A DNA stretch of 45,416 bases from a virus, in the IMG/VR virus record IMGVR_UViG_3300048839_000668, positions 1-45,416 of that record. The stretch is one strand, 5' to 3'. Below the pieces are notes generated by a model. The model made no database searches and was not told where the DNA came from. It was given only the letters and a program-made list of their open reading frames with translations. How positions within the stretch are numbered: position 1 is the stretch's first letter; each line of letters begins with the position of its first letter. Shown here one piece after another: positions 1 through 45,416 of the stretch. A program made the translations under genes and the position numbers.

Positions 1-33
1 TGTCTCGGCCCCGACCGTATTGACTTCGCTCAT
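1..33 (-). CDS. partial CDS, N-terminus only
   Basis: An ATG at 33-31 overlaps the TGA of the preceding gene (ATGA junction), and the frame stays open to the window edge, giving MSEVNTVGAET. Only 11 residues are visible, so no function can be assigned. By position it is the next gene after the tail fibre block, where phages often keep further tail or host-recognition genes, but that is inference. Confidence 0.55.
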   Translation of the reverse strand, partial: MSEVNTVGAET

Positions 34-320
34 GCCTGTCGCTCCTTTGTGGTTTGGTCGTTTAACTCTGCGATTGCAGCCGCGTTTGCTGCCGCTGCCG
101 CCCGGTCTAGCTCGCGCCGCAATTGCTCCTGGGCGCGGCGTCTGACATACTGCACCAATTGATCCAAGAACCAGTTTAGCTTCGCTTGCGGGCCAGTTGC
201 GTCACCTTCACCGGGCCAGCCCGCAGCGTTGGCTAACAGGTCAACCAGCCGTTGTAGCCTAGTATTGTCGATCTCACGCTCCGCAACGTATGGCCCGACG
301 GTGATCGTGATCTTTGCCAT
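30..320 (-). CDS. small hypothetical protein of the tail region
   Basis: A 96-residue protein starting at an ATG with an AGGGAGAG-type ribosome site. The N-terminus (residues 1-10) looks like a short beta strand. Residues 45-95 are rich in Arg, Ala, Gln and Glu and should form one long helix or coiled coil. No family is recognised. It lies 18 bases after the fibre gene and overlaps the next gene by ATGA, so it is co-translated with the tail block and may be a fibre-assembly or minor tail factor. The function is unknown. Confidence 0.6.
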   Translation of the reverse strand: MAKITITVGPYVAEREIDNTRLQRLVDLLANAAGWPGEGDATGPQAKLNWFLDQLVQYVRRRAQEQLRRELDRAAAAANAAAIAELNDQTTKERQA

Positions 321-338
321 CGCCCAATCTCTCCCTTC

Positions 339-2882
339 CTACGTCAGCCACAGGTAGGTGTAGTTGATCCCGTAGCCATACTTGTTTTCGATGTAGCAAG
401 CATTGTCGGTATGTACTGATACGTTGACGTTGCCGCCTGTCGCGCTTGTGCCATCTAGCGGCCCCGTCGCGACTGCCACCGACCCCGCCCCCGCCGACGA
501 CAAGACAACAGGCAACGCGCTATTGGACCGGAAGTGAATCATAAAGAACCGCGTCGACCCCGACCCCGGCCATGCGATCAGCATCGACGGAAATGCCGGC
601 ACTGGAAACGAAGTCGCACTGTTGGGAGAAATGCCGCCTGTCGTGCCACTCCGCAGCCGCTTGATATCTGCCGCGTAGGTCGGCCCGTTCAGGTTGACTG
701 AAATGTCGGCGTCCAGGTTAATGATGTTGGCGTTCAGGTCGATCAGCCCGCCCCATGCGTTGCTCCCCAGCGCGTTCAGGACAATCGAACTGCCACCCTT
801 CGACTGGTTGAGCGACAACGAAGTGCGACGATCATAGGCTGTCTCAAATCCAGGCCCGCCCGATCCCTCAATCCCGCTGTGCGCCGCCTCTAAGAGAACT
901 GTCGCTGTCCCCGGCATGTTCAAGTCTGTGTCGCCGTACAGCGACGCGGCCAGGATATTGCGCGCGCTCTTGCCGTGACCAGGTTCAGCCGCCAGCCAAC
1001 TCATAAAGTCGACCCGATTGGTCGAAGAATTTTCCCCGAAGCGAAAATCCATCGCGCTGCCTTCGTAGTAATATTTGATGCCTGGAAAGCCTGACCCCGC
1101 ATAGCCCACCAGGTCGCCGTAAGGGTAGTAGAAGTTGCTGCGCGATACGATGTCAACCCCGTAGGAATCAATAAACAGACTCCCCCCACCCTCTTGAGAG
1201 ATAGAGATTGCCGAATTGACAAGCTTTAGCTTTTCGGCCCCGCTTGCGCTTTCGTCCCATTGCAGATAGCCGCCCGCCACCGAATCGCCAATCAGGATGT
1301 CTCCGGGCGTGAGCGTCAGCCCGCCCCAGGAGACGCTACCCGACGCGCCGCCATGCACGCCCAGGACGCCGCGCCCCGCCCCATCCTTGACCCAGATGCC
1401 CGCGTCGTAAATCCGCACCCCTTGCGTGGGATCGACCAAGATTCCCTTGAAGCCCGCCCCAATCGCCAGGCCCAGATTGTTGCCCGCCGCAAAGCCCCAG
1501 GTGTCGGACGAAATCCCGGCGACCCCGTTCAGGTTGCCCATCCGCACGTAGTTGGTAAAGCCCGGTGCGGTCTGGGAACCGACGCTATAATTCGACGTCA
1601 TGCTGCCCATCTGAATGAACGGCCCACCGTCCGGCGACAGCGCAGATAGGTGAATCCAACCTTGCCCCACTTGCCCCGCGCAGACACCTACCGACCCCGA
1701 CTTGATCACCTGTCCAGGCGTCCCACCTGTGATATGCTGCAAATGCCACTCTTGCCACGCGACCCCATCACTCGTTGTCCCGCTAGACGTGAACGCATGG
1801 ACGCGCATCCAGAAGCGACTGATGGTCAGGCCCGTCCCCCAATCAATAATGCGAAACAAGATCGCATCACCGACGGTAAAAAGATTCCCCGCAAACGCGG
1901 GCGAACTCTCGAAGACGACCTGGCGAAAACCGTTCACATCGGGCATGACCCAATCATTCAGAACGATCCCGAACGACTTCGACCAGTATTCTTGCCCCCG
2001 ATCCACGCGTGTCTCATCCGCGACAAAGACCCTGGCGCGCAATTCATCGAACTTCGCGACCCCGGCAATGATGCCCCGATAATTCGACCCCACGTCCCAC
2101 ATACGCATACCGTTGATCCCGGTCGGCAAATCTGTCACGGTTTCTGTGCGTAGCTCTTGAGCATTGGGCAACAGGACATTCAGCGTGGGCGACAGATACA
2201 AATTGCCGCCAGGTGACAGATTCAGGTTCCAGCCGTTGGTCGTGATTGTTCGGTGCGCGCCGACAAAGTCTATGTCTGCATAGACCTGAAGGTCAGCGTT
2301 AAAGCGATGTTGGGCCTCCCAGATAAAGGCGTAATCTTCGTCGACGCGCAAAAAGTCGGCGTCGATCTCGATCCCTTCTTTGACGTTGACGCTCATGACC
2401 TTGCCAGCGGTGATGCCTAACCCGTTGCCCGCGACGCTATTGGCGATATTCAGCCCGCCCGAAGTCGACAGCCCCGACGACGCGGCCAATGCGACACTGA
2501 CCTGCTGGCCCGACAGCCCGATAGCCGCCCCAGCGGTGACAGGCGCATGGTGCGCGCTAGGGTTGATAATGTGGGCGTCGTACAACGCCTTGAAGCCGCC
2601 CAGGTCAACCCCGTCAATCGTCATCCCTGGCGCAACGGTCAGGTTGCCTGTCAGTTGGCGCGATCCGTCGCTCTTGAGGAATTGAGGGGCTTGCGCGTCA
2701 GCCAGCAGCCCCGTATGGTGCGGGCTGTCAAGCGCGTGAGGCGACGGTGCGCCGCCTGTGATCTCAATCGTGCCGCCCCCGCCCCCACTGCCGCCGACTC
2801 CGGCGTTTCGCAGAATCTTCTCGATACGCGGCAACAGGTAAGGCCACACGCGCTTGGCGTCTGTGCTATATCGTTCAGTCAC
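339..2882 (-). CDS. tail fibre / receptor-binding-like protein
   Basis: An 847-residue protein with GTG start and AAAGGGGTAAC ribosome site. After a short helical N-terminus come a glycine linker (about residues 30-37), an H-x-x-DSPHHTG segment and the repeat-like QLTGNLTV/GVDL module seen in many phage tail fibres. The rest is beta-rich, Gly/Ser/Asn-rich sequence with many YG, GG and short strand motifs, as expected for a trimeric fibre ending in a receptor-binding tip. No chaperone or peptidase domain is evident at the C-terminus. Position after the tail-associated protein agrees with a fibre or side-fibre role. Receptor specificity cannot be inferred. Confidence 0.7.
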   Translation of the reverse strand: MTERYSTDAKRVWPYLLPRIEKILRNAGVGGSGGGGGTIEITGGAPSPHALDSPHHTGLLADAQAPQFLKSDGSRQLTGNLTVAPGMTIDGVDLGGFKALYDAHIINPSAHHAPVTAGAAIGLSGQQVSVALAASSGLSTSGGLNIANSVAGNGLGITAGKVMSVNVKEGIEIDADFLRVDEDYAFIWEAQHRFNADLQVYADIDFVGAHRTITTNGWNLNLSPGGNLYLSPTLNVLLPNAQELRTETVTDLPTGINGMRMWDVGSNYRGIIAGVAKFDELRARVFVADETRVDRGQEYWSKSFGIVLNDWVMPDVNGFRQVVFESSPAFAGNLFTVGDAILFRIIDWGTGLTISRFWMRVHAFTSSGTTSDGVAWQEWHLQHITGGTPGQVIKSGSVGVCAGQVGQGWIHLSALSPDGGPFIQMGSMTSNYSVGSQTAPGFTNYVRMGNLNGVAGISSDTWGFAAGNNLGLAIGAGFKGILVDPTQGVRIYDAGIWVKDGAGRGVLGVHGGASGSVSWGGLTLTPGDILIGDSVAGGYLQWDESASGAEKLKLVNSAISISQEGGGSLFIDSYGVDIVSRSNFYYPYGDLVGYAGSGFPGIKYYYEGSAMDFRFGENSSTNRVDFMSWLAAEPGHGKSARNILAASLYGDTDLNMPGTATVLLEAAHSGIEGSGGPGFETAYDRRTSLSLNQSKGGSSIVLNALGSNAWGGLIDLNANIINLDADISVNLNGPTYAADIKRLRSGTTGGISPNSATSFPVPAFPSMLIAWPGSGSTRFFMIHFRSNSALPVVLSSAGAGSVAVATGPLDGTSATGGNVNVSVHTDNACYIENKYGYGINYTYLWLT

Positions 2883-2883
2883 G

Positions 2884-4716
2884 TTACCCCTTTCTCCTGG
2901 TCAGCACAGCCCACGGATCAGGCGCGCCTTCGGTTCTAAGGTTCAGGCGTCCACTGGTTGCGTCGTATTCTGCTTCCTCGACCAGTAGCGCAATGCCTTC
3001 GCTGCCCGCGCCGACGCTGCCGCCCAGGCGCGGCAAGAACGGGACCGTCACATAGCGACCCACGATCAACTTACCCGGCTCGACAGCAGTTTTGCCCCCA
3101 TAGCGCAAGACGCCATCTTCGCCCAGCACAAGATCGTTGGCTGTGCTTGCTTCGACTGGCCCGACCACCAGCGCGCGGTCTGTCCCCACTTGAGCAATCA
3201 GCCGCCGCCCGTCATTCATGCCCAGGTCGAGCATGTCTTGCACTTCCTCAAGTGCGGTACGGTCATCGTCGCGGTAAATGCGAACCCCGATCCCCGACGC
3301 CTCGCGAATGACGACTGTCCCCGTACTGCTAAACTCTGCCAACGTCGACGCCGCGTCGCGCAGTTTGGTCGTGCTAAACGCCTCACCCCAGATACGAAAC
3401 GACATATCGGCGTTCGGATCGCGTGTAACCCAACTCGACCCATTGTGTATTTTCATGACGCCCGCCGAATAGCCTACGTCCTCATCCAGCCCCACTTGAT
3501 AGTAGGCCGACAGACTGTTGACCCCCGACTGAATACGCAGCCAGTAGGTCGTGCCAGGGTTGAGGGTGTCATTGTTGCTCCAATCGATCTCGACCCAATC
3601 CGCTTCTTCTGGCACGTCGATAGCAGCGATACTGGACGCCTCTAGGACGCTTCCAGGCGATCCCCCGCTATCAGACATCAAGTCGACGTATAACGGCCCG
3701 CTGGGGACGCCCACGCGCCGTACGCGAATCGCCACGCCCGCCGCGTTCCAGGCCGATGTGCTGGGAATGGTGAATGACTGTGCGACCTGATAGGCCATGA
3801 CCCCTTCGCCACGCGTTACCGTGATCGTCGGCCCCGCCGCTTGACTCGGAATCGGATCGCTCGAATTAAAGTCTGTCAATTCGATATGGCTTGCGCTATT
3901 GACTGCCTTGATGGTAAAGACCCCGTTCAGGTCAGGATTGGACGACCCCGCCAGCTTGATCACGTCGCCTACCTCGAAGACCCCGAACCCGTTAGCGGTG
4001 TCGGTGACGTCATCTGACCCTGGTGACGCCGACAGCGCACCGAACCCGATTGTCGTCGCGACGTATGCAGCCGACAGCGGTTGCTCTCCACCCCCGCCCC
4101 CAACATGCTCGACCAGGCCGCGCGGTTCCAGGTGATAGACAGAATCGAGTGCATCCCAATAGCCCGCACAGGAAAGTGACGCTCCTGCTTGGCTGTCGTT
4201 CCCAGACTCGACAATCGGTGTCGGGTGGGCCAGCCGTTCCAGTAGGCGATCCCGCACGCGTACCGCGTCGGCCTCTGTCGCTTCGTCTAGGGCATAGATC
4301 AACTCCCGTTTGCCGTAGCGGTTGACGCTGGCGTCATCTTGCGCCCAGGCTGTCAGGCGGCTCTCTGGCGCACCGTTGGGCAAGACACGCACATAGCGCA
4401 CAGCGCAGCGATTGACCACCCCGTCAGCGGTCATGGAGACAGATGGCCCGCCCAGGTTGGCGTCGACCTGACGGATGTAGCCGACCCAGAGAATTGAACC
4501 GGTCGGGCCAATGATCTCGACACGATCTCCCGCCCAATTCAGTAAGTGACGCAGCGACTCAACAGGCCCAGCCACGTCGATCTCCGCAGCCCGAAAGCCC
4601 CCAATCGCTTTGGCCGACCAGCGTTTAGGCGTCAGCATCAGCCCGTCGGGGACGGGATCGTAAGCCCCTGAAAACAGGTCAGCGCGCCGCGCAATGCGTG
4701 CGGTAAACTGTTGCAT
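2884..4716 (-). CDS. tail-associated (baseplate hub-like) protein
   Basis: A 610-residue protein starting at ATG with a GAGAGGGG ribosome site. The N-terminal third (RIARRADL, then VESLRHLLNWAGDRVEI and GYIRQVD) resembles siphovirus tail-tip proteins that follow the distal tail protein. The middle (about residues 220-430) contains an inserted beta-sandwich segment (GTTYWLRIQSG), of a type used as a carbohydrate-binding or decoration domain. The C-terminus returns to hub-like sequence (TVPFLPRLGG, EYDATSGRLNLR). Order after the tape measure and distal tail genes supports a Tal/baseplate-hub role. The exact family is uncertain. Confidence 0.65.
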   Translation of the reverse strand: MQQFTARIARRADLFSGAYDPVPDGLMLTPKRWSAKAIGGFRAAEIDVAGPVESLRHLLNWAGDRVEIIGPTGSILWVGYIRQVDANLGGPSVSMTADGVVNRCAVRYVRVLPNGAPESRLTAWAQDDASVNRYGKRELIYALDEATEADAVRVRDRLLERLAHPTPIVESGNDSQAGASLSCAGYWDALDSVYHLEPRGLVEHVGGGGGEQPLSAAYVATTIGFGALSASPGSDDVTDTANGFGVFEVGDVIKLAGSSNPDLNGVFTIKAVNSASHIELTDFNSSDPIPSQAAGPTITVTRGEGVMAYQVAQSFTIPSTSAWNAAGVAIRVRRVGVPSGPLYVDLMSDSGGSPGSVLEASSIAAIDVPEEADWVEIDWSNNDTLNPGTTYWLRIQSGVNSLSAYYQVGLDEDVGYSAGVMKIHNGSSWVTRDPNADMSFRIWGEAFSTTKLRDAASTLAEFSSTGTVVIREASGIGVRIYRDDDRTALEEVQDMLDLGMNDGRRLIAQVGTDRALVVGPVEASTANDLVLGEDGVLRYGGKTAVEPGKLIVGRYVTVPFLPRLGGSVGAGSEGIALLVEEAEYDATSGRLNLRTEGAPDPWAVLTRRKG

Positions 4717-4727
4717 AAAACCCCTCT

Positions 4728-6101
4728 CTAAAAGGTCAGGCGACGCGGCCGATAATAAGCCCGCGCGGTGTATTGTGTACCCGTCTGCATTGCAGTCTGA
4801 CCCTGTATCAACATTCGGAAAAGTTGTGTGCGCCCAGGAAAGACGTGGAGCGGACTGCCGTAGCCGCGAAACCAGGGGTCGGTGCCTGTCCCCGCTGCAT
4901 TGATCACGTAGACGTTGCCATCGATCCCGTCGTCGACCAGCGTTTCGCTTTCATAAAGGCGCGTCGACAGGTCGAGCGCGCGCAATCTGCGAAATGTACC
5001 GGGTCCCGCAGGGAAAAGCATCAGCCAATCCAGCGTCACGGTCTGGTCGCTTACTGCTTCAGTCGTGATCGAGAAACGCATCCCGGTCGAAGGCAGTTGC
5101 GGCAACCCGCCCGCCAGCAACGGGAACGCGCCCAGGTCCAGCAGAACGGCGCCATTGGCGCGTAGTTGCTCCCCGACCACAACGTCTAGATAGCCGCCAT
5201 CGTCGAATTGCGTCTTACCCCGAATCAGCGTATCCACGGTGGGCTCCGTCCCCCAGACAACCAGGGCGCGCATATAGCGACGTCCCGCAGCCGTGAGCAA
5301 CGCTGTCGGTAACGGGGTTGACCAGGTATAGGCAGTTTCGGCCCCCGCGACCAAATTCTTACTTGATGCCCATGTGCCGCTTGTTGCTTCTAGCGCGACG
5401 TCGACCTCGGGATCGCCTAGTAACGCATAGTTGCCCAGGTAGACCGATTGTGCGTAGCGGTCGTCGCCACTGGCATTGCGAATCGTGATCTTGACAGGCG
5501 CGGGAATTGTGCCGCTAATCTGCCCAGACGTTGCCTTGAACCAGTTGCCCGTCGACCCCGCCCCCGACGTATTGTGAATCGTGACGCCCCCTGTCGTCGC
5601 GGTGGTCGTGGCGCGTGACGTCAGCGCGATGGATCGCTCGGTGTTGTCTTCCCAGAAATAGCGACGGGTCAAGATCAGCGCGGCCTCCACATGCTTGCGC
5701 CAGATCTGGTCTGTCCCCCGCACCATGACCAGCTGTCCACTAATAATCTGCGACCGCCATTTGGTCGTATCGTGGTCGAACTGTACCCGCAAAAAGACGC
5801 GGCGCGGACTAAACCCGTCACGCGCGTCGCGCGCTGCATAAAGATAGGCCTCAATTGCGTTGACGTTCTCTTTGACCGCCCCGGCGTTTGCGCCTGTGAT
5901 CAGAAGATTGATCGACTCGGTAGTCGACCGCCAGGTCGACGGGGATTGCACGTCCCCGTCGCCTATGCGTTCGGCTTGCGCCATGCTCATTTCTGGGGTA
6001 GACAGGGGCATGTCGAGCGCGAGAATCGGACTGGCGTTCAACGCAAGGGCCGACAACTCGACCCCGTATTCTTCTAAGACAAGCTCAATCGTGACTGCCA
6101 T
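4728..6101 (-). CDS. distal tail protein-like
   Basis: A 457-residue protein whose ATG overlaps the tape-measure stop (TAATG), implying translational coupling. It is immediately downstream of the tape measure, the normal place of the Dit protein that links tail tube to baseplate. Residues 1-160 (SMAQAERIGDG, LRVQFDHDTTKWRS, ALILTRRYFWE) look like the Dit N-terminal belt domain. The rest is beta-rich and ends in TARAYYRPRRLTF. It is longer than a minimal Dit (about 250 residues), so it probably carries an inserted or appended galectin/carbohydrate-binding-like domain. Assignment rests on gene order plus overall character. Confidence 0.6.
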   Translation of the reverse strand: MAVTIELVLEEYGVELSALALNASPILALDMPLSTPEMSMAQAERIGDGDVQSPSTWRSTTESINLLITGANAGAVKENVNAIEAYLYAARDARDGFSPRRVFLRVQFDHDTTKWRSQIISGQLVMVRGTDQIWRKHVEAALILTRRYFWEDNTERSIALTSRATTTATTGGVTIHNTSGAGSTGNWFKATSGQISGTIPAPVKITIRNASGDDRYAQSVYLGNYALLGDPEVDVALEATSGTWASSKNLVAGAETAYTWSTPLPTALLTAAGRRYMRALVVWGTEPTVDTLIRGKTQFDDGGYLDVVVGEQLRANGAVLLDLGAFPLLAGGLPQLPSTGMRFSITTEAVSDQTVTLDWLMLFPAGPGTFRRLRALDLSTRLYESETLVDDGIDGNVYVINAAGTGTDPWFRGYGSPLHVFPGRTQLFRMLIQGQTAMQTGTQYTARAYYRPRRLTF

Positions 6102-8776
6102 TAGACCCCCTTGCGCCGCAGAATGTTGATCACGCGATAGGCCAGGGCTTCGGCTTCTTCAGGCCCGCTACCTGTCGCATTGATCGTAATATGGACTCCC
6201 CCCGACGCCGCGCCCGCCATCTGCATACTCTCGCGGTTGCTCCAAACTTGCGACCCGCGTGGCAAGCGCACAAGCTCAGGCCCACGTTCCCCCACCCAGG
6301 CCAGCCCCCCTGGCGCGGATCGTGTGCCTGTCGCAAAGCCAGGAATTGAGGGACGCCAAGACAGTAGATTTTCCAGCCAATCGGGGCGCGGCACTTCCGG
6401 CCAGCGATACGTTTTCAAGTCGTACAGGTCAGGCCATGACCAGTCCAGCAGGTCAGACAGGTCGGGCCAGCCCCAATTGAGCAAGTCAGACGGTTCCGGC
6501 CAACGCCAGCCCAACAGGTCAGCGGGTTCCGGCCAGACCCAGCCGATCATTGTCTCGACCGCCCCCGCAAAGCCTGTGCTTATCCCGGCAAAAATTTCAG
6601 CCCCCGACAGGCCCGTCAGCCAATTCCAGAAACGTGTGACAATCGCTTCGGCTTCAGCGACGCCCGCCGCCACGTCGATCCCCATATCGCTCAGGGTATT
6701 GACAATGGTATCGCGCAGCGCGCCATAGACTTCTCCGGCCAGCCCGGTCAGGTTAGTCAGCGACGAACGCAGGAATTGATCGAAGCCTGTGTATATCTGT
6801 TGCGCCGCTGCCCATGCGCCCTTCCAGTCGCCGTTGATCAGCGCACCGACCAGCTTAAACAGCCCGTCTAGCGTCGACGACAGCAATGTGATCATGGCGA
6901 CAATTTGATCCAGCGCGAACCCGGCAATGGCAGGTAGACGGTTGAGGATCGACCCGACCGCATTGATGGCAAAGTCGAAGACAACCACCAGGGCCGCGCC
7001 CACCGCTTGCGCCGTTTGCCCAATGCGTTCCAGGGCTGGCCCCGCCGCTGTCGCCATTGCTCCAAACTTGGGCCCCAATTCGCTCAACCCTGAAAACGCA
7101 GTCGACAGCGAATCACGCAGACGATCTCCGGCTGGGGAAAGAAAATCCGTCAGTTTCCCCCAGGCTTCTTGTGCGCCCGCGCTCATCTCGCGCAGACTCA
7201 TCCCGAAGCCCATGACCGTCTGGACACTCCCCGGCCCAAAGGCTTCGTCGATAATGGTCGACAAACGCCCTAGCTCAGACAGGTCAACTTTGCCGCCACT
7301 GGCGACTTCCCAGATGGCTTGCAGCGACGCCCCCGCGCCCACTGCCGCCTCACCTAGCGACCGCAGCGGCCCCGGCCATTCGCGCACGACCGACAACGCT
7401 TCTAACGAAGACCCGCCCGCCGCGCGCAACTCGCCAAACAGCCCCACAAGCTCGTTGACGACTTGACTGGTGACGGTGCGAATCCCGCCGAAATCCAGCG
7501 CAAACGCCGCTGCCAACGCTGCCACGCCCACAACCACCGCGCCCAGAGGCGACAGCAAGAATCCTAGCGCAGCCGTGACGCCCGCCAGCACGCCCAGCAC
7601 AGGCCCCGCCGCTGCCGCGATCCCCGCAATGGTCACCGCCATGCGAATCGCTTCAGGCGACACGTCAGCTAGACTTGTCGTTAAATCCCCCAGGAAGGCC
7701 GTAGCGTCGACGATCATGCCCGCCGCGACATCTAGCAAGCCCGAATCAGCAAACGTGATCAGTAGCCCTTCCCAGGCACTTTGCAGGGCTTTGATTGCAC
7801 CCTGAAAGCCTTTCATCTGAACTGCCGAAATCTCTTCAGCGGTCCCGCCCGCGTTTTGCAATTCGCCTGTGAACTGATTGAGGGCTTCGCTACCCATACT
7901 CAACAGCGATATCATGGCGGGACCCGCTTCGATCCCGAAGATCGAAATCATGTCCGTCGTCGTCGCGCCCGCGTCTTCCAGTTGCCGGAAGATGTCGACC
8001 AGGGGCAAAAGCTCGCCTTGACTGTCGGTGACTGCGACGCCCAGCCCGTCCAGCGCGCCTTGCACTTCGTTGGTCGGCTTGACCAGGCGCGCCAGTGCGC
8101 CGCGCAAGGCTGTCCCGGCTTGTTCGCCTTGAATCCCGGCGTCGCCCATCATGCCAATCGCGGCGGTGACTTCAGCGAAATCTAGCCCTAGCCCCGCAGC
8201 AATCGGGCCAGCGTACTTCATGGACGCGCCTAGCATCTCCATATTGACGTTGCTAGACGTCATTGCTTTGACCAGCACATCGTTGACGTAGGCCAGTTGC
8301 GACGTCTCCATCGCATACCCCGACAAGATGTTTGAGGTGATATCGGCCGCGCGTCCCAGGTCAATATTCGCAGCCGCCGCCAACTGCAAGACGTTGGGCA
8401 TTGCCGCCATGATCTCTTGGGCGTCAAAGCCAGCCATGCCCAAGAAGCCCATCGCGTCAGCGGCTTGCGATGCAGAAAACTGCGTGGTGCGGCCTAGCTC
8501 CATTGCCTGGGCGCGCATACTGTCAAACGTCGCCCCGGTCGCACCTGTTAACGCCATGACCTGATTCATGCTGGCTTCAAACGCACCTGCCGTTGACAGG
8601 ATGTTTGAGGTCAGCGCAACCAGGGGCGTTGTGACGCCCGCCGACAAGCCTAGCGCAGCCCCGCCCAAGCTCTGGGCCGCACCATTCAGTCGTTTACTAA
8701 AACTGTCTAGATCGCGCGATGCTCCGCTTGTGTCTGCGTCAACACTAACCAGCAATTCTGCCGCTGTGATCGACAA
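6101..8776 (-). CDS. tail tape measure protein (TP901-type core)
   Basis: An 891-residue protein, TTG start with an AAGGCGGGTGA ribosome site. Residues about 40-330 match the TP901 tape-measure core (motifs FSASQAADAMGFLGMAGFD, NVNMEMLGASMKYAGP, GIQGEQAGTALRGALARL). Hydrophobic segments lie at about 380-435 and 600-640. Near the C-terminus, residues about 747-806 hold tryptophan-rich 11-residue repeats (W-P-[ED]-x-x-D-L-L-x-W-x), followed by the GLAWVGERGPELV motif common at tape-measure ends. It sets tail length and is ejected with DNA. Its size fits a siphovirus tail of roughly 130 nm by the usual length rule (inference). Confidence 0.95.
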   Translation of the reverse strand: MSITAAELLVSVDADTSGASRDLDSFSKRLNGAAQSLGGAALGLSAGVTTPLVALTSNILSTAGAFEASMNQVMALTGATGATFDSMRAQAMELGRTTQFSASQAADAMGFLGMAGFDAQEIMAAMPNVLQLAAAANIDLGRAADITSNILSGYAMETSQLAYVNDVLVKAMTSSNVNMEMLGASMKYAGPIAAGLGLDFAEVTAAIGMMGDAGIQGEQAGTALRGALARLVKPTNEVQGALDGLGVAVTDSQGELLPLVDIFRQLEDAGATTTDMISIFGIEAGPAMISLLSMGSEALNQFTGELQNAGGTAEEISAVQMKGFQGAIKALQSAWEGLLITFADSGLLDVAAGMIVDATAFLGDLTTSLADVSPEAIRMAVTIAGIAAAAGPVLGVLAGVTAALGFLLSPLGAVVVGVAALAAAFALDFGGIRTVTSQVVNELVGLFGELRAAGGSSLEALSVVREWPGPLRSLGEAAVGAGASLQAIWEVASGGKVDLSELGRLSTIIDEAFGPGSVQTVMGFGMSLREMSAGAQEAWGKLTDFLSPAGDRLRDSLSTAFSGLSELGPKFGAMATAAGPALERIGQTAQAVGAALVVVFDFAINAVGSILNRLPAIAGFALDQIVAMITLLSSTLDGLFKLVGALINGDWKGAWAAAQQIYTGFDQFLRSSLTNLTGLAGEVYGALRDTIVNTLSDMGIDVAAGVAEAEAIVTRFWNWLTGLSGAEIFAGISTGFAGAVETMIGWVWPEPADLLGWRWPEPSDLLNWGWPDLSDLLDWSWPDLYDLKTYRWPEVPRPDWLENLLSWRPSIPGFATGTRSAPGGLAWVGERGPELVRLPRGSQVWSNRESMQMAGAASGGVHITINATGSGPEEAEALAYRVINILRRKGV

Positions 8777-8826
8777 GCCATTTCACCCGCCTTAAAAAAC
8801 AGGCGCAGGTAGCCCCGCGCCCGCAC

Positions 8827-9353
8827 TCATTTACGTTTCGATATCTGGGTAGTCGCTTCGCTTTCAGCGTATTCCGCGTGCAGCGCGTATTCCATCCAGA
8901 CTGACGGTTGCTCTAATAGCTCCCAGGGTTGGACGTTCAGGTAACGCGCCGCACGCAGCAAGACATACCAGTCGGGCAATTCGCCAAACTCTCCGTCCGA
9001 CACCAGGAACCGAACTAGGTGTCGGACTTCCCCGCGTTTGGGCGATTATGCTCCCCAATCGTGTTAGCCATGAGGATGACAAGATCAGGCGGGAACGTCG
9101 CCAGGATCACGTCTTCTTCGACAGGCAACGGTTGCCCGTCGTCGCCCAGCACGTCCCAGGTGACAACCAGCGCGCAGAGGCCCCGCACCAGCGACGTCAT
9201 GACCGCTTTGTTATCGGTCTTGTCAGCCGCTTGCAATTCCATCGCCTGTTGCGTTGACAGGCCGCTAGGCCGATAGGTCACATTGATCTCATGACCTTGA
9301 TAGTCGATCTTGATCTCCTCGACGCGGTTCTTGATAGCAGATAGTTTAGGCAT
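8827..9353 (-). CDS. tail assembly chaperone GT-type fusion via -1 frameshift
   Basis: Reading starts at ATG 9353 and, after codon 106, slips back one base at CCCAAAC (9036-9042). It continues for 69 codons to a TGA at 8827-8829. The fused protein has 175 residues. The -1 frame segment (RGEVRHLV, FGELPDWYVLLRAARYLN, PWELLEQPSVWMEYALHAEY) is clearly protein-like and acidic/aromatic, as in the T part of lambda gpGT. It has no start of its own. Position directly before the tape measure is the standard place for this chaperone pair, where the fusion bridges tape measure and tube protein during tail assembly. Confidence 0.85.
9015..9353 (-). CDS. tail assembly chaperone, unshifted (G-type) product
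   Basis: The zero-frame product is 112 residues and ends at TAG 9015-9017, nine codons after the slippery codons begin. The ATG has a GGAGAT ribosome site seven bases upstream. The sequence (SAIKNRVEEIKIDYQGHEI, then ADKTDNKAVMTSLVRGL) is a small alpha/beta protein typical of G-type tail chaperones. It lies between major tail protein and tape measure. Most ribosomes should make this form; the minority shift to the fused product. Confidence 0.85.
   Translation of the reverse strand: MPKLSAIKNRVEEIKIDYQGHEINVTYRPSGLSTQQAMELQAADKTDNKAVMTSLVRGLCALVVTWDVLGDDGQPLPVEEDVILATFPPDLVILMANTIGEHNRPNAGKSDT
9036..9042 (-). promoter_or_regulatory. -1 ribosomal frameshift slippery heptamer CCCAAAC
   Basis: On the minus strand the heptamer reads C CCA AAC in the zero frame, exactly the X XXY YYZ pattern. 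The -1 frame downstream is open for 69 codons, while the zero frame stops within 20 bases. Downstream sequence (GCGGGGAAGTCCGAC) is GC-rich, but I did not identify a certain stimulatory stem. Confidence 0.85.
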
Positions 9354-9397
9354 GGTTTATCTCCGTGATTGGTCTTGCTCAAGGTTCAGGAAAAAAC

Positions 9398-10378
9398 TTA
9401 AAGGGACGCCAGACTGTTGATCAGCGCAATGCTAAACGCCTTGCCCCAGGTCGAATCGTGCGCGATGTCGCAGGTCCACTCGACCGCATAGACGCCTTCG
9501 TCGTCGCGCAGATCAGAAACGTCGGTGATCTTCAGCGCAGTATCCAGCGTCAACTTGTAGACCGCTGGCCCCGCGCCAATTTGCACCCCGGTGGCTTCGG
9601 CGCGCAGGAAAATCGTGCTACCCGCCCGCAGGTTGGTGATATAACTCATCCCCGCGTCATCTGCCGCCACCATCAGTTTCGCTTGTCCTTGCGGTTCACC
9701 TTCAACATGCGCCCCAAAGCTGGTCGACCCGTTCATGTACCAGGCGGGCGCATAGCGGCTGCCCAGCGTCCACTCCATGCGCTTGACACGCGTCAGCGCA
9801 GAGGCCCCCGCCAGGCCCGCAGCGGTCGCGGCGGTCTTGAAGGTGACTTGCGGCGCGGCAATCGGCACAAGGGCGATCTCGGTGGGCGACTCGGTCAGGG
9901 TAATGTCGGTATCCAACGCTTGCCCGATCAGCGACCCGCTAACCTCGACGCCACCGCGCGCAAAGCTCAAGGTCAGGTCAGTAAACAGCGCATAGGCGAA
10001 ACTATCCGCGCGCTCTGCCGACCCATGCTCGATAGTGAACGTCTTGGGCGTGTCGGCCGCGTCGCTGTCAGACTCGAAGGTCCACAGATAGCCTGTGGTT
10101 CCGCTGGTGACAGGCGTAACGGTATCCACAAGCCCCGACAGGATATAGGCCAGATCGTTGTAACAGGCTGGCCCCTCATACGACCCTTCGACCCATTCAC
10201 GGTTCGGGATTGCGACCGTCGGAAACTTATAGCCGTTCGGTCGAAAGATGTTCACGTCGGGGCGAATCCCCAGACTGAAAGAGGTCCCCAGCAGCCGGGT
10301 ATCGCCATCGACCGCTGTCCCCGGTGTCGTCTCCGGCCCCAATTGTGTGACCTGAAAAATACTCGCGCGTTCTGCCAT
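9398..10378 (-). CDS. major tail tube protein
   Basis: A 326-residue protein beginning with ATG after an AGAGAGGAC ribosome site. The N-terminal motif QLGPETTPGTAVDGDTRLLG is the classic start of siphovirus major tail proteins (QxGxExTxGTAV). The rest is beta-rich with repeated GS, FxxD and strand patterns fitting the tube fold, and a segment LTLSFARGGVEVSGSLIGQ. Located between tail completion protein and the tail chaperone, as expected. It polymerises in hexameric rings around the tape measure to form the tail tube. Confidence 0.85.
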   Translation of the reverse strand: MAERASIFQVTQLGPETTPGTAVDGDTRLLGTSFSLGIRPDVNIFRPNGYKFPTVAIPNREWVEGSYEGPACYNDLAYILSGLVDTVTPVTSGTTGYLWTFESDSDAADTPKTFTIEHGSAERADSFAYALFTDLTLSFARGGVEVSGSLIGQALDTDITLTESPTEIALVPIAAPQVTFKTAATAAGLAGASALTRVKRMEWTLGSRYAPAWYMNGSTSFGAHVEGEPQGQAKLMVAADDAGMSYITNLRAGSTIFLRAEATGVQIGAGPAVYKLTLDTALKITDVSDLRDDEGVYAVEWTCDIAHDSTWGKAFSIALINSLASL

Positions 10379-10390
10379 CTGTTGTCCTCT

Positions 10391-10804
10391 CTACTGCACT
10401 AATAGGCGATAGTAGCCGCCCAGGTATCGGAATTGACGCGACCCGTCGACTTCGGGCATACGGAACGGTTCTTCGTAGGTACAGGCCAGCACTTGACCAT
10501 TGCTGGTGACGCCGCTGGCTTTGTGCAGCAACGTCTCGATTCGGGACGCTGCCGCATCCAATGCGCCATAGCTTTCAGTTTCGCCCACCACGCGGATCAG
10601 GTAGCGCAGACTGTCGTAGACACGATCCGCATTGGCCGTTTGCCGTGAGACGCCACCCTGATTGGGTAGGCTCATCAGCACGAAGTCATAGACCGCATCT
10701 TCAGGTGCGATGTCGCTATACACCGCCGTGACCAGGTTCATCAGCGTGGCGTCGTTGGTCAGTCGGTCATACAGCCATCGATCTGCGTCCCAGATTGAAC
10801 TCAT
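10391..10804 (-). CDS. tail terminator / tail completion protein
   Basis: A 137-residue protein that overlaps the previous gene by ATGA. The pattern of an N-terminal helix (ADRWLYDRLTNDATLMNLV), a strand with YDFVLMSLP, a central YLIRVVGE strand and a C-terminal RYLGGYYRLLVQ strand matches the DUF3168/gp17-like tail completion fold. Position between the HK97 gp10-like gene and the major tail protein supports this. It would cap the finished tail tube and join it to the head. Confidence 0.7.
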   Translation of the reverse strand: MSSIWDADRWLYDRLTNDATLMNLVTAVYSDIAPEDAVYDFVLMSLPNQGGVSRQTANADRVYDSLRYLIRVVGETESYGALDAAASRIETLLHKASGVTSNGQVLACTYEEPFRMPEVDGSRQFRYLGGYYRLLVQ

Positions 10805-11229
10805 CGCAGCCCCCTCTCTAGGCTTGACCGCAAATGCTCGATAAACGCAGGTCGAATAGCGTCTGCAGCGGGCACCATGAATGGGCGTGCCGCCAGGTGA
10901 CGTGTGCCAAATTCCAGGTAAACTGCGTACAGCATATTGGTGTAGACCGCGCCGCTGGTTTCGCCTGTCATGCCCTGCTGGATCGACCCTGAAAGAATCC
11001 CGTAGTCAATCGCCGGGGCTTCTCCTGGTGCAGACGCCTGGTGGGTGCGGTCTTTGCGTCGATAAATGCGCCCGCTGCCGCTTGCTGCCATTGCCAGCCG
11101 GATATGCGTCTCAATCTCCGCGAGTGCTTCCTCGACCGCCTGGCGCCCGACTCCGGGCAACGCAGCGACAATGCGCGGAAAGTTATTGACCCGCACGCGC
11201 ACGCCCGTTCTGCCCACTCGCCTAGCCAC
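10801..11229 (-). CDS. HK97 gp10-like minor tail / neck protein
   Basis: A 142-residue protein with GTG start overlapping the preceding gene by eight bases. The C-terminal half has the family signature YAVYLEFGTRHLAARPFMVPA (pattern Y..YvEfGT....ARPFm.PA) of HK97 gp10 proteins, with a preceding Gly/Ser/Arg-rich loop containing a PGEAPA motif. These proteins act at the head-tail interface and are needed for tail joining. The neighbours are head-closure and tail-completion genes, which agrees. Confidence 0.85.
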   Translation of the reverse strand: MARRVGRTGVRVRVNNFPRIVAALPGVGRQAVEEALAEIETHIRLAMAASGSGRIYRRKDRTHQASAPGEAPAIDYGILSGSIQQGMTGETSGAVYTNMLYAVYLEFGTRHLAARPFMVPAADAIRPAFIEHLRSSLERGLR

Positions 11230-11584
11230 TGGCGCGTACTCCGTAGACGGTGCGCGCAGTCTCGTAGGTCAGCGGCCCTTCGATGGCGACGACCTCAAAC
11301 GCTTGCCCATCGACTTCGATCACGTCATGCTCGCGAATGTCAGTCAGCGCAGGAAAGTCGAAGCCCCAGCGCAACGCCGGAACGACCATGCTTCCTTTGA
11401 CTTCCTCGGCGGTGTTCGCCGTTTCTGCATAGCGACGACAGACAGTCGTCGCTACCGTGTTTAGGCCCAATGTGGCCCCGCCCCCACCGTCGGCGGTGCG
11501 CGCCTTGCGCTTGATTGCTGCCGGCGTCAACATGGTCGACTCTTGCAGCGCGCGATGTTGGGCCATCTCTTCAGCGGAAATCAT
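11222..11584 (-). CDS. head-closure / head-tail adaptor protein
   Basis: I place the start at ATG 11584 (MISAEEMAQ), which overlaps the endolysin stop as ATGA and has GGATGG about eight bases upstream. A start five codons earlier, at 11599, is possible but lacks a ribosome site. The 120-residue product has a disordered N-terminus and a small C-terminal beta barrel (DIREHDVIEVDGQAFEVVAIEGP), the character of phage head-closure adaptors (SPP1 gp16 / HK97 gp7 type). It sits before the HK97 gp10-like gene. Confidence 0.65.
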   Translation of the reverse strand: MISAEEMAQHRALQESTMLTPAAIKRKARTADGGGGATLGLNTVATTVCRRYAETANTAEEVKGSMVVPALRWGFDFPALTDIREHDVIEVDGQAFEVVAIEGPLTYETARTVYGVRASG

Positions 11585-13218
11585 AGACGGTCCATCCATT
11601 TGCGAATGATGCCCGCGTACAGGTCGACCTGTCCCGTCCCGTTGTAAAGCTCGGCCATCTTGCGATAGTCCAACGCTTGCATCGCCAGCCGCATTTTGTC
11701 GCGGCTCATACAGTAGGCGAAAAAGCCCACGACCTGATTAAAGCGACCCTGGTCAGGGTGGTTGTAGGCGTCAAACATGCTTTGAGGCGACGCATAGCCC
11801 ACCGTCGCGTAGTGAAAGCCCATGATCTGTCCCGCGCCCATCGCTAGACTCTCATAGGCGGCGTGGGCGTTGATCTTGAGCGCAACCTCGAGCGCGTAAT
11901 ATTCAAGACCTTGATTGCCGTGATAGGTACTCCAGCTGCCATCAGCCAGACGCACCGTATGAAACTCGCCGTTCCATTCCGGCGCACCCACCCGAAACCA
12001 TTCGTCAAACTGCCATCGCTCGACTCGCTGCCGAAAGATGTGCGGCTCAAAGCGCACGATCATGTCGGGGGCGCGCACAACCCCGCCCGACTCGGCCATG
12101 AGGAACGCTTTCGGAAGGCGACGGTCGACGCCGATCACTTTCGCCATTCCCCCCAAGATCACATCCAGGTCAGGAATCATGGGCGTAGCCGGGTAGTCTT
12201 GCCCCGCCACCACGTCGCCCGACTTCACAACGGTTCGCACCACAGGAATGTAGGTGCGGTGTTTGGACGGGATATCTTCCACAGGCACGTCAGGCACGTC
12301 AGGCGTTTCGACATAGGCCGCGCGCCGCGCCCGCCACCAGGCAGTCATTTCACCGTACGCGCCCAGCAGGTCGAACGACCACCACTCTTTGGCCTGGTAG
12401 TCGCTCAGGTAAGGCAAAATCACCTCGACCCGATCATCGGCGTGGTCGAAGTAATAATCAAACTGTGCGACATACTGTTGCGGGGTAATATTGCCGACCC
12501 AGCCGCGCGCCCGATGTTTCTCCGTCTCCCAACGGGCCGCGTCGACGTAGTTGTCGACCCCCGCCTCGCCAATGACAATTCGCACATCCCAGGGGCATTT
12601 GTGGTGACGACCTACATACCAGCCCCACCCGTCTTGCGGGCCAGTCCAGTAGTTGTATTCGTGCAATTCCAGGCGATGCCCGCCGCGCTTGATGGCGTGA
12701 TAGATCGGCTCGTATGGGTCCCAGATCACGCGCTTGTTTTCGTCTAGGTCTGCCGGATGCCCCACGCCCAGACGCATCGCTAGACCCTGCCAACCCAGGT
12801 CGGTCAGGGTATCCAGAAATGCGACTTCATGCTTGACAAATGCCACCCGTTGCTCGATCACCCACACAGGCGGCTCATTCATGCCCGACAACCAGAGACG
12901 GTCACGCGTCGGGAATGGCAGGTCACGCGCCCGCGCCTGGGCTTCCATCTTTTCGACTTCAGCGATCAGCGCACGCGCCAAGCGCACGCCCGACCCCGCA
13001 GGATCGACCATCATGTCTTTGACGACCTGAAAATCGTTGTCGTCAATTCGCCACAGGCGCGGCCAAATTTCATCGCTAGTCAGTTGTGCAGCGTCGACTA
13101 CATGCTGGACGTCCGGCTCTAGGATGCGAATCGGGCCGTTGATCGCGGCCATGTAGTCGCGATGTTCCCGCTGGTCATGTTTGGGTGCCCAATAGACGCC
13201 CAGGCGCGGCTCAATCAT
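11581..13218 (-). CDS. two-domain endolysin: GH-A-like glycosidase plus N-acetylmuramidase
   Basis: A 545-residue protein overlapping the holin stop by ATGA. Residues 1-300 look like a (beta/alpha)8 glycosidase: NEP at 114-116 and IGEAG at 216-220 are spaced like the acid/base and nucleophile glutamates (E115, E218) of clan GH-A. Residues about 355-545 match the DUF3380-type N-acetylmuramidase domain, with catalytic-type E376 in AESGG, RFEPHIF, GAGQIMGFHYATVGY and a C-terminal ALDYRKMAELYNG. No signal peptide or transmembrane anchor is seen, so export needs the adjacent holin. Joining of these two domains is unusual. Confidence 0.8.
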   Translation of the reverse strand: MIEPRLGVYWAPKHDQREHRDYMAAINGPIRILEPDVQHVVDAAQLTSDEIWPRLWRIDDNDFQVVKDMMVDPAGSGVRLARALIAEVEKMEAQARARDLPFPTRDRLWLSGMNEPPVWVIEQRVAFVKHEVAFLDTLTDLGWQGLAMRLGVGHPADLDENKRVIWDPYEPIYHAIKRGGHRLELHEYNYWTGPQDGWGWYVGRHHKCPWDVRIVIGEAGVDNYVDAARWETEKHRARGWVGNITPQQYVAQFDYYFDHADDRVEVILPYLSDYQAKEWWSFDLLGAYGEMTAWWRARRAAYVETPDVPDVPVEDIPSKHRTYIPVVRTVVKSGDVVAGQDYPATPMIPDLDVILGGMAKVIGVDRRLPKAFLMAESGGVVRAPDMIVRFEPHIFRQRVERWQFDEWFRVGAPEWNGEFHTVRLADGSWSTYHGNQGLEYYALEVALKINAHAAYESLAMGAGQIMGFHYATVGYASPQSMFDAYNHPDQGRFNQVVGFFAYCMSRDKMRLAMQALDYRKMAELYNGTGQVDLYAGIIRKWMDRL

Positions 13219-13643
13219 TCTTTGCCCGCCTTACGTTGGGTATCGTAGCCCAGGCGATCTTGCGCTTGACGCAACGTCTCGACAATAAAGCCAGGTACAG
13301 GCAAGCCAACCTTGACTGCGTTTTCCAGGACTGACATCGCCTCGACCACGATAAAGCTTGTCGCCACAATCTCAGCGGGCGTATATCCCGCCAGCACAGT
13401 CGGGAACGAAAACGATGTTTGTAGCGCGTGGGCCGACAAGACTAACAGCCACATAAATGCTTTCTTGCGGATGCCCAACCACCCAATGTGGCTGGAAATC
13501 TCGCTGGCTTTTCCTGCCGCTGTCAGCCCCGATACCACGTCTAGCACATTCATGACAACCAACAGACGGTAGGCTTCAGGCGCGCCGATCCACACTGCCA
13601 GCACCGCCATTGAAGCCGCCTTCACCCCGTCCCAGAACCGCAA
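13215..13643 (-). CDS. holin (toxin-secretion/phage lysis holin family)
   Basis: A 142-residue membrane protein, TTG start with GAGG four bases upstream. Three hydrophobic segments are visible at about 10-45, 60-80 and 85-110. Motifs VVMNVLDVVSGLTAAGK and SVLENAVKVGLPVP match the Phage_holin_4 family (LDxxTG..., SIxENxxxxGxPxP). Immediately upstream of the endolysin with an ATGA overlap, forming a two-gene lysis cassette. It would form the membrane lesions that let the endolysin out. Confidence 0.85.
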   Translation of the reverse strand: MRFWDGVKAASMAVLAVWIGAPEAYRLLVVMNVLDVVSGLTAAGKASEISSHIGWLGIRKKAFMWLLVLSAHALQTSFSFPTVLAGYTPAEIVATSFIVVEAMSVLENAVKVGLPVPGFIVETLRQAQDRLGYDTQRKAGKE

Positions 13644-13653
13644 ATTGCCTCAC

Positions 13654-14091
13654 CTAGCTTTCGCTCAAATCGTCCGTTTCGTAGTAGGTAGCGGGGCGGT
13701 GCGGGTCATTGGCATACGTCACCGTTGTGACCCCGACATAGCCGCCGCTGGCGTACCCCCGCCGCGCCGCCTCTGATTCAGCGCGCAGCAAGCCCGCTTG
13801 GGCGTCCGTATGAATTTGCGCCCGCTTGAACGTCGCATTGTTCGCGGTAAACTCGTAGCTCCCCGCGCTCTTTGCCACTGCGACACGCCACGCCTCGATC
13901 CGCGCCAACGCCCGCAGCTTGCCGATGTCGGTTGCATCCGTCACCGCGTCGGCCCCGTACGCCAGCAAGGTTTCGTTGACTGCTTCGCTCATGTCGTCAG
14001 CCACGATTCCCAGGATCGCCCCCAGATTGCCCACAGCGTCCAGCATGAACGTTTTTAGGGTTGCGTCGCTATATGCAGTAGGCAAAGTCAT
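13654..14091 (-). CDS. head-tail connector protein
   Basis: A 145-residue protein whose ATG directly follows the upstream stop (TAAATG). An N-terminal helical portion (ATLKTFMLDAVGNLGAILG, MSEAVNETLLAYG, ALARIEAWRVAVAKSAG) and an acidic C-terminal tail (YYETDDLSES) fit small helical head-tail connectors of the gp15/gp6 type, which sit under the portal. Its place after the capsid genes supports this. Sequence-level recognition is weak. Confidence 0.55.
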   Translation of the reverse strand: MTLPTAYSDATLKTFMLDAVGNLGAILGIVADDMSEAVNETLLAYGADAVTDATDIGKLRALARIEAWRVAVAKSAGSYEFTANNATFKRAQIHTDAQAGLLRAESEAARRGYASGGYVGVTTVTYANDPHRPATYYETDDLSES

Positions 14092-14460
14092 TTACGCGTC
14101 GCCTTGCCCTTCCTGTGCCATTTGCGGCACATCCGCGTCATCCAGCCCCAGCGCGTGCAAAATCGCCTTGCGACTTGTCTTGGAAATCTCGACACGTCCC
14201 AGCAAATCCAGCACGCCTTGATTGACCTTGTCGGTCACGCTTTCCTCTGCGACCGATACCAGCTTTTCGTCAAGCTCGACCAGGAACGCGGCCAGCGACT
14301 CCATCTGGTACAGCCGTTGGATCTCTGCGTCGCGATGTGCGATTGCCGCCAGGTCAAGACCCGCGCCAACCAAGCCGAATTTTCCGGCAAGGCTGGCAGC
14401 GGCGTCTTGTAGGCGGGACAATGCGACCTGTTCACGCGCAGCTTTGTGACGGTGATGCAT
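14092..14460 (-). CDS. hypothetical helical protein between capsid and connector genes
   Basis: A 122-residue, mostly helical, charged protein starting at ATG after GAAAGGCGGG. It contains a segment KTSRKAILHALGLDDADVP that could be a small helical hairpin and ends acidic (QMAQEGQGDA). No family is recognised. Located just after the major capsid gene, so a virion or assembly role is plausible but unproven. Confidence 0.6.
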   Translation of the reverse strand: MHHRHKAAREQVALSRLQDAAASLAGKFGLVGAGLDLAAIAHRDAEIQRLYQMESLAAFLVELDEKLVSVAEESVTDKVNQGVLDLLGRVEISKTSRKAILHALGLDDADVPQMAQEGQGDA

Positions 14461-14473
14461 GGTCCCGCCTTTC

Positions 14474-15547
14474 CTAGCTCATGGGTGCGGCGTAGCCGCT
14501 GGGTACTGCATACGTCCCGTTGCCGATCCGTTGCACGACAGCCCCGACGCGGTTCCAGGCTCCGAACCCGGCATAGCGGGTGTATTGCGCTTCCCAGAAA
14601 GGGAAGTCATCGCGCTCGGCACGCGCCCCGAAGCCTTGCAGCGAGGCTTCAGGCTCTTCGCGCATCGCCACCGGACGTTCCCCGCCCGTAGTCGTCGCAA
14701 CGATGTAGCCCGAAGGCAGCGCGCGCCACTCGAAGACCCACAACTTGGCGTCGTGGTAGCCCAGGAAATCGCCGGGAACATTCGACAGGCCAGGCTGGGC
14801 GATCAGCTCGGTGATTGCCGAACCGACCCGCAGACGCGGATCGTTTTCAGGCACAAACGAAGCCAACGCCTGGGTAGCCGACTTGAGGTTGGTGGGGACG
14901 AAGACGATCACGTCGCCATCGTTTTCAGGATGCTCGACCAATTCCTCGTAGATCGCCGGGAAGGGATCGGCCGCATCCGCGATAGCGTCAGCCGTCGCCA
15001 GGTAGTGGGTATCGGTCGCGCCCACATCCGCGCCCGCCTGGATCAGATACTCAACCGTGTCGCTATTCGCCAGGCCCTTGATCGCCAAGTCGCCATGTTC
15101 CTCGTCGTCGAACGTCCAGCCGACGTTGTCAAACAGCGCAGCGAAAATGTGGTCGCGCATCCAGCGACGGTCGGCGGTCAAGATGGTCGACAAGACCGTG
15201 TTGACTTCAGCCACCGTCATCTTGGCTCGCGCGCGGAAGTTTGCGCCCCACGCGCCGCCCGCCGACTGAATGGGAAAGCCCAGGTCGTAATGACCTGCCA
15301 GCGAGATAGGCCGCGCGCGCCCGTTGTCGTCCAACGGTTGCAGACGGGCCGCAGCCGCACTGCGATAACGGGTCTTGAAGTCAGTGGTGCGCGTGACAAA
15401 CAGACTGGTCACCGCGTCCATCTGGCGGTTATGTTCTGCCAAAGTCGCTTGAGTTGCCGCGTTGACCAGGTCGACGCCCACGGTTTCCACGCGGTCATTG
15501 AACGCAGTCAGCAGGTCTAGAAATCCGAACAAAGGTGCAGTTGCCAT
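14474..15547 (-). CDS. major capsid protein
   Basis: A 357-residue protein with a very strong ribosome site (AAAGGGGGTGAT). N-terminal helix then TRYRSAAAARLQPLD, a central GGAWGANFRARAKMTVAEVN region and a C-terminal LPSGYIVATTTGGERPVAMREE strand region, ending in the aromatic FEAQYTRYAGFG-like stretch characteristic of capsid proteins that run as an E-loop/P-domain/A-domain fold. It follows scaffold and decoration genes, the usual order. No protease domain was found nearby, so maturation cleavage is not evident. Confidence 0.85.
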   Translation of the reverse strand: MATAPLFGFLDLLTAFNDRVETVGVDLVNAATQATLAEHNRQMDAVTSLFVTRTTDFKTRYRSAAAARLQPLDDNGRARPISLAGHYDLGFPIQSAGGAWGANFRARAKMTVAEVNTVLSTILTADRRWMRDHIFAALFDNVGWTFDDEEHGDLAIKGLANSDTVEYLIQAGADVGATDTHYLATADAIADAADPFPAIYEELVEHPENDGDVIVFVPTNLKSATQALASFVPENDPRLRVGSAITELIAQPGLSNVPGDFLGYHDAKLWVFEWRALPSGYIVATTTGGERPVAMREEPEASLQGFGARAERDDFPFWEAQYTRYAGFGAWNRVGAVVQRIGNGTYAVPSGYAAPMS

Positions 15548-15571
15548 TAAATATCACCCCCTTTCAGTGGC

Positions 15572-15982
15572 TTAGAGATTGACCAACAGAAGCTTTTGCG
15601 GGCTATCGCCCAGCAATTGCGAAAAGACCGGAATGACACGCCCGACCACCGTCGAAACGGTTCCCGCAGCGGTGTCGAGACGCCCGTCGGTATCCGACAG
15701 GTAGACAGCCGCGTCATAGGCCAGGCTCGACAGGTTGAACCCGTCCAGCACGCCGCGCCGCACTGCCGTGACCGGTAGCCCCGCCGCGACGGTCTTGGTC
15801 GCGACGCCATAGATCCGCGCCTCGCCCGCCGCCGACCCGTTGGCCCCGGTAAATTTGCCTGTCGAGGTATCGACGCGCACCGCTTGGCCCGCCGTGATCG
15901 CCTCGCCAGCCGGAAGGGTCATCTGTTCCAGCGACTCGACAATGCGAGCGCGGTCAGCCGTGACCAGATTGATTACTGCCAC
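15572..15982 (-). CDS. capsid decoration / head fibre-like protein
   Basis: A 136-residue protein with GTG start and an AAGGAGG ribosome site. A beta-rich sequence of LPAGEAITAGQAVRVDTSTGKF, IYGVATKTVAAGLPVTAVRRGVLDG and YLSDTDGRLDTA resembles the DUF2190-like capsid decoration proteins that cover the head surface. Directly upstream of the major capsid gene, the usual place for such a gene. It would stabilise the packaged head. Confidence 0.7.
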   Translation of the reverse strand: MAVINLVTADRARIVESLEQMTLPAGEAITAGQAVRVDTSTGKFTGANGSAAGEARIYGVATKTVAAGLPVTAVRRGVLDGFNLSSLAYDAAVYLSDTDGRLDTAAGTVSTVVGRVIPVFSQLLGDSPQKLLLVNL

Positions 15983-16001
15983 TTACAGCCTCCTTTTGTC
16001 C

Positions 16002-16664
16002 CTAGAAGGAACGCGCATAGTTGCGCGCCATTTGCTTGCGCGCTTCGTCTTCCTTGACTTGACTCTTACCGTCGCCGCCTTTGCCACCTGCCGGGGGCGT
16101 ACCGGGAACGCTTTTTGTGCCGCCAAAAGCCTCTGCGTTGCGGGCCAGGTAATCCAGTTGGTCCGCAGGATCGCGGTCTTCCAGCAATTCACGAACCGCG
16201 TCGGGAACGTTCTTTAACAGCGCAGCGACTTGCACGCCGATCACTTGCTTGTAGCGATCCAGTTGTGCGCCCACCGTCTCTTGCTCGGTCTGGTTGCGCT
16301 CGACTTGCGCTTCAAGCTCTTTGACCTTGCTGTCCAGCTTTTCCGACAACGCCTTAAATTCCTGGGCGTCGGCAAGCTTTTTGGCTTCGTCTTTCTCGCG
16401 TTCGGCTTTGATCTTGCGATCCGACGCTTCGCGCTCGCGCTTCAGCCGCGCCTCGATAATCCCGTCAATCTCGGCTTGGGTCATGAAACGCCCGTCTTGC
16501 TTCGTGGGCTTTTCCTGTCCGTCAGCCGTACTGTCAGTTTCGCCGCCAGCGTCACCAGCGGCCCCGTCAGCGTCTTTTCCCCCCACCCCCTCGTCACCCT
16601 CTGCCTTTGCGTAGAAACGCGTGACAGGTAGGCGAAATTTCAATTGCAGGTTGCGGAACTTCAT
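16002..16664 (-). CDS. scaffolding protein
   Basis: A 220-residue, very charged protein with ATG after AAGGGGGAG. Residues 20-55 are acidic and Gly/Asp-rich; residues about 60-135 form an uninterrupted Lys/Glu coiled coil (ARLKREREASDRKIKAEREK and following); the C-terminus is Gly/Lys-rich and ends KQMARNYARSF, a short basic helix suited to binding capsid. This is the standard layout of phage GPO/DUF4355-like scaffolds. Position before decoration and capsid genes agrees. Confidence 0.85.
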   Translation of the reverse strand: MKFRNLQLKFRLPVTRFYAKAEGDEGVGGKDADGAAGDAGGETDSTADGQEKPTKQDGRFMTQAEIDGIIEARLKREREASDRKIKAEREKDEAKKLADAQEFKALSEKLDSKVKELEAQVERNQTEQETVGAQLDRYKQVIGVQVAALLKNVPDAVRELLEDRDPADQLDYLARNAEAFGGTKSVPGTPPAGGKGGDGKSQVKEDEARKQMARNYARSF

Positions 16665-16753
16665 GCGACTCCCCCTTGCGGTTTTCCAGACGTTGCGGGC
16701 CGTCTGTGCGCCCGTCCCAGGTCAAGCCTCCTGGTCGGCTCATTGCCCGCCCC

Positions 16754-16808
16754 AAAAAAAATAGGCGCACAGCAAGTCTGAATTGATCCAGACTTGCCAT
16801 GCGCCTAT
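16754..16808 (-). terminator. strong intrinsic terminator ahead of the scaffold gene
   Basis: On the minus strand ATAGGCGCA pairs with TGCGCCTAT (9 bp) and, inside, CAAGTCTG pairs with CAGACTTG (8 bp), with a short internal loop. The stem is followed by eight T residues (16761-16754). It lies between the MuF-side genes and the scaffold, inside an otherwise continuous operon. Confidence 0.9.
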
Positions 16809-16846
16809 GCCATCTCGCAGGATAGAACCCCGACGAAACAACGCGC

Positions 16847-16945
16847 CTAGCGGGCTTGTTTTGCCACCTCGCGCAAATCCACCTGGCGACTCTTGCCCCG
16901 ATGCACCACGACCGCAATCAAACGGTTCAGGTCAATCTCGAACAT
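16847..16945 (-). CDS. 32-residue small ORF between promoter and terminator
   Basis: ATG at 16945 encodes MFEIDLNRLIAVVVHRG and continues to a stop at 16847. A GGGG run lies about six bases upstream. The in-frame sequence before the ATG (VRVHHPDTGRF) also looks coding-like, but has no ATG, GTG or TTG after the promoter, so a longer form would need a rare start. It is the only gene in the short unit from the promoter at 17.0 kb to the terminator at 16.75 kb. Function unknown; it could be a leader peptide or a small conserved phage protein. Confidence 0.45.
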   Translation of the reverse strand: MFEIDLNRLIAVVVHRGKSRQVDLREVAKQAR

Positions 16946-16997
16946 GAATCGCCCCGTATCGGGGTGGTGGACTCTGACGAACTCGGTGTTAGGCCCT

Positions 16998-17025
16998 ATT
17001 GTATCACATGTATTGCCAATGTAAG
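16998..17025 (-). promoter_or_regulatory. candidate minus-strand promoter CTTACA-16-TACAAT
   Basis: CTTACA (17025-17020), a 16-base spacer ending TGTGA, then TACAAT (17003-16998). The spacer and TGTGA before the -10 resemble the phage's other promoters (TTGACATTGTATTGA...GTGATATGAT), aligned with one base missing. It overlaps the 3' end of the MuF gene region and would feed the 32-residue ORF and possibly the capsid genes. Confidence 0.45.
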
Positions 17026-17037
17026 AAATCTGTGATG

Positions 17038-18018
17038 CTATTGTATTGACATCTCCCCGATTGGACGCGCGCGCAGCGTCGGCCCCCAGGTCGGATTCTC
17101 CACCCGTTGCGGAATGTCGCTCAATCGAATTTGCCCCATCTGCCATGCGTCGCGCCTTGCCTTTCCTAAAATTGCAATTTGCCGCGCCTCGTTTTGTTGC
17201 GCCAGCCACGTCTCGCCGCGTGTCCACTCGTTCGGCCCCCGGCGCACCAGCACCGGAATCGGAAGACAGCGACCCTGCGGATGTTCGGGCATTTCATCGG
17301 CCAATGCGTAGACTGTCCCCTCGTCCAGCAAACAGGCCGCACAGACGCGGCTGTCATGCGCCGCGACGCGTTGAAAGCCCTCGACTTGACTTGAACTGCG
17401 ATACTGCGTCAGCGATGCTTCACGGTAGACGCGCATACTCTCAGACCGCGCGATCAGCAGGGAACGATTCAGCCCCATATTGGTTGCCGCGCGCAGCGCA
17501 CGCGCCACCTGTTGCGCGCCTTGCCCTAGCGCGATGCCGTTGACCAGGCTCTGGGTCATGCGCTCGGCCACATCGGGCCAGACGTCGTTAAACAGCGCAG
17601 TCAGCGGCGATCCGTCCCCGGCGATGCCCGCCGTAAAACGCACAGCCTCAACCGGAATCCGGTCGAAAGTCAACGCCACGCCGCGCCCCGCCTCTTGCAT
17701 CAGCCCCAGCCCGTAGTCGACGCCCAGCCGCGCAAACAGGCTTTGATTGTTGGCGACTAGATCACCTGCAAATGCTTCGTAGCGTTGAAACTCCTGGTAG
17801 GCTTGCGTCATCAGGCGTTGATAGCGGGCCAGCCGCATAATCCGATCTGGGTTGCGTAGCCCCAGCCGGGTAACTTCCTCACTCAGCGCAGCGATGTCCC
17901 CATCTAGGCGATCCATGACCCCCAGCCAGCGGCGCGCCATAGTCTCCATTGCCTGTTGCTCCTGGGCCAGCAACGCGGCCTTGAAACGATAGGCTGTCTC
18001 GGCAATGATCGACGTCAT
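17038..18018 (-). CDS. MuF-like minor head protein
   Basis: A 326-residue protein overlapping the portal stop by ATGA. The N-terminal half is helical. The C-terminal half holds the phage Mu gpF signature: ARSESMRVYREAS, then DSRVCAACLLDEGTVYALAD and HPQGRCLPIPVL (Cys pairs plus HP.GRC). These proteins bind the portal and are packaged in small numbers in the head, often being ejected with DNA. It sits immediately after the portal gene, as usual. No toxin domain is fused at the C-terminus. Confidence 0.85.
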   Translation of the reverse strand: MTSIIAETAYRFKAALLAQEQQAMETMARRWLGVMDRLDGDIAALSEEVTRLGLRNPDRIMRLARYQRLMTQAYQEFQRYEAFAGDLVANNQSLFARLGVDYGLGLMQEAGRGVALTFDRIPVEAVRFTAGIAGDGSPLTALFNDVWPDVAERMTQSLVNGIALGQGAQQVARALRAATNMGLNRSLLIARSESMRVYREASLTQYRSSSQVEGFQRVAAHDSRVCAACLLDEGTVYALADEMPEHPQGRCLPIPVLVRRGPNEWTRGETWLAQQNEARQIAILGKARRDAWQMGQIRLSDIPQRVENPTWGPTLRARPIGEMSIQ

Positions 18019-19568
18019 GCGCCATCAGCCTCATCGCTTTGTGCGTCGGTCAAGTCGTTTGCGCCCCCATTCCCCTCCTGGTCTATCTGACGTTGCACAC
18101 GCGCCATCATGGTCGTCGCCAGGTCTGCACTGCGCGCACGTTCTGACGCCAGCGCGCCCCCTAACTCGCTTATTTGTTCCTCTGACCAGCCCGACACTTT
18201 AGTCGCCACCTCGACCGGAACGCCCCCGTCCACATAAAGCTTGACCGTTTGCGCCACTTCGTATTCGTCGACCGGGATCGGTTCGCGTTCGGCGATACTA
18301 TGCTCGAAGTCGCCCCCCTGATAGCTGCCCAGCGCACGCGGGAATATGCCCGCCGCGACGCCCATTGTCAGGCAAATCTTCTGGGCGCGCACCAGGGCAT
18401 TTTCCAGGTTGGCGCGCGCTTCCAGTAGGCGATCCAGCGCGTCGCTCAACAGCAATTTCACCGCCCGCCCAGACACTTGCCCCATGTTGCGAATGTCGTA
18501 ATAGGCCAACTCCGGCAAGTCTGCCTTGACTTCGCTCATCTGGTCGCGCAAGACTTCCAGCGCAGCCATGTAATTGATGTTCGGAACCAGCGACTCGATG
18601 GTCGACGCCCCCGGCAATTCCAGCATCGTATCGTCCGCGAACTCGACCAGCCCCCCATTGGCATTGCCCCCAATCTTGGGCGCGGGCATGGGGCGTCCAG
18701 TGGCGTCGATAGCGTTGGCGCGCAACGCCCATAGCGCGCGGTTGTGGCGAAATAGCATCTGCGATAGCCGCGTCGCTTGCCGATTGGCTTCGTCGATCTT
18801 GTCGACCTGGGCCGTAAACGCCCCCAATCCCCGTTCTTCTCCGATGGCGCGGAACGGTTGCCAGACAATCGGAATAAAGTCGATCCCGTAGCTCGACAGG
18901 GTTGCAGTCGTCTTGGGCGTGCCAAGCTGGTTGATGGGCGTCTCCGGCGTGCCTTCATGCTCCCAGATGCGATGCTGGACGCGATCCCAGACTTCGGTCC
19001 AGTAATAGGCCGACGCCCCCGCCCCCTTGGGTGTGGTCATGGGAATGTCAATGCGGATAGATTGCAGGTAGCCGCGCCGATCTGCCTCGAACGTCGTCAC
19101 ATGCGCCGGGTTGATATTCTCCATGTGAACGCGTGTCGCCCGTCGCCCTTCGTCGCCATCAGTCGCACAGCGAATGAAGGTATCGCCCAGGTTCGCGGCC
19201 CAGCGCGCGGCTGTCTGCTTTTCCATGCCCCAATTGCTCCACGCCCAAATGCGCTTGATCGGCTCAAGAATCGCGGGGCTTTCTGTCTCAATCGGCAACG
19301 CGCGCGGAAGCGGCCCCGGCCAGGTCTTTGCTGCATAAAACTCGACAGTACGAAAGGCTGGGTTGCGTAGTGATTGCGTATCCACCGACCTGCCGCGCTG
19401 CCGTTCGATGGCAAGCCGGATCACGTCATACAGGCCATTGTTGAGATAGTAGGCCCGCAGAAACGCATACTGGTCGCGCCAGGGGGCGACTTCCTCACGG
19501 TGCATCAGACGCAGCTTGACCGCGTTCCAGTAACCCGGCACACTCTCAAATTGACTCGGAATGATCAT
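18015..19568 (-). CDS. portal protein
   Basis: A 517-residue protein whose ATG lies 23 bases inside the large terminase gene. The N-terminus (YAFLRAYYLNNGLYDVIRLA, NPAFRTVEFYAAKTWPG) and the central region (HVTTFEADRRGYLQSIRIDIP; MSEVKADLPELAYYDIRNMG, SGRAVKLLLSDALDRLLEAR) are typical of SPP1 gp6-like portals: wing, stem and crown regions with a helical clip segment. It forms the dodecameric DNA-entry channel. The C-terminus is Ala/Asp-rich and disordered. Confidence 0.85.
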   Translation of the reverse strand: MIIPSQFESVPGYWNAVKLRLMHREEVAPWRDQYAFLRAYYLNNGLYDVIRLAIERQRGRSVDTQSLRNPAFRTVEFYAAKTWPGPLPRALPIETESPAILEPIKRIWAWSNWGMEKQTAARWAANLGDTFIRCATDGDEGRRATRVHMENINPAHVTTFEADRRGYLQSIRIDIPMTTPKGAGASAYYWTEVWDRVQHRIWEHEGTPETPINQLGTPKTTATLSSYGIDFIPIVWQPFRAIGEERGLGAFTAQVDKIDEANRQATRLSQMLFRHNRALWALRANAIDATGRPMPAPKIGGNANGGLVEFADDTMLELPGASTIESLVPNINYMAALEVLRDQMSEVKADLPELAYYDIRNMGQVSGRAVKLLLSDALDRLLEARANLENALVRAQKICLTMGVAAGIFPRALGSYQGGDFEHSIAEREPIPVDEYEVAQTVKLYVDGGVPVEVATKVSGWSEEQISELGGALASERARSADLATTMMARVQRQIDQEGNGGANDLTDAQSDEADGA

Positions 19569-20910
19569 GGTCTTGCCCCTCTCCCTCTCTTGCCCGCCAG
19601 CCAGCGGAAATGTAGTTTTCCAGGTACAGAATCAGTTGATCCAGCGCGTCTGTCTGGTCGTCAAAGGTGACGTCAGGGAACGCGTATAGCTCATGCTCAA
19701 AGTCGTGCATCCATTCCAGGCGGGCGTCAGGATGGGGTAGCAGGACACTGTTACGCTTGCACCACACAGCGGCTTGGCGCGCCCGCTGCACTTTGTCAGT
19801 GGTCGGGCGAAACGTCTGCAAGATCGCGGCCAGCCAGTCGGGGGCGGTCCGCAAAAGGGTCTGGTAGGCCGACGTCCCCGACGCCTTGTCTTCGATCAGC
19901 ACGCCGCTTAACTTCCCGTCATAATTCCAACGCGATGCCATTGTTGCAATCGCGTCAGGCAAGTCAGGAAACTGCAAGCGATCCCGCCACACATCCACAA
20001 TCAACAGGCGATAGTCAGACGTCAATTCAGCCACGACGCACGCGGAATAGTCGTTACCGTCACCGTCTTTCAGCGCAGTATCCCAACTGCACCAGCGCGC
20101 AACCACGTCGGCGCGCAAGACTTTCGCATCGAAGCGAAAGCGGTTTTTGCCCCGCCACCATTCAGGTTGAAACGCCTTGCGGCTGGGGTCGGTGATCCAT
20201 TCGCCGCGCAACAGTTGTGCCTGGGTCACTTCGTCAAGCTCGGACAAAGATTCCTCGTATTGCTCGGCGTCGATGTAAGGGTTGTCGCGCAGCCCCGACG
20301 GGATAAATAGCCGCTTGCCGGAACGGGCGTTGTCGACCTGGCCCGCGATAAATCGCTCGAAGACCCACGCGTGCCCTTCCCCACCAGGGTTGCTGCCCGC
20401 GCGCACGCGCAACGGAACGGGAATGTCTTTCGTCTTACGCAAGCGCGAAAAAAGGTACAGGTAGGGCGACAGCGGAAACTGGGTCAATTCGTCCCAGCCG
20501 ACATATTGAAATTCAGACCCCTGGTAACGGTACTTGTGCTTTTCGTTTTCCAGGTAACCAAACGTCAACGTCGCACTACTCGGAAAGCTCCAGGTTTTTG
20601 TCCCCGCGTTCCAGTGCGCGGCGGTCGGTTGCAGCCACTCTGCGGCCCGATCCATCAGCGCACCCGGCAAAGCAAGATCAGAATAGGTGCGCCGCAGCAG
20701 CAGCCCCGAATAGCCCGGTACGTCGGCGTATTGCAGCGCAGCCATCAGCAAGGCGTCAGACTTACCTCCGCCAACTTGACCGCCGAACAGCACTTCCAGG
20801 TAATCGTTGACTGCCCAGGAAAGAAAGGCTTGCTGGCGTGCGGTGGGGGCGTGGGCAATGTATTCACTCATGTGAATCTTGGTGACCGCCGGGCGCGCAA
20901 ATCCTTGCAT
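19546..20910 (-). CDS. terL: terminase large subunit (ATPase/nuclease)
   Basis: I place the start at ATG 20910 (MQGFARPAV), four bases after the small-subunit stop; 20946 and 20871 are alternatives. Residues 43-52 GGQVGGGKSD form Walker A and VGWDE near 137-141 Walker B, followed by a coupling motif region (RVRAGSNPGG). The C-terminal nuclease shows acidic residues in WDTALKDGDGNDYS, LIEDKASGTSAYQ and FDDQTDALD. It powers DNA packaging into the prohead and cuts the concatemer. Neighbours are small subunit and portal. Confidence 0.95.
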   Translation of the reverse strand: MQGFARPAVTKIHMSEYIAHAPTARQQAFLSWAVNDYLEVLFGGQVGGGKSDALLMAALQYADVPGYSGLLLRRTYSDLALPGALMDRAAEWLQPTAAHWNAGTKTWSFPSSATLTFGYLENEKHKYRYQGSEFQYVGWDELTQFPLSPYLYLFSRLRKTKDIPVPLRVRAGSNPGGEGHAWVFERFIAGQVDNARSGKRLFIPSGLRDNPYIDAEQYEESLSELDEVTQAQLLRGEWITDPSRKAFQPEWWRGKNRFRFDAKVLRADVVARWCSWDTALKDGDGNDYSACVVAELTSDYRLLIVDVWRDRLQFPDLPDAIATMASRWNYDGKLSGVLIEDKASGTSAYQTLLRTAPDWLAAILQTFRPTTDKVQRARQAAVWCKRNSVLLPHPDARLEWMHDFEHELYAFPDVTFDDQTDALDQLILYLENYISAGWRAREGEGQDHDHSESI

Positions 20911-20914
20911 GGGA

Positions 20915-21550
20915 CTACTGACCAGCAAAGCCGCGCACCCCCACATCGGCCAAGATGTCGTTGACTGTCTCGCTTTCGTCGGGCGTCAACTCCATATAGG
21001 CCAGCCGCAGCTTCCCGGCATTGTTGATCTCGATTGCGCCCCCATCCTTCCCACTAATCTCGCTTTGACTCTTGACGGGCGCATACAGTCCGAGAATCTT
21101 GCACCGCTGGGTAATGCACCACTGGACCCCGTCCAGGTAGCGGGTATCGCCCAGCAGGTCGTTCACTTCCTCAAATTCTTCGGCGTAGCGTTCTGTCTCC
21201 ATTTGGTCGTCGCCCGCGACCTGGTTCTTGCCCCGACGTGGACGGGATCGCGCAGTCTTGAGACTGCGACGTTTGGTCTGTTGCTCGCGACTGCGTTCCC
21301 ACTCTGACCAGTAGGCGACTTCCATTTCGTCAATCCGCGCCAACTCTTTGCCTGCAGCGGCGTCGATATCGACCAGCGCGCTTTTGCGCCAAAGCTCCCG
21401 CAGCGACCGCACGTCATAGCTAACCTGTTGCTGGGTGACGCCTAGCTTTTCGGCAATCTGCGACTGACGTTCCCCGCGCAGATACATGGCCGCGACCTGG
21501 GCCAGGTGGTTGTCTCGTTCAAAGCGACGCTTTTTCTCTTTTCCACTCAC
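20915..21550 (-). CDS. terS: terminase small subunit
   Basis: A 211-residue protein, GTG start with AAAGGAG five bases upstream. Residues about 15-50 form an N-terminal helix-turn-helix (AAMYLRGERQSQIAEKLGVTQQQVSYDVRSL), suited to recognising the packaging site, followed by a long charged helical region for oligomerisation and a C-terminal tail that would contact the large subunit. Located directly before the large subunit. It ends at TAG. Confidence 0.8.
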   Translation of the reverse strand: MSGKEKKRRFERDNHLAQVAAMYLRGERQSQIAEKLGVTQQQVSYDVRSLRELWRKSALVDIDAAAGKELARIDEMEVAYWSEWERSREQQTKRRSLKTARSRPRRGKNQVAGDDQMETERYAEEFEEVNDLLGDTRYLDGVQWCITQRCKILGLYAPVKSQSEISGKDGGAIEINNAGKLRLAYMELTPDESETVNDILADVGVRGFAGQ

Positions 21551-21585
21551 ACAAACTCCTTTGCGACAAATAAGGCGGGCCAGGT

Positions 21586-22236
21586 CTAGTCGTCGGTTGC
21601 CTCATATTGTTTCTTGAGCAATATCTGATTCTTCGTCAGCCACGCCCGCTTGTATTCGGCGTCAGCAAATAGCTTTGAGAAACCAGTCACATGCTTCAAG
21701 CGCAGCAATTCCTCTGGCTCCATACCCAACTCATTGCAGATGTCGGCGTCGGCCCAGCCGTTGCTTAACATCTCGAAGACCATGTTCGACATCCCCGCAA
21801 CGGAATGTTTGCCGCGCGCGCGGTTGTGCCGCACTGTCGACGCCATGCGATCATTCACGTCTTTGTCGATCACCACGACAGGCAACATGCCCCCGCACCG
21901 TTCGCGAATGTCGGCGTTCAGGCGCATAATCGAATAGCGATGGAACCCGTCGACAATGACATATTCATCGTTGTCGGCGTCGTAGATCGTCACCACAGGT
22001 TGGGTATAGCCATCATGGTCGATAGACGTGTACAGCAAGCGCATTTCGGTCTTGGCGACACTGTTGGGGTTGTAGTCGTTGGCGCGCACTTTCTCAATCG
22101 GCACCCAGCGCACATGGTCAATGGGCTGGGTAGCAAAGGGCGACAGGTCGAAAAGCTTCGCGCGCAAGTCGGCTAGGGCCGCTGCCTTGTCCTCTGCCTG
22201 GTTCACGTAGTCAGTTATCAGGTCATGAATGTTCAT
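21586..22236 (-). CDS. ibrB: ParB-domain protein, IbrB-like
   Basis: A 216-residue protein. Residues about 40-130 have the ParB-like nuclease/CTPase fold: VPIEKVRANDYNPN, QPVVTIYDADNDEYVIVDGFHRY (GFHR box), then VRHNRARGKHS. This arrangement, directly after an IbrA-like PP-loop protein, matches the IbrA-IbrB pair known from prophages and E. coli as activators of Ibp gene expression. It probably acts on nucleic acid, but biochemical function in phages is not established. Start ATG lies three bases after the IbrA-frame stop. Confidence 0.7.
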   Translation of the reverse strand: MNIHDLITDYVNQAEDKAAALADLRAKLFDLSPFATQPIDHVRWVPIEKVRANDYNPNSVAKTEMRLLYTSIDHDGYTQPVVTIYDADNDEYVIVDGFHRYSIMRLNADIRERCGGMLPVVVIDKDVNDRMASTVRHNRARGKHSVAGMSNMVFEMLSNGWADADICNELGMEPEELLRLKHVTGFSKLFADAEYKRAWLTKNQILLKKQYEATDD

Positions 22237-22238
22237 GG

Positions 22239-22796
22239 TTATCGCCCCACTCGATTGCGTACCGAAACCTCGAAGTTACGCAGCTTAGTAAACTCAAAAT
22301 CGTTGGCCAGGATGGTATTGATCTGGGTGCGGTACATCTGGTCGACGTTTCGCAGATCGTATTTGCCCGCACTGTGCATATTGTCCATCGCCAGGAAACG
22401 CCGCACATAACGTTTCCGCATAGCCGGGTCGGTGATCAGATGCTCCAACAGGTAGTCGCGATACTCGCGCCAGTCGGCAAACATAAAGGGCAAGTCTTGC
22501 CCCACATAGAAGTCGTCGAAGCCCAGCTTCCCTGCCGTACTGATACCCCGAATCCGGCGCGTGATCCGATTCCAGGTGTCGGCTTCGATCTCTTGCAGAT
22601 AAAACAGCTTGTCAAGCGCAGTTTCGTGATGCACGTTGGAAACGCGCATCATGTGGACGGGAATCCCGTACTGATACATGTAGTCGTAGATACGACAATA
22701 GGGCCAGCCGTTGTCGTGGATGGCTTTCCAGACGTCGGTGTAGCTCCAATCGTAGATGGGATAGAAGTCGTAATGGTGACGCTTACGATCCCGTTG
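22239..22796 (-). pseudogene. ibrA: C-terminal part of IbrA-like protein, separated by in-frame TAG
   Basis: The reading frame continues without any shift after the TAG at 22799-22797. It encodes the DUF3440-type C-terminal part (HYDFYPIYDWSYTDVWKAIH, RVSNVHHETALDKLFYLQEI, DTWNRITRRIRGI, LPFMFADW). It could be produced by amber read-through, or by re-initiation at the internal ATG 22679, which would lack the first part of the domain. The good conservation of the frame after the stop argues that the stop is recent, suppressed or an assembly error. Confidence 0.7.
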
Positions 22797-23345
22797 CTAA
22801 CCCCAAGTGACAGACTTGTAGGTCGGGTAAGTTGTCAGCCCCAGCAAGCGGTTTGGGCTTTCCTCGCAGCGCACCCCCGCAATGTTGATCGCCGGGGCGT
22901 CGGGGTATTCCGTCGCCAGGTAGCGACCAAAGAACTCTTTGAAGCGGTCGGTCCCGTAGCGATTGACCTTGATGGCGTTCGGCTCTTGCGGGCGAATCCA
23001 GACGTCTTCCTTGCCCGCTTCCCAGCAGTAAAGCCAAGGGTCTTCAGGCGATGTCGCGTTGAAAATCTTGATCGGCACTTGCAACCAGCGCGGCTCGACA
23101 CGCGGGTCGTTCATGATCGTGCGGATGTAGTCGATCACCGTCTGCCATTCAGCCTCTTGGTCGACAAACAGCACAGGCAATGGCAGTCGCCCTTTTTCCT
23201 CTGCGACCTGAAGGGCCAGGTTCAAGACGACGGTGCTATCTTTGCCGCCAGAGACGTTGATCACCACGTTCTCAAATTCGTCAAACAGCCAGCGGATACG
23301 ATCCAGCGCAGCGTCGAAGACGTTCTGCTTTAGGTAGACGCGCAT
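22797..23345 (-). CDS. ibrA: PAPS-reductase-like (PP-loop) IbrA-type protein, N-terminal ORF
   Basis: ATG 23345 (MRVYLKQNVF) follows AAGGA and overlaps the GNAT gene by 16 bases. Residues 32-37 SGGKDS form the PP-loop of ATP-pyrophosphatases; FVDQEAEWQTVIDYI and CWEAGKEDVWIRPQ belong to the PAPS-reductase/DndC-like fold. The ORF ends after 182 codons at an in-frame TAG, yet the same frame continues with the rest of the family. Family members transfer or activate sulfur or act on nucleic acid; for IbrA the reaction is unknown. Full length would be about 368 codons. Confidence 0.75.
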   Translation of the reverse strand: MRVYLKQNVFDAALDRIRWLFDEFENVVINVSGGKDSTVVLNLALQVAEEKGRLPLPVLFVDQEAEWQTVIDYIRTIMNDPRVEPRWLQVPIKIFNATSPEDPWLYCWEAGKEDVWIRPQEPNAIKVNRYGTDRFKEFFGRYLATEYPDAPAINIAGVRCEESPNRLLGLTTYPTYKSVTWG

Positions 23346-23770
23346 GGCAATTCCTTCAGCGGAAAGACCAGCTTGCGCCCGTCGCCATTGAACCAGGCGC
23401 GCATGGTGTAGCGGATGCCTGTATCCTGCCAGCCCCAGCGCAGCATCATCGGGTAAAGCTTGGTGTTCATCTCGACCAGCTTCAGCCCCGACGTCACAGC
23501 ATGACGCAGCGCATAGGCCAGCAGCATCTTGCCCAGCCCGCGCCCCCGGTAGGCGGGCACCACGTACCAGCCGCGAATCCGGCCGCGTTTGCCTAGACGC
23601 AGAAGCCCGATGCACCCGGCCAGTTGCCCGTCGACCGTACAGGTAAACCAGTCAATCGGGCGTTTGAGGTTGGCGATGTCGGCCCCTTGCTCGCGGCGCG
23701 CAGCGGGCGCCAGCGGTGCGACATCGGCATACGTGGCACGCTGGACGGTCACGGCTTCAGGCGACGTCAT
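23330..23770 (-). CDS. GNAT-family N-acetyltransferase
   Basis: The start at ATG 23770 overlaps the preceding stop as ATGA, giving 146 residues. The acetyl-CoA binding motif V-P-A-Y-R-G-R-G-L-G-K-M-L at about 75-90 (consensus Q/RxxGxG/A) and the preceding LLRLGKRGRIRGWYV strands define the fold; the C-terminus (MMLRWGWQDTGIRYTMRAWF) resembles phage-encoded GNAT proteins that accompany IbrA/IbrB. Substrate unknown; transcriptional coupling with the IbrA-like gene suggests a joint role. Confidence 0.8.
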   Translation of the reverse strand: MTSPEAVTVQRATYADVAPLAPAARREQGADIANLKRPIDWFTCTVDGQLAGCIGLLRLGKRGRIRGWYVVPAYRGRGLGKMLLAYALRHAVTSGLKLVEMNTKLYPMMLRWGWQDTGIRYTMRAWFNGDGRKLVFPLKELPCAST

Positions 23771-24405
23771 GTTGCACCCCCCTTGGCCGCAAGGTCTTTG
23801 CGATTGACAAAAAGACTTTCCCCGCAATGGGGGCAAAGAATCTCGATCTGGTCGATGGGTTGAGCGTCGAAGCGACCGTCTAGCCGGGTAGCCATCGCCT
23901 CGACTTGCGCGGGCGTCACCGCCGCGTCGCCCATCTCCGGCGCATAGTTGGGCGTGTACGGTTCCTGGTCGGATCGTTCTAGGTCAGCCAACAGGCGATC
24001 TAGCTCATCTTCATGAAACATGCCCGACAGGTCCAGCCCCAGCCCCTCATGGCCAAAGACGACTTCGGCGTCCCATTCTAGCGAAACCTCACTGACCCGA
24101 TTATCGAAGTAGCTCAGGCGACGCGCTGGGCCTTCGGGATCGTCCAGGTCTAAATCTTCGCGCTGCACCACGACCAGCTTTTTCCCGTCGGTGCGAATGA
24201 CTTCAATTTCACCGCCCATTTCGGCCCAAGCTTCCAGCGTCTTATTGCCCGCGATCACGCGCCCTTCCCGGTCGATCACAATCGAGCGACCTGCCCCTGC
24301 GTCGCGCAGCGATTGTTCAATCATGTAGCGACCGCGCGCCGTTCCTTTGTTGGGGTTGGACGCGTCAGGCGACAGGTCAGCCAAATCGTGAATCTCTTTG
24401 GTCAT
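23767..24405 (-). CDS. ParB/sulfiredoxin-like domain protein with zinc-ribbon end
   Basis: A 212-residue protein. Residues 5-60 carry the ParB-like motif: LADLSPDASNPNKGTARGRY, then IVIDREGRVIAGNKTLEAW. The middle is acidic. The C-terminus has a CPHC motif (ILCPHCGESLFVNRKDL), half of a zinc ribbon. Such proteins are common next to phage terminase genes and are thought to act on DNA. It overlaps both neighbours by ATGA, so it belongs to the same translational unit. Confidence 0.75.
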   Translation of the reverse strand: MTKEIHDLADLSPDASNPNKGTARGRYMIEQSLRDAGAGRSIVIDREGRVIAGNKTLEAWAEMGGEIEVIRTDGKKLVVVQREDLDLDDPEGPARRLSYFDNRVSEVSLEWDAEVVFGHEGLGLDLSGMFHEDELDRLLADLERSDQEPYTPNYAPEMGDAAVTPAQVEAMATRLDGRFDAQPIDQIEILCPHCGESLFVNRKDLAAKGGAT

Positions 24406-24743
24406 GCGCCCCCCTTGTCGATCAAATCTGCCACCAGCCAGGGGTTATCTTGGATCAGGCGCGGCAACGCCTCGGACAATGCCCCGACCAGCTTTTCGTC
24501 GTCATGCTCATCGCAGCCCGCCGCGTACAATACGCCATGCAGAATTTCATGCCACAGCACTTTGCGCCGGAACTGTCCATGCAGATGTCCCGAAATCAGA
24601 ATCGTGCAATCGGCCAGGTCGATCATGCCGAAGGCTTCTCGGTCGCGGTCAAGATCGACCGCGTCGCGAATGGCATAGATCACGCTGCCGATACGAACCG
24701 ACTTGCTTTCGACGTTCCCTGCCTCAACCTTTGACTTTGCCAC
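24402..24743 (-). CDS. putative zinc metallopeptidase-like protein (HExxH)
   Basis: A 113-residue protein with GTG start after GGGAGAAG. The segment KVLWHEILHGVLYAAG holds HEILH, an HExxH zinc site, within a helix, and an upstream IDLADCTILISGHLHG strand. This size and motif are seen in small phage proteins of the SprT/ImmA-like group that sit before terminase genes. Substrate unknown. It overlaps both neighbours. Confidence 0.6.
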   Translation of the reverse strand: MAKSKVEAGNVESKSVRIGSVIYAIRDAVDLDRDREAFGMIDLADCTILISGHLHGQFRRKVLWHEILHGVLYAAGCDEHDDEKLVGALSEALPRLIQDNPWLVADLIDKGGA

Positions 24744-25116
24744 TCATCTTCTCCCTTAGCTTTGCGGCCGCGCCCTCGTCATAGTCGCGACCTGCGACAA
24801 TTTCATGCAGCAAATCTGCTTCGTTTTGCGTGAGCGCAGCCGCACACGCTGCCAACGCTGCCGGCAGATAGCGGCGGGCGATGGCCGCGAACTTGGCCGG
24901 GTCCATCTGCACCAGCAGACAGGCAATGTTTCCGGCGTCGAACAGCAACCAGCGCGCCGCGTCCAGTTGTGCGTACCAAGCCCCCCGATAGACATCGCGG
25001 TAGGCTTGATGGGCCATCTCGACAAAAATCCCCGAAAACCCATGCTGGCGTACCTCGTCGACGTGATCCAGCATCTCAGCGGGGAACGCCAGCGGACTAG
25101 AAACGTCTCCTACCAT
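24724..25116 (-). CDS. hypothetical helical protein
   Basis: A 130-residue protein overlapping the metallophosphoesterase stop and the next gene. Several helices are predicted from composition (DAARWLLFDAGNIACLLVQM; RRYLPAALAACAAALTQNE), and the C-terminus is Lys-rich. No family is recognised. It is part of the leftmost early segment of the morphogenesis operon. Confidence 0.6.
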   Translation of the reverse strand: MVGDVSSPLAFPAEMLDHVDEVRQHGFSGIFVEMAHQAYRDVYRGAWYAQLDAARWLLFDAGNIACLLVQMDPAKFAAIARRYLPAALAACAAALTQNEADLLHEIVAGRDYDEGAAAKLREKMSGKVKG

Positions 25117-25970
25117 GTGATCACCCGCAAGCGATCATCCTCGTCTTCAGCATGGGGCGTCACCTCGATCTTGACCCGCCCCGTTGGTAATGGCAGATAC
25201 ATTTTCACTTCTCCATAGCTCCCGTCATCTTCAGTATCGGAATGGCCCCGCAGAAACGTCGAAGCCACGACCCCATAGCGTTTGCGTAGCGACAGTTGAC
25301 CTGTCCTCGACACGCTTTCGACCCCCACCATCGTCGACGCCAGCTTATGGGTATGCCCCATGAGGGCGACGTCGCACGCGTGGCTATACAGCCAGCCTTC
25401 CAGCTTGTTCACCGAAGACGCTGTGCGCCCGCCCCCACCCGCGCCATGATGGATCAAAAAGCGCAGTTGGCGACTGCCCCCTGCGCGATTCTGCGACTTG
25501 AAGAAACTAGGCAAAAGCCAGCCCGAATACCCCAAGCGCAATGGATGGTCAGCGTCAAAGCCCGCCTCTTGTTTGATGCAGTCGATCAGGTCGAGGTAAA
25601 CATTGCGCTCATAGATACGCGTTTGCGTTTGCTCATGGTTGCCCATTGTCAGCCCAAGACACTTGTGCGAAATGGGGGCAAACAGTTGCCGGAAGCGACG
25701 CAGTTGCGCGCGGTTGATGTCCGACAAGTCGCGCAACGTCATCCAGTCGGCCAGTTGGTCAGGATCAAACCGCTTGTCATTGCGGTTGATTGCGTCCAGG
25801 TAGTCGCCCGTCCCAATCCAATAACCGTCCTCGTCGGCCTCGATCTCTGCAATCGCGCGCGCAAGCTTTGCCTCGTCGCAGCCCTTGACCCCCAGATGTA
25901 GATCGCCTAGCGGGTAGAACCGAAACGTCCGGTTCGCCGTATTAAAGAACTCTTTGCGTACAACCCGCAA
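25110..25970 (-). CDS. metallophosphoesterase (calcineurin-like)
   Basis: A 286-residue protein starting at TTG 25970, with AAAGGGGGG four bases upstream. All calcineurin-type metal motifs are present in order: GDLHLG (22-27), GTGD (53-56), GNHE (110-113), IHHG (173-176) and GHTH (205-208). It should be a two-metal phosphodiesterase or phosphatase; phage relatives are often annotated as DNA repair exonuclease-like. It is the first gene of the long minus-strand operon. Confidence 0.85.
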   Translation of the reverse strand: MRVVRKEFFNTANRTFRFYPLGDLHLGVKGCDEAKLARAIAEIEADEDGYWIGTGDYLDAINRNDKRFDPDQLADWMTLRDLSDINRAQLRRFRQLFAPISHKCLGLTMGNHEQTQTRIYERNVYLDLIDCIKQEAGFDADHPLRLGYSGWLLPSFFKSQNRAGGSRQLRFLIHHGAGGGGRTASSVNKLEGWLYSHACDVALMGHTHKLASTMVGVESVSRTGQLSLRKRYGVVASTFLRGHSDTEDDGSYGEVKMYLPLPTGRVKIEVTPHAEDEDDRLRVITW

Positions 25971-26018
25971 CAGCCCCCCCTTTCCCTCTATTGGCCCGCA
26001 GAACGTATTTCTTATGAC

Positions 26019-26027
26019 AGTATATCA
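26019..26027 (-). promoter_or_regulatory. extended -10 TGATATACT for the minus-strand operon
   Basis: TGA directly before TATACT forms an extended -10 element 49 bases before the metallophosphoesterase start. The -35 region (TCTTCA at 17 bases) is weak, so a TG-dependent or activated promoter is likely. It is the only good candidate upstream of the 26-kb morphogenesis operon, back to back with two plus-strand promoters. Confidence 0.45.
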
Positions 26028-26029
26028 TA

Positions 26030-26059
26030 TTGACGTTGTATTGAAGAATATCGTATAGT
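26030..26059 (+). promoter_or_regulatory. promoter P0: TTGACG-18-TATAGT
   Basis: The -35 TTGACG is followed by TTGTATTGA, the same spacer start found in the other phage promoters, then TATAGT. It lies 40 bases before P1 and overlaps the divergent extended -10. Confidence 0.5.
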
Positions 26060-26098
26060 AATCGATCTGGCTAGGATGTGCCGCCTGAAGATTGGGTA

Positions 26099-26127
26099 TT
26101 GACATTGTATTGATATAATGCTATGAT
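26099..26127 (+). promoter_or_regulatory. promoter P1: TTGACA-17-TATGAT
   Basis: Perfect -35, 17-base spacer starting TTGTATTGA and -10 TATGAT, preceded by ATTGGGTA. Downstream, GTGACAG (26134-26140) and CTGTCAC (26146-26152) form a 7-bp hairpin in the leader of the first plus-strand gene. Confidence 0.8.
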
Positions 26128-26175
26128 GGAAACGTGACAGGCGTTCTGTCACCCGCAGACTGAAAGGGGAAAGCG

Positions 26176-26391
26176 ATGCTTTACCAGTGGAAACCGGACG
26201 GGGCATTGGCCTGGACGAACATCAGCCGCGACGAAGCCTGTCGCAAGGTGCAGCGCGACTTCGGGTTGATTGCGTTTGCCATGTCGAAGGGCGTGGATCG
26301 CGTGCTGGCACATCTTGACGCAGGTGGGTTTTATGGCGTCGCGGGCGGGGAACTGCGCGGGGTCGATCTCAATCAAGGTGATTCAGACTAG
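26176..26391 (+). CDS. small early protein
   Basis: A 71-residue protein starting at ATG with GAAAGGGGAAAG upstream, first gene behind P1. The sequence (MLYQWKPDGALAWTNISRDE) is mixed, with a central ACRKVQRDFG helix and no recognised family. It ends TAG immediately before the next ATG. Confidence 0.65.
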   Translation: MLYQWKPDGALAWTNISRDEACRKVQRDFGLIAFAMSKGVDRVLAHLDAGGFYGVAGGELRGVDLNQGDSD

Positions 26392-26607
26392 ATGTTCGGT
26401 ACGCGCCGAACATTCGCAGGGGCGACTTTGCCAGAATACGAAAATCAGATTCTGGGGCAAAAAGCCAGAATACGAAAATCGGATTCTGGGGTCAGCCGCC
26501 CCCATTGCCCTACTCGACTGCGCGCACCAGAATCTGATTTTCCTGATCTGGAAAACGCGACCTTAATAAGTAATAAGAATAATAAAGAAAGAAAAGCGCG
26601 ACCATGA
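26392..26607 (+). CDS. small ORF carrying a copy of the replication-gene linker
   Basis: A 71-codon ORF that starts right after the upstream stop and overlaps the methyltransferase start by ATGA. Its last 30 residues (RAPESDFPDLENATLISNK) resemble the linker of the HTH replication protein (RAPQFDFPDVENATLIKNK) encoded in opposite orientation at 40.9 kb. Residues 14-33 derive from two 34-bp DNA repeats. It may be a remnant of a replication initiator or simply the coding shadow of a DNA element. Expression as protein is uncertain. Confidence 0.4.
   Translation: MFGTRRTFAGATLPEYENQILGQKARIRKSDSGVSRPHCPTRLRAPESDFPDLENATLISNKNNKERKARP
26431..26491. repeat. two 27-bp iteron-like inverted repeats, period 34 bp
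   Basis: Copies at 26431-26457 and 26465-26491 differ at one base. Each is itself palindromic: CCAGAAT and ATTCTGG flank an 11-base centre. A third, inverted half copy (CCAGAATCTGATTTTC) starts at 26527 and is complementary to the right half of copy one. Confidence 0.85.
26520..26598 (+). repeat. copy of a replication-gene segment with AT-rich end
   Basis: This stretch aligns base by base, with about ten differences in its first 55 positions or fewer, to the minus strand of 40971-40888. Both run GCGCGCACCA, a short stem-loop, TGGAAAACGCGACCTTAATAA, then an A/T-rich purine stretch. The stem base pair at position four is swapped in both arms (C-G against G-C). Confidence 0.8.
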
Positions 26608-27122
26608 CAACGAACTTCAAGCCCCTCTTTTCATCAGTCGACGACAAGCATGACACCCCGTCTTGGCTGGTCGAGCGTATTCAGCAATTCTTTCGTGGCG
26701 GGATCGACGTCGACCCATGCGCGAGTGCGGCCAACCCCCAGCACATCCCCGCGCGCGTTCACTACGGGCTGGCCGAAAACGGGCTGGCCCACACATGGAC
26801 GGGGAACGTCTACATGAATCCACCCTACGGGCGCGAAGTCGGCGTATGGACCGACAAGCTTATGCGCGACTACTGGACAGGCCCGATCGTCGAGGCTATT
26901 GCCCTGCTTCCCGTTCGCACCGACACCGAATGGTGGGCCAGGATGGACCTGGTAGGGCTGTGCCTGTTGCAAGGTCGTTTGCGCTTTGGCCAGGCGACTA
27001 ATTCAGCCCCTTTTCCGTCGGTCTTGATCTACCTGGGGCAACGCCTGCAAAGCTTCAGTGACGCCTTTGACGACTGCGGGCATTGCTATCAGCCTATCCC
27101 GAAACGCTTCAGGAACCCGTAG
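26604..27122 (+). CDS. DNA N6-adenine methyltransferase (phage Dam family)
   Basis: A 172-residue protein. N-terminal FSSVDDKHDTPSWLVERI, then GIDVDPCASAANPQ, VYMNPPYGREVGVW (catalytic NPPY at about 74-77) and the C-terminal PFPSVLIYLGQR are all hallmarks of the phage DNA N-6-adenine-methyltransferase family. It probably methylates adenines in phage DNA to escape host restriction or mark its own genome. The recognition site cannot be read from sequence. Confidence 0.9.
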   Translation: MTTNFKPLFSSVDDKHDTPSWLVERIQQFFRGGIDVDPCASAANPQHIPARVHYGLAENGLAHTWTGNVYMNPPYGREVGVWTDKLMRDYWTGPIVEAIALLPVRTDTEWWARMDLVGLCLLQGRLRFGQATNSAPFPSVLIYLGQRLQSFSDAFDDCGHCYQPIPKRFRNP

Positions 27123-27240
27123 CGGGGCGTTTAGGCCCAAACACGTACAATCTAGCGCAACGCGCCCCAAACGTCTCGCTGGGGCGCAATGGCGCACAGT
27201 GACGCAGCAACCAACAAAACAGACAAAGGGAATCTATGCC

Positions 27241-27630
27241 ATGTATTCAGACACCGAAGAATCGACCACCGTTCAACTCTTGCCCGACCAGCCCAACCCC
27301 GCGCCCTTCGCCACGGTCGAGCAATTGTCCGAACTGCGTAACCGATTGAAGGCGGCGCGCGTCCGCTACCAGGCGCGCCGGGTGCGCTATCGCAATTACT
27401 TGCGTCGCCTTACCGATGACGGGCAATCAGCCGTGACCCACGCGGCCGTTAAGGAGATTCAGCGGGAATCCGAAGACTTGACCGGGTGCGCCGAAGCATA
27501 CCTGGCCGCTGCCGACGCCTTTGTGCGCGCTATGGGCTTTGATGCGATGGCAAACTTCCTCGATTCAGCGACCTCCTATTTGGGATCGCAAATGCTCGAC
27601 GCGGCCATCGCTGCCGCCGACACGTTGTAA
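27241..27630 (+). CDS. hypothetical helical protein
   Basis: ATG 27241 with AAAGGGA nine bases upstream gives 129 residues; the frame is open further upstream but without a good start. Residues 28-65 form an Arg-rich helix (RNRLKAARVRYQARRVRYRN), followed by an Ala-rich second helix region. No family is recognised. A GC-rich hairpin (GCGCCCC/GGGGCGC, about 27160-27186) lies in the gap before it, and a terminator follows. Confidence 0.6.
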   Translation: MYSDTEESTTVQLLPDQPNPAPFATVEQLSELRNRLKAARVRYQARRVRYRNYLRRLTDDGQSAVTHAAVKEIQRESEDLTGCAEAYLAAADAFVRAMGFDAMANFLDSATSYLGSQMLDAAIAAADTL

Positions 27631-27651
27631 GCTAGCCCAGCGCAGCAAGAC

Positions 27652-27683
27652 AAGCCTCGACTCGACGGTCGGGGCTTTTTTTT
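27652..27683 (+). terminator. intrinsic terminator
   Basis: AAGCCTCGAC pairs with GTCGGGGCTT (10 bp, one G-U pair) around a 6-base loop, followed by a run of eight T. It closes the first plus-strand unit. Confidence 0.9.
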
Positions 27684-27721
27684 CGCCTGAAAACTCGTAT
27701 TGAAATTCGTCGAAAAACGTA

Positions 27722-27750
27722 TTGACATTGTATTGCTAACGTGATATGAT
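27722..27750 (+). promoter_or_regulatory. promoter P2: TTGACA-17-TATGAT
   Basis: Perfect -35, spacer TTGTATTGCTAACGTGA and -10 TATGAT. The leader contains CATCGAAGCAGTTA, shared with P3 and P5. Confidence 0.85.
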
Positions 27751-27800
27751 GGGGCCATCGAAGCAGTTAGACGCAGTTGATTCAAAAGAGAGGTTGCACC

Positions 27801-28130
27801 ATGCCTAGCCAAGATGTAGTCGCCCGCTTTGCCGACAAGGTTCGCTTTCCTGCCGACGGTCATGACGACGAAGATTGCTGGGTCTGGGTCGGGGCAAAGC
27901 ACAGCCGCACACGCGGCTACGGCAAGTTTCGCTATAACGGTGTGGTCATGAACGCCCACAAGGTTAGCTATCTCCTGTTTAACGGGGACGTCCAAGAGGG
28001 TCAGGTCATCGGCCATGTCTGCAATAACGAGCAATGCGTCAACCCCCACCACCTAATCGCTCAAAGCCAGTCGGACAATATCCGTTACGCTGTCATCTGC
28101 GGGCGTCACAATAGCTGCAAATCCAGCTAA
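27801..28130 (+). CDS. HNH endonuclease
   Basis: A 109-residue protein, ATG after GAGAGG. The pattern CWVWVGAKHSRTRGYGKF, AHKVSYLLFNGDV, VIGHVCNNEQCVNPHHLIAQS matches the HNH_3 family: His-Asn-His zinc finger nuclease with Cys in VC and QC. It sits alone behind its own promoter, which is typical of a free-standing homing endonuclease inserted between phage units. It cleaves DNA; the target is unknown. Confidence 0.85.
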   Translation: MPSQDVVARFADKVRFPADGHDDEDCWVWVGAKHSRTRGYGKFRYNGVVMNAHKVSYLLFNGDVQEGQVIGHVCNNEQCVNPHHLIAQSQSDNIRYAVICGRHNSCKSS

Positions 28131-28138
28131 ATTGGGTA

Positions 28139-28167
28139 TTGACATTGTATTGACACTGTGATATGAT
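28139..28167 (+). promoter_or_regulatory. promoter P3: TTGACA-17-TATGAT
   Basis: Spacer TTGTATTGACACTGTGA. GTATTGACA occurs twice here, 11 bp apart. The 45-base leader that follows is nearly identical to that of P4. Confidence 0.85.
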
Positions 28168-28214
28168 GGTCACATCGAAGCAGTTAAGTTAGTTTTCACA
28201 CGGAGACAGGTCAA

Positions 28215-28766
28215 ATGAATTTTTTCAAGCATTGCACCACCGTCGAGCAAGTCAAGAAACTCTATCGCGAGCTGGCAATGGCCCACCACCCCGACCGACC
28301 TGGGGGCGATACCGAATTGATGCAACAGATCAACGCTGCCTACGCTCAAGCCTTGCAGCACATGGACGGTCAGGCCAGCCAGAGCGACGCCGGACAGACC
28401 TACACCTACACCTACAACGCCGAACGTGAGCAAGAGTTGATGGACAAGATCGGAGAGGTGATCCGCAGCGGCATCCTTGACAGCGGCGTCGAAGTCTACC
28501 TGATCGGCACATGGCTGTGGGCGATGGGCGAAACCAAGCCTCACCGCGAGACGCTGGGCAAGTCGGGGCTGGGCTTCAGTTGGAGCCAGAAGCGGCAAGC
28601 CTGGTCGTGGCATACGGGCGGCTGGTATCGCCCTAGTCGCGGTTCCCTGTCTGACATCGCCGCCCGCTATGGGGCCGAAAAGATTGCTGCCGACGAAGAC
28701 CGTCAGCGCAGCACGCCCAAAGGCAAATCCAAGCCCGCCACGCGCCGCAAGCGCATCGCGGCGTAG
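28215..28766 (+). CDS. J-domain (DnaJ-like) protein
   Basis: A 183-residue protein. Residues 7-50 form a J-domain: VKKLYRELAMAHHPDRPGGD with the obligatory HPD, then QQINAAYAQAL. After a Tyr/Thr-rich linker, residues 75-150 (WLWAMGETKPHRETLGKSGL and WSWHTGGWYRP) form a conserved phage domain of unknown role. The tail is Lys/Arg-rich. It should recruit host DnaK, possibly for replication or capsid work. A zinc-finger-like CxxCxGxG protein is encoded 1.8 kb downstream. Confidence 0.85.
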   Translation: MNFFKHCTTVEQVKKLYRELAMAHHPDRPGGDTELMQQINAAYAQALQHMDGQASQSDAGQTYTYTYNAEREQELMDKIGEVIRSGILDSGVEVYLIGTWLWAMGETKPHRETLGKSGLGFSWSQKRQAWSWHTGGWYRPSRGSLSDIAARYGAEKIAADEDRQRSTPKGKSKPATRRKRIAA

Positions 28767-28777
28767 AAACATACTGT

Positions 28778-28799
28778 CAGGGGGGCAAACGCCCCCCTG
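28778..28799 (+). terminator. GC-rich hairpin after the J-domain gene
   Basis: CAGGGGGGC and GCCCCCCTG pair over 9 bp with a 4-base AAAC loop. No T run follows, so it may be a weak terminator or an mRNA-stabilising hairpin. Confidence 0.5.
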
Positions 28800-28831
28800 T
28801 GGCCCGCCACATCAACCCAGGAGGAAAGACT

Positions 28832-29071
28832 ATGCAGACCCAAGCACCCAACGCCGCAGCGATTCATGAACTGAACCGCCAGCAAGCGGCAATCATTTTG
28901 GAGTATGTCAGCGCAGAAGACGCCTTTGCGCGCGGCGTCGAATCGATCATGACGACGCGGCCCGACGCCGACGCCGAAACGCTGGCAATCATCCACGACC
29001 CACGCAACCGCGAGTGGGTCATCAACCACTACCTGGACGCGGTGAACGACCCGCGAGGGAGCGCAGTATGA
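28832..29071 (+). CDS. small hypothetical protein
   Basis: A 79-residue acidic protein with an excellent AGGAGG ribosome site; the in-frame upstream ATG at 28799 lies in the hairpin and is disfavoured. Mostly helical (NRQQAAIILEYVSAEDAFAR). No family recognised. It overlaps the DUF3310 gene by ATGA. Confidence 0.65.
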   Translation: MQTQAPNAAAIHELNRQQAAIILEYVSAEDAFARGVESIMTTRPDADAETLAIIHDPRNREWVINHYLDAVNDPRGSAV

Positions 29072-29310
29072 GCGAAGGCCCCGACCTCATCAACCACCCG
29101 CCGCATTACACTTCGTCGCCCGCGACCTGCGAGTGCGGCCGCACTATCGAGTGTATTTCCGTTGTCCGGCACATGGGCTTCAACGTCGGCAACGTGATCA
29201 AATACCTCTGGCGTGCGGGGCGCAAGGGAGACGCGCTGGAAGACCTACGCAAAGCGCGCTGGTATCTGGACGACGAAATCAAGCGCATAGAGAAAGGGCA
29301 AGCCCCATGA
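29068..29310 (+). CDS. DUF3310 (SaV-like) protein
   Basis: An 80-residue protein. HPPHYT near residue 9, IECISVVRHMGFNVGNVIKY and LWRAGRKGDALEDLRKARWYLDDEI match DUF3310, sometimes called nucleotide-kinase-like. The added CECG before the match is unusual. The role in phages is not established. Overlaps on both sides by ATGA. Confidence 0.85.
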   Translation: MSEGPDLINHPPHYTSSPATCECGRTIECISVVRHMGFNVGNVIKYLWRAGRKGDALEDLRKARWYLDDEIKRIEKGQAP

Positions 29311-29993
29311 ACGACCACCCCGCCCAGGCGACCCAGCTTCGGCGCCATCCGGCCAAGTACAGCGACGTGATTCTCGAACGTATGCGGCCCTACCTAGACG
29401 CTGCCGCTTATCCACGCGTGTTGGACCCATTCGCGGGTACAGGCAAATTGCGCCTGATTCGCCCGGACGCCTACCTGCTGGAGATTGAAGCAGAATGGGC
29501 CGCGATGTCCGGGGCGACTCACGGCAACGCCAAGGACATGCCCTGGCCCGACGGTTACTTCGACGCCATTGCAACCAGCCCGACCTACGGCAACCGCATG
29601 GCCGACAAGTTTGAAGATCGTCAGCCCCAGAAGGGCTATCAGCGCAATACCTACCGTCACGCGCTGGGACGTCCGCTAACCCCCGACAATAGCGGCGGGA
29701 TGCAATGGGGGACGCAGTATCAGGACTTTCACCGCCAAGCGTGGGCCGAGTGTTATCGCGTCCTGCGTCCAGGCGGGCGCATGATCGTCAACGTGAGCGA
29801 TCACATTCGCAAGGGGCAACGCGTGCAGGTCGTCCGCTGGCACTGGAAGGCCCTACACGCGCTGGGATTCCGCACTGTACACATTCTAGGCGTGAGAACG
29901 CCCCGCTTGCGCTACGGGCAAAATCACCAGGCGCGCGTCGCGGGTGAAATCTTGCTGGTCATGGCAAAGCCACACGAAAGGGGCGACTTATGA
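29307..29993 (+). CDS. SAM-dependent DNA methyltransferase
   Basis: A 228-residue protein. VLDPFAGTGKL (SAM-binding motif I, about 37-47), YLLEIEAEW, ATSPTYGNRMADK (catalytic TSPTY, about 89-93) and ECYRVLRPGGRMIVNVSDH define a Rossmann methyltransferase of the site-specific DNA type. TSPTY replaces the usual SPPY/NPPY. Probably modifies phage DNA together with the Dam-like enzyme. Confidence 0.85.
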   Translation: MNDHPAQATQLRRHPAKYSDVILERMRPYLDAAAYPRVLDPFAGTGKLRLIRPDAYLLEIEAEWAAMSGATHGNAKDMPWPDGYFDAIATSPTYGNRMADKFEDRQPQKGYQRNTYRHALGRPLTPDNSGGMQWGTQYQDFHRQAWAECYRVLRPGGRMIVNVSDHIRKGQRVQVVRWHWKALHALGFRTVHILGVRTPRLRYGQNHQARVAGEILLVMAKPHERGDL

Positions 29994-30268
29994 AATTCCG
30001 TCACGCGCATACGACGTTGCTACCCCAACAGGATGTGCAGCGCGCAGCCAAACGTCATGCTCGACTAGACGCGTCGGGGGCGATCTTTGCGGCCGCACGC
30101 GTCAGCCTAGAAGCAGGTCGACCGCGCGCCGTGATCCCGACCAGCAACGGGTGGAAGGTTGTCGACCCCGACGTGGCAGTCGAGGGGACATCCGGCTATT
30201 ACCTAGCCGATGGCTGTGAGGTCAAGAGCTTTGTGCCGACATTGGGAGGTGAGGATCATGGGGCTTGA
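29990..30268 (+). CDS. small hypothetical protein
   Basis: A 92-residue basic protein overlapping the methyltransferase stop by ATGA. Contains LPQQDVQRAAKRHARLDASG, then a strand-rich half with GWKVVDPDVAVEG. No family recognised. It extends 11 bases into the next gene. Confidence 0.55.
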   Translation: MKFRHAHTTLLPQQDVQRAAKRHARLDASGAIFAAARVSLEAGRPRAVIPTSNGWKVVDPDVAVEGTSGYYLADGCEVKSFVPTLGGEDHGA

Positions 30269-30542
30269 TCGTCAGTACAGACTGAAATGCGACGGTTACG
30301 GAATCGTCCACAACAGTTACCAAGCGTCTCGCAACCTGCGTGAGGCTAGGGCGAAAGCCCAAAGAGGCGGCTGGGGACGTCGCAAAGTCGTGGTCGAGCA
30401 ATACCAAGCGCGCAAGTGGAAAGAGCTCCCCAACGGCAAATGGGCCTGGGACGGGGTAACGATGGAAGCGCGCGACAGAATAGGCGTGCGCGACTTTTGC
30501 CCCCGCTGCCTAGAACAAATGAAAGGGCAACGCGAACCATGA
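30258..30542 (+). CDS. small hypothetical protein with CxxC
   Basis: ATG 30258 is chosen for its GAGGTGAGGATC ribosome site, giving 94 residues. Basic N-terminus, RRKVVVEQYQARKWKELPNG, and a C-terminal FCPRCLEQM that could bind zinc. Function unknown. Overlaps the next start by ATGA. Confidence 0.6.
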   Translation: MGLDRQYRLKCDGYGIVHNSYQASRNLREARAKAQRGGWGRRKVVVEQYQARKWKELPNGKWAWDGVTMEARDRIGVRDFCPRCLEQMKGQREP

Positions 30543-30661
30543 GCGCAATCAAACGACAATGCCCCGACTGCTGGGGGACAGGCAGAAACGACAGTGGGAC
30601 GGGAGATTGCTCCACCTGTCAAGGTACAGGCCAAGTCAACCAAGAGGTGATTCGTAAGTGA
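30539..30661 (+). CDS. 40-residue CxxCxGxG zinc-finger-like protein
   Basis: ATG 30539 sits in an ATGA overlap. The product contains two repeats of the DnaJ-type motif, CPDCWGTG (8-15) and CSTCQGTG (24-31), which together could bind one zinc ion as in the DnaJ central domain. It carries almost nothing else. Together with the separate J-domain protein this looks like a dispersed DnaJ, but small CxxCxGxG proteins also occur alone in phages. Confidence 0.7.
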   Translation: MSAIKRQCPDCWGTGRNDSGTGDCSTCQGTGQVNQEVIRK

Positions 30662-30867
30662 GTGCAGCCCCATCGGATGTGATGGAGACGTTTGGCCCGC
30701 AGCGACGCATGATCGTGCGCTACCTGGGCAAACATCGCTATGCAGTAATCGACCAGCAAACGGGTGTGACTGTGGCCGAAAGCAACAGTTACACCCAGGC
30801 CAAGTATGCCGGGTTAGTCTACGTCGAAGATCATTGGCCGCCCGACGCTCGACCCGTTGAAGACTGA
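30658..30867 (+). CDS. small hypothetical protein
   Basis: A 69-residue protein with GTG start overlapping the previous stop (GTGA). Beta-rich: RMIVRYLGKHRYAVIDQQTG, then VAESNSYTQAKYAGLVYVED. Possibly a small OB- or SH3-like fold, but no family is recognised. The gene ends 10 bases before the palindromic operator-like pair. Confidence 0.55.
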   Translation: MSAAPSDVMETFGPQRRMIVRYLGKHRYAVIDQQTGVTVAESNSYTQAKYAGLVYVEDHWPPDARPVED

Positions 30868-30877
30868 CCCGGCCCAT

Positions 30878-30925
30878 GTTCCCAAAATGGGAACTTTGCC
30901 GATGTCGTTTTCCCAAAATGGGAAC
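30878..30925. promoter_or_regulatory. pair of identical palindromes, operator-like
   Basis: TTCCCAAAATGGGAAC occurs at 30879-30894 and 30910-30925; each is a perfect TTCCCA/TGGGAA inverted repeat with a 4-base A/T centre. Starts are 31 bp apart, close to three helical turns. They lie just before the exonuclease gene. Confidence 0.7.
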
Positions 30926-30953
30926 TATCGACCTACACCGGAAGGATCGTCAC

Positions 30954-31691
30954 ATGAGAAAGTTTTTAGCGTTTGACCTAGAGATCGCCAAAGAGTTGCC
31001 GGAAGACGCTGCCGACTGGAAGCAGCATCGCCCATTGGGAATCACCTGTGCGGCGACTGCCTGGTACAGCACCTATACAGGTCAAGCGGTGACAAGCCCG
31101 TTCTGCGGGGAATACGACGACGGGACGCCCCAGCCCCAGATGTCTGTCGACGACTGCCAAGAGTTGGTCTTGACGCTAGAGCGCGCGGTGAGGCATGGGT
31201 ACACCATTGTGACCTGGAACGGCGCCAGCTTTGACTTCGACGTGCTTGCGGAAGAATCCGGCTGGCCCGCCCGCTGTGCAAGACTGGCCCTAGCCCACGT
31301 CGATATGATGTATCACTTTGTCTGTCTCAAAGGCTACCCCTTGAGCCTTGCAGCGGCGTTGGAGGGGATGCAGGTCGAGGGCAAGACGAAGGGCATGAAC
31401 GGCGCACTGGCCCCGGTCGAATGGAGCGCGGGCAATTACGACAAGGTCTTGAACTATGTCATGCAAGACGCCAAGGCGACTCTGGAACTGGCCGAAGCCA
31501 TCACCCGCAAACAGGCGTTGCTGTGGACGTCGAAAAGCGGGCGCGGGCAAATTCAGACGATCCCAGAATTGCTGCCCGTTCACGCAGCGACAGCATTGCC
31601 CAAACCCAACACCAAGTGGATGACCCGCCCCCTGGATCGCGCACAGTTTACAGGCTGGCTACCCGCCGCGCTGTCAGTCGACGAAACGTGA
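30954..31691 (+). CDS. DnaQ-like 3'-5' exonuclease
   Basis: ATG 30954 with GGAAGGA seven bases upstream gives 245 residues. FDLEIAK (ExoI, D8 and E10), WNGASFDFDVLAEE (ExoII) and YVMQDAKATLELAE (ExoIII, with D) are the DEDD motifs; Tyr in YVMQD suggests the DEDDy type. This RNase-H-fold enzyme may trim 3' ends in phage replication or recombination or degrade host DNA or RNA. The C-terminus (TKWMTRPLDRAQFTGWL) is common to phage relatives. Confidence 0.8.
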   Translation: MRKFLAFDLEIAKELPEDAADWKQHRPLGITCAATAWYSTYTGQAVTSPFCGEYDDGTPQPQMSVDDCQELVLTLERAVRHGYTIVTWNGASFDFDVLAEESGWPARCARLALAHVDMMYHFVCLKGYPLSLAAALEGMQVEGKTKGMNGALAPVEWSAGNYDKVLNYVMQDAKATLELAEAITRKQALLWTSKSGRGQIQTIPELLPVHAATALPKPNTKWMTRPLDRAQFTGWLPAALSVDET

Positions 31692-31700
31692 TATTGGGTA

Positions 31701-31729
31701 TTGACATTGTATTGCGGACGTGATATGAT
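31701..31729 (+). promoter_or_regulatory. promoter P4: TTGACA-17-TATGAT
   Basis: Spacer TTGTATTGCGGACGTGA and -10 TATGAT, preceded by ATTGGGTA. The leader copies that of P3 almost base for base down to the ribosome site GGAGACAGGTCA. Confidence 0.85.
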
Positions 31730-31777
31730 GGGGACAGCGAAGCAGTCAAGTTAGTTTTCACACGGAGACAGGTCACA

Positions 31778-32038
31778 ATGTACGCACTGATGGTTCACAA
31801 GTTTCAAGCCGGAGCCGCCCCCACCACCAGCCGCGTCTGGGATATCGACGAGGCCGCGCTCGGTAGTGCGCTGCAAGCGCAAGGCGTCGCCCGCTATCGC
31901 CAAGACGACAACGGAACGACTTTCCTGGGCAAGAACGTGGTCGTCACCGTCAGCGTCAACGACGACGGGCTTTGGGTGCCCGCCCAACTCACCGACGCCA
32001 CAGCCGAATCCCTGATTCAGAAACCTGCCATCGCATAG
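31778..32038 (+). CDS. small hypothetical protein
   Basis: An 86-residue acidic protein, only gene of a short promoter-to-terminator unit. Strand/helix pattern MYALMVHKFQAG, VWDIDEAALGSALQAQG, GKNVVVTVSVNDDG. No family recognised. Its leader duplicates that of the J-domain gene, suggesting co-regulation. Confidence 0.65.
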   Translation: MYALMVHKFQAGAAPTTSRVWDIDEAALGSALQAQGVARYRQDDNGTTFLGKNVVVTVSVNDDGLWVPAQLTDATAESLIQKPAIA

Positions 32039-32045
32039 CAATCGT

Positions 32046-32076
32046 AAGGGGGCTGGACATCCGGCCCCCTTGTTTA
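32046..32076 (+). terminator. intrinsic terminator
   Basis: AAGGGGGC and GCCCCCTT pair over 8 bp (with extra pairs possible in TGG/CCG) and are followed by TTGTTT. Confidence 0.8.
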
Positions 32077-32089
32077 GAAAAGAGGCACT

Positions 32090-32524
32090 GTGATTCCATA
32101 CGATGTAAAGCAGACGTTGACCGACCTGATCGACATGGAAAAGTCGAGAATCAGCGAAGGGGCGACGCCCGAAACTTTTGCGACTGAAGTCGCCTCGCTT
32201 GACGCTGCACGCGCCTACCTGGAACGTCCAGGCTGGTTGCCGGAGACAGGCCCGACGCCCAGCACCCCCACGACAGGCGGCGACCGCTACCTGCATATCG
32301 AGTTTGTAGTGGTCGGGGGACGCCCCTTCTTTCTGCGCGACAGTTGGCGCGATGCCACGTTAGTCGTTGCGTTTGAGGTTGCCTTGCAGCCGGAAAAGTT
32401 TCCCGACTACACCCACTGGATTGCCGATGTCAAGTATTTGCCTGTGCGCGGCTATTGCCTTCTCGCGCATCTGCGGCCCGCCTTGCCCAACAAGCGCGAG
32501 CAAAGGGCGACTGATGGCGATTAG
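32090..32524 (+). CDS. hypothetical protein
   Basis: A 144-residue protein with GTG start after AAAAGAGGC. N-terminal helices (VKQTLTDLIDMEKSRI), a Pro/Thr linker at about 50-62, then a beta-rich C-terminal half (LHIEFVVVGGRPFFLRDSW). No family recognised. Ten bases overlap the next gene. Confidence 0.6.
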   Translation: MIPYDVKQTLTDLIDMEKSRISEGATPETFATEVASLDAARAYLERPGWLPETGPTPSTPTTGGDRYLHIEFVVVGGRPFFLRDSWRDATLVVAFEVALQPEKFPDYTHWIADVKYLPVRGYCLLAHLRPALPNKREQRATDGD

Positions 32525-32840
32525 TGGGTCTGGGGGCTGGATACCTAGTCAGGTCTTTACCATCCGTCACCGCAGCCTAGTCAGCGTAGGCTATGCCCAC
32601 AATCGCCCGCGCAGCGTCACCCATCGGGACATGGGCGCGGCGGTCGAGGCGTTGGTCGCTCAACCCGAGAGCCTGGTCTGCGTCAGTCTGGTAGGCCATG
32701 CCCATCGACGTCTGTACGACTACCTGATTGACCTCGACCTGATCGACAAGCTGCCTGGTCACACGCCCACCTGGACGCTCGACAACCCGCACCCCGACGA
32801 CTTTGCCCCACCAAGTGCCGGCACGCAAGAGGACGACTGA
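32514..32840 (+). CDS. hypothetical protein
   Basis: ATG 32514 after AAAGGGCGA gives 108 residues. Segments SQVFTIRHRSLVSVGYAHNR and SLVCVSLVGHAHRRLYDYLID suggest a small alpha/beta fold. C-terminus Pro/Asp-rich. No family recognised. Confidence 0.6.
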   Translation: MAISGSGGWIPSQVFTIRHRSLVSVGYAHNRPRSVTHRDMGAAVEALVAQPESLVCVSLVGHAHRRLYDYLIDLDLIDKLPGHTPTWTLDNPHPDDFAPPSAGTQEDD

Positions 32841-32883
32841 CATGGCCCATAACGATTACTATACGCAGGATACAGGAGATCGA

Positions 32884-33291
32884 ATGAACACCGAAACGCA
32901 GATCACAACCGCCCCCATCGTGGGCAACGCCGACGCCGATCGCTTGCTGGATCGCGTGAACCAGGCCCAACTGCACAGCGATCCGCAGCAGGTCTTAGCC
33001 GATGCCGCACTTGTCTACCAGGAAGCTGCCTTTGCGGTCGAAGGCTATCAGACTGTACAGCGCGCCGCCAAGAGCCTGATCAGCGAGGTATTCACGGAGA
33101 CAGGCGAAACCGAAGCGCAAACGCCCACCGCCAAGATTCTTGTCACCCGGCCCTCGACGTCGGCCAAGTATGACGCCAAAGCCCTCGACGCCCTCTGCGC
33201 CAGCGACCCCAACCTGGCGCGCATCCTGGCCCCGCATCGCAGCGTGAGCGAACGCGCCGGAACCCTGATGATTCGGGCGGCGCGGTCATGA
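32884..33291 (+). CDS. hypothetical helical protein
   Basis: I choose ATG 32884, with CAGGAG five bases upstream; ATG 32842 in the same frame is an alternative (149 residues). The 135-residue product is largely helical (NADADRLLDRVNQAQLHSD; VEGYQTVQRAAKSLISEVF) with a C-terminal YDAKALDALCASDPNLARIL. No family recognised. Its stop overlaps the next ATG. Confidence 0.6.
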   Translation: MNTETQITTAPIVGNADADRLLDRVNQAQLHSDPQQVLADAALVYQEAAFAVEGYQTVQRAAKSLISEVFTETGETEAQTPTAKILVTRPSTSAKYDAKALDALCASDPNLARILAPHRSVSERAGTLMIRAARS

Positions 33292-33560
33292 ACCGTTGGC
33301 ACAAGCGGCACGTTGTCGTCGAAGCCGTTCAATTCCTGGACGGGGTTGAGGTCTTGCAGATTATCAAGCTGCAACCCGGAAAGATTGCCTATCGGCGCGA
33401 AGATGGCAGGTCACGCATTGTGATCGAGACGCCCGAAGGCGACATGACTGCCAACGTAGGCGACTGGATCATTCGGGGAATCGCCGGAGAAGTCTACCCT
33501 TGCAAAGATGAAATTTTCCGCGCCACCTACGATCTTGCGACGCAGGTCGATCACGTCTAA
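33288..33560 (+). CDS. conserved phage protein (GDWIIRG family)
   Basis: A 90-residue protein. KRHVVVEAVQFLDG at the N-terminus and ETPEGDMTANVGDWIIRGIA then EVYPCKDEIFRATYD at the C-terminus match a widespread small phage family with the pattern eGdmta..GDWIIrGv.GE.YPCKpdIF..TYe. The role is unknown. Last gene before a terminator. Confidence 0.8.
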   Translation: MNRWHKRHVVVEAVQFLDGVEVLQIIKLQPGKIAYRREDGRSRIVIETPEGDMTANVGDWIIRGIAGEVYPCKDEIFRATYDLATQVDHV

Positions 33561-33601
33561 GACCTAGCCGCACCCCGCCGCACCCCGCCGAGTTTCGCCC
33601 T

Positions 33602-33633
33602 AGCCCGTAGCCAGCCGCTACGGGCTTTCGTTT
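33602..33633 (+). terminator. intrinsic terminator
   Basis: AGCCCGTAGC and GCTACGGGCT are a perfect 10-bp stem with a 5-base loop, followed by TTCGTTT. Confidence 0.9.
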
Positions 33634-33856
33634 GCCCTATCCCCGCGCTGCACGCCCCGTCACACCCCATAGCGGCCCATAGCGGCACGCTACGCGTAAT
33701 CTCGCAGCATCGCACAGCATGGGCCGCTATCGGCCCGCCAGCGGCCCCCACGTCAAGCCACGCCGCCACGCGTGACCTAGCGCAGCCCCGCCGCAGCGTG
33801 GTATAGTGATCGCAGCCCCGCCCAAGCGATTCTGAAGACGCAGCAAAGGACAGGTC
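33634..33856. repeat. non-coding gap with short direct and inverted repeats
   Basis: CCCATAGCGGC occurs twice in a row (33666-33676, 33676-33686) and its inverse GGGCCGCTAT at 33721-33730; GGCCGC and GCGGCC flank 33722-33745. GTGGTATAGTG near 33800 could be an extended -10 for the next gene, but no clear -35 is seen. No convincing ORF. The repeats could be an operator or a recombination or replication site. Confidence 0.5.
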
Positions 33857-34351
33857 ATGCTATACACACCCAAACAGGCCGCGCAGAGGCTGGGGATGTC
33901 ACCCACGACCCTACGCGCCAATACCGACCGCTACGCCCGCTATCTGTCGACCGAAGCCACTGGCACGCCCCGACGTCTGACCCCCGACGACCTGAAAGCG
34001 TTGGCGTTTGTCATGGCGCGCGCCGCCCAGGGGCGCACCCATCATCAAATCTTGGCCGAATGGGAAAGCGACTTCCCTAGCTTCGTGTGGGAAGACGCCC
34101 CGCCACCCCAGCCCGACGTCAGCGACAGCACAGCCTTGATCCCCGCTGCACAACTGCAAGCCGCCCACGCCCTCATGCTCGACGCCCAACGTCGGGAGCA
34201 AGAAACAGTCGAACGCGCCGACGCCGAACGTCAAGAGTGGCTGGCGAAAGTCGAGGCCTTGCACCACGCGCTAGGCAAAGCCGAAGGCGAACTGCACGCG
34301 CTACGCAGCCAGGGAAAGCCCTGGTGGGCGCGCCTGTTTGGACGCACCTAA
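33857..34351 (+). CDS. MerR-like HTH protein with coiled coil
   Basis: A 164-residue protein. Residues 1-60 form a MerR-type winged helix: YTPKQAAQRLGMSPTTLRAN, then RLTPDDLKALAFVMARAA. Residues 95-150 are a Glu/Arg/Ala coiled coil, and the end KPWWARLFGRT is the aromatic/basic tail typical of phage and plasmid MerR-like proteins. Likely binds DNA as a dimer, perhaps at the repeats just upstream. Confidence 0.75.
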   Translation: MLYTPKQAAQRLGMSPTTLRANTDRYARYLSTEATGTPRRLTPDDLKALAFVMARAAQGRTHHQILAEWESDFPSFVWEDAPPPQPDVSDSTALIPAAQLQAAHALMLDAQRREQETVERADAERQEWLAKVEALHHALGKAEGELHALRSQGKPWWARLFGRT

Positions 34352-34425
34352 GCCCAGCAACGTCGAAGCGATGGAGCCGTAGCTTTTTTGCCTAAAATTG
34401 GGGGCAAAATTCGCTATTTTGGGTA

Positions 34426-34454
34426 TTGACATTGTATTGACGGTGTGGTATGAT
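34426..34454 (+). promoter_or_regulatory. promoter P5: TTGACA-17-TATGAT
   Basis: Spacer TTGTATTGACGGTGTGG and -10 TATGAT, preceded by TTTTGGGTA. Leader contains ACATCGAAGCAGTT as in P2 and P3. Confidence 0.85.
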
Positions 34455-34497
34455 GGACACATCGAAGCAGTTGACAGGTCAATCAGGAGGTCAGGTC

Positions 34498-34713
34498 ATG
34501 TCCCACCTAATGCAGTACACCGGAACCGATAGCATCGCCCGTTGCGTCTCACGCGGCCCTCGCGCCCAGATGCTCGCGCAGATGGCGCAAACAGTGGAAA
34601 CACTGAAATACGTCGGTTACGAAGTCTATCACCAGACCACGTCGAACAATCCCGCTTGCAGCCTGTCGCACCCAGGCAGCGGCGCATGTATCACGGTCTT
34701 CGTGCAATTGTAG
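34498..34713 (+). CDS. small hypothetical protein
   Basis: ATG 34498 with AGGAGG seven bases upstream gives 71 residues; an earlier in-frame ATG overlaps the promoter. Contains SRGPRAQMLAQMAQTVETLK helix and two cysteines near the end. No family recognised. Confidence 0.65.
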   Translation: MSHLMQYTGTDSIARCVSRGPRAQMLAQMAQTVETLKYVGYEVYHQTTSNNPACSLSHPGSGACITVFVQL

Positions 34714-34724
34714 TCAGCCTAGCG

Positions 34725-34746
34725 AGAGGGGCAACCCAGCCCCTCT
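34725..34746 (+). terminator. hairpin between small genes
   Basis: AGAGGGGC and GCCCCTCT pair perfectly over 8 bp. Only TTGACC follows, so termination would be partial. Confidence 0.45.
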
Positions 34747-34778
34747 TGACCCTCTCACAGCCCATAGGAGCAATCGCC

Positions 34779-35060
34779 ATGAGCAAGCCCGTCGAAGTCG
34801 TCATCCTTGAACCGCACCGCCTGATCAGCGCATACGGCGCGAACGTGCTAGACGCCAGCCGCGTCACCGACACCTGGATCGAGGAAGACGTGATCGAGTT
34901 TCACCAAGCCCCGGTCGCGCTGCCGCACCCGCAAGGCGCAACCAACATCGGGGACGACCGCACCCCGGCCACAATCCGACTGGTCATCGTCGGCCAGCAT
35001 CGCGACGGTCGCAAGGCAATCCCCGCGCAGTATGTTCAATGGCCCGACGTCGCACAGTAG
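34779..35060 (+). CDS. small hypothetical protein
   Basis: ATG 34779 after TAGGAGCAATCGCC gives 93 residues. A beta-rich start (PVEVVILEPHRLISAYGAN), a WIEEDVIEFHQAP turn and TIRLVIVGQHRDG strand suggest a compact fold. No family recognised. Confidence 0.65.
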   Translation: MSKPVEVVILEPHRLISAYGANVLDASRVTDTWIEEDVIEFHQAPVALPHPQGATNIGDDRTPATIRLVIVGQHRDGRKAIPAQYVQWPDVAQ

Positions 35061-35083
35061 GCGTCGACGTAATTCCACCCGCA

Positions 35084-35106
35084 CAGGGGGGCTGTCAGCC
35101 CCCCTG
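35084..35106 (+). terminator. GC-rich hairpin between small genes
   Basis: CAGGGGGGCT and AGCCCCCCTG form a perfect 10-bp stem with a 3-base loop. No T run follows; it may be a partial terminator or a processing/stability element like that at 28778. Confidence 0.5.
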
Positions 35107-35133
35107 CAACACGCTTACCAGGAGCAATCACTG

Positions 35134-35487
35134 ATGGAAACACAAAAGATTTTCGGCAAAGTCGGCACATACACCACGCAAGACGACAGCGAGATTAGGA
35201 TCGTCAGCGCACTACACCACATCGGGATCAATCCGTACTTCGTCTTCATCAACGGGGAACGCATCCAACGCTGGCACAGCCGCTATTTGCTGCAAGTGCA
35301 AGCCTACACCGCAGACGACTTTCGCCGGGACGCCGACCCATCCCTGAGCTTTGAACGACTGGCCCCCGACGACGTGGAAGACAATTACGACGCCGCGCGC
35401 TGGGCCATTCGCGCCATCGACACCATTGTCGATCACTACCGCGAATTTAAGACCTTCGCCGGATGCCCCAAGCCCCACGCCCGCTAG
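35134..35487 (+). CDS. hypothetical protein
   Basis: ATG 35134 with CAGGAG upstream gives 117 residues. KVGTYTTQDDSEIRIVSALH and NPYFVFINGERIQRWHSRYL are strand-rich; the C-terminal half is helical and acidic (ARWAIRAIDTIVDHYREF). No family recognised. Last gene of the plus-strand early region. Confidence 0.65.
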   Translation: METQKIFGKVGTYTTQDDSEIRIVSALHHIGINPYFVFINGERIQRWHSRYLLQVQAYTADDFRRDADPSLSFERLAPDDVEDNYDAARWAIRAIDTIVDHYREFKTFAGCPKPHAR

Positions 35488-35508
35488 ACGTCTCCCCGTT
35501 GCAGCCTG

Positions 35509-35541
35509 ACGCCTCGACCTGATGGTCGGGGCGTTGCTTTT
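35509..35541 (+). terminator. intrinsic terminator ending the early region
   Basis: ACGCCTCGACC pairs with GGTCGGGGCGT (11 bp, one G-U pair) around a 4-base loop, followed by TGCTTTT. Confidence 0.85.
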
Positions 35542-35817
35542 GCCTGTCGCAGACTGCCCACAGTTGCCCAGAACGGCCCCAGCGGGGCGTTTGCCCCACG
35601 CGTCGCTAGATTGTATCAAGCGGTCTGTTTCCGCATGTCTGGGGGCGTTGGGGGCGCACAATCATGCTACCGATAATGGGGACTTATCGGTATGCCCCAC
35701 TCCCCCGCGCGACGTCTGTCGCACAGGCATAGCCCACCCCGTCCCCCCTGCTGGGGCTGTCAGCCCCCTTCCCAGCAGCAGGGTAGAACATCCGCGCGGG
35801 AATCTTGCGCCAAGCCC
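35542..35817. other. hairpin-rich non-coding gap
   Basis: No convincing gene. Visible structures are ACCGATAA/TTATCGGT (35669-35691, 8 bp with 7-base loop) and CTGCTGGG/CCCAGCAG (35748-35778), inside which GGGGCT/AGCCCC pairs. Candidates are an origin, a recombination site or regulatory RNA structure. Confidence 0.4.
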
Positions 35818-35846
35818 TTGACAGACGCACCAGGCCATGCTACACT
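35818..35846 (+). promoter_or_regulatory. strong promoter TTGACA-17-TACACT
   Basis: Perfect -35, exact 17-base spacer and a good -10. Its spacer lacks the TTGTATTG of the other phage promoters, so it may be constitutive. Only about 65 bases separate its expected start from a terminator. Confidence 0.75.
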
Positions 35847-35852
35847 GTAATC

Positions 35853-35920
35853 GACCTGTCACTTTACTGTGACCTCCAAGAAACGGCCCAGGCAATCGCC
35901 CAGGCCGTTTCTTTATTCTA
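35853..35920 (+). ncRNA. putative 65-nt antisense small RNA
   Basis: The expected transcript starts near 35853 and ends in the T-rich tail of the terminator at 35878-35917. It has an upstream hairpin GTCAC/GTGAC (35858-35873) whose loop and 3' arm, plus unpaired CCTCCA, form TACTGTGACCTCCA (35865-35878). That 14-mer is perfectly complementary to the primase ribosome site and first base of its start codon (42284-42271, minus strand), and 11 of 12 bases match the ribosome site of the gene starting at 38887. No ORF fits in the transcript. Function as a translation blocker is inference. Confidence 0.55.
35878..35917 (+). terminator. intrinsic terminator, possibly bidirectional
   Basis: AAGAAACGGCC pairs with GGCCGTTTCTT over 11 bp and is followed by TATTCT. 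Read on the minus strand the stem also ends in TTTCTT, so it could end the operon that stops at 35942 as well. Confidence 0.8.
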
Positions 35921-35941
35921 TGGAGTATGGCGCCGCCCCTG

Positions 35942-36820
35942 TCAGTAACCGCCCAGCAGCCCTTGCACCCGTTTGACGTCCGGATAGTCTTCTAGGTTGA
36001 GACGCCAAGACTTGTCGCTTGACGTGTAGTGTACCAGCCACGCGCCGCCATGCGGTTGCAGAATCGCCAAAGCTTCCTTACGTGCGCCTTCGCCCTTGAG
36101 CGTGCCGCGTGACGACCAGGGAATCGTATGATTGATCAGGCGTCCGTCTTCAGCCACCAGATCGGGGTTGGGACGCCCGTCCCCCCCGTAGACCCCCTGC
36201 ACAATCCCGTCGCCATACAGCCAGTCCATCACCGCTTGACGCACAGCCGACACTTGTGCGGGGACAAAGCCGCGTGGGGTAGCAAGCTCGACAGACGCCG
36301 CCTCGTTGCTGCCCATGCGTTGCAGTTGGCGCGCCAGGGCAAGCTCCAAGCGCAGTTGCTCTTGGGTCTGGTCGCGTTGTAGCTCGGTCATGCGTAGGTC
36401 ATACAGGTAGCGATCCCGTTGCGCCTGGTTATCTAGCTGCCGCAGATAGACTTCGTGGGCGCGGTGGATTCGCGTATTCTCATAGCCCCATTTGCGACGG
36501 ATCTCCCGATCGGCCGCAAAGTTGCCTGACGCCACAATCAGCGTAAACCGCCAGGCCAAGAAGCCTAGCACGCCGAACGTCAACAGGAACGCCGACAGCG
36601 CAAGCTCGGTCGACGCTTTGCTGGCAAAGTATGCAGCCAACCCGGCCAGGGCCGCGATAAAGACCGTCGCGAACTTCAGGAACAACGCGGTCGACTCGCG
36701 GCTGGCTTGCACCGTCGTGGCATAGACGACATTGGGCGCGTCGCGCGTCAGGTAGTCGGGCGTCGACAAATTGCTATCCCACTGTGCGACTTCGTTCTTG
36801 GGCGTTGTCTTCGACTGCAT
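35942..36820 (-). CDS. membrane protein with coiled coil
   Basis: I choose ATG 36820, preceded by AAAGGGGGTGAT, a near-perfect ribosome site; the open frame further upstream has none. The 292 residues hold two hydrophobic segments (about 46-66 and 72-97), a long Arg/Gln/Leu coiled coil (about 110-170) and a cytoplasmic C-terminal domain (GGAWLVHYTSSDKSWRLNLE). No family recognised. Could be a membrane-bound exclusion or replication-anchoring factor; this is speculation. Confidence 0.65.
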   Translation of the reverse strand: MQSKTTPKNEVAQWDSNLSTPDYLTRDAPNVVYATTVQASRESTALFLKFATVFIAALAGLAAYFASKASTELALSAFLLTFGVLGFLAWRFTLIVASGNFAADREIRRKWGYENTRIHRAHEVYLRQLDNQAQRDRYLYDLRMTELQRDQTQEQLRLELALARQLQRMGSNEAASVELATPRGFVPAQVSAVRQAVMDWLYGDGIVQGVYGGDGRPNPDLVAEDGRLINHTIPWSSRGTLKGEGARKEALAILQPHGGAWLVHYTSSDKSWRLNLEDYPDVKRVQGLLGGY

Positions 36821-36899
36821 ACGATCACCCCCTTTAGACACTGACGCCCCGACAATCGCCAGGGCGTCCATGTTATCAGTCGATACAGGTTTGCGACGC

Positions 36900-37244
36900 T
36901 TAGGTCGCAGCGTGGGCCATACGCGGCCCGTTGACAACTTCGCCGGGTCGAATCAGCCCCAGCATCGCCAGCACTTCGTCTTCGTCTTTAACGATCCATA
37001 AACGTGCCGGCACGATATGTTTCCAGCGCGCATGGAAGTTTTGTTCGGCGTCAGTCAACCCCCGCTTGCTGGGGGGCATAGCATCATTCTTGACTTCGAC
37101 TAGATAAACGTCGCCGCGCCAGCCGACCACCAGGTCGGGAAAGCCTTCGCCTAGCCCCGACGTATCGGCAACCAGCGCGCCCAGGTCGTTCAGGAATTTG
37201 ACCAGGCGCGTCTGGTTGCCATCCGTCTTGCCCCGCCGCCTCAT
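36900..37244 (-). CDS. VRR-NUC domain nuclease
   Basis: A 114-residue protein. GEGFPDLVVGWRGDVYLVEVKND has the PD...(D/E)xK core (PD at about 36-37, EVK at about 50-52) and GLTDAEQNFHARW the following Gln-containing helix of VRR-NUC proteins. These stand-alone domains cut branched DNA such as Holliday junctions. Located in the replication operon. It overlaps the upstream stop by TAATG. Confidence 0.8.
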   Translation of the reverse strand: MRRRGKTDGNQTRLVKFLNDLGALVADTSGLGEGFPDLVVGWRGDVYLVEVKNDAMPPSKRGLTDAEQNFHARWKHIVPARLWIVKDEDEVLAMLGLIRPGEVVNGPRMAHAAT

Positions 37245-37495
37245 TACGCATCATCCCCAATCAACAGCCCGACCAGTAAGCCCGCAGTCATGGTCGACAG
37301 GCAGTTGTACGCAGCGATCAGCCCGTAGTTTTCGACAATGCGCGCAAGCAAAAACAAACCCCACAAGAGGAAAAACAAAATTGCCGCAATCCCCCAGACC
37401 TTGCCGCGCAGGGTAAAGACGACCAGGCGTTGGCTCAAGATCAGGATCAGCAAACTTGTCATGAGCGCGATCCCGAAGTAATGCAACGGCGTCAT
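37244..37495 (-). CDS. small membrane protein, three segments
   Basis: An 83-residue protein with hydrophobic segments at about 5-25, 33-52 and 62-80 (GIALMTSLLILILSQRL, IAAILFFLLWGLFLLARIV, LSTMTAGLLVGLLIG). No family recognised. Overlaps both neighbours by one base or more, so it is translated with them. Confidence 0.65.
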   Translation of the reverse strand: MTPLHYFGIALMTSLLILILSQRLVVFTLRGKVWGIAAILFFLLWGLFLLARIVENYGLIAAYNCLSTMTAGLLVGLLIGDDA

Positions 37496-37740
37496 CAGCC
37501 CCCACCCCCTAGTGTCGCCACGATGCCCAGCAGGGTAAAGATGGCGATCAAGACCAGCGCAGCCGCCATAACCACAAAGGCGACAAACGTCACCACGACC
37601 TCAATCACCAGCGCACTACGGCGGGACACCAGCGACGCCAGGACGTCGTTTAGCTGCCGCAGCGCATCATCTATGCAGTCGGCCCACGCGCTAGCCTTAT
37701 CGAGCGTCCAGTGGGACACGCGGCCCAGGTATTCGCTCAT
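37495..37740 (-). CDS. small membrane protein with N-terminal helix
   Basis: An 81-residue protein: residues 1-40 are soluble and helical (DKASAWADCIDDALRQLNDV), residues 45-78 form a long hydrophobic hairpin (ALVIEVVVTFVAFVVMAAAL, then IAIFTLLGIVATLGGGG). No family recognised. Overlaps the 40-residue gene as ATGA. Confidence 0.65.
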   Translation of the reverse strand: MSEYLGRVSHWTLDKASAWADCIDDALRQLNDVLASLVSRRSALVIEVVVTFVAFVVMAAALVLIAIFTLLGIVATLGGGG

Positions 37741-37859
37741 AGTGAACGCCCCCCCACGTAGACAGCCGCCCAGACAATGAGTGTGGAGAGCAGCCCCGCC
37801 AGTGCAAAGATGGCGACGATCAGCATGATCAATTCGCCTACGTTATTGAAGTACAGCAA
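37737..37859 (-). CDS. 40-residue single-span membrane protein
   Basis: A TTG start at 37859 has a perfect AAGGAGG six bases upstream. The product is 40 residues with one hydrophobic span (IMLIVAIFALAGLLSTLIVW, about 11-30) and ends GGRSL. The stop overlaps the next start as ATGA. Too short for most gene finders. Lies inside the 3' end of the MazG-like gene by 17 bases. Confidence 0.65.
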   Translation of the reverse strand: MLYFNNVGELIMLIVAIFALAGLLSTLIVWAAVYVGGRSL

Positions 37860-38463
37860 GTTTCGCCTCCTTGCGCGCCAGTCGGGCACGCAGCGATGGT
37901 AAAAAGTCAGCCCCTTGATAACGGACGATCTCTAGCAAACAGGCGTGCGCGATCACGCGCCAGTGGTCTTCGTTCAGGCTAGCCGCCACCATTGCCATTG
38001 ACGTCAGGTCACAGATGCTTTCTAGGCAGTTGTGCGCGGCGCGCCGTTGGGTGCGGGTCAGACGTAGCGACAGATTGTCGGCCTGGTCCCCATAGATGTA
38101 GTCGGGGCCAAGCGCGGTGATCAGCATCATCGCCACATCGGAAACTTCGTCGCGCACCGAAATTGTCTTGTCGCGATTACGCGAATACGACAGGTCGCCA
38201 CGCAGGTCGGCGTCAATCGCCTGGGTTGCCGACACAAAAGCGAGACGCAGCGACGCCTTGTCGCCCGCATCCCCGATCTGGTCGCCCGCTATCAGCAACA
38301 GGAACGCGGCCAGCAGCGCGGCAAGCTCGGCCTCTCCCGCTTCAGTTGTCGCAAAGCGCAGCGCATAGAGCGATTCTGGCGTGCGCCATTGCCCTTCTAG
38401 GCGGGCACGCGTCGCCCAGGTGCTTCGCGCTGCACTTGTCAATACTCGGTTCACTTCAGTCAT
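37843..38463 (-). CDS. MazG-like nucleotide pyrophosphohydrolase
   Basis: A 206-residue all-helical protein, ATG after GAGAGGGAAGGG. ATTEAGEAELAALLAAF and SVRDEVSDVAMMLITALG resemble the two halves of the MazG metal site (ExxE ... EExxD). The second half of the protein (NCLESICDLTSMAMVAASL) has further acidic helices. Such enzymes clear non-canonical or alarmone nucleotides in infected cells. The family call is moderate. Confidence 0.6.
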   Translation of the reverse strand: MTEVNRVLTSAARSTWATRARLEGQWRTPESLYALRFATTEAGEAELAALLAAFLLLIAGDQIGDAGDKASLRLAFVSATQAIDADLRGDLSYSRNRDKTISVRDEVSDVAMMLITALGPDYIYGDQADNLSLRLTRTQRRAAHNCLESICDLTSMAMVAASLNEDHWRVIAHACLLEIVRYQGADFLPSLRARLARKEAKLAVLQ

Positions 38464-38528
38464 GCTCTATCCCTTCCCTCTCGATCTTGCACAATATTTA
38501 GCCTAACCTGTCGCCTGGTCAGATGCCT

Positions 38529-38696
38529 CTATCGGCAAAGCGCGCGGTCGACCATGACCATTTCGGCGCGTAGCAGCATCTTTGCTGCACAGGCGACGCG
38601 TAGCCAGCGACGGAAAAAGATGCACAACCAGCGACGCACTGTTATACGTCGCAGAACCGCCGCACGCGTGCGCCCCCTGTGGTACAGGCATATCAT
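38529..38696 (-). CDS. possible small basic protein (55 residues)
   Basis: ATG 38696 overlaps the upstream stop as ATGA, which is how most genes here are joined. The product (MICLYHRGRTRAAVLRRITV and on) is very Arg-rich with Trp and Cys. An overlapping ORF in another frame (38503-38691, 62 codons, MPVPQGAHACGG) has no ribosome site. Neither has a recognised family and the stretch may be non-coding. Confidence 0.3.
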   Translation of the reverse strand: MICLYHRGRTRAAVLRRITVRRWLCIFFRRWLRVACAAKMLLRAEMVMVDRALCR

Positions 38697-38887
38697 ACGA
38701 ATAGCCCCGCTTGCGTTTGCTCTGGCTCCACCACTAATGCTTCAGCAATCAGGTCGAGCGCAGCCAAGGCGCCATCGATCTCCGCGACCTTTCTTTGCCC
38801 TTGCGGGGTATCCCGAAAGACCCGCTGGCGCATAACACGCTCCCGATTCAGTACAGCCCGAATGATCTTGATCTCGCGCTCTTTCAC
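38693..38887 (-). CDS. small helical protein, first gene of the unit
   Basis: GTG 38887 with GGGAGG five bases upstream gives 64 residues; earlier in-frame ATGs overlap the promoter. Charged helical hairpin (KEREIKIIRAVLNRERVMRQ; EIDGALAALDLIAEALVVE). No family recognised. Its ribosome site GGAGGTAACAGT resembles that of the primase gene. Confidence 0.6.
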   Translation of the reverse strand: MKEREIKIIRAVLNRERVMRQRVFRDTPQGQRKVAEIDGALAALDLIAEALVVEPEQTQAGLFV

Positions 38888-38927
38888 TGTTACCTCCCTT
38901 GATGGTTGCCAATACTGACCTATACAC

Positions 38928-38956
38928 ATGGTAGCACAACCGCAACACATTGTCAA
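38928..38956 (-). promoter_or_regulatory. minus-strand promoter TTGACA-17-TACCAT
   Basis: Reads GGTATTGACA, spacer ATGTGTTGCGGTTGTGC and TACCAT, followed by GTG as in the promoter at 44.04 kb. It starts 15 bases after the helicase terminator. Confidence 0.8.
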
Positions 38957-38970
38957 TACCTTAGCGACAC

Positions 38971-38999
38971 AAAAAAAAGCCCGCCAGGTGCGACGGGCC
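38971..38999 (-). terminator. intrinsic terminator after the helicase gene
   Basis: On the minus strand GCCCG and CGGGC pair around a 10-base loop, followed by eight T. It ends the replication unit directly before the next promoter. Confidence 0.85.
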
Positions 39000-39010
39000 T
39001 AACCGTTAGC

Positions 39011-40372
39011 CTAGAAGTTATTCAGGTTGACGCGGTTGACCGTGTAGAAGCAGGAGTACTCTTTGACAAACGCGAGGCGCACGCGGCCCACTTCTCCGGT
39101 CTTGTTTTTGGCGACGTTGACCAGCGCGATCCCCGTCTCGTCGCCTTCGTCATGTTCGCAGTCTTCCCCGCGCGACAGATAATGCTCTGGGCGCATAATC
39201 AAAAGCATGGTGTCGGCTTCGGCTTCGCCCGCGAATTTGACATCGGCCGCGCTGGGCCACTTGTCGGCGCGGTTGTCGACTTCCTTGCGTAACTGCGACA
39301 GCAAGAGTGTGGGGCAACCAAAGGCTTGCCCGATGCCCTTGACGCCGCGTGCCGCATGTTCGACCCGCTGCAAGTCGCTGGCGCGGGCGTCAGGATGGCG
39401 AATAAGCTCCAGGTAATCCAGGGCAATCATGCGTACAGGCGTGCGCGCGTGCAGCATGGCAACCTTGTAGTGAATTTGCTCAATCGTGGGGCTGGGCGTG
39501 GCGTCGACATAGATAGGCAACGCTTCGATCTTGCCCAGTGCGTAGTCTAGCCGTTCCCATTCTTCGTCCGTGGCGCGGTTATCACGGACCGCGCGCTGGT
39601 TGACACTACTCATAGCACAGGCCATGCCCATCAAGACTTTTTCGGCGGTATCATCCGCGCTAAAGAAAACGACCTGCCCTTCCTCTCCCGCTTCGACCAA
39701 TGCCTGGGCGCGATGGAGTAGAATCTGACGTGCAAGACTGGTCTTGCCTTGACTTGGGCGTCCACCCAGGACAATCAGGTCGCCATCGACCATACGAAAA
39801 ACCGCGTCAAGGGCGGGAAAGCCTGTTTTTGCGCCCCAATCATGCTGGCCACTGCGAATACTGCGAAACGTCTCACGTAAGCGCGCAGCGGGGACGGATA
39901 CATGCTCGACATCGTTTGACTTGGTGCTGGCATTGGCGATCTCCCCAAGCAGCGTCCCCATCACTTCCGTCGCGCGGGCGTCGGGCTGGCTCGCGGCTTT
40001 CGTCGCCTTGCTGCACGCGATTTGCACCCGGCGCAATTCTGCGACGTTGACAATCTCACGCGCATAGCCTTCTAGCGTCGCCAGGTCTTCAAATTCGATC
40101 CGGCTCTGGATCGTCTCGACCCAACCAAAATCGAAGTTACTGGCGCGCAGATTGCCCTCAAGCGCACCTGCCGATAGGCGATCTGAACTCGACCGCACCA
40201 GGCGGCACATTTCGGCGTAGGCTTGCGCGGCGGGGCCAGGGGCGACTGTCGCCATGATATCCGGCTCGAGGCGTGCAGCAATGGCTGGCACTTGATTCAG
40301 GTTAAACCAGAGGTTGCCGACCAGGTGATCTGCGTTGGTCAAAATCATGCGGTCTTGCGGACTGGCTTGCAT
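39011..40372 (-). CDS. DnaB-type replicative helicase
   Basis: ATG 40372, five bases after AGGGA, is preferred to the adjacent GTG 40375; 453 residues. Residues 1-125 form a helical N-terminal domain. GGRPSQGKTS (about 203-212) is Walker A; VVFFSADDTAEKVL and MIALDYLELI (Walker B with D) follow, then LLLSQLRKEVDNR with the conserved Q and the arginine-finger region before VAKNKTGEVGRVRLAF. It would unwind the fork together with the primase and HTH protein encoded just upstream. Confidence 0.9.
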   Translation of the reverse strand: MQASPQDRMILTNADHLVGNLWFNLNQVPAIAARLEPDIMATVAPGPAAQAYAEMCRLVRSSSDRLSAGALEGNLRASNFDFGWVETIQSRIEFEDLATLEGYAREIVNVAELRRVQIACSKATKAASQPDARATEVMGTLLGEIANASTKSNDVEHVSVPAARLRETFRSIRSGQHDWGAKTGFPALDAVFRMVDGDLIVLGGRPSQGKTSLARQILLHRAQALVEAGEEGQVVFFSADDTAEKVLMGMACAMSSVNQRAVRDNRATDEEWERLDYALGKIEALPIYVDATPSPTIEQIHYKVAMLHARTPVRMIALDYLELIRHPDARASDLQRVEHAARGVKGIGQAFGCPTLLLSQLRKEVDNRADKWPSAADVKFAGEAEADTMLLIMRPEHYLSRGEDCEHDEGDETGIALVNVAKNKTGEVGRVRLAFVKEYSCFYTVNRVNLNNF

Positions 40373-40416
40373 CACGTTCCCTTTCCTGTCTCAAACAGTT
40401 GTGACTTCGTAGCCCG

Positions 40417-40445
40417 AATGTATCACATTGTCGTTACAATGTCAA
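40417..40445 (-). promoter_or_regulatory. minus-strand promoter TTGACA-17-TACATT
   Basis: Reads GTATTGACA, spacer TTGTAACGACAATGTGA and TACATT. It lies across the end of the HTH replication gene and gives the helicase its own transcript. Confidence 0.75.
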
Positions 40446-40454
40446 TACAGAATG

Positions 40455-41357
40455 TCAGTCGCCTAGATTTTTCATCCGATTGCGTGGGGCGTTCTGACGG
40501 GCTTTCGCCTGGGCGGGCGCGTGCTTTTTTGCTGCCGCTGTGATCGCGGGCAATTGTTTGGCCAGTGCGCCCAGCGACAGGTGACGTCCGGCCCAGAAAC
40601 GATCCAGCTTCATCGTATTCAGCGCGTGGGCCACATCTGGGGGCGTAAAGCCGCGCGTCGCGATCTCTTTGGCCCAACGTCCGATCTCCGCGTGATTGGT
40701 CATGGCGTTGGGTTCCCATTCCTCGAGCGCGTCTAGGTAGGCGACGCGGATGGCTTCAGTCGACACGCCTGTATCGGGGTTGACGTAGCTCTTGCTTTCC
40801 GCTTTGGGTTTGGGGCGCGGGGGTGCAGTTGCCTCGACAGTCGTCGGTGATTCTTGCACAGTCGGCGCGCTCGGCTCCGCAGGGGCCGATAGCTCTTTTT
40901 CTTTTTTATTATCTTTATTCTTTATTAAGGTCGCGTTTTCCACATCTGGAAAATCGAATTGTGGTGCGCGCCCGTCATCGCCCTTGAACGCCGCGTAATC
41001 TTCGTCATCCAGGGGGATCGTCACTTGCGTCGGTTGCTCATCGCGTGTGGGGTCGAAGAACGGGTTGAGCGCAGGACATTCATAGGTGTCGGTGCGCCAA
41101 CCGACCACACGCCCTTTGTGAACAAACTTCAGGCGCACCATATAGCCGTGAACGATCAACTCTTTCATCGCACTACGCACCGCTGTGCGCCCGTCCGCGT
41201 GCGAGGCGACAATTTCATCTTCGCGGGCGATCCACCCGTCAAACTGTGCCAGCAGGTTTGCCAACAGGCCACAGGCACTAAGCGACAGCCGCCGATCCCG
41301 CACAGCGGTCTTGTCCATGACGAAAAAATTGTCTTGTTTCTTGACGCGAACGATCAT
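40455..41357 (-). CDS. HTH replication protein (initiator/loader-like)
   Basis: A 300-residue protein. Residues 1-95 form a winged-helix domain of the HTH_36 kind: NFFVMDKTAVRDRRLSLSAC, LLANLLAQFDGWIAREDEIV, GRTAVRSAMKELIVHGYMVR. A low-complexity linker (about 130-190) contains DFPDVENATLIKNKDNKKEK, whose DNA is duplicated at 26.5 kb. The C-terminal 100 residues are helical, perhaps a helicase-loading domain. Gene order with primase and helicase supports a role at the origin. Confidence 0.75.
   Translation of the reverse strand: MIVRVKKQDNFFVMDKTAVRDRRLSLSACGLLANLLAQFDGWIAREDEIVASHADGRTAVRSAMKELIVHGYMVRLKFVHKGRVVGWRTDTYECPALNPFFDPTRDEQPTQVTIPLDDEDYAAFKGDDGRAPQFDFPDVENATLIKNKDNKKEKELSAPAEPSAPTVQESPTTVEATAPPRPKPKAESKSYVNPDTGVSTEAIRVAYLDALEEWEPNAMTNHAEIGRWAKEIATRGFTPPDVAHALNTMKLDRFWAGRHLSLGALAKQLPAITAAAKKHAPAQAKARQNAPRNRMKNLGD
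40888..40971 (-). repeat. segment shared with 26520-26598
   Basis: Read on the minus strand it gives GCGCGCACCA, a 5-bp stem (CCACA/TGTGG), TGGAAAACGCGACCTTAATAA and an A/T-rich purine tract, as in the copy at 26.5 kb. It lies in the linker-coding part of the replication gene. Confidence 0.8.
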
Positions 41358-42271
41358 GATAGATTCTCTTTCATCCAGGTAATGGGCCAGTCGTAGTTTT
41401 CGATCAGGTCGCCTATGTCTTTGATCCCGTCAGGCAGCGACTTGATCTTGGCGCGGCGCATGGTTTGCCATACCCCGCGTGCGCCAATGCGCCCCGCTTC
41501 GTCATTGTCGAATAGCAGCGTCACGCGCGGCACGCCCGCAAAGAAACGCGCCCACTCTGCTTTCCAGGTTGCCGCGCCCGCTGTCCCCGATACTGCTGGG
41601 TAGCCGTACTGGTTGAGCAACAGGCAGTCGATCTCCCCTTCGCAGACAATGACATGAGGCTCGGTCGCCAGCACTTCGGCGTTAAAGATGCCCGCGCGCG
41701 AGTTGGCGACGCAGATATACTTGGCGTCGATCCCGTCGGGGTTGTGGTCATCGCGGCGTCGCTTGACGCCAAAGGGGACATTGCGATAGAGGTGGGGAAT
41801 GGTATAGCGACGTCCGTCCCAACCTAGCAAGTGCTGGTCGACAATCGGGTCCATCAGGCCACGCGCATACCAATATTCGCGGCGCGCCGGGGGCATGGTG
41901 TCATGCCATCGCCGCACGTCGGCCATATCAATTTTCAGCTTGGGTTTGGGTTTGGGCGCCGCAAGACGTTCTGGCTGCGGGGTGCGGGCGGGCGCAATGT
42001 CTAGCCCCCCCAGACGGTCGACCACATCCTGAAAATGCGTCGCAGCATTGTAGCCCGCCCCAAAGTAGAAGCGGCCCACAAAGTCGATCACATCGCCGCC
42101 GACGCCTTCACCAAAATCATACCAGTGACCGTCGTCGTAGATATGCACGCTGGGCGTACCGTCAGATCGCCAGGGTGCAGAAACTTTCTGCCGGACAATT
42201 GGCGCGCCTGTGAGACGCTCAACTGTCGGGCCAAGCGGGTTGCTCCGCTTGACTTGATCCAGGTCTACCAT
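41354..42271 (-). CDS. DNA primase, Toprim type, with altered zinc-finger region
   Basis: A 305-residue protein, ATG eight bases after TGGAGG. Residues 30-65 align with the CHC2 zinc-binding region of primases (GTPSVHIYDDGHWYDFGEGV, GGDVIDFV), but all four metal ligands are replaced (A32, R35, D52, E55). Toprim residues are intact: VIVCEGEID (207-215) and LLFDNDEAG (252-260). It should make primers for the adjacent DnaB-like helicase. Loss of zinc ligands suggests another way of template binding. Confidence 0.85.
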   Translation of the reverse strand: MVDLDQVKRSNPLGPTVERLTGAPIVRQKVSAPWRSDGTPSVHIYDDGHWYDFGEGVGGDVIDFVGRFYFGAGYNAATHFQDVVDRLGGLDIAPARTPQPERLAAPKPKPKLKIDMADVRRWHDTMPPARREYWYARGLMDPIVDQHLLGWDGRRYTIPHLYRNVPFGVKRRRDDHNPDGIDAKYICVANSRAGIFNAEVLATEPHVIVCEGEIDCLLLNQYGYPAVSGTAGAATWKAEWARFFAGVPRVTLLFDNDEAGRIGARGVWQTMRRAKIKSLPDGIKDIGDLIENYDWPITWMKENLS

Positions 42272-42305
42272 ACTGTGACCTCCATTTCACTTGATGGTTT
42301 TCCCT

Positions 42306-42334
42306 ATTATAACATTATCAATACAAAAGCGCAA
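42306..42334 (-). promoter_or_regulatory. minus-strand promoter TTGCGC-17-TATAAT
   Basis: The consensus -10 TATAAT is preceded at 17 bases by TTGCGC; the spacer contains TTGTATTGATAATGT, again the phage motif. The leader then reads AACCATCAAG and GGAGGTCACAGTATG. Confidence 0.75.
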
Positions 42335-42353
42335 CAGTCAAAATACATGACGG

Positions 42354-43253
42354 TTACGTAACGCGTTGGGCGACTACCCCTTTCTCTGCAAATAAGCGGG
42401 CGAACTGTGCGCGATCTGGGCCTAGATAGGCGACAGCCTTGCCTTCCATCAGGCAGATAACGCCCTCTTGCCAGAGGGGCAACGCATAGCTGGTCGTTAA
42501 ACGCGAATGGATCACGATAATTGCGGCGCCGATCTCGCGGGCGTGCCACGCCGCGAGTAACATGCCTAACGCTTGCGGTTCATCGGTCGGGTAGATGTCG
42601 ACGTACACACTACCCCACATCGGACGGGTATACATCTCCGACAATTCGCCGTACCCGGTGTATGCGCCTAGCAGCGAATAGGCCTCATATTGAAACGTCG
42701 TCGCCTTGCGACCTAGCGGCGTAATCGCGTCCCAGCCTTCCGGCTCGTTATCCAGGGTGGGCTGGGTCAGGTCGTATTGCGTCTCGACTTGTGCGTTGGC
42801 GCGGCGTGGGGCGGGCTGGGATCTGGGAATCGCCGCTGTGTTGACTTGTTCGCGCAGCTCGCGTGTGGTCAGACCCTCATCCTCGGCCCGTTGCAGCCAG
42901 ATCGTTTGCTCGGCAACAGGCAAACCCGCCACCACCTTATGATGTGACCAGGAAAGGCACTCCCGCCGCGTCGCCCGCGCAACGTTCCTGGCGACATAGC
43001 AATAGTCGGCCAGCGTATCATACGACAGCCCCGACAGGTCGATAGCCTGGGCGTACTTTTCGCCGTAGATAGACTCCCCATAGTTAAGGGCGTCACCCAA
43101 CCACCAACGTTGCCCTTGCTCGACCGCCAGTAATTCTTCCACCAGCATCTCCCAGCGTTCAAAGGCCAACCCATGTGGGATCGACAGGCCCGTTCGCTCA
43201 AAGTTGATACCGGGCAATGCAATACTATGCGTTTGGTTTATGATGTCGATCAT
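42354..43253 (-). CDS. hypothetical protein, ParB/Dam-like fusion
   Basis: A 299-residue protein, ATG six bases after AGGAGG. Residues 30-140 (WWLGDALNYGESIYGEKYAQ, ATRRECLSWSHHKVVAGLP, GLTTRELREQV) match a helical domain found before DNA-binding and ParB-like proteins in phages and actinobacteria. The C-terminal half (YVDIYPTDEPQALGMLLAAW to AVAYLGPDRAQFARLFAEKG) resembles the end of phage Dam-type proteins but has no catalytic motif. Function not known. Confidence 0.55.
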   Translation of the reverse strand: MIDIINQTHSIALPGINFERTGLSIPHGLAFERWEMLVEELLAVEQGQRWWLGDALNYGESIYGEKYAQAIDLSGLSYDTLADYCYVARNVARATRRECLSWSHHKVVAGLPVAEQTIWLQRAEDEGLTTRELREQVNTAAIPRSQPAPRRANAQVETQYDLTQPTLDNEPEGWDAITPLGRKATTFQYEAYSLLGAYTGYGELSEMYTRPMWGSVYVDIYPTDEPQALGMLLAAWHAREIGAAIIVIHSRLTTSYALPLWQEGVICLMEGKAVAYLGPDRAQFARLFAEKGVVAQRVT

Positions 43254-43436
43254 TTTGAATCCTCCTGGGGAAAGAACCGTAGGTAAGTCGTCAAGAAACT
43301 GTCAGTTTTTTCTAAAAACAAACGCTTTGAAACGTGGTAGGCTACGGGGGACGGGGAACAAAGAAGGGAGCAGGAGATAAAGTCTCCCCCCCCCTTCATT
43401 CAGGCATTTGCACTATATTCGGTTCTATTCGTCGAA

Positions 43437-43532
43437 TCACGTCCGTACCTCATACGCCAGGCATTGCGCCTGGTACAGATGATTGACAATCCGACTTGCC
43501 GCCAAGCTGTCGCGGATTGTCCTAATAAGCAT
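43437..43532 (-). CDS. possible 31-residue peptide opposite the structured RNA
   Basis: ATG 43532 opens MLIRTIRDSLAASRIVNHLY and ends TGA 43437 after 31 codons. The sequence looks protein-like, but GGAG is 12 bases from the ATG, and the same bases form hairpins with a plus-strand terminator. Either the peptide or the RNA may be the real feature. Confidence 0.25.
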   Translation of the reverse strand: MLIRTIRDSLAASRIVNHLYQAQCLAYEVRT

Positions 43533-43561
43533 TGGGGCTTCTAGCTCCGGTGCTTTTTTTT
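43457..43561 (+). ncRNA. putative structured RNA with three hairpins and terminator
   Basis: Three consecutive stems on the plus strand: CCAGGC/GCCTGG (43457-43473), GACAATCCG/CGGATTGTC (43484-43521, 9 bp) and AAGCATTGGGGC/GCTCCGGTGCTT (43527-43556) followed by eight T. All neighbouring genes are on the minus strand, so this is not a gene-end terminator. No clear plus-strand promoter was found (TATATT near 43413 lacks a good -35). Confidence 0.4.
43527..43561 (+). terminator. intrinsic terminator on the plus strand
   Basis: A 12-bp stem with three G-U type pairs and a 5-base loop ends in eight T. It faces the end of the minus-strand regulator gene, so its likely client is the putative RNA above. 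Confidence 0.7.
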
Positions 43562-43567
43562 GCCCCG

Positions 43568-43602
43568 GCCCTAGAAGTTGCCTACGTCGCCGCTTCTAGG
43601 GC
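43568..43602 (-). other. 10-bp inverted repeat over the regulator stop codon
   Basis: GCCCTAGAAG and CTTCTAGGGC pair perfectly with a 15-base loop containing the stop codon. There is no T run on the minus strand; it may protect the 3' end of the regulator mRNA or attenuate read-through. Confidence 0.5.
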
Positions 43603-43992
43603 GAATACTTTTCCCTGGGGTAAAACCTCCAACTTGGGATGCACCACACGGAAGTAACCGACCAGAATACGGATAAACACCGAAACTTCGGTATTGTACA
43701 TACGCGCCAATTCTTCCACCAGCTCGCGTTCTTCGTCGCTTACGCGCACTTGCAGCCAGCGGCTCCCATCCTTGGCAGTCGTCGCGCTCGGCGGCTTGCC
43801 CGCCATCGGACGTCCACCTTCTTCCAGAATCGGATAGACTTGCAAGCGCATCGGCGCGGCGGCAATCTGAGCAATCGCCTTGCGAATAAACGTACTCGCA
43901 TCCAGTCCGTAGCTGGCAGCAACCTCGTTGACAACCTCGCGTTCGGCGTCGTCCATCTTGACTTGCAAAAACTTGTTCCGCTTAACTGCCAT
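43582..43992 (-). CDS. tandem ribbon-helix-helix regulator
   Basis: ATG 43992 has AGGTGGG seven bases upstream; the longer open frame overlaps the promoter. The 136-residue product carries two copies of an RHH-like unit: residues about 5-45 (FLQVKMDDAEREVVNEVAAS, FIRKAIAQI) and about 72-112 (WLQVRVSDEERELVEELARM, FIRILVGYF). LQVK/LQVR would be the DNA-contacting strands, so one chain could form the normally dimeric DNA-binding unit. It lies beside a divergent promoter pair and may repress both, as well as the related promoters elsewhere. Confidence 0.65.
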   Translation of the reverse strand: MAVKRNKFLQVKMDDAEREVVNEVAASYGLDASTFIRKAIAQIAAAPMRLQVYPILEEGGRPMAGKPPSATTAKDGSRWLQVRVSDEERELVEELARMYNTEVSVFIRILVGYFRVVHPKLEVLPQGKVFALEAAT

Positions 43993-44037
43993 CTCGTCCC
44001 ACCTTTCTTGTCTTGACATTATCACTAACCTGACCAC

Positions 44038-44066
44038 ATGGTAGCATGACTTAAATACGTTGTCAA
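44038..44066 (-). promoter_or_regulatory. minus-strand promoter TTGACA-17-TACCAT
   Basis: Reads GGTATTGACAACGTATT, then TACCAT followed by GTGG. It drives the tandem RHH gene and shares its first 17 bases with the divergent plus-strand promoter 62 bases away. Confidence 0.8.
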
Positions 44067-44127
44067 TACCTAGCGTGGGCGGCGCGCGCAACACGACATC
44101 AAGACACGCTTTTGCCTGAAGTGGGTA

Positions 44128-44156
44128 TTGACAACGTATTGATTATGTGCTACTAT
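44128..44156 (+). promoter_or_regulatory. promoter P6: TTGACA-17-TACTAT
   Basis: Reads GGGTATTGACAACGTATTG with -10 TACTAT. It drives the 108-residue gene and the ERF gene. Confidence 0.85.
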
Positions 44157-44250
44157 GGTTTTGCAGTACATTGTCAACACGAAAGCATTACGAAGATGGT
44201 GCGCTGTTAGTGATAGGTCAATACAAGATAGTATAAGGATACCACAGGCT

Positions 44251-44577
44251 ATGTCATACAAGCAATGCGAAACGGGTCACGCGCAGCGGTTATTTGTCGA
44301 CTTTGGCGGGGCAAAATTCTCTCTGGTCGACTGCAATAATGGCTATTTACTAGAGACGCCCACGGAAAATATTGCCTTTGGCGATACGGAATTTGGCGTC
44401 GCGACTCAAGAATTTTACGACCGCTTACACGCCTATATGGGGGTGAGCGACTTCTATGCAGCCTACGAACCGCGCTTGGATGTGCAAGCCTACCTAGACG
44501 CTTATCAGCGTGTGGCCGATGCGGAAGCTGCCGACCATGACGATATCGAAGCTCAATACGACTACATTTCACTTTAA
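44251..44577 (+). CDS. hypothetical acidic protein before the ERF gene
   Basis: ATG 44251, with AAGGA about 12 bases upstream, gives 108 residues; starts further upstream overlap the promoter region. Strand-rich first half (QRLFVDFGGAKFSLVDCNNG), acidic helical end (AYQRVADAEAADHDDIEAQY). No family recognised. The ~95-base leader lacks an obvious structure. Confidence 0.6.
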   Translation: MSYKQCETGHAQRLFVDFGGAKFSLVDCNNGYLLETPTENIAFGDTEFGVATQEFYDRLHAYMGVSDFYAAYEPRLDVQAYLDAYQRVADAEAADHDDIEAQYDYISL

Positions 44578-44588
44578 GGGGGGGGATT

Positions 44589-45416
<828 letters not shown>

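Follow-up and report, generated by a model that had tools for sequence, protein, structure and literature searches.

What is the function of a complete promoter-terminator unit that holds no gene and lies where two groups of phage genes converge? The window, that is the whole stretch of DNA analysed here, is an entire virus record of 45,416 bases with about 59% G+C, in which the rightward and the leftward genes meet at a gap of 454 nt (35488-35941; Table 1). The rightward operon has its own terminator at 35507-35536, while the last gene of the leftward operon (35942-36937) stops at 35942, and the hairpin of the unit lies 29 nt past this stop. A first-pass annotation had read the unit as the source of a small RNA antisense to the ribosome site of the primase gene. 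We find that the unit and the complementarity are real and that the function, as a prediction, is plausible.

Table 1. Features of the window that bear on the predicted RNA and its putative targets.
Feature	Position	Strand	Basis or remark
Structural genes (terminase, portal, major head, tape measure)	0-21 kb	-	
Early genes, rightward	26-35.5 kb	+	
Replication genes, leftward (DnaB helicase, DnaD-like initiator, Toprim primase)	36-43 kb	-	
DNA primase gene (Toprim)	41354..42271	-	primase by PHROG
Sigma-70-type promoter TTGACA-17-TACACT, TG before -10	35818..35846	+	sequence
Intrinsic terminator, 11-bp outer stem and inner stem, T-rich tail on +	35878..35913	+	
Predicted small RNA, ~68 nt	35853..35920	+	ends deduced from promoter and terminator
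5' module GACCTGTC, complement of GACAGGTC in leaders of 28215, 31778, 33857 and 34498	35853..35860	+	
Small hairpin GUCAC-UUUACU-GUGAC between the two modules; CUCC left single-stranded	35858..35873	+	
14-nt anti-primase module TACTGTGACCTCCA	35865..35878	+	
ORF opposite the RNA, judged non-coding	35662..35862	-	codon score -0.35
Main target, primase ribosome site TGGAGGTCACAGTA	42271..42284	-	
Second leftward target GGGAGGTAACAGTG before gene 38693-38887	38885..38898	-	cofold rank 4
GTGACAGG in leader of gene 26176-26391, complement of the RNA's CCUGUCAC	26134..26141	+	
GACAGGTC in leader of gene 28215-28766	28205..28212	+	
GACAGGTCACA in leader of gene 31778-32038, partly complementary to both modules	31767..31777	+	
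GACAGGTC directly before ATG of gene 33857-34351	33849..33856	+	cofold rank 2
GACAGGTC and GGAGGTCA in leader of gene 34498-34713	34473..34493	+	cofold rank 3

The -35 element TTGACA (35818-35823) and the -10 element TACACT (35841-35846) are separated by a spacer of 17 nt, and both the promoter and the 11-bp terminator stem were found where the annotation had placed them. In 1.05% of dinucleotide shuffles of the 454-nt gap, one strand or the other carried a promoter scoring 10/12 or better, and none of 2000 had a perfect TTGACA followed by 17 nt and TG. The window has just one promoter with a terminator no more than 110 nt behind it, and 60 shuffled windows had none. Base composition alone is thus an improbable source of the unit. 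The RNA predicted for 35853-35920 has a folding energy of -29.8 kcal/mol (z = -7.95) and forms the hairpin GUCAC-UUUACU-GUGAC, a CUCC linker and the terminator, in that order, and, as judged from the sequence, its dedicated promoter and intrinsic terminator would deliver a transcript in the sar-like range of about 60-80 nt. Coding potential is absent from both strands of the unit, in agreement with its earlier description as an isolated transcription unit with no gene between promoter and terminator.

Searches of the unit against Rfam families (C4, sar, OOP and others) gave no match at gathering score, the best sub-threshold hits being ftsZ-DE (E 0.19, minus strand) and BSnc120 (E 0.32, plus strand), and membership of a known RNA family was rejected on this basis. 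A reading of the small hairpin as a protein operator, acting as a DNA site, was likewise discarded, since the palindrome GTCAC-N6-GTGAC was found only at 35858 and is not repeated at other promoters. The stretch upstream of the unit (35537-35817) is weakly more stable in structure than its shuffles (z -1.84); it contains a perfect 9-bp inverted repeat, TACCGATAA/TTATCGGTA (35668-35692), and a CCCTGCTG hairpin (35743-35783), both upstream of the RNA promoter and both unexplained.

The alternative that survives best is that the hairpin is an ordinary terminator for the converging leftward operon, that the promoter-like site beside it is incidental, and that the 14-nt match to the primase gene is a rare CCTCC/Shine-Dalgarno coincidence. 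Its position shortly past the stop of 35942-36937 fits this account, as does the UUUCUU that follows the GC core on the minus strand as well as on the plus strand; from these features the terminator may also end the leftward operon. The rightward operon, however, is already terminated upstream, and the perfect TTGACA-17-TG arrangement, which shuffling of the gap never reproduced, is hard to reconcile with an incidental site. On balance we hold this explanation to be possible, though unlikely.

The antisense reading rests on the 14-mer TACTGTGACCTCCA, which is present without mismatch at only two places in the window, 35865-35878 and 42271-42284. At the latter place the minus strand reads TGGAGGTCACAGTA, which runs from the Shine-Dalgarno through the A of the primase start codon, and the identity reported in the first-pass annotation was confirmed there and exceeds chance. 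For match tests the set of ribosome sites comprised the 66 usable gene starts that were called. Shuffling of the 30-nt front half of the RNA, with CCTCC kept in place, gave a match of at least 14 nt to any of the 66 sites in 4 of 20,000 cases, and the same was true of 0.09% of genomic 30-mers. Complementarity to a phage ribosome site thus extends, as in a sar-like RNA, 8-9 nt past the Shine-Dalgarno core (14 nt, shuffle P 2e-4), and a match of this rarity, with a second leader match present, argues against mere coincidence beside an ordinary terminator. The duplex energy of the primase pairing (-35.9) ranked first of the 66 sites and was equalled by none of 300 shuffles. Primase also came first by cofold gain, a measure that deducts the energy spent on opening the two RNAs (-18.5 kcal/mol, against -15.4 for the next site and a mean of -4.8), but this gain was reached at some ribosome site by 12.7% of shuffled RNAs. 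The length of the primase match is therefore beyond chance, and its net pairing strength is good but not extraordinary, which leaves the ordinary terminator with a coincidental match some support. The RNA-RNA prediction over ribosome sites that the annotation had called for thus upheld primase as the foremost target but not an exceptional pairing, and the proposal that the RNA could switch off primase was, as worded, unsupported.

The second leftward match precedes the GTG of gene 38693-38887, where 38885-38898 agrees with the 14-mer at 11 of 14 positions, equivalent to the 11 of 12 over ACTGTnACCTCC noted previously, and CATCAAG stands upstream in both this leader and that of primase. New here is the observation that four rightward early genes have, close to their start codons, the sequence GACAGGUC, to which the first eight bases of the RNA, GACCUGUC, are complementary. 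The cofold order after primase was 33857, 34498, 38887 and 31778, mostly first genes behind strong early promoters, and the high rank of the early leaders arises because the 5' end of the RNA complements their GACAGGUC. The leader of 26176 carries GUGACAGG. The earlier target set, primase and the operon of 38887, has consequently to be redrawn, as the 5' module is directed no less at the leaders of the rightward early genes than at that operon.

Complementarity of at least 8 nt to the RNA was found at five ribosome sites (shuffle P 0.004, genomic P 0.012). The best complement was 6.8 nt in the promoter-proximal early leaders and 4.45 nt in 56 other ribosome sites (P 2.5e-4), and the enrichment persisted with primase left out (6.0 nt, P 9e-4; RNA-shuffle P 0.0015); these values are from the test as repeated without gene 33857, which had first been included for its high score. 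It became weaker when related leaders, which are not independent, were removed (P 0.003 to 0.012), and by energy with primase removed it was not significant (P 0.11). The summed leader match was 69 for antisense against 49 for sense and 52 for reversed sequences, in a set that includes 33857, added after scoring high, and the early-leader excess is limited to the antisense direction. GACAGGTC is itself a common word in this genome, with 15 copies on both strands, the majority outside leaders.

We consider it most likely, at a probability of roughly 0.5, that the unit encodes a self-terminating, trans-acting antisense RNA that would damp translation from the leaders of primase and other early genes. 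The front 26 nt of this RNA would comprise two modules, GACCUGUC and UACUGUGACCUCCA, with the small hairpin between them and CUCC unpaired, and the 3' module would pair with the primase mRNA over the Shine-Dalgarno and as far as the first base of AUG. The primase leader is predicted to fold with its Shine-Dalgarno in the loop of GUGA-AAUGGAGG-UCAC, and pairing would probably start between the free CUCC and the GGAG in this loop, with the GUGAC stem opening next; such a loop-to-linker contact could lead through strand exchange to a 14-bp duplex covering the primase ribosome site. The 5' module, together with the shared GACCU, would form weaker duplexes with leaders of the AGGUCA type in other early operons. 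As occupied ribosome sites would go untranslated, the RNA would damp replication and early gene expression. Its transcription, its pairing in the cell, the repression and its timing are all predictions from sequence features. If true, a trans-acting phage RNA working on repeated early and replication leaders would provide a simple post-transcriptional coordination of many operons.

The other strong promoters of the phage have GGTATTGACATTGTATTG...GTGnTATGATGG in common, that is TATTGACA repeats across the -35, mostly with GTGnTA before the -10; they lie at 26099, 27722, 28139, 31701, 34426 and 44128 on the plus strand and at 38956, 40445 and 44066 on the minus strand. These repeats are probably a repressor operator, perhaps bound by the ribbon-helix-helix (RHH) protein encoded at 43582-43992 behind one such promoter. 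In a Nitrospinota groundwater contig (L151, 3033-3059) the same motif, TATTGACATTGTATTGACA, lies ahead of a gene resembling RHH antitoxins, next to which is a GNAT-like gene. The promoter at 35818 is free of TATTGACA repeats, and the RNA would thus be made independently of that control. An RNA without TATTGACA-type control could set a threshold or serve as a maintained brake. That the two anti-leader modules in one RNA form a global brake on the early and replication operons, driven by a promoter outside early control, is a wider claim which we regard as rather unlikely.

The RNA might also be real and act otherwise: it could serve as a general decoy of anti-Shine-Dalgarno type, have host mRNAs as its targets, or block leftward read-through by the mere act of being transcribed. 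The single-stranded CUCC does resemble the 16S anti-Shine-Dalgarno, and the phage RNAs DicF and PreS target host mRNAs (PMC12197685); the primase match, however, runs 8-9 nt beyond the Shine-Dalgarno core, and leaders with a weak Shine-Dalgarno carry the GACAGGTC match too, which renders such modes of action improbable.

One of the three results named by the first-pass annotation as fatal to the antisense reading, that the 14-mer is the ribosome site of a translated minus-strand ORF, found no support. The minus strand does read GGAGGTCACAGTAAAGTG, with a GTG 9 nt after GGAGG that opens the frame 35662-35862, but this frame scores -0.35 per codon, where most real genes reach about +0.2 to +0.5, its second-position GC is the highest, and no minus-strand promoter was found upstream; a translated gene was rejected on both counts. 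Quite improbable, too, is that the unit descends, in inverted orientation, from one of the translation leaders of the phage itself (GGAGGTCACAG ... GACAGGTC, minus strand), for example through loss of a leftward gene or a rearrangement, and is now functionless, for although the open frame after GGAGG and the recurrence of leader motifs in the phage would suit it, the frame is non-coding and without promoter, the leader similarity ends at the motif, and the plus-strand promoter and terminator bracket exactly the same stretch. Such an origin is also compatible with the antisense RNA.

Most of what is known about antisense RNA control in phages comes from a small number of enterobacterial phages, in which such an RNA usually has a single target. 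The sar RNA of P22 is encoded opposite its own target, the c4 RNA is processed from the immI operon leader, and the CI RNA of P4 controls a primase operon through base pairing, causing transcription to terminate in the alpha operon leader, from which it is itself processed. The window RNA would have primase as a target in common with P4, but the P4 mode is termination and the P4 RNA is leader-derived. P22 sar is a phage RNA of 68/69 nt that pairs with the ant translation start and blocks it (PMC12197685). The window RNA is like it in its length of about 68 nt and its complementarity to the translation start of a phage mRNA, but its locus lies 6.4 kb away from the start of primase, and its action would extend to replication and several leaders of early genes; sequence relation to sar was compared via Rfam alone. 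The c4 RNA of P1 and P7 pairs around a ribosome site through stretches located in loops (PMC12197685), whereas the window RNA has a dedicated promoter and terminator and no Rfam match at gathering score. The OOP RNA of lambda, a self-terminating RNA of 77 nt with its own promoter, runs counter to the mRNA of the replication operon and has been linked to inhibition of replication (PMC3349717); its antisense pairing is in cis, at the 3' end of cII, while the window RNA complements ribosome sites elsewhere. The statement that no phage RNA of this layout had been described was therefore too strong, since OOP comes close to it in layout, and sar and c4 in mode.

No relative of the early region was found in the viral_contigs or phages collections. 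The viral_contigs were scanned with the primase, the helicase, the 35942 and 42354 genes, the promoter motif and the 14-mer, the phages and plasmids were searched by DNA, and the genome_contigs by terminase and promoter motif. Long relatives have only the terminase, portal and minor-head genes in common with the window phage, and the nearest of them (the L070 record) nothing across the early region. The exact 14-mer is present in 62 viral contigs, which we take as about chance for a 14-mer, and the examined stretches of these contigs contained no primase match. Conservation support for the RNA unit is thus absent, a further point on the side of an ordinary terminator with an incidental promoter-like site.

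A parallel to the proposed antisense RNA comes from cluster K mycobacteriophages, in which repeated start-associated sequences at many early start codons reach beyond the Shine-Dalgarno, and for which an RNA or a protein was proposed as partner (PMC3203893). Repeated early-start sequences are shared with the window phage, but sequence and host differ. Adephagia, Anaya, Validus, Niklas and Enkosi carry a single inverse start-associated sequence in the loop, CCTCCTATCC, of a long hairpin. In Adephagia (JF704105; L155, 38640-38730) this hairpin is within the gp92-gp93 gap, where late transcription has been reported to begin (PMC11373665). Besides L155, the records with the inverse sequence are L156 (39871-39883), L157, L159 and L160; in Ekdilam (L158) the loop is altered, and in Keshu (L161) and SirPhilip (L162) the inverse sequence is absent at the same place despite 15-17 start-associated sequences. 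By analogy, the logic of a brake RNA might exist in some cluster K mycobacteriophages, a parallel that is a lead and not support for the window RNA. The window RNA, if it acts as proposed, would supply a concrete hypothesis for the partner of the start-associated sequences, a question open since 2011.

Outside the region of the RNA, a ParB-like nuclease, a DUF3440 protein and a PAPS-reductase-like protein adjoin one another at 21586-23345 on the minus strand of the window, an arrangement resembling the IbrA/IbrB pair. The terminase large subunit at 1561-4434 of L067 has a large in-frame, intein-like insertion at the P-loop (GGGK ... HNSDALLM). Close to the end of the record, the 12-base GGCAACGGCAAC is repeated in tandem at 45055-45120.
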